IMG/VR virus record: IMGVR_UViG_3300035703_001759
Location: 1-20,173 of that record
Length of the DNA: 20,173 nucleotides
DNA from: a virus
Strand: one strand, 5' to 3'
The notes below the pieces were generated by a model, which was not told the origin of the DNA, did no database searches, and was given only the letters and a program-made list of their open reading frames with translations. Shown in pieces: positions 1 to 20,173 of this stretch. Positions within the stretch are counted from its first letter, which is position 1; the number at the start of each line of letters is the position of its first letter. The translations under genes were made by a program, and so were the position numbers.

Positions 1-2825
1 CTTCAATTCTTTTTTTATTCCTATCCATCAGCCTATTTGCCCAGTACCCAAATACGGGAAACAAACAACGTCTTGGATTCCAGACCACGGGCGACGGGTT
101 GACGTGGCGCGGTTCAATTTCAGATACGGCTGCAATTCAACCGATAAATAATCAAAATGCTTGGGTTATTCTTGATACCGTCAACCTTAAAATATATTCC
201 TTTGATTTTACGTCAAATGTTTGGAATGTATTACCTCAGGGGACAACTCTTGATACCACGTCTTTAAGTAATCGAATCAATTTAAAAGTTAATATTTCAG
301 ATACGGCTTCAATGCTTTTGCCTTACGCAAAGAAAAGTTATGTTGACACGGCTGGAAGGTTTTATGCTCGTCAAGATTTTAGCAACGTTCAATCTTCAAC
401 TTTAACTTGGACGCAAACAGATACATTAGTTCCCGCTGGTGTCAACGTGGTGCAAGTGTACCGTAATGGTCAAATATTGCTGCCTTCTCAATATACTATA
501 CCTACCAAAACATCGGTAGTTATTGCGGCAACCTCATATAAAGTAGGGGAAAATTATACCGTTATATTTCCAAAAGGTGGTGGCGGTGCTGGAAGTGGCG
601 GTTCGGGAAGCCTTACAAGTATTTCAGCGGGAACTGGAATTATTGTTTCACCTGACCCGATAACAACCACGGGTACAGTATCGGCAAACTTAAACGTATT
701 AATGGAATTGTCGGACACCGTTTCTTTATCCAACAGAATAAATACAAAGTTAACGGCAACCGACACCGCGTCATTAAGTAATAGAATAAACCTTAAATTA
801 ACGGCAACCGACACCGCGTCTTTATCAAATCGGATAAACCTAAAATTAAACGCAACCGACACGGCTTCGCTTTCCAACAGAATAAATGCAAAAGGCACGG
901 GCACGGTCACAAGTGTTGTCACGGGTTACGGGTTGAGCGGTGGAACAATAACCTCAACGGGAACATTGGTTCTTGACTCAGCCGTTGTATTTTCACGCAT
1001 ACGGGATTCGATTGTTGACGTGGCTATTGGCAATGATACTATCAAGATTTTAAAACAAGAATATACATCAGTTACAACAAGTGTTTTAACTTGGACGGTG
1101 ACAAATAAATTTCCCATTCAATCAAAATCTTTTATTTTGGTGTTTAGAAATGGGCAGTTACTTATTAATGACCAATACAACTTGACTGATACGAATAAAA
1201 TTACCATTGTATCCAACTCATTTAAGGTTGGCGCTAATTATACGGTGGTCACGGTGTCGGGAATTGGTTCGGTTGGTACAGGGACTTTTCCAAACCCAGT
1301 CTACCCTGAGGCTGGAATTGCGGTTAGCACGGGGACAACGTGGACAACGTCTATTCCAAATAATTCAAGTAATTGGAACATTGCGTTTAATGATAAAATA
1401 AACAATGCAGCATTCTCAGGTACAACGACAAAGACATTGACCTTGACCCAATATGATGGCGGAACATTGACCGCGCCTTTTACCGATTTGCAAGGCATTG
1501 TTGCAGCTGATACGGCTGCAATGCTTACAAATTACCTTCGGTCAGGCGTTGCGGCATCAACGTATTTGCCTTTGACGGGAGGTACATTAACAGGCACAAG
1601 TAATGCTAATAATTATACCGATACTTTATTAAATGTAAATTATCAATATACTGGTTTTCCAACTAATCAAAATGTATCAGGAATAATAACAAATGTAAAT
1701 ACAAACGGGGAAAATGCTTTTGGTATAACATCCGAAGCAAGTACAATTTATAAAACCGCTATCGGTATAAAAGGGAAAGCTAATTTATTAGCAACTGGTG
1801 GCAATGGTGTTGCTTATGGTGTTCTTGGTGAAATTACGGCAACCGCTGGGGGTGGTAGTGCTTCAAATAGTTATGCTGGTTATTTTAATAATACCTCAAC
1901 AATTAGCGACGGTAATCACTATGGCTTATATGTAAACACGGCATCGGGTGGAGATTATGGTATTTACCAAATAGGAAGTGGTACTAATTATTTTGGCAGC
2001 AATACAAGTATTGGTGGCACACTTGGTGTCACAGGCAACATCACCGAAGGTGGCAACAATGTTCTTACCAACCTTGATACGGCTTCGTTATCAAGTAGGA
2101 TTGATTTAAAATTAAATAAAACGGATACCGCTTCTTTATCAAGTCGTATTAATCTTAAATTAAATAAAACTGATACTGCATCTTTATCAAGTCGCATAGA
2201 TGGAAAGGTATCATTGACCGCAACTGAAACAATAGGTGGAACTAAAACATTTAATAATCTTGTCAATATAGGTAATCAAATGACAATAAGCGGTTCGGCT
2301 TCTAATGCAAATATATTACTTGGTAAAAACACAAGTAACAACGGAGTAGCTGATATAACACTTGGAACAGGGTTTAGTATTACAAGCAATGTTTTAAACG
2401 TAGCAATTCCAATTGAAAGATATTATTTTGATTTAGGAATTGTTGCTGGTGCTGCTGACAACTCCGCTTCAACCTATGATTTTACTTACGGTTCAAATAT
2501 ATTTATAGTACCAACAAGTTTAAATGGTTATTGTATTGATAGCGTTTATATTCGTGCAATCGGTTGTTCAACTTGTCCACCAGTTGCTGGTGATAAAGAT
2601 TATTACGTCGGTGTTTATAAAGCCAATGCTGGAGCAAGGGTAACTACGTCTGGTGCAACTTTGGTGGGTTCTCAAATAACAATGAATGAGTACGATTTAA
2701 ACGAGGTCAATAGAAATGATACATTATCAACAGGCGAGGCATGGTGGGTGTATTTAAATGGAACATACACCTCAGATATGGCTTATGTGACCGCTGGATT
2801 TATTGTTAAAAAAACTTGTAACTAA
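1..2825 (+). CDS. Tail fibre-like repeat protein, 5' end cut by window
   Basis: The reading frame is open from base 3, so the gene begins upstream of the window. The TTG at 99 is not the start, because the preceding codons encode a hydrophobic signal-peptide core ending in LFAQY and then a segment (GNKQRLGFQTTGDGL) that matches the N-terminus of the next gene. The protein is rich in Thr, Ser, Gly and Asn. It has two arrays of a 16-residue DTASLSNRINLKL-type repeat and a duplicated domain of about 70 residues encoded near 361-571 and 1057-1258 (shared motifs LTWT, FRNGQLL/YRNGQIL, KVGxNYTV). The C-terminal domain contains a CSTC cysteine pair. This composition and the position before holin and amidase suggest a receptor-binding fibre or adhesin. 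The bases around 1600-2000 are more A/T-rich than the flanks, which suggests module exchange. The specific receptor cannot be told. Confidence 0.75.
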   Translation, partial: SILFLFLSISLFAQYPNTGNKQRLGFQTTGDGLTWRGSISDTAAIQPINNQNAWVILDTVNLKIYSFDFTSNVWNVLPQGTTLDTTSLSNRINLKVNISDTASMLLPYAKKSYVDTAGRFYARQDFSNVQSSTLTWTQTDTLVPAGVNVVQVYRNGQILLPSQYTIPTKTSVVIAATSYKVGENYTVIFPKGGGGAGSGGSGSLTSISAGTGIIVSPDPITTTGTVSANLNVLMELSDTVSLSNRINTKLTATDTASLSNRINLKLTATDTASLSNRINLKLNATDTASLSNRINAKGTGTVTSVVTGYGLSGGTITSTGTLVLDSAVVFSRIRDSIVDVAIGNDTIKILKQEYTSVTTSVLTWTVTNKFPIQSKSFILVFRNGQLLINDQYNLTDTNKITIVSNSFKVGANYTVVTVSGIGSVGTGTFPNPVYPEAGIAVSTGTTWTTSIPNNSSNWNIAFNDKINNAAFSGTTTKTLTLTQYDGGTLTAPFTDLQGIVAADTAAMLTNYLRSGVAASTYLPLTGGTLTGTSNANNYTDTLLNVNYQYTGFPTNQNVSGIITNVNTNGENAFGITSEASTIYKTAIGIKGKANLLATGGNGVAYGVLGEITATAGGGSASNSYAGYFNNTSTISDGNHYGLYVNTASGGDYGIYQIGSGTNYFGSNTSIGGTLGVTGNITEGGNNVLTNLDTASLSSRIDLKLNKTDTASLSSRINLKLNKTDTASLSSRIDGKVSLTATETIGGTKTFNNLVNIGNQMTISGSASNANILLGKNTSNNGVADITLGTGFSITSNVLNVAIPIERYYFDLGIVAGAADNSASTYDFTYGSNIFIVPTSLNGYCIDSVYIRAIGCSTCPPVAGDKDYYVGVYKANAGARVTTSGATLVGSQITMNEYDLNEVNRNDTLSTGEAWWVYLNGTYTSDMAYVTAGFIVKKTCN
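714..893 (+). repeat. 48-bp in-frame tandem repeat, fibre array 1
   Basis: Four consecutive units start at 714, 762, 810 and 858. Each encodes about 16 residues of the pattern DTxSLSNRINxKLTAT; the last unit is degenerate. A single related copy lies near 255-305. The hydrophobic spacing suggests a fibrous trimeric or coiled shaft segment. Confidence 0.9.
2076..2219 (+). repeat. 48-bp in-frame tandem repeat, fibre array 2
   Basis: Three units start at 2076, 2124 and 2172, encoding DTASLSSRIxLKLNKT-type repeats. They resemble array 1 in protein but use different, more A/T-rich codons (aataaaacggat), so the two arrays have diverged at DNA level. Confidence 0.9.
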
Positions 2826-2834
2826 AACATAAAC

Positions 2835-4472
2835 ATGAAAAAAATACTTTTCCTTTTCCTTTTCCCTTGCCTTGCTTTGGCACAGTATCAAGGCAACGCT
2901 AACCAAAAGATTACGCTTGGCGAACAAACGACTGCCGACGGGCTGGTTTTCCGAGGTGTATTAAACGATACTGCTTTAATTACACCATTAAGCGATACAA
3001 GTGCTTATATTATTCTTGATACGGTAAATAATAAATTTTACAATTACAACCGTGCTACAAATGTTTGGAGCGTAGCTGGTGGTGGTACGGCAGTTACAAG
3101 CATAACTGGTGGTACAGGATTGACAGGTGGCACAATTACAAGCACGGGGACTTTGGCGGCTGATACCTCTTTTTTGTTTACTCAATCTGATACGCTAAGT
3201 TTAAATCTTACAAATAGGTTTGCGTCTAAATTAAATATTTCTGATACATTAAATATGTTATTGCCTTACTTTAGAGATGCTGATACAACTACATTAAATC
3301 TTACATCAAGATTTGCAACAAAACAAAACAATATAACACTTACTACAACGGGGTCAAGTGGAGCGGCTACTTTAACGGGAGCAACTTTAAACATTCCTCA
3401 ATATAGTGGCGGTGGTGGTATTTCAGATGGAGACAAAGGCGATATTGATGTTACAAATAGTGGCGCAACATGGACAATAGACACAAGTGCTATTAGTTTA
3501 TCTGGAAATAAAGTTACGGGAACATTGCCTGTGGCAAATGGGGGAACGAACACGGGAACACTAACGGCAAACAAAGTAATGGTTGGCAATGGGACAAGTG
3601 GTGTATTAACTCCAACTAATTTGCATTGGGATAATACAAATAGTAGATTGGGAATTGGTACGAATGCACCAGGAGAATTATTCTCTGTCGGTAGCACTAA
3701 TCAATTTCAAGTTAATTCGTTAGGTGCAATATCGGCAAGTATAAATAATTCGACAGCACCATCTTTTATTGGTGGTTTGACTGTTCAAGCAAATGATGGT
3801 TACGCATCAATGGTATTTGGTCGGGCAAGTAATGACTCAAATTCACCATTAGTTGATTTTTATAAATACCGTGGAACATTAACAAGCAAAACTGTTGTTC
3901 AAAATGCAGATGGGATAGGAATGTTTATATTTGAAGGTTATGATGGTTCTTCAATTCAAAAAGGAGCTAAAATAGAAGGTCAGGTTGATGGTACTCCAGG
4001 TGCCTCAGATATGCCAGGTAGGTTGACATTTTGGACAACACCTGATGGCTCAGTTACTTTATCTGAAAGAATGCGTATATCTTCAACTGGTGCAGTTACT
4101 ATAAATAATTTAGCAAATGCATCAAATCCAGTAAACGTTCAAGTTGACGTAAATGGAGTTTTGGTAAGAACATCATCTATTGATATTAAAGAAGATGTTC
4201 AAAGTTTACCCTATGGATTAAATGAAGTAATGCTTTTGCAGCCTTCAAAATTTAGTTATATAGATAAATATAAATATGGCGAAGGTTATGACATTGGTTT
4301 TATTGCCCAAGATGTTAACAATGTTATTCCCGAAGCAGTTGGCACAGGAATAGAAAGTGATATTTTCATGGATAGCGTAAAATTAATACCAGTCCTCACC
4401 AAAGCCATACAAGAGCAACAAGCCCTTATCAAGGCACTTGAACAAAGAATTTTAATCCTCGAAAATAAATAA
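2835..4472 (+). CDS. Tail fibre with C-terminal S74 intramolecular chaperone
   Basis: 545 aa. A Lys-Lys start and hydrophobic core ending LALAQ form a Sec-type signal peptide (about residues 1-17). Residues 18-80 are paralogous to the preceding gene (GEQTTADGL, RGVLNDTA, LDTVNNKFY, NVW). The middle carries Gly/Thr/Ser-rich shaft sequence, DTxxLNLTxRF repeats and a TGTLPVANGGTNTG motif common in phage fibres. Residues 447-545 are a Peptidase_S74-type chaperone domain: SSIDIKED holds the Ser447/Lys452 pair in the expected spacing, followed by GFIAQDV, VIPEAVG and a terminal coiled coil. In that family the domain guides trimer folding and then cleaves itself off. The start ATG lies 9 bases after the upstream stop, so the genes are probably co-transcribed. 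A signal peptide is unexpected on a virion protein. Confidence 0.85.
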   Translation: MKKILFLFLFPCLALAQYQGNANQKITLGEQTTADGLVFRGVLNDTALITPLSDTSAYIILDTVNNKFYNYNRATNVWSVAGGGTAVTSITGGTGLTGGTITSTGTLAADTSFLFTQSDTLSLNLTNRFASKLNISDTLNMLLPYFRDADTTTLNLTSRFATKQNNITLTTTGSSGAATLTGATLNIPQYSGGGGISDGDKGDIDVTNSGATWTIDTSAISLSGNKVTGTLPVANGGTNTGTLTANKVMVGNGTSGVLTPTNLHWDNTNSRLGIGTNAPGELFSVGSTNQFQVNSLGAISASINNSTAPSFIGGLTVQANDGYASMVFGRASNDSNSPLVDFYKYRGTLTSKTVVQNADGIGMFIFEGYDGSSIQKGAKIEGQVDGTPGASDMPGRLTFWTTPDGSVTLSERMRISSTGAVTINNLANASNPVNVQVDVNGVLVRTSSIDIKEDVQSLPYGLNEVMLLQPSKFSYIDKYKYGEGYDIGFIAQDVNNVIPEAVGTGIESDIFMDSVKLIPVLTKAIQEQQALIKALEQRILILENK

Positions 4473-4473
4473 C

Positions 4474-5076
4474 ATGAAAAACATACTTTTCTTCCTCCTC
4501 CTTCCTTTCTTTGCCTTATCGCAAGACGTTGTAAGCGATACAGTTTACATTCAAAAGCAAGGAAACATTTATTACATTGTTACTATGACCACGTTTAGTG
4601 ATAGCACGGTGACTGGCAACAAACAAATACTTGGCGATTCATTGACTGCCATTGAAAGCCTTGTTACCGATGCTGAAAGGCAAAGCAACACAATAGCCAT
4701 TCACGCAAAGCCATTGATTTTAAAAAGTAAATCGGTAAAGCGGATTAATTACTACAACAATTTGCATCAGCAGATAAGCGGCAGACCTGTATATGTTTCA
4801 ACGGCACTCCGTGATACAACGGCTTTCCTTGGCGATTGGACATTGGTATTTAACGGGGAAAATATCCTTGGTGAAATACAGTTAAATGCTAACAAGCGTC
4901 TTATCTTTAATCCTGATAACGGCAAGGTGTATACAATCTCTACTAACCTATTGCTTAGTACCTTTACAAATCAAGTTAGCTTTTCATTTAATAATGTGAA
5001 ATATGATTTGTACAAGTTTGCCAACGGTAAATTTGCAACCGTGGATAATGATGTTAGGCTCATAAAAAAGGAATGA
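4474..5076 (+). CDS. Exported protein of unknown function, fibre cluster
   Basis: 200 aa. The N-terminus (MKNILFFLLLPFFALSQ) is a clear Sec-type signal peptide, closely similar to that of the S74 fibre, so the three neighbouring genes share this export signal. The rest is soluble, with alternating beta-like segments (VYIQKQGNIYYIVT, GDWTLVFNGENILGEIQL) and no motif I recognise. The start is one base after the upstream stop, and its end overlaps the holin start as ATGA, so it is coupled to both neighbours. It could be a fibre accessory protein, an assembly chaperone or a lysogen surface protein. Confidence 0.7.
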   Translation: MKNILFFLLLPFFALSQDVVSDTVYIQKQGNIYYIVTMTTFSDSTVTGNKQILGDSLTAIESLVTDAERQSNTIAIHAKPLILKSKSVKRINYYNNLHQQISGRPVYVSTALRDTTAFLGDWTLVFNGENILGEIQLNANKRLIFNPDNGKVYTISTNLLLSTFTNQVSFSFNNVKYDLYKFANGKFATVDNDVRLIKKE

Positions 5077-5480
5077 TGAAGTCAATAATAATTAACCTAC
5101 TTAAACAAGGCTATGATTTCTTTGCCGTGGCATTGACAACTGGCTTTATCTTTTCCTTCTTCTTTCCAATTAAACACTTTTTGCTATTCACCATCGCAGT
5201 TGTCATAGCCGACACAATCACGGGAATCAAGGCAGCAAGGAAGGAAGGCAAGGCTATCACAAGCAAAGGACTGTACAGGACAACGGAAAAGATAGTCGTA
5301 TATTTTACCTCAATCATGATTTTTCACGGTGCGCAGTTGACTTTTAATATTCCAATACCTATCGTATATATGGTAAGTTCAATCATTGCTGGCACAGAGT
5401 TGTTCAGCGTGGCAGAGAATGTAAAGCGAATAACTGGGGTAAATCTTGGAACAATAATAATGAGATTTTTCAGACGTTAA
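5073..5480 (+). CDS. Phage holin family protein
   Basis: 135 aa with three to four hydrophobic segments, near residues 15-32, 36-53, 73-90 and 95-112, and a basic C-terminus ending RRFF-like (MRFFRR). The central ADTITGIKAARKEG followed by SKGLYRTTEKIVVYF is characteristic of the phage_holin_4 type family seen in Firmicutes and Bacteroidota phages. Holins permeabilise the inner membrane and time lysis, letting the endolysin reach peptidoglycan. The start overlaps the upstream stop (ATGATG at 5073-5078; either ATG is possible). The amidase two genes downstream completes a lysis cassette. Confidence 0.85.
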   Translation: MMKSIIINLLKQGYDFFAVALTTGFIFSFFFPIKHFLLFTIAVVIADTITGIKAARKEGKAITSKGLYRTTEKIVVYFTSIMIFHGAQLTFNIPIPIVYMVSSIIAGTELFSVAENVKRITGVNLGTIIMRFFRR

Positions 5481-5491
5481 AATAAATAATT

Positions 5492-5785
5492 ATGCAGACT
5501 AATTTAAAAGAGGCATTGAAAAATGCAGATGGGATAAAGTCACCGATGGGGGACATTGCTTGTTATTCCATGAACTTTGCCGAGTTAGCCTCGGAAATCA
5601 ATGTTCATCTTGAAGGTAACAAGGTCAAATTCACTTGGCGGGAATATATCCAGTTGGCTCAAATCATTTGGGACAAGATTAAGGAAACATCTCAAGAATG
5701 TTCTGGGAAAACGATAGAAATAAAATTGCCGCCAAAATTATCTTTGATATCGGCTGCATTTGCCCTTATCGGGTTTAAGTTATAG
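5492..5785 (+). CDS. Hypothetical 97-aa protein between holin and amidase
   Basis: I do not recognise this protein. It is mostly helical in character, with an amphipathic middle (FTWREYIQLAQIIWDKIKE) and a hydrophobic C-terminus (LSLISAAFALIGFKL) that is short for a full membrane span. The start follows an A-rich leader (AAAATAAATAATT). Its position inside the lysis cassette suggests a role in lysis or virion morphogenesis, but that is inference from position only. Confidence 0.65.
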   Translation: MQTNLKEALKNADGIKSPMGDIACYSMNFAELASEINVHLEGNKVKFTWREYIQLAQIIWDKIKETSQECSGKTIEIKLPPKLSLISAAFALIGFKL

Positions 5786-5819
5786 GCGCAGAAAGTAACG
5801 CTACCTTATGCGACTTACG

Positions 5820-5845
5820 GGGCGATGTATTGATTTACGTCGCCC
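5820..5845 (+). other. Perfect-type hairpin before the amidase gene
   Basis: The arms GGGCGATGTA and TACGTCGCCC form a 10-bp stem with one G-U wobble and a 6-nt loop (TTGATT). It is followed by TTAAAAATATAAAAT rather than a T run, so it is a weak terminator at best. It ends 15 bases before the amidase ATG and could modulate mRNA stability or translation of the amidase. Confidence 0.55.
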
Positions 5846-5860
5846 TTAAAAATATAAAAT

Positions 5861-6523
5861 ATGAAAGCAAATAAATTTTGTGTATTCCTTGACGCTGGTC
5901 ATGGCGGCATTGACCCAAAGGTAAAGTTGCCAAATGGTTACACTACCTACCCTTCAAAGTGTTCTCAACACAACAACGGTACATTCCATTCCTACGGTTG
6001 GTTCTTTGAGGGCGTGTTCAATCGTGCCGTTACCGATTTAATTGGGCAGTATCTAAATGACTGGGGCTTTTCAACTTTAAAAGTTTACGACCCCATTATT
6101 GATGTTTCCCTTGGCAAAAGAGTTGCAAAGGCTAACTTTGCGGCAAAGACTTTTGAGGCTTCGTTATACCTAAGTATTCACGGAAACGCGGCGGCAAGTA
6201 AAGAAGCGCGGGGTTGGGAAGTGTTTACCTCAGTCGGGCAAACAAAGTCGGATATATACGCTGAGTTTCTTTATAAGGAAGTTAAAGATGGTTTTCCTAA
6301 ATGGATATTTAGAAGCGACTTGTTAGACGGCGACCACGACAAAGAGGAAAGGTTTTACGTTTTAACCCAGACGGATATGCCAGCGGTATTATCTGAAAAC
6401 GGTTTCTTCACTAATTATCACGATGCACGCATGATGTTTGACCCGACGTTTCAAAATACGTTGGCACTTTGTCACGCGCGCGCCGTGGTTGATTACGCAA
6501 AGACGCAAGGGGTAATATTTTAA
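5861..6523 (+). CDS. N-acetylmuramoyl-L-alanine amidase, phage endolysin
   Basis: 220 aa, one Amidase_3 domain. Zinc ligands of the family are visible as His14 in LDAGHGG, Glu50 in FFEGVFNR and His107 in LSIHGNA; the catalytic Glu is Glu179 in LSENGFF. The enzyme cuts the bond between muramic acid and the stem peptide. There is no signal peptide and no separate wall-binding domain, so it fits an endolysin released by the adjacent holin. An insert at residues 20-48 between the first two ligands is longer than in minimal amidases. The start follows an A-rich leader. Confidence 0.92.
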   Translation: MKANKFCVFLDAGHGGIDPKVKLPNGYTTYPSKCSQHNNGTFHSYGWFFEGVFNRAVTDLIGQYLNDWGFSTLKVYDPIIDVSLGKRVAKANFAAKTFEASLYLSIHGNAAASKEARGWEVFTSVGQTKSDIYAEFLYKEVKDGFPKWIFRSDLLDGDHDKEERFYVLTQTDMPAVLSENGFFTNYHDARMMFDPTFQNTLALCHARAVVDYAKTQGVIF

Positions 6524-6530
6524 AATGGAA

Positions 6531-6554
6531 AGGGTTGACGCCATTGCCAACCCT
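6531..6554. terminator. Hairpin between convergent late and early genes
   Basis: AGGGTTG and CAACCCT pair over 7 bp around a 10-nt loop. It sits 8 bases after the amidase stop and before the 3' end of the minus-strand genes. T tails are poor on both sides, so bidirectional termination is plausible but not certain. Confidence 0.5.
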
Positions 6555-6598
6555 CTTATCACCACTTTCTAACTATTAAAACAAATGTAACCTATCTC

Positions 6599-6886
6599 TT
6601 AATTTATAATCTTATTTATAATCTTCAATGATAAATCTGTGACCGTGTCACCGTCTGAACTTTTATACAACCGATAAGCAATCGTAAGCATTCGCCCTTT
6701 GTCCATTGCCTCAATAGGCGGCTTCCCGTTGGGTAGTAATGGCTCAAGATAAAACTTTAAAACGGCTATTTTACTATTTACCCCGTCAACATATCTTAAT
6801 GGCTTGGGGTAATTTTTAGCAATGTTCTCAATTTCTCTCCATGTAGTAACGTCAATGCCGTCAATTAACTCATAACTTTTTTTCAT
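6599..6886 (-). CDS. Hypothetical 95-aa protein after RuvC-like gene
   Basis: I choose the ATG at 6886 (MKKSYELIDGI). The upstream TTG at 6931 would extend far into the resolvase gene. With this start the overlap with the resolvase stop is 17 bases. The protein is small, soluble and mostly helical, with no motif I recognise. It is the last gene of the minus-strand block and probably shares a transcript with the resolvase and the membrane protein. Confidence 0.65.
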   Translation of the reverse strand: MKKSYELIDGIDVTTWREIENIAKNYPKPLRYVDGVNSKIAVLKFYLEPLLPNGKPPIEAMDKGRMLTIAYRLYKSSDGDTVTDLSLKIINKIIN

Positions 6887-7358
6887 GCTTTTGATAATTT
6901 TTTGCTTGTAATGCCAACGTAAAACAGTCAATTTCGTCTTGACTTATTTTAGCTGGTTTAAAATGTGGTTCAAATTTGTAACCTTCGCGTTCAAAGATTT
7001 TTAAAAATATTTCCTTTCCCCATTTTTTACCCTTTGCCTCAGGGGATATATTGTAACCCTCATACCCATTTTCTTTTATCCATTCGTAGGCAATACGGGA
7101 AGCGCCTTGATTCATTCCAACATTTCGGGACATACGGGAAAGGATTGAGCGGTTAATTGAGGAATTAAATGTTACATTCTGAAGGCTGCTATCTTCGACC
7201 AAAACAACAGGACTTTCGTATTGCGCCCACTTAGGTACATCAAGGATAAAATCCACGAACCTTTTATATTTCGTGAATTTTACCTCTTTGTTTTGAATTA
7301 TGCAAGCCGCCATTCCGTTTATTCTTATTGCTGGGTCAACCCCGATGTATGTCCTCAA
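6870..7358 (-). CDS. RuvC-like Holliday junction resolvase
   Basis: 162 aa with an RNase H-like fold signature: Asp8 in IGVDPAIR on strand 1, Glu55 in VVLVEDSS on strand 4 and Asp141/Asp144 in SQDEIDCFTLAL in the C-terminal helix. These are the metal-binding acids of RuvC-type enzymes. A basic GKKWGKE segment precedes the last motif. Length is close to bacterial RuvC (about 160-175 aa). Phages use such enzymes to resolve branched DNA before packaging. The only fitting start is TTG at 7358, whose bases overlap the upstream TGA stop (TTGA), consistent with translational coupling. Some phage relatives are annotated simply as crossover junction endodeoxyribonucleases. Confidence 0.8.
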   Translation of the reverse strand: MRTYIGVDPAIRINGMAACIIQNKEVKFTKYKRFVDFILDVPKWAQYESPVVLVEDSSLQNVTFNSSINRSILSRMSRNVGMNQGASRIAYEWIKENGYEGYNISPEAKGKKWGKEIFLKIFEREGYKFEPHFKPAKISQDEIDCFTLALQAKNYQKHEKKL

Positions 7359-7891
7359 AGTGTTATCGTTTGAAACGAAGTTACATAAGGTTTAAATTCT
7401 TTTTGCGTTTCCTCTTTGATTATTTTTACGACTGGCTTTCTCTTGCGGCGTTTGATAACCTTTGGCTCAGTCAAACCATAAGCCTCAACCCCTTTATTGA
7501 CAAAATTTATTTCCAAAAGGTAACCAAAGCAAACAATCGTTCCCACGAAAAAGAACATCGTAATAAATTCGCTGCCAGAATATTTGTCTTGTAAACCAAA
7601 GAACAATTCTATTAAAGCGATTACCGTTGCTCCTAAGGCTATTTTAGGCGGATAAGGGCTTCTACCCTTAGTTGGGTTGAGAAAGTCCATGAAAACGACT
7701 GCAAAGCGCCCTAATTGTAAAATACTGGTGGCTGCAAGTGCAACCCAGAAATTAATCGGTAGAAATATAGCCGTCAAATAAGCATTGACGCCGTAGGTAA
7801 GGATAATGGTCAAAAGCATAATTGTTGGAATATTGTCCGCAATGCTTTCAAAAGTCCATTTAAATTGAATGTTGGTGAAATTCTTTTCCAT
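7355..7891 (-). CDS. Four-helix membrane protein of unknown function
   Basis: 178 aa with four predicted membrane segments near residues 21-43, 47-68, 83-101 and 109-129, then a soluble basic tail containing VIKRRKRKPVVK. The loop between helices 2 and 3 has NPTKGRSPYPPK. I recognise no family. It is translationally coupled to the resolvase by the TTGA overlap. It could be a membrane anchor, an immunity or superinfection-exclusion protein, or a second holin-like protein; the sequence does not decide. The start ATG at 7891 has an A-rich leader (TTAACAAAAAACAAA). Confidence 0.75.
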   Translation of the reverse strand: MEKNFTNIQFKWTFESIADNIPTIMLLTIILTYGVNAYLTAIFLPINFWVALAATSILQLGRFAVVFMDFLNPTKGRSPYPPKIALGATVIALIELFFGLQDKYSGSEFITMFFFVGTIVCFGYLLEINFVNKGVEAYGLTEPKVIKRRKRKPVVKIIKEETQKEFKPYVTSFQTITL

Positions 7892-7921
7892 TTTGTTTTT
7901 TGTTAAGTGGTGAAAAAAGTT

Positions 7922-7941
7922 GGGCAGTTGGGGGACTGCCC
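7922..7941 (-). terminator. Intrinsic terminator after 68-aa gene
   Basis: On the minus strand GGGCAGT and ACTGCCC form a 7-bp stem with a 6-nt loop, followed by AACTTTTTT. It lies just downstream of the 7954-8160 gene and separates it from the membrane-protein transcript. Confidence 0.75.
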
Positions 7942-7953
7942 TGTTAAGGTGAT

Positions 7954-8160
7954 TTAAATTGATATTATTTTATATCCAAAATGTTGAATAAAAAAATCAA
8001 AAGTATTTCTACCCATTCTTTGTAAATGATTCCCTTTAAACCAAAGGTATTTTTCCGTACATCTTTCTACTACAACTTGTACTGGTTGATTCATTTTTTC
8101 AGTAGATAGATTCAATCTTATTTCTACTATTGAACCTTTTTTTAAATCATGTACTGTCAT
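7954..8160 (-). CDS. Small 68-aa protein in its own transcription unit
   Basis: No recognised family. The sequence begins MTVHDLKKGSIVEIRL and has an apparent small beta-rich N-terminal half (VQVVVERCTEKYLWFKG) reminiscent of a compact SH3-like or barrel fold, followed by an aromatic C-terminus. It is bracketed by an 80-bp conserved upstream element (8190-8269) and a terminator (7922-7941), so it appears to be expressed alone. Such isolated small phage genes are often host-takeover or anti-defence factors, which is only a contextual guess here. Confidence 0.7.
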   Translation of the reverse strand: MTVHDLKKGSIVEIRLNLSTEKMNQPVQVVVERCTEKYLWFKGNHLQRMGRNTFDFFIQHFGYKIISI

Positions 8161-8189
8161 TTTGTTGTGTTTTTAAAGTTGTGAAATAT

Positions 8190-8269
8190 CGTTTGTTATT
8201 TTCAATACGTAAATTTAAAAACAAATTTTGATATATAAAAATATTTACACAATTATTTTTAAAAAAAAA
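8190..8269 (-). promoter_or_regulatory. Conserved 80-bp A/T-rich element, copy A
   Basis: This intergenic element matches copy B (9780-9859) at 70 of 80 positions, counted by eye, and aligns with copy C (13481-13557). The most conserved blocks on the minus strand are a T run, AATAATTGTGTAAATATTTT, then TAAATTTACGTATTGAAA. It precedes the 68-aa gene by about 30 bases. Position suggests a promoter; I could not fit a clean TTG/TAnnTTTG pair to it. Confidence 0.7.
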
Positions 8270-9115
8270 TCAAAAAACATTAAATTCCTTCTTCAAAGGG
8301 AAATTATCCCGTTTGATTTGCCAGTATTCAGCCATGAGCGAAGCGCGAAACTTGTAATCACGGTCGGTGTGATAACCAGATTTGTAAACACATTTACAAA
8401 TGGATTCGTACAACTTGATTCCTTTCATCTTGTAATTTGCCTTTTTGCAATCGGCATATCTTCCTGAGTTCAAAACGCCAGCCCAAAGTTTCATACCTTC
8501 TTCCGTGCTGGACGCCTTCATGAACTTAGCCTTAATATACTTATCCCTTCCACGGATTACCTCGCGAGTTCTGTAAGTCACATATTTTCCATTCTTCAAA
8601 GCCTTGACCCCACCAGCGTTGGCGTGCTTTCGCCAGAGTTCTGTTTCAATTCCTTGACTGGTTGCCTCAATGATGAAGAAGGAATAAATCATCGACACGG
8701 GAAAGTCGGTTAACAGGTGTACGTTCATTAACATTGATTCGTAGCAATAGGCAAGGTAAATGCGTCGCAACTTTGCTTTATCAATATTTGCAAGGTTACG
8801 AAAGCCGCGTCCTTCCAGCGTTTGCCTTAATTGGTTTCCTGATAACTTGCGAACCTCGTAACCGTAGGAACGTGACCCGTAGGCGCTTTCGTCTATCTCT
8901 TTGCTTTCTTCCTTTACTGGAAAAGTCAGCGTTGTAATTTTATGAACATACACCGTGTCGCGCTCAATGATTGGCACAAAGGAAGTATAATTGTACTGCG
9001 TGTTAATCGGTGAATAAATCAACCCGATAACAAAAGCTATTCCGATGCCAGCGGCTACCTGATACGGCAGCCGCTTATTTTGTGGAACGTAGGTTTCAAT
9101 GATTGGCTCTTTCAT
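8270..9115 (-). CDS. Membrane-anchored glucosaminidase-like protein
   Basis: 281 aa. Residues 1-18 are hydrophilic, 19-35 form one membrane segment (AAGIGIAFVIGLIYSP), and the rest would lie in the periplasm. Residues about 135-270 resemble the lysozyme-like glucosaminidase domain of FlgJ type enzymes: FPVSMIYSFFIIEATSQG places Glu150 as candidate catalytic acid, followed by an asparagine/glycine-rich HANAGGVKAL and a late W-x-x-VLNSGRYAD segment. Such enzymes cut the glycan backbone. It belongs to the early/middle strand, away from the holin-amidase pair. Alternatives are a signal-anchor (SAR-like) lysin, a wall-remodelling factor or an exclusion protein. The stop runs directly into the conserved A/T-rich element. 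Confidence 0.7.
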   Translation of the reverse strand: MKEPIIETYVPQNKRLPYQVAAGIGIAFVIGLIYSPINTQYNYTSFVPIIERDTVYVHKITTLTFPVKEESKEIDESAYGSRSYGYEVRKLSGNQLRQTLEGRGFRNLANIDKAKLRRIYLAYCYESMLMNVHLLTDFPVSMIYSFFIIEATSQGIETELWRKHANAGGVKALKNGKYVTYRTREVIRGRDKYIKAKFMKASSTEEGMKLWAGVLNSGRYADCKKANYKMKGIKLYESICKCVYKSGYHTDRDYKFRASLMAEYWQIKRDNFPLKKEFNVF

Positions 9116-9117
9116 AA

Positions 9118-9381
9118 TTATTCAATTACTAATTCAGCGTAAAAATATCCACCGTCGTATTCAATACTTTCGCTACCCGCTTCGGCAATAACATTGCCGT
9201 CGCAGTCACGGACAAGTCCACCGTAAACAAATTCGTCCTCAGGAAAATAATCCTCGCCTCGCATTTTTTCGTAAAACTTTTCAACGGCTTCACGCTTTGT
9301 GAAGGCTTCTATTTCGTAATTTAAATCGTGGTATCTTTTGGCGTTGCCAAAATACATAACGGCATAAAGTTTGGTTTCCAT
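9118..9381 (-). CDS. Hypothetical acidic 87-aa protein
   Basis: Unrecognised. It is acidic, with paired patterns such as FTKREAVEKFYEKM and EDYFPEDEFVYGG and a closing beta-like YDGGYFYAELVIE. The start at 9381 follows AAAAACAAAACAA. It ends 2 bases before the glucosaminidase-like gene starts, so the two are probably on one transcript. It has the look of small phage proteins of unknown role that sense or modify a host process; no specific function can be given. Confidence 0.7.
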   Translation of the reverse strand: METKLYAVMYFGNAKRYHDLNYEIEAFTKREAVEKFYEKMRGEDYFPEDEFVYGGLVRDCDGNVIAEAGSESIEYDGGYFYAELVIE

Positions 9382-9405
9382 TTGTTTTGTTTTTAGTTTT
9401 TAAAA

Positions 9406-9576
9406 TCAATTAATCCATGTTTGTTTTCCGCATGATGAAAAAATATATGTTCTTCCAATTAGTCCAAATTTTTCTTGTAAATTTTGAGCAATAATAATTC
9501 CGTGCTCAAATGAGTGGGCAGATTTTACCCACTCAAAATTTTTATGCTGAATTGTAATTTTAATATTGCGTTGCAT
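9406..9576 (-). CDS. Small 56-aa protein, previously uncalled short gene
   Basis: This frame runs from ATG at 9576 to TGA at 9406 and encodes MQRNIKITIQHKNFEWVKSA and so on, ending GKQTWIN. The start overlaps the end of the 63-aa gene by 17 bases, the same overlap length as between the resolvase and its follower. It fills an otherwise empty 178-bp gap, has ordinary codons, and contains HSFEHGIIIAQNLQEKFG and a CGKQTW ending. I recognise no family. A perfect 8-bp inverted repeat (9511-9535) lies inside it. Confidence 0.55.
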   Translation of the reverse strand: MQRNIKITIQHKNFEWVKSAHSFEHGIIIAQNLQEKFGLIGRTYIFSSCGKQTWIN

Positions 9577-9751
9577 GTCTTTCCGCGGTTAATTCCATTG
9601 CTATTTTAGCTAACTTACTTTCTAATTCTTTTATATTTTTAAGCAAATTAGGTTGAAAATAACTAACAGTTGTTGATTTTAATGTATAAAGTAATTCAAT
9701 TCTTGATTGAGTACTGTTAAAATCAAATTGTAATTGTTGTAAAGTTGTCAT
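9560..9751 (-). CDS. Small 63-aa helical protein behind element B
   Basis: The protein is a likely helical hairpin or coiled coil: MTTLQQLQFDFNSTQSRIEL and then LLKNIKELESKLAKIAMEL, with leucines in heptad-like spacing. There is no recognised family. It is the first gene after conserved element B and is followed by the overlapping 56-aa gene. The leader reads AACAAACCAAA before ATG, typical of Bacteroidota initiation regions. Confidence 0.65.
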   Translation of the reverse strand: MTTLQQLQFDFNSTQSRIELLYTLKSTTVSYFQPNLLKNIKELESKLAKIAMELTAERHATQY

Positions 9752-9779
9752 TTTGGTTTGTTTTTTAAGTAATAAAATA

Positions 9780-9859
9780 CGTTTGTTAATTTCAATATGT
9801 AAATTTAATTATAAATATTTACAAATAAAAATATTTACACAATTATTTTTTAAAAAAAA
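9780..9859 (-). promoter_or_regulatory. Conserved 80-bp A/T-rich element, copy B
   Basis: Same length as copy A with 10 differences. It starts in the T run of the preceding terminator (9858-9884) and ends with TTTACATATTGAAATTAACA about 28 bases before the 63-aa gene. The order terminator, element, small gene is the same as at copy C. Confidence 0.7.
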
Positions 9860-9884
9860 TCCCGCACCAATAAGATACGGGATT
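9858..9884 (-). terminator. Intrinsic terminator after the 43-aa gene
   Basis: Minus-strand AATCCCG and CGGGATT form a 7-bp stem with a 13-nt loop, followed directly by six or more T residues. It closes the transcript that ends with the 9902-10033 gene. Confidence 0.75.
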
Positions 9885-9901
9885 AAATCAACCTAAATGA
9901 A

Positions 9902-10033
9902 TTAAAATGAAGCAATACTTATTTCTTTCTCAGGTACATCAATGCCCAGTTCTTTAAACTTTTTAATCGCTTCTTCCACGTTTGCGGCGTCGGTTATAAT
10001 CCTTCCGCTTTTCCATTTGATTTCGTATTTCAT
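9902..10033 (-). CDS. Small 43-aa protein coupled to a membrane peptide
   Basis: Reading the minus strand gives MKYEIKWKSGRIITDAANVE and so on, ending PEKEISIASF. I chose ATG 10033 over ATG 10042 because it overlaps the upstream TGA as TGATG, a standard coupling arrangement. The pattern (short strand, then NVEEAIKKFKELGI helix) looks like a small alpha-beta fold. It was too short for routine calling but ends neatly 18 bases before a terminator. Function unknown. Confidence 0.6.
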   Translation of the reverse strand: MKYEIKWKSGRIITDAANVEEAIKKFKELGIDVPEKEISIASF

Positions 10034-10161
10034 CAGTACCATTTTTTTATTAAGTCAACAATAAAGTAAATGGCAAAAGCAAGGGTAAGGATTCCACCAG
10101 CGGCAACGATAATAGTCGCGGTGTCCCTAATTAATTTTTCTCTTTCTCGTTCTGTAAGCAT
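10033..10161 (-). CDS. Small 42-aa single-span membrane protein
   Basis: The frame from ATG 10161 to TGA 10033 encodes a charged N-terminus (MLTEREREKLIRD), one hydrophobic span at about residues 14-36 (TIIVAAGGILTLAFAIYFIV) and a basic end (KKWY). It overlaps the previous gene by 31 bases and the next by one base (TGATG). The charge pattern predicts a defined membrane topology. It could be a small holin-like, antiholin-like or inhibitor peptide; none can be chosen from sequence. Confidence 0.6.
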   Translation of the reverse strand: MLTEREREKLIRDTATIIVAAGGILTLAFAIYFIVDLIKKWY

Positions 10162-10406
10162 TTTTTTTCTTTTTGTTTTAACCTATACTCAGCCATGTAG
10201 GCTTTTAATTTATCAAGGTTGTTTAAGTAATAATTATGATTTCGTTCTCTTTCCTTTTCAAGTTGTTCAGTAGTCCAAGTCATTCTTAACTTTTTTCTGT
10301 ATGTACTATTTTGCAGCCGTCTTTTTTCTTTTTGAAATTTACTTAAATTCTTTCTATAATTTACCATATAGGCGGCACGTTGCGCTTTTTTTTCTTCATC
10401 TGTCAT
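10131..10406 (-). CDS. Highly charged 91-aa helical protein
   Basis: The protein is dominated by Lys, Glu, Arg, Gln and Tyr, with two copies of an AYMxxYR motif (AAYMVNYRKN near residue 12 and KAYMAEYRLKQK near 68). Similar Tyr/Arg-spaced helical repeats occur in many small phage proteins, and the basic charge would suit DNA or RNA binding, which is inference. It starts 2 bases after the dCTP deaminase stop and overlaps the 42-aa membrane gene. Confidence 0.65.
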   Translation of the reverse strand: MTDEEKKAQRAAYMVNYRKNLSKFQKEKRRLQNSTYRKKLRMTWTTEQLEKERERNHNYYLNNLDKLKAYMAEYRLKQKEKKCLQNEKEKN

Positions 10407-10408
10407 AA

Positions 10409-10942
10409 TTACTTATTTAAATAATTTTTAGAAGCAACAGGGTCTTTGCCTTGATTAGAATACTTGGCGTCTTGCTTTTTGTCATAAGATATATTTGGCA
10501 TTTCACTTATATCCTGATAGGTAAGTTGCGCAATTTTCATACCCTGATATATCTTCAATGGCTGAACAGTCAAAAGTTCCAGCGTCCAATGTCCCTTGAA
10601 TCCAACGTCGCCAAATCCAGCGGTGACGTGGACAAATAAACCCAATCTTCCAAGCGAACTTTTTCCTTGGATAATTGGAACGTGTCTAATAGTCTCGGTA
10701 TATTCTATTGTTGAAGCAAGGTAAACAATACCAGGTTGTAATATCAAGCCTTCCTCTGGAATTATCATTGTTGTTGACGGGTTTTTCTTGCGAACGTCCA
10801 ATACGCGTTCCGTGTAAAGTAACAAGGTATTTGACAAAGTTAAGTCGTAGGAATTAGTGCCAAGGTTCTCAGGATTATAAGGCTCAATAACAATGTTTCC
10901 CTCGGCTATTTCGTCAATGATGGTTTTGTCGGTTAAAATCAT
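10409..10942 (-). CDS. dcd: dCTP deaminase-like protein (Dcd/dUTPase fold)
   Basis: 177 aa. The signature GKSSLGRLGLFVHVTAGFGD (residues 93-112) followed by VGFKGHWTLEL (113-123) and PLKIYQGMKIAQLTY matches the dCTP deaminase branch of the trimeric dUTPase superfamily. The family's catalytic Glu corresponds to Glu122 in WTLEL. The enzyme converts dCTP to dUTP and ammonia, feeding thymidylate synthesis for phage replication; some members also hydrolyse dUTP. No separate dUTPase is visible in this window. It lies between the RecB-like nuclease and small genes on one minus-strand transcript. Confidence 0.85.
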   Translation of the reverse strand: MILTDKTIIDEIAEGNIVIEPYNPENLGTNSYDLTLSNTLLLYTERVLDVRKKNPSTTMIIPEEGLILQPGIVYLASTIEYTETIRHVPIIQGKSSLGRLGLFVHVTAGFGDVGFKGHWTLELLTVQPLKIYQGMKIAQLTYQDISEMPNISYDKKQDAKYSNQGKDPVASKNYLNK

Positions 10943-10953
10943 TTTTCTTTATT

Positions 10954-11556
10954 TTAATGAGTATGTAAATAACTTTTATAAACCTCGCTTATTTGCTTAC
11001 AAGTCTGCTCAATTAAGACAATGGCTTTAAGCAAGTCTTCCATTTCAAAAGTGTGACGCAATTCATGACTTTCACCCGTGAAAGATAAACCGTTTTTTGT
11101 TTTCTTTGTACCAAGCCAGTTGATTTGACTTTCTGGAATTGATTCACCATTTACAAACATTGCCAGCGCGTAAACTTTCATTTGAAGGCTATTCTGTAAC
11201 GTGTCCATTGTCCACGGTCTGCCTGAGGTCTTAAAGTCAATAACGCGATTGTTGTGAACGTCCCAAGCATCTATATAGCCAACCACTTGTATATCATTAA
11301 TGGAAAGGCTTATTGGCTTTTCAGCCTCCAATCCTTTGAAACTTTGTATTTTGTCAATGTAAAAATCGGGAAAGGTTTCCATAATAATTCCATTGGTTAT
11401 AAATGCTTCCGTATCCTCGGCAAAGCGTTTGCCAAAGTCCATATAAATAGACGGTTCTTCAGGAATGTTTAAAAAGTATCGGTTGATGTACTTTTGGCGG
11501 TCAGAATACCAAAGGTTTATTTGGCTGACTGATATATATTTTTTTGGAAGGAGCAT
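10954..11556 (-). CDS. PD-(D/E)XK nuclease, RecB/Cas4-like
   Basis: 200 aa. The core is visible as Asp96 in VGYIDAWD, Asp107-x-Lys109 in VIDFKTSG and a QxxxY motif at Gln125-Tyr129 (QMKVYALAM), which define RecB-family exonuclease domains. The N-terminus (ISVSQINLWYSDRQKYINRY) matches the usual SxSQLxxWxxCPxxY-like opening. There is no cysteine cluster, so no Cas4-type iron-sulfur site. It probably acts in phage recombination or DNA degradation together with the OB-fold-like protein upstream. The start is 2 bases after the preceding stop. Confidence 0.82.
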   Translation of the reverse strand: MLLPKKYISVSQINLWYSDRQKYINRYFLNIPEEPSIYMDFGKRFAEDTEAFITNGIIMETFPDFYIDKIQSFKGLEAEKPISLSINDIQVVGYIDAWDVHNNRVIDFKTSGRPWTMDTLQNSLQMKVYALAMFVNGESIPESQINWLGTKKTKNGLSFTGESHELRHTFEMEDLLKAIVLIEQTCKQISEVYKSYLHTH

Positions 11557-11558
11557 AG

Positions 11559-11768
11559 CTATTCGTTTTCATTAGATTTATAAAAAACTTCGCGACCATA
11601 AAGAAAACCATCTGCATAAGCCTTTTCAATTTCTTCTTTGTACATTTTCTTTGCCTCATTTAAAGCATCAAGAATGTCTTTGTATTCACTTTCGTAAAAT
11701 TCTGAGGCGTCAAGCACTTTATCGTAAAAGTATTCTATTGACGTTTCTTTTTCTTCTTGGTTTTCCAT
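11559..11768 (-). CDS. Acidic 69-aa hypothetical protein
   Basis: I use the ATG at 11768 (MENQEEKETSIEYF). The more upstream TTG-type start at 11834 would include the terminator hairpin and a poor N-terminus. The protein is acidic and helical, with an EALNEAKKMYKEEIEKAYAD-like central helix (DALNEAKKMYKEEIEKA). It is coupled to the RecB-like nuclease by a 2-base gap. Unknown function. Confidence 0.6.
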   Translation of the reverse strand: MENQEEKETSIEYFYDKVLDASEFYESEYKDILDALNEAKKMYKEEIEKAYADGFLYGREVFYKSNENE

Positions 11769-11796
11769 GTTATTTTGTTTTTGCGGCGCGGTAAAA

Positions 11797-11820
11797 CCCC
11801 AGCCATATTTCAGGCTGGGG
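11797..11820 (-). terminator. GC-rich hairpin after the OB-fold-like gene
   Basis: CCCCAGCC and GGCTGGGG pair over 8 bp with an 8-nt loop; on the minus strand it is followed by TTTTAC. It lies 20 bases beyond the stop of the 152-aa gene and upstream of the 69-aa gene. Confidence 0.65.
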
Positions 11821-11839
11821 AAAAAACGTACCAAATTGA

Positions 11840-12298
11840 TTAAAAATATTTTCCTAATTGAATAAATATCGTGGCGGCGGCAGGTTGCGCCTGGGCAGGC
11901 TCAAGTCCTGAGGCTTGCAACTGATGAAATATGTCAGCGTAAACCGAGGTCATTAACGTTGCCTTTTCGCTTATTTCCTCAGCCGTTAATTTTTCGTTTG
12001 TTTTAGGGGCTACATTTGCCGCCTCTTGCACGTTAGTTTGTTCCGTGGGTGTTTGTACCTTTTCGGGTATTTCGTTCGCCGTAACCATGTCAAAAGCCAC
12101 CTTGTAGCTTTTCCCGTCGTGGATAATCGTAACGACATCGTCTTTCTTTAATGCCATCAACTTGTTATCGTCTGGTTTGCCGTAAACACGGATGTCTGTA
12201 CCGTTATCAAGTGTAATGGCGGCGTTGATAGAAGGACCGTATTGCCCTTCAAAAACTTTGCCAGCCGTATATTTAACCCTGCCTTTTAGAATATTCAT
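11840..12298 (-). CDS. OB-fold-like, possible ssDNA-binding protein
   Basis: 152 aa. Residues 1-70 form a beta-rich segment (LKGRVKYTAGKVFEGQYGPS, AAITLDNGTDIRVYGK, DDVVTIIHDGKSYKVA) that fits an OB-fold. A Pro/Thr/Gln-rich linker follows, then a helical C-terminus (LMTSVYADIFHQLQASG, AAATIFIQLGKYF). Similar two-part proteins sit beside RecB-like nucleases in phages and are thought to bind single strands. No acidic tail is present, unlike the SSB at 18425. The start overlaps the previous gene by 26 bases. The OB-fold assignment is a judgement from pattern and context. Confidence 0.5.
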   Translation of the reverse strand: MNILKGRVKYTAGKVFEGQYGPSINAAITLDNGTDIRVYGKPDDNKLMALKKDDVVTIIHDGKSYKVAFDMVTANEIPEKVQTPTEQTNVQEAANVAPKTNEKLTAEEISEKATLMTSVYADIFHQLQASGLEPAQAQPAAATIFIQLGKYF

Positions 12299-12530
12299 TT
12301 CCCATTTGAATTTGAAAGTTTTGAGAATCGTACCACATTTGTTTTTTATGGTTGCTTATTTTTTTCCAGTCTATCTCATCATTGTAGTGAACGGCTTTTC
12401 CTGAGACAAACCATTTTTCAAGTTCACCAACCCCTTTTTGCCTCCACCATTTTTTCAGGTGGTCAGGCTCAACAATATGGGAAGGGCAAACGGTGATTGA
12501 GGCGTTTAACGCAAAGTCTTGTATTTTCAT
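12273..12530 (-). CDS. Hypothetical 85-aa protein
   Basis: The sequence begins MKIQDFALNASITVCPSHIV and continues with a Trp-rich basic segment (HLKKWWRQKGVGELEKWF). No recognised family; the two WW and KW motifs suggest a compact binding domain. It starts by ATGA overlap with the 111-aa gene upstream and overlaps the OB-fold-like gene downstream by 26 bases, so all three are co-expressed. Confidence 0.65.
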   Translation of the reverse strand: MKIQDFALNASITVCPSHIVEPDHLKKWWRQKGVGELEKWFVSGKAVHYNDEIDWKKISNHKKQMWYDSQNFQIQMGNEYSKRQG

Positions 12531-12862
12531 TTTACTGGTATTTTTTCCATTTCATTAATAATCCTGCTGCATTCTTCAACTAATCCATCGCTAAGTTTTG
12601 TTGTCCATGACTTCTTTTTACCCATTGAATGGGCTAAAAACCTGTTGCTCATGTCAACGATTTCGTCTTTGTAACATTGATAAGGGTTAGCTATATAAAG
12701 CCTTCGTACACTGTACATGTATCTTAAAGAAAACATATACATGTCCAGTGCAATGCGCCAAGATTCTTCTTCTCTTTCCTTTGCTAAGTCAAGTTGTTCT
12801 TTTAGGGAATTAGAATAATCTTTGTAAAGATTGCTTTCAAGTTTAATTTGTAAGTTGTCCAT
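12527..12862 (-). CDS. Hypothetical 111-aa helical protein
   Basis: Almost entirely helical: a coiled N-terminal half (SNSLKEQLDLAKEREEESWR) and a Tyr/Met/Arg-rich middle (MYMFSLRYMYSVRRLYIANP), then a soluble tail ending IINEMEKIPVK. I recognise no family. The start at 12862 is preceded by TTTAAAACAACCAATC. Its last four bases overlap the next start (ATGA). Confidence 0.65.
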   Translation of the reverse strand: MDNLQIKLESNLYKDYSNSLKEQLDLAKEREEESWRIALDMYMFSLRYMYSVRRLYIANPYQCYKDEIVDMSNRFLAHSMGKKKSWTTKLSDGLVEECSRIINEMEKIPVK

Positions 12863-12885
12863 GATTGGTTGTTTTAAAGTGATTT

Positions 12886-13137
12886 TTAATTATTAATGAT
12901 TACCCAGTCCATTTCATTCTCAGCAACAAGAGGCATGAGATTGTAACGGTTGATTTTTGGGTATAACTCCAAGTCAATGTCATGCGGCTCAAATGTCCAG
13001 CCGTGAACCTGAATGTTATCGTCTGGGCTATACGGTTTGTTTTGATTATACAAACCAAAGCCACTTGAGAAAACAACGTGTATATAATGCCCTTTCTTTT
13101 TATCAAGGGTGCATTTGACGGTATATTTTGTAATCAT
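12886..13137 (-). CDS. Hypothetical 83-aa protein
   Basis: Beta-rich opening (MITKYTVKCTLDKKKGHYIH, VVFSSGFGLYNQ) and a Trp-containing acidic centre (IQVHGWTFEPHDIDLELYPK). No family recognised. It follows the terminator at 13157-13176 by 20 bases and has no visible promoter of its own, so it may depend on readthrough. Confidence 0.65.
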   Translation of the reverse strand: MITKYTVKCTLDKKKGHYIHVVFSSGFGLYNQNKPYSPDDNIQVHGWTFEPHDIDLELYPKINRYNLMPLVAENEMDWVIINN

Positions 13138-13156
13138 GTTGGTAGGTTTTAAAAAT

Positions 13157-13176
13157 GGGCGGAGTGGTTACCGCCC
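13157..13176 (-). terminator. Intrinsic terminator after the 94-aa gene
   Basis: GGGCGG and CCGCCC pair over 6 GC base pairs with an 8-nt loop; the minus strand continues ATTTTTAAAA. It lies 8 bases past the stop of the 13184-13468 gene. Confidence 0.7.
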
Positions 13177-13183
13177 TGTTTTG

Positions 13184-13468
13184 TTAAACTAAATAATCCT
13201 TGTTGACTGCCTCTTCGTATGTATCAAATTCCAACTCTTCGCCTTTATTATCGTAGGCGATAAAACATGGCTCTTGACCAAAGCAACTACAAATGACTAT
13301 TCCGTTGGAAAGCATTAACCAAACATTCCCAGTCTGAAGATTAAAGCCAACGTCTTCAATGTCATTCTTCCTAATCTCATAGTCACTATTGTAAGTGTCT
13401 AAAATAATTCTTAGGCTTTCTAAATCTGAACCGCCTAAAGTGTTTAAAAAATCTGCAATTCTTTCCAT
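13184..13468 (-). CDS. Acidic 94-aa protein in its own transcription unit
   Basis: Unrecognised. It begins with a helical MERIADFLNTLGGSDLESLR, has a beta-like core containing three cysteines (ICSCFGQEPCF) and ends in an acidic segment (GEELEFDTYEEAVNKDYLV). The CxC plus C arrangement could bind a metal, which is speculation. It is bracketed by conserved element C and a terminator, like the 68-aa gene, so it is probably expressed independently. Confidence 0.7.
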   Translation of the reverse strand: MERIADFLNTLGGSDLESLRIILDTYNSDYEIRKNDIEDVGFNLQTGNVWLMLSNGIVICSCFGQEPCFIAYDNKGEELEFDTYEEAVNKDYLV

Positions 13469-13480
13469 TTTGGTTGTTTT

Positions 13481-13557
13481 TTTGTTTTAATCAATATGTA
13501 AATTTAAAAATAAATATTCATATAAAAAAATATTTACAACATTTATTTTAAAAAAAA
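13481..13557 (-). promoter_or_regulatory. Conserved A/T-rich element, copy C
   Basis: About 77 bp with the same block order as copies A and B: T run, TTGTAAATATTTTTTT, then TTTTTAAATTTACATATTGA. It overlaps the T tail of the terminator at 13558-13581 and ends about 12 bases before the 94-aa gene start. Confidence 0.65.
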
Positions 13558-13581
13558 GTGAGGCATATTTTTACACCTCAC
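13558..13581 (-). terminator. Intrinsic terminator closing the early operon
   Basis: GTGAGG and CCTCAC form a 6-bp stem with a 12-nt loop, followed on the minus strand by seven or more T residues. It ends the transcript of the 13616-16413 genes. Confidence 0.75.
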
Positions 13582-13615
13582 CAAAAAAAAAACACATAGT
13601 ATAAAGCAGTAATGA

Positions 13616-14350
13616 TTAATCTCTTAATAACACCTTTCGCCAGACGGCTAATTTAAATGCCAATGCCTTTGCCCGTGGAATATTACCTTCCTCAATCTTA
13701 CGCAAATGATTCTTGCGGTCAATTAAATTATCTGAATCAGGCTTTTCATTTAATGCCATCGCCTTTGCTTCTTCCCATAGCTTTTCTTTTTCCCCGTCTT
13801 CCCAAACAATGTAGCCACGCTTAACGCAAATGTCGAACCAAAATACTGGAATATCATCAATGTTAGGCGAATGAAAGTTTTTTAACTTATTGTCAAAGTC
13901 ATTGTCGTATTCTTCAGCAACTTTGCCCAGCCTCTTCAATCTGTCTTCTTCTTCCTTCTTCGCTTGTAGGTCGCTATCCATTGCAAAATAAATCTTTTGC
14001 CGCCAGTTAATATAAGCGGTCAGAATACGACCAATAGCATGAAGGTCAACTTTGCCATATAACTTATGGTCGTTTATATCAAGTTCTTGCTTTGCAAACT
14101 TTTCAAATGCCAGCCTAATTTCATCAACGGAAATCAATTTGTAAGTTGCGATAAAGTCGGTTACCTCGACAAGGTGTTCGGGGCTTGCCTCAATGCCGTA
14201 TAATGGCAAAAGTTGTTTAATGACTTGGTTAATTTTTGGTAAGGATTCCATGATGCCTGTTTTAAACAAGCGTTTTTCACGGTTGTCGATAACAATTTGA
14301 ATATCCTGAACCTTTTCTTCAATTGTCATTGCAATGGCTGGTAAATTCAT
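13616..14350 (-). CDS. Probable replication-associated protein, 244 aa
   Basis: I take ATG 14350 (MNLPAIAMTIEEK) rather than 14416, which would run through the upstream gene's end and the A/T-rich spacer. ATG 14329 is also possible. The protein is helical and charged; features are an AATYKLISVDEIRLAFEKFA-like central helix region (TYKLISVDEIRLAFEKFAKQ), a Glu/Lys-rich coiled segment (LQAKKEEEDRLKRLGKVAEE) and a C-terminus with WFDICVKRGYIVWEDGEKEK. I recognise no family. Its place two genes after the initiator-like gene makes a helicase-loader or replisome role possible, but that is contextual. Confidence 0.6.
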   Translation of the reverse strand: MNLPAIAMTIEEKVQDIQIVIDNREKRLFKTGIMESLPKINQVIKQLLPLYGIEASPEHLVEVTDFIATYKLISVDEIRLAFEKFAKQELDINDHKLYGKVDLHAIGRILTAYINWRQKIYFAMDSDLQAKKEEEDRLKRLGKVAEEYDNDFDNKLKNFHSPNIDDIPVFWFDICVKRGYIVWEDGEKEKLWEEAKAMALNEKPDSDNLIDRKNHLRKIEEGNIPRAKALAFKLAVWRKVLLRD

Positions 14351-14388
14351 AAAAATTAATTTTTGTTTATAAATATACAATAAAAAAT

Positions 14389-15048
14389 TTACAAATTTAA
14401 AATATAATCTCCCCATTGTTTTGCCATAGCATCGGCAATACCCGGGAATGTCTTAGACCTTACTTTGCTTCTTTCTTCGCCTTTTAAATTTCTTGATTCC
14501 TTATACCATAAAGCTTGTTTTTTTTTCTTTCCAGTTTTTTTATCAATCCATTCAAAAAATTCTCCTTTTTCTGTATGAGTTATTACATCATCAAATAAAT
14601 TAGGTGTAGCGTTGTGATATAATTTTGGTAAATTTTTTAACCAAAGGCAAGTTGTTTTCTGTGCTTTATCACCAAAATAATATGGTTGAATGAATTGAGA
14701 TGGAGTCATATAATTTTTACTCATTATTCCAACTGGATTTTTAATTGCAATATGCTTAATATTTGCTTTTGCAATTTTTAAAAAAAAATCAATACCTTGT
14801 TGCTGCCTTCCATCCTTTATTTTTTGTTCAAACCATTGTGAACCACTTACTGCTAAATGCGTGCATGGTGGAAAAGCAATCATTGCGTCCCAATTATCAT
14901 CAATAATTTCAAAAACATCACATTGATAATGTTTAGCATTTATATTTCTATTAGGTTGTATATCGCAACTCCATGCATCAAAACCTAATTCTTCAAATCT
15001 TCCTCTTACCTCATCACTTTCTTCACAAGCTATTAAAATTCTTTTCAT
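14389..15048 (-). CDS. DNA C5-cytosine methyltransferase-like protein, altered motif VI
   Basis: 219 aa, a compact phage type. Motif I-like ILIACEESDEVRGRFEELGF ends at residue 23 with WSCDIQP (26-32), and motif IV is FPPCTHLAVSGSQWF with Cys62 as nucleophile candidate. Motif VI normally reads ENV or ENP; here residues 103-105 are KNP (AIKNPVGIMS), so the Glu that protonates the cytosine ring is replaced by Lys. FGDKAQKTTCLWLKNLP follows, as in the phage family. There is no obvious full target-recognition domain. The gene is visibly more A/T-rich than its neighbours. It may be inactive, use another acid, or have a different role. The start is 2 bases after the initiator gene's stop. Confidence 0.75.
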   Translation of the reverse strand: MKRILIACEESDEVRGRFEELGFDAWSCDIQPNRNINAKHYQCDVFEIIDDNWDAMIAFPPCTHLAVSGSQWFEQKIKDGRQQQGIDFFLKIAKANIKHIAIKNPVGIMSKNYMTPSQFIQPYYFGDKAQKTTCLWLKNLPKLYHNATPNLFDDVITHTEKGEFFEWIDKKTGKKKKQALWYKESRNLKGEERSKVRSKTFPGIADAMAKQWGDYILNL

Positions 15049-15050
15049 TT

Positions 15051-15986
15051 TTATTGTGTTTGATATTTCTTCATCTTTTCTGCAAGTAACCTTTCCACTT
15101 CGTCATCATAGGCTTTTTTCTTTGCCGCTGGGCTGGATGTCTGGTAAGCCGTGTATATTTTCCCAGCTTGTCCGTACAATGTCGCTGGGTTAAAGTTAGC
15201 TTTAATCCATTTGTCATTCAAGTCCCAAGCTGCTTGTAAAAATACTTTTAATGCCGTAATGTTATCACCATTCCTATCAACTTTTTCAATCCAACGCATA
15301 AGGTAAACCATGCCGCCAGCATCTTTTGGGCTCATAATATAATGCCCGTTTTTATCGGTCGGGTAGGCTGCACCTGATAACTGTTCAAAGGTTTGACAGA
15401 ACACGGTAAAGGCTTCGTAGGTGGGGTTTGGCTTGCGCTCCCCCTTTTCTTTTTCTTTACCCGCAGTTTCTTTTTCTTTTTCAACAATGGAGACAATAGT
15501 AAACGGGTTTACTTTGCTACTTTGAGAATCATTAATTACAACCTTTTTAAAGTGCGAAAACTCGTTTTCAATCTCTTTTTTTAAGTTAGTATTTATAATA
15601 GTCTTTATTTCTTTCAAGTCTTTATTTATTAGTGACGAATTTTTCCGTGTCGGATTTTTACCGTTACGGGTTTTTACCGTGTCGGTATTTTCCATACACG
15701 GTGAAAAATTTAGGGTATAATCGTAGCTATCAAATTTCCCAGTTTCCCGACGTTGTTCCCGATTTAAATAACCAGTTTGCAAAAGTTCTTCAATGTATTT
15801 CCTCAAGGTGTCCTTAGTGTACCCCAGTTCCTTTGCCATTACTCCTTGGTAAAATTTCCATTCATCAGGCATTGAAGCCATGTAACAAAAAAGGAAACGT
15901 GCGCGGTCGCTGAGATTTTTGTTTCGGATAATGTCATTGGGAATAATGGTAAAATTATCCTTGATTTTATTATTTAACTTGTTCAT
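15051..15986 (-). CDS. Winged-helix replication initiator-like protein
   Basis: 311 aa from ATG 15986; the TTG-type start at 16028 would overlap the upstream nuclease gene. Residues about 10-92 form a helix-turn-helix domain typical of phage replication proteins: FTIIPNDIIRNKNLSDRARF, then MAKELGYTKDTLRKYIEELL as recognition helices and a wing (GKFDSYDYTLNF). Residues about 93-200 are a polar linker rich in Asn, Lys and Glu. Residues 205-311 form a helical domain (YEAFTVFCQTFEQLSG, WDLNDKWIKANFNPATLYGQ) resembling the C-terminal part of DnaD-like or lambda O-like proteins. The codons for residues 93-116 contain phased repeats (15640-15708), so the gene may carry its own origin. Downstream neighbours are a methyltransferase-like and a replication-associated gene. 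Confidence 0.75.
   Translation of the reverse strand: MNKLNNKIKDNFTIIPNDIIRNKNLSDRARFLFCYMASMPDEWKFYQGVMAKELGYTKDTLRKYIEELLQTGYLNREQRRETGKFDSYDYTLNFSPCMENTDTVKTRNGKNPTRKNSSLINKDLKEIKTIINTNLKKEIENEFSHFKKVVINDSQSSKVNPFTIVSIVEKEKETAGKEKEKGERKPNPTYEAFTVFCQTFEQLSGAAYPTDKNGHYIMSPKDAGGMVYLMRWIEKVDRNGDNITALKVFLQAAWDLNDKWIKANFNPATLYGQAGKIYTAYQTSSPAAKKKAYDDEVERLLAEKMKKYQTQ
15577..15639. other. A/T-rich tract beside the repeat cluster
   Basis: Between 15581 and 15630 only 8 of 50 bases are G or C, much lower than the adjoining repeat cluster. It lies on the downstream side of the repeats in the direction of the gene, where a DNA-unwinding element would be expected for a lambda-type origin. Confidence 0.5.
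15640..15708. repeat. Iteron-like repeats inside the initiator gene
   Basis: On the plus strand the units are TTTTTCCGTGTCGGA (15640-15654), TTTTTACCGTTACGGG (15655-15670) and TTTTTACCGTGTCGGT (15671-15686); the CCGNNNCGG cores begin at 15645, 15661 and 15677, exactly 16 bases apart. A fourth, inverted copy (TTTTTCACCGTGTATGG) occupies 15692-15708 on the other strand. The spacing is not a multiple of three, so protein repetition does not explain it: the encoded residues (TDTVKT, RNGKNP, TRKNSS) are not a repeat. Confidence 0.8.
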
Positions 15987-15990
15987 TTTT

Positions 15991-16413
15991 CTATATTTTA
16001 AAATTATTATTATCACAATGGTTTTCAAACATCTCGATAACCTCTAAAACATTTTTTTGTACGGTTGTTTTACACCATTTTCTTTTGTAGTATAGTTCCG
16101 ATACATTTTGTTTAGATACAATTATATCATCATTAACGTCGTGTACATGATGCCTAAAAACAATTACAACAACCCTTTTATTTCCATCTAAAATTGCATT
16201 AGCTAAATTTTCAAGAGCCATTCTTTGTCCTTTTGGAAGTTCAGCGTCACTATGTTTGCCTTCTAAAATTATAAATGCTTTACCATTATAATCTATAATT
16301 CCATCAATATCTGTTGGAGTTATATTTCTTCTTCTTATCAATCCTAAAAAGCTATTGATTTGTCTGGCTCGACTTTTATATTTTAATTCATCTTTTTTAA
16401 AAAATTCTGACAT
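15991..16413 (-). CDS. Small PD-(D/E)XK nuclease-like protein
   Basis: 140 aa. A short nuclease core is visible: TPTDIDGIIDY supplies Asp35/Asp37, IILEGKHSD gives the ExK pair Glu51/Lys53, and KGQRMALENL supplies Gln63 in a following helix. This resembles small phage endonucleases and VRR-NUC or resolvase-like proteins. The C-terminus (VQKNVLEVIEMFENHC) is helical. It is the first gene of the leftward operon, just after the leader with a terminator, and its stop lies 4 bases before the initiator start. It is more A/T-rich than the late genes. Substrate specificity cannot be told. Confidence 0.65.
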   Translation of the reverse strand: MSEFFKKDELKYKSRARQINSFLGLIRRRNITPTDIDGIIDYNGKAFIILEGKHSDAELPKGQRMALENLANAILDGNKRVVVIVFRHHVHDVNDDIIVSKQNVSELYYKRKWCKTTVQKNVLEVIEMFENHCDNNNFKI

Positions 16414-16424
16414 TATATTATAAA

Positions 16425-16545
16425 AAAACCCAACGGTGGAAGACGCTGGGTTAGGTGAACAATGCGGAATTGTCCTAAATTCTTTTGAGTGACTTCCACA
16501 CCAGTCAAAAGAATTCGTAAATATATAATTTTATATTTACTTTGC
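16425..16545 (-). ncRNA. Candidate structured leader RNA with two complementary hairpin loops
   Basis: A leftward transcript from the -7 box at 16550-16557 would begin near 16544. Hairpin 1 (16478-16515) is a perfect 11-bp stem (AATTCTTTTGA/TCAAAAGAATT) with a 16-nt loop. Hairpin 2 is the terminator at 16427-16452. Loop 1 contains GUGGAAG and loop 2 contains CUUCCAC, a 7-nt exact complement, so loops could kiss or switch. The RNA would be about 120 nt if terminated, or the 5' leader of the early operon if not. No known RNA family is recognised. Confidence 0.5.
16427..16452 (-). terminator. Intrinsic terminator in the early-operon leader
   Basis: Minus-strand AACCCAGCG and CGTTGGGTT make a 9-bp stem with one G-U pair and an 8-nt loop (TCTTCCAC), followed by five further T residues. 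It lies only 14 bases before the ATG at 16413, so it can block expression of the whole early operon unless it is read through. Confidence 0.8.
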
Positions 16546-16549
16546 ACGA

Positions 16550-16557
16550 CAAAGATA
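16550..16557 (-). promoter_or_regulatory. Leftward -7 box TATCTTTG for early operon
   Basis: The minus strand reads TATCTTTG, a full match to the Bacteroidota -7 consensus TAnnTTTG. It is part of a 10-bp inverted repeat (CAAAGATAAA at 16550-16559 and TTTATCTTTG at 16604-16613). No convincing -33 TTG was found in the very A/T-rich spacer. Confidence 0.6.
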
Positions 16558-16605
16558 AAAATAATTTTGCTAAAAATAATTTATTATTTATAAAATAATA
16601 AAGTT

Positions 16606-16613
16606 TATCTTTG
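16606..16613 (+). promoter_or_regulatory. Rightward -7 box TATCTTTG for sugar operon
   Basis: TATCTTTG ends 4 bases before the ATG at 16618. If used, transcription would start at or next to the ATG, giving a leaderless or nearly leaderless mRNA. Another match, TAATTTTG at 16562-16569, would give a leader of about 40 bases. Confidence 0.55.
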
Positions 16614-16617
16614 CCTT

Positions 16618-17319
16618 ATGAATTACCTCGTTATTACCTCAATTACTGGAAACAAAGACGTACTGGTTGACCCAGACACAACCTTTGATAATTGTACTTA
16701 TGTCGCTTTTGTCGATGAAATTAATCATAACCTTAATGTATGGAATCAAGTAAAGAACCATGAATTTTCCATGATTGACCCGTTAAGGCATAGGCGCAAC
16801 GCAAAGGCTGAAAAGATACTTTGCATTCCTCAGGTTATGAACACGGCTTTTGATTATATCATTTGGCACGATGGAACGCACCAACTGGCAATGAACCCCG
16901 CAGATATTATAAAAGAATATGTGGACGCTGATATGTTTCTTTTTCGTCACGCGCAAAGACGTTGTTTATATCAGGAAATTGCCGCCGTGATTGAGGCAAA
17001 GTTGGATAATGAAGACCTCGTTAAAAGCCAAATGGAATTTTATCAACGCGTTGGAATGCCGCCTTACTTTGGGCTTTATGAAATGGGTTGCTATATTCGA
17101 AAAGTAAATCAAGTGACTATTGATTTTGGCTTGGCTTGGTTTGAGCAAGTTTGCAAGTATTCCAGCCGTGACCAGATTTCTTTTCCTTTTGTGCTTTGGA
17201 ACTTTGAAGAAAGGCTAAAGGTTGCAATTCTTAAAGGTAACTGTTCAAAGTACATCGGGACGCCGTTTGAAAACGATGGAAACATATATTTTATAAACCA
17301 TGCAAATCATATAAAATGA
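16618..17319 (+). CDS. DUF616/TOD1-like glycosyltransferase
   Basis: 233 aa with the hallmark sequence order of the DUF616 (TOD1/MUCI70) glycosyltransferase family: ITSITGNKDVLVD (6-18), YVAFVDE (28-34), DPLRHRRNAKAEK (54-66), YIIWHDGTHQL (80-90), FRHAQRRCLYQE (109-120) and YSSRDQISFPF (181-191). The WHDG segment is in the place of the usual W-x-D-G nucleotide-sugar site. It would transfer a sugar to an unknown acceptor. It opens a five-gene operon and overlaps the aminotransferase gene by 4 bases (ATGA). Confidence 0.78.
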   Translation: MNYLVITSITGNKDVLVDPDTTFDNCTYVAFVDEINHNLNVWNQVKNHEFSMIDPLRHRRNAKAEKILCIPQVMNTAFDYIIWHDGTHQLAMNPADIIKEYVDADMFLFRHAQRRCLYQEIAAVIEAKLDNEDLVKSQMEFYQRVGMPPYFGLYEMGCYIRKVNQVTIDFGLAWFEQVCKYSSRDQISFPFVLWNFEERLKVAILKGNCSKYIGTPFENDGNIYFINHANHIK

Positions 17320-18425
17320 TACCTTTATTTAAAGTAGCCATGAACCCAGAAGCAGATAAAGCGGTGGGTAAAGTTTTAAACTCAGGATTTATTGGTCAAG
17401 GTGAGGTCGTTGAGATGTTTGAATTTCAGTTGGAACAATGCTTTAATAACTCGTACCTCGTAACAGTTAACTCGGGTACATCGGCGCTACATTTGGCATT
17501 AAGGCTTATTAAGGATAAACACCCCGATAAGAAATACATTATCTCAACCCCGTTGACTTGCACGGCGACGAACTGGGCAATCTTAGCGGCTGGGTTTGAA
17601 ATCATTTGGGCAGATATTGAACCAAACACTTTAAACATTTGCCCTTTGTCGGTGGCTAAATCTGTTACGCCTTTAGTCGCAGCCGTTATGGTTGTTCATT
17701 GGGGAGGGGCAGCGGCAGACGTAAAAAAGATAAAGTCATTGACTGGGTTGCATATTATCGAAGATTGCGCCCACGCTTTTGGGTCATATTATGAATTACC
17801 AGCTACTTTGGAAGAAAATACAAAGGTTGGCAACTCAGGTAATTACTGTTGTTTTTCATTTCAAGCAATAAAGCACCTAACCACGGGTGACGGTGGAATG
17901 TTGATTTTACCAAATGAGGAAGAATATAAAAAGGCAAAGTTGCTTCGTTGGTATGGTATTGACCGTGAAGGCGACAGAAAGGACTTTCGATGTGAAGAAC
18001 CGATAAAGGATTGGGGATATAAATTTCACATGAACGACATCAACGCCGCCATAGGTATTGAAAACCTAAAAATCGTAGGTGATAATATTAGAAGACATAT
18101 AAATAACGCTGGGTTTTATGACTATTGGTTAAATGAATATGCGCCAAAAATAAATACTTTGTATTACGATGAGGGGTCGGCTTATTGGATTTATTCTATA
18201 TTGGTTGAGGAAAGAGATAATTTCCAAAAAGCAATGAAAGACCGTGGCGTAATGTGTAGCCAAGTTCACGAGCGTAACGATTTACACCCATGCGTAAGTA
18301 GGTACAGAACAGAATTGCCAAACCTTGAAAAGGTAATTGGTAAATTGAGCAGCCTTCCCGTTGGTTGGTGGGTGACGGACGAAGACAGAGAATATATTGT
18401 TGAACAGATAAAAAAAGGTTGGTAA
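17316..18425 (+). CDS. DegT/DnrJ/EryC1/StrS-family sugar aminotransferase
   Basis: 369 aa, full length for the family (about 360-400). Residues 1-9 (MIPLFKVAM) and NSGFIGQGEVVEMFE lead into NSGTSALHLAL (52-62, PLP phosphate region). Then come Asp150 in HIIEDCAHAFG, the Schiff-base lysine Lys186 in CCFSFQAIKHLTTGDGGML and a WGYKFHMNDINAAIG motif. The enzyme would place an amino group on a nucleotide-linked keto-sugar. No partner dehydratase or epimerase is visible, so the substrate would have to come from the host or from genes outside the window. Residues after 290 are the small domain. It overlaps the glycosyltransferase (ATGA) and the SSB gene (TAATG). Confidence 0.88.
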   Translation: MIPLFKVAMNPEADKAVGKVLNSGFIGQGEVVEMFEFQLEQCFNNSYLVTVNSGTSALHLALRLIKDKHPDKKYIISTPLTCTATNWAILAAGFEIIWADIEPNTLNICPLSVAKSVTPLVAAVMVVHWGGAAADVKKIKSLTGLHIIEDCAHAFGSYYELPATLEENTKVGNSGNYCCFSFQAIKHLTTGDGGMLILPNEEEYKKAKLLRWYGIDREGDRKDFRCEEPIKDWGYKFHMNDINAAIGIENLKIVGDNIRRHINNAGFYDYWLNEYAPKINTLYYDEGSAYWIYSILVEERDNFQKAMKDRGVMCSQVHERNDLHPCVSRYRTELPNLEKVIGKLSSLPVGWWVTDEDREYIVEQIKKGW

Positions 18426-18808
18426 TGATTAAATTAATTGTTTCGGGTCGCGTTGGTCAAGACGCTGAGATTAAAAGTGTGGGTGATAATACGGTTTGTT
18501 CCTTTTCGGTCGCACACACGGAAAAGGTTTACGGGGCGACACCTTCGGAAAAAACGATTTGGGTCACGGCTTCAATTTGGGGTGAACGTGCGGTTAAACT
18601 TGCGCCTCACATTTTAAAGGGTACTTATGTCGTAATCGAAGGGTCGGGCAGCGTGAATGGATACATTAATAAAAATACTGGAGCGGCTGAAGCAGTTATA
18701 AGATGTATGGTTAATTCCCTTGAATTTGGCGGTAAGCCAACGGCGGGAGAAAACAACCCGAAGATAACAACCGATACAGTAACCACTCAAGATGATTTTC
18801 CTTTCTAA
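18425..18808 (+). CDS. ssb: Single-stranded DNA-binding protein SSB
   Basis: 127 aa from ATG 18425, which overlaps the preceding TAA by one base; the TTG at 18419 is not needed. Residues 1-104 form an OB-fold with the usual opening (MIKLIVSGRVGQDAEIKSVG), CSFSVAHTEKV, WVTASIWGERA and KGTYVVIEGSGSVNGY. A short polar linker leads to the acidic tip DDFPF, the hallmark by which SSB recruits replication and repair partners. It coats single strands during phage replication. It is unusual that it lies between aminotransferase and methyltransferase genes of a sugar operon, coupled on both sides by TAATG. Confidence 0.93.
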   Translation: MIKLIVSGRVGQDAEIKSVGDNTVCSFSVAHTEKVYGATPSEKTIWVTASIWGERAVKLAPHILKGTYVVIEGSGSVNGYINKNTGAAEAVIRCMVNSLEFGGKPTAGENNPKITTDTVTTQDDFPF

Positions 18809-19347
18809 TGGCATATTACAACTACCACATTCCCTCAAGTTATCATAAGAATAACATCGGTAAAACCTTATATAACACGGTTCTTACAATGAACCCGTCC
18901 TCTATCATTGAGTTTGGAACGTTACACGGTTATTCAGCCGTCGCAATGGCTCAAGCACTTAGGGATTTAGATAGCGATACAGTAATAATGTGTCATGACC
19001 TTTGGCAAAAGTACCCGTACAAAAATACGTCAATGGAAAAGACGCAAGATACCATTGATGCGCTGGGGCTTACGAAATATATTGAGTTGATAGAAATGGA
19101 TTTTTACAACTGGAAACCAGAACCCTTTGACCTGATGCACTTTGATATAAGTAACCACGCGGGACATTTACGGTATTTAAAAAGTCTAAAAGATTATCAC
19201 TTTTTATACGGAACAATTCTTTTTGAAGGTGGCAGCAAGCAAAGGGACAAAGTAGAATGGATGAAGGACTTTCAGCCAATTAATTCATCGGGCATTAATT
19301 TTATTACCATTAACGAGGATTTCCCTTCATTATCTCTTCTTTTATGA
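18808..19347 (+). CDS. Class I SAM-dependent methyltransferase
   Basis: 179 aa. Motif I is IIEFGTLHGYSAVAMAQAL (Glu35, Gly37, Gly41), followed by VIMCHDLW (motif II-like acid) and DLMHFDIS (motif IV-like) before a C-terminal strand region (GTILFEGGSK, FITINEDF). This is a compact Methyltransf_24-like protein. Operon position suggests a sugar O- or N-methyltransferase or one acting on a glycan. It starts by TAATG overlap with ssb and overlaps the next gene by ATGA. Confidence 0.8.
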   Translation: MAYYNYHIPSSYHKNNIGKTLYNTVLTMNPSSIIEFGTLHGYSAVAMAQALRDLDSDTVIMCHDLWQKYPYKNTSMEKTQDTIDALGLTKYIELIEMDFYNWKPEPFDLMHFDISNHAGHLRYLKSLKDYHFLYGTILFEGGSKQRDKVEWMKDFQPINSSGINFITINEDFPSLSLLL

Positions 19348-20048
19348 AATTAGCCGTTGTTGCCTCAGGTTGGCACTTTCCTTTAGATTTTTATGAATCA
19401 GTCGCACGGCAAATCGTGGTCAAGGACTGGGAATATCATTTATTTTGTATTTCACACCGTGACCCAATGTATTCAAAGGAAGAGAAAACTGGGTTAAACC
19501 TAAAGGAATTAGACACGATTCTTTATAAAGAAATTGCAACGATTGAGCAGATTAAACAACTTGGCTGGAATTATAAAGAATACCCAAACACCGTCGGCGA
19601 CTGGGGTTGTTCAAATCAATGGTTGGAAGAACACAATTTCACGGAATACGATTTGCTTTTATTTACCCACGATGATAATTTTATTCATAATTACAAATGG
19701 TTTGGCAATATTATTCACTTTATGAACGGCGACTGGGAGATACTTAGTAATTCGTGCGGCGACCCCGTTGGTTGGCTTCGTGGTTCTTGCGAGTTCTTTA
19801 AACCTTCATTATTACATAAGATTGGCGGCAAGTTTGATTTATCATTGGTCAATTTAAACCGAGAAGGGCAAGTTTATTCCCCAGATAAATGGGTAGATAT
19901 TTTTGACTGGAATAATACGGTACACCCATTAATGAAATTTATAGCAGATAACAAAATAGTGGTCGGTCATTTATCAAAGACGTATCGGCATTCAATGTTT
20001 GTCTCTGAGGGTGAACGTGGATTTATTTCCCCTATTTTAAAAAAATAA
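19344..20048 (+). CDS. Probable GT-A type glycosyltransferase
   Basis: 234 aa. The N-terminus (MKLAVVASGWHFPLDFYESV) is a Rossmann-like strand and the middle has YDLLLFTHDDNF with HDDN at 109-112 in the position of a DxD-type nucleotide-sugar/metal site, followed by SNSCGDPVGWLRGSCEFFK. This pattern occurs in glycosyltransferase-fold phage and polysaccharide proteins. Family number cannot be assigned. It is the last of the five coupled genes and would act with the DUF616 enzyme on a common glycan. Confidence 0.6.
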   Translation: MKLAVVASGWHFPLDFYESVARQIVVKDWEYHLFCISHRDPMYSKEEKTGLNLKELDTILYKEIATIEQIKQLGWNYKEYPNTVGDWGCSNQWLEEHNFTEYDLLLFTHDDNFIHNYKWFGNIIHFMNGDWEILSNSCGDPVGWLRGSCEFFKPSLLHKIGGKFDLSLVNLNREGQVYSPDKWVDIFDWNNTVHPLMKFIADNKIVVGHLSKTYRHSMFVSEGERGFISPILKK

Positions 20049-20051
20049 TAT

Positions 20052-20059
20052 TATATTTG
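20052..20059 (+). promoter_or_regulatory. -7 box TATATTTG for the gene at 20078
   Basis: A full TAnnTTTG match 18 bases before the ATG at 20078, immediately after the operon stop. A -33 element was not clear. Confidence 0.5.
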
Positions 20060-20077
20060 TATAATAATTTAAATAAA

Positions 20078-20173
20078 ATGAACACAACAAAACCTCAGGA
20101 AATGTACGGGGTAACCTTTAGAAACAAGGTTATAAGGCAGCGCCTACTTGATATTCAATACGATTTATGGAAG
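20078..20173 (+). CDS. Start of an unknown gene, cut by window end
   Basis: The frame opens at ATG 20078 after an A/T-rich leader (TTTAAATAAA) and stays open for 32 codons to the window end. It begins MNTTKPQEMYGVTFRNKVIR and continues QRLLDIQYDLWK. Too little remains to name it. Confidence 0.55.
   Translation, partial: MNTTKPQEMYGVTFRNKVIRQRLLDIQYDLWK

Follow-up and report, generated by a model that had tools for sequence, protein, structure and literature searches.

The viral DNA analysed here, a stretch of 20,173 nucleotides referred to in its full length as the window (IMG/VR record IMGVR_UViG_3300035703_001759, positions 1 to 20,173), carries within its replication initiator gene an array of short palindromic repeats phased at 16 bp. 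On the basis of sequence comparison among metagenome contigs, this array is very probably an intragenic iteron-type origin bound by the initiator encoded by the same gene, in a layout resembling that of phage lambda and with a protein of the HTH_36 type.

The initiator gene was located at 15051..15986 on the minus strand and is predicted to encode a protein of 311 amino acids from an ATG at 15986; an alternative TTG start at 16028, given by the ORF tool, was judged less likely. The protein was matched by Pfam HTH_36 (PF13730; 2.5e-7, 30.8 bits against a cut-off of 25) and by two PHROG families of replication initiation proteins (PHROG_270, 4.1e-15; PHROG_428, 6.1e-15), while a match to PF06970 (RepA_N) was absent among its Pfam matches up to E 0.1. 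By its PF13730 winged helix-turn-helix (wHTH) domain and its PHROG replication-initiation families it is an initiator of the HTH_36 type, possibly RepA_N-like in fold. The system had been called lambda-like in the original prediction, which was found to be right for the layout; on the side of the protein, the O-like PHROG families matched only weakly (phrog_678, 'O-like', 6.7e-5; phrog_391, 0.002) and phrog_270 was stronger.

Three parts of the protein could be distinguished. Codons 1-95 (15702..15986, minus strand) encode the winged-helix DNA-binding domain (DBD), modelled by AlphaFold2 as a helix-turn-helix with a two-strand wing, mostly at pLDDT 63-89. Codons 99-184 (15435..15692, minus strand) encode a linker which is predicted to be disordered (pLDDT <50 for residues 99-184) and houses both the array and an A/T-rich tract, and codons 185-311 (15054..15434, minus strand) encode a helical C-terminal domain (mostly pLDDT 78-90) which is found on six N-terminal classes in relatives and is presumed to contact the replication machinery. 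The solved structures nearest to the DBD model were all replication proteins, namely Geobacillus DnaB (5wtn, Z 11.4), RepA_N (4pt7/4pql, Z 8.5 at 17% identity, the fold being a common one) and RctB domain 1 (5ube, Z 8.4); mid-range Z scores are usual among wHTH folds, so these neighbours were used as supporting evidence only.

As predicted, three CCGNNNCGG cores are present at 15645, 15661 and 15677 (plus-strand coordinates; spacing 16/16), and the array is placed directly after the winged-helix codons and is followed by the A/T-rich tract. Each core is a dyad of the form CCG-N3-CGG, the best copy being TACCG-ACA-CGGTA. On the gene strand the first dyad reads CCGACACGG (15677..15685), with half-site columns that are near-invariant at every codon position; the second, 16 bp away, reads CCGTAACGG (15661..15669), and the third, a further 16 bp on, again reads CCGACACGG (15645..15653) and is near-invariant. 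An inverted copy had also been proposed at 15692-15708. The sequence in question does exist (ACACGG opposite ACCGTG), but it is not a separate inverted element: it belongs to a fourth, degenerate, in-phase repeat, CCGTGTATGG (15692..15701, minus strand), which begins at gene nucleotide 286, exactly 16 nt ahead of the first full core at nucleotide 302, and in which the CC is conserved in relatives. The orientation of the copies is undefined because the cores are palindromic.

Five CCGNNNCGG-type cores were counted in the 20-kb window against 1.29 expected, a number reached in 0 of 100 shuffles, and no second pair of cores 16 bp apart was found elsewhere in the window, whose strongest short-period repeat was the 16-bp lag at 15637 (25/32 matches). 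When codons were shuffled with the protein preserved, the triple dyad arose with P = 5.7e-4, and a local periodicity as strong as the best one here (lags 10-39) with P = 3e-4. An extra ACACGGTAAA at 15401-15410, a lone half-site among the C-terminal codons, was taken as chance. The DnaA box TTATNCACA was not found in the window.

The A/T-rich tract, the presumed unwinding element, lies beyond the array when the gene is read 5' to 3' (15581..15630) and has, as had been noted, 8 G/C in 50 positions. Taken alone it is unremarkable, with 2% of the window's 50-mers equally G/C-poor and a synonymous null giving P = 0.20-0.24. Across 34 initiators, the corresponding tracts had a GC content of 0.29, compared with 0.41 for the gene and 0.34 for the synonymous null (Wilcoxon P 8e-9), and a median rank of 5% within their own gene; the tract is therefore significant only across relatives, the single tract of the window lying within its synonymous null. 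A DnaA-trio, suggested by eye from a ACTANTAA motif conserved in the tract or from its trinucleotide phasing, was rejected: the signal reached P<0.05 in only 4/50 and did not exceed the synonymous null.

The position of the array was compared across 50 initiators (the window's and its relatives) with less than 75% DBD identity, chosen by protein, using a periodicity test that is blind to the core sequence. With lags of 13-26, a range chosen once the 16-bp period was known, and with the DBD ends of the most distant loci extrapolated, the strongest periodic segment started between -20 and +90 nt from the end of the DBD in 38 of the 50 (14.5% expected by position), and in 34 of those 38 the period was 15 or 16. 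The nominal binomial P for this position (3e-22) overstates the evidence, since the sequences are related. Arrays of the L003/L119 type, with exact dyads and diverged spacers, are missed by this autocorrelation test (P 0.77). Looking just after the winged helix was thus a rule that located a phased array in most of these divergent initiators. Two dyad forms recurred: CCG-N3-CGG at 16 bp, in the window, group C, Flavobacterium phage tant8-1 and Croceibacter phage P2559S; and CC(G/A)-N4-(C/T)GG at 15 bp, in 80alpha, TP901-1 and several others. In Lactobacillus phage LL-H the A/T-rich linker itself contains a further set of direct repeats of 16 bp (AAGAAATAACAACAG; L077:2414-2469), downstream of degenerate dyads.

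Among annotated isolates, Flavobacterium phage vB_FspS_tant8-1 and Croceibacter phage P2559S were the closest relatives (~42-45% DBD identity), sharing CCG-N3-CGG-type dyads at 16/17 bp in the same place; several of their dyads are degenerate, tant8-1 has a Phg_2220_C C-terminus, and an origin is not annotated in either record. Staphylococcus phage 80alpha gp20 and Lactococcus phage TP901-1 REP have a homologous winged helix, an array that follows the DBD at the corresponding position and an adjoining A/T-rich linker, while differing from the window in their 4-bp dyad centre, 15-bp period and Bacillota hosts and, in 80alpha, a Phg_2220_C-like C-terminus. In the 80alpha record an annotated putative replication origin covers the place of the array in gp20, and REP is marked 'experimental' in the TP901-1 record.

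These comparisons bear on the reading that the array is an autoregulatory operator through which the initiator blocks its own transcription, with replication starting elsewhere. Autoregulation would also give an array within the gene that is matched to the DBD, and the constraint on the DNA described below fits operator and origin alike. However, the array lies ~300 nt downstream of the start codon and not at a promoter, the adjoining A/T tract is richer than the codons require throughout the family, the homologous place in 80alpha carries the origin annotation, and an HTH_36 domain together with its origin forms a plasmid replicon in pPR9 (PMC5703833). An operator in place of an origin is accordingly considered unlikely, while the array could be both.

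When only the C-terminal domain was used as the query, 32 loci were found, whose N-terminal parts, together with that of the window, fell into six classes with no similarity to one another at E 1e-4, although the C-terminal domains of class representatives were 92-100% identical. The 16-bp dyads were present in 12/12 members of class 1, which has the DBD of the window, and in 0/18 readable members of the other classes (Fisher 1e-8). In their place, class 2 had 22-bp repeats with GGGCAAATGG, class 3 had 23/24-bp repeats with GCGAAATCAACGAAAC, class 4 had 23-bp repeats with CGAAAACGTGAA and class 6 had 22-bp repeats with CGGAAATAAATCCGA; most of these arrays had P <= 0.01 against the synonymous null, the exceptions being L263 (P 0.07) and L247 (P 0.06). 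Five of the six N-terminal classes are therefore each equipped with a distinct repeat array at a shared junction, no tandem array being detected in class 5 by the same test. Class 5 (L254, L260, L268) has an HTH_36 initiator with the same C-terminus, and a G5-rich motif was seen by eye about three times after its DBD, in both orientations.

The flanks of the different classes were mostly 75-94% identical in DNA, and lower in the upstream gene, whereas DNA similarity was missing over a segment of ~400 bp that runs from near the start codon and ends 55-180 nt ahead of the C-terminal domain. In the window this corresponds to an approximate exchangeable cassette of DBD, iterons and A/T tract at 15495..15986, with a right edge between 15495 and 15620. 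A DBD of the window's type with its dyads was also found on unrelated C-termini (L125, with Phg_2220_C, and L126). The array follows the DBD where C-terminus and flanks are constant and stays with it when the C-terminus changes, which shows that DBD, site and A/T tract move together as one inheritable cassette exchanged as a unit by the relatives.

Dyads of this size suit many repressors, and the array might be the site of another protein (a phage repressor, a partition protein or a host factor) that lies in the gene by chance. An unrelated binder would not be expected to track the DBD, but the type of array switches exactly with the DBD class while C-terminus and flanks are constant, and the array stays with the DBD on a changed C-terminus; this explanation is therefore regarded as very unlikely.

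Constraint on the DNA itself was assessed in two directions. A scan of IMG/VR for the exact triple dyad, using DNA only, gave 56 contigs, in 43 of which a gene with a homologous DBD contained the match or directly adjoined it; a 44th (L066) was in another wHTH protein, and the other 12 contigs were mostly G+C-rich. Conversely, a profile search with the DBD gave 55 viral loci and one in a Chitinophagaceae MAG, 55 of these being scorable for dyads. In 54/55, no fewer than two exact dyads were in phase (16 or 32 bp apart), and in 36 all three were present. When genome contigs were searched with the DBD, only one close relative was found, on a 3.25-kb contig of the Chitinophagaceae MAG. The check put forward with the original prediction, whether the 16-bp phase is kept while the linker protein drifts, thus came out in its favour.

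Conservation was scored in 44 unique segments (~21 effective sequences), for which at least one half-site in register was required, removing 4/48. Half-site conservation at codon positions 1/2/3 was 0.96/0.99/0.99, compared with 0.74/0.78/0.64 in the DBD, and conservation of third-position codon choice was 1.00 in the half-sites compared with 0.74 in the DBD. All three codon phases are used for the array among homologues, giving different linker peptides; since the only peptide encoded there is a disordered linker, it can drift over a DNA sequence that is held fixed. In relatives of the L005/L109 type (L109/L110), the second dyad is altered symmetrically in both arms, from CCG...CGG to CCA...TGG (CCACAGTGG), and one dyad is lost in some relatives (L105, L107-L118). 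In one contig (3300032308_001844; L018/L101/L258) the reading frame is broken within the DBD, leaving a first part of 55 amino acids, while the three dyads are intact, which may reflect an error of sequencing or a gene in decay whose site is retained.

The RNA of the array (15620-15720, minus strand) was also considered and may affect translation of the gene. Its strand folds unusually well (z = -4.2), as would be expected if the dyads acted in the mRNA as a hairpin controlling translation or transcription, but the palindromes explain this value. Across 20 relatives only 74.6% of the predicted pairing is kept, with frequent breaks outside the invariant half-sites, and the arrays that take its position in classes 2-4 are direct repeats of another kind, so that a hairpin function is hardly credible. 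That the repeats arose as a side effect of selection for repetition in the linker peptide, a reading suggested by the pentapeptide repeat (e.g. ENPxT) in the linker of the 15-bp relatives, can be dismissed for the window's 16-bp class, where, in line with the original argument that the period is no multiple of 3, the peptide is non-repetitive, several frames are used and the synonymous third positions of the half-sites are fixed.

An intragenic iteron-type origin therefore remains the preferred reading, and it has precedents in known systems. In phage lambda, the O gene contains four iterons of 19 bp and an A/T region of 49 bp (PMC4488673). As is proposed for the window, lambda has an in-gene origin with iterons after the DNA-binding half and then an A/T segment, in the same order relative to transcription; it differs in its 19-bp iterons, compared with the 16-bp CCG-N3-CGG dyads, and no partner resembling the lambda P helicase loader was recognised beside the window's initiator. 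In the RepA_N plasmids pSK41 and pPR9, the origin boxes are central in rep, with a dispensable central linker and a wHTH N-terminus, and pPR9 is a natural plasmid in which ~500 bp comprising the N-terminal domain (NTD) and origin has given way to an NTD of the PF13730 type together with a functional origin (PMC5703833). These plasmids share with the proposed system of the window the in-gene origin, the wHTH N-terminus and an exchangeable NTD and origin, and RepA_N structures are among those near the DBD model, but pPR9 represents a single swap, compared with six N-terminal classes on one C-terminus in the phage relatives. In the PLE satellites of Vibrio cholerae, the RepA DNA-binding domain covaries with its cognate origin and both are exchanged on a conserved C-terminal domain, replication being confined to cognate pairs (PMC8263062). 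The relatives of the window likewise exchange NTD and putative origin against a conserved C-terminal domain, whereas in PLEs the origin, with its three ~30-bp repeats, is in noncoding DNA.

By analogy with lambda (PMC4488673), RepA_N plasmids (PMC5703833) and PLE RepA (PMC8263062), a model of binding, opening and loading at the array can be proposed. Winged-helix dimers of the initiator would most likely bind the CCG-N3-CGG dyads, three full and one degenerate, downstream in their own gene. Several dimers on adjacent dyads would form a nucleoprotein complex, straining and opening the A/T tract beside the last dyad. The helical C-terminal domain, perhaps with a conserved partner of 244 amino acids, would then bring the host helicase and primase to the origin. 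GC skew in four full relatives tracked coding direction only and gave no origin signal.

The 244-amino-acid protein, which is all-helical, is encoded at 13616..14350 (minus strand) and has 47 distinct homologues; it neighbours the initiator in relatives, where its gene often begins ~16 nt past the initiator. It is a possible helicase loader or replication partner. No Pfam or PHROG family and no PDB fold match was found for it, its BFVD matches being uncharacterised, and a loader like lambda P or DnaC found no family or fold support. A methyltransferase-like gene (14389..15048, minus strand; phrog_757, 1.1e-56) lies between the initiator and this neighbour; it looks like an insertion, as it is absent from that place in several relatives. 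From the relatives (Flavobacterium and Croceibacter phages and the Chitinophagaceae MAG contig), the host of this freshwater phage would appear to be a member of the Bacteroidota. Before the plus-strand gene at 16618, TTTATCTTTGC (16590-16618) resembles the Bacteroidota promoter element TAnnTTTG, which is consistent with such a host.

Intragenic origins and modular initiators are already known from lambda, RepA_N plasmids and PLEs. Measured against the open-licence literature, the advance would lie in breadth, in the 16-bp CCG-N3-CGG family, which appears to be new, and in how many cassettes are exchanged on a single C-terminus. We consider the chances about even that related Bacteroidota phages draw from a pool of intragenic origin cassettes (at least five, of ~400 bp), interchangeable on one near-constant C-terminus, in which one recombination switches the specificity of initiator and origin together, a speculative driver of the exchange being escape from origin-targeting nucleases, satellites or decoy origins, and that HTH_36-type initiators of several phyla as a rule carry their origin at the junction that follows the winged helix. 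If the proposal is true, pairs of initiator and origin become readable from metagenomes. The array itself offers a concrete candidate origin for an uncultured phage group, and the natural swaps, with several DBD/iteron cassettes on one C-terminus, provide a panel for how wHTH initiators read their sites and for a possible role of origin parasites or incompatibility in diversifying the initiators.
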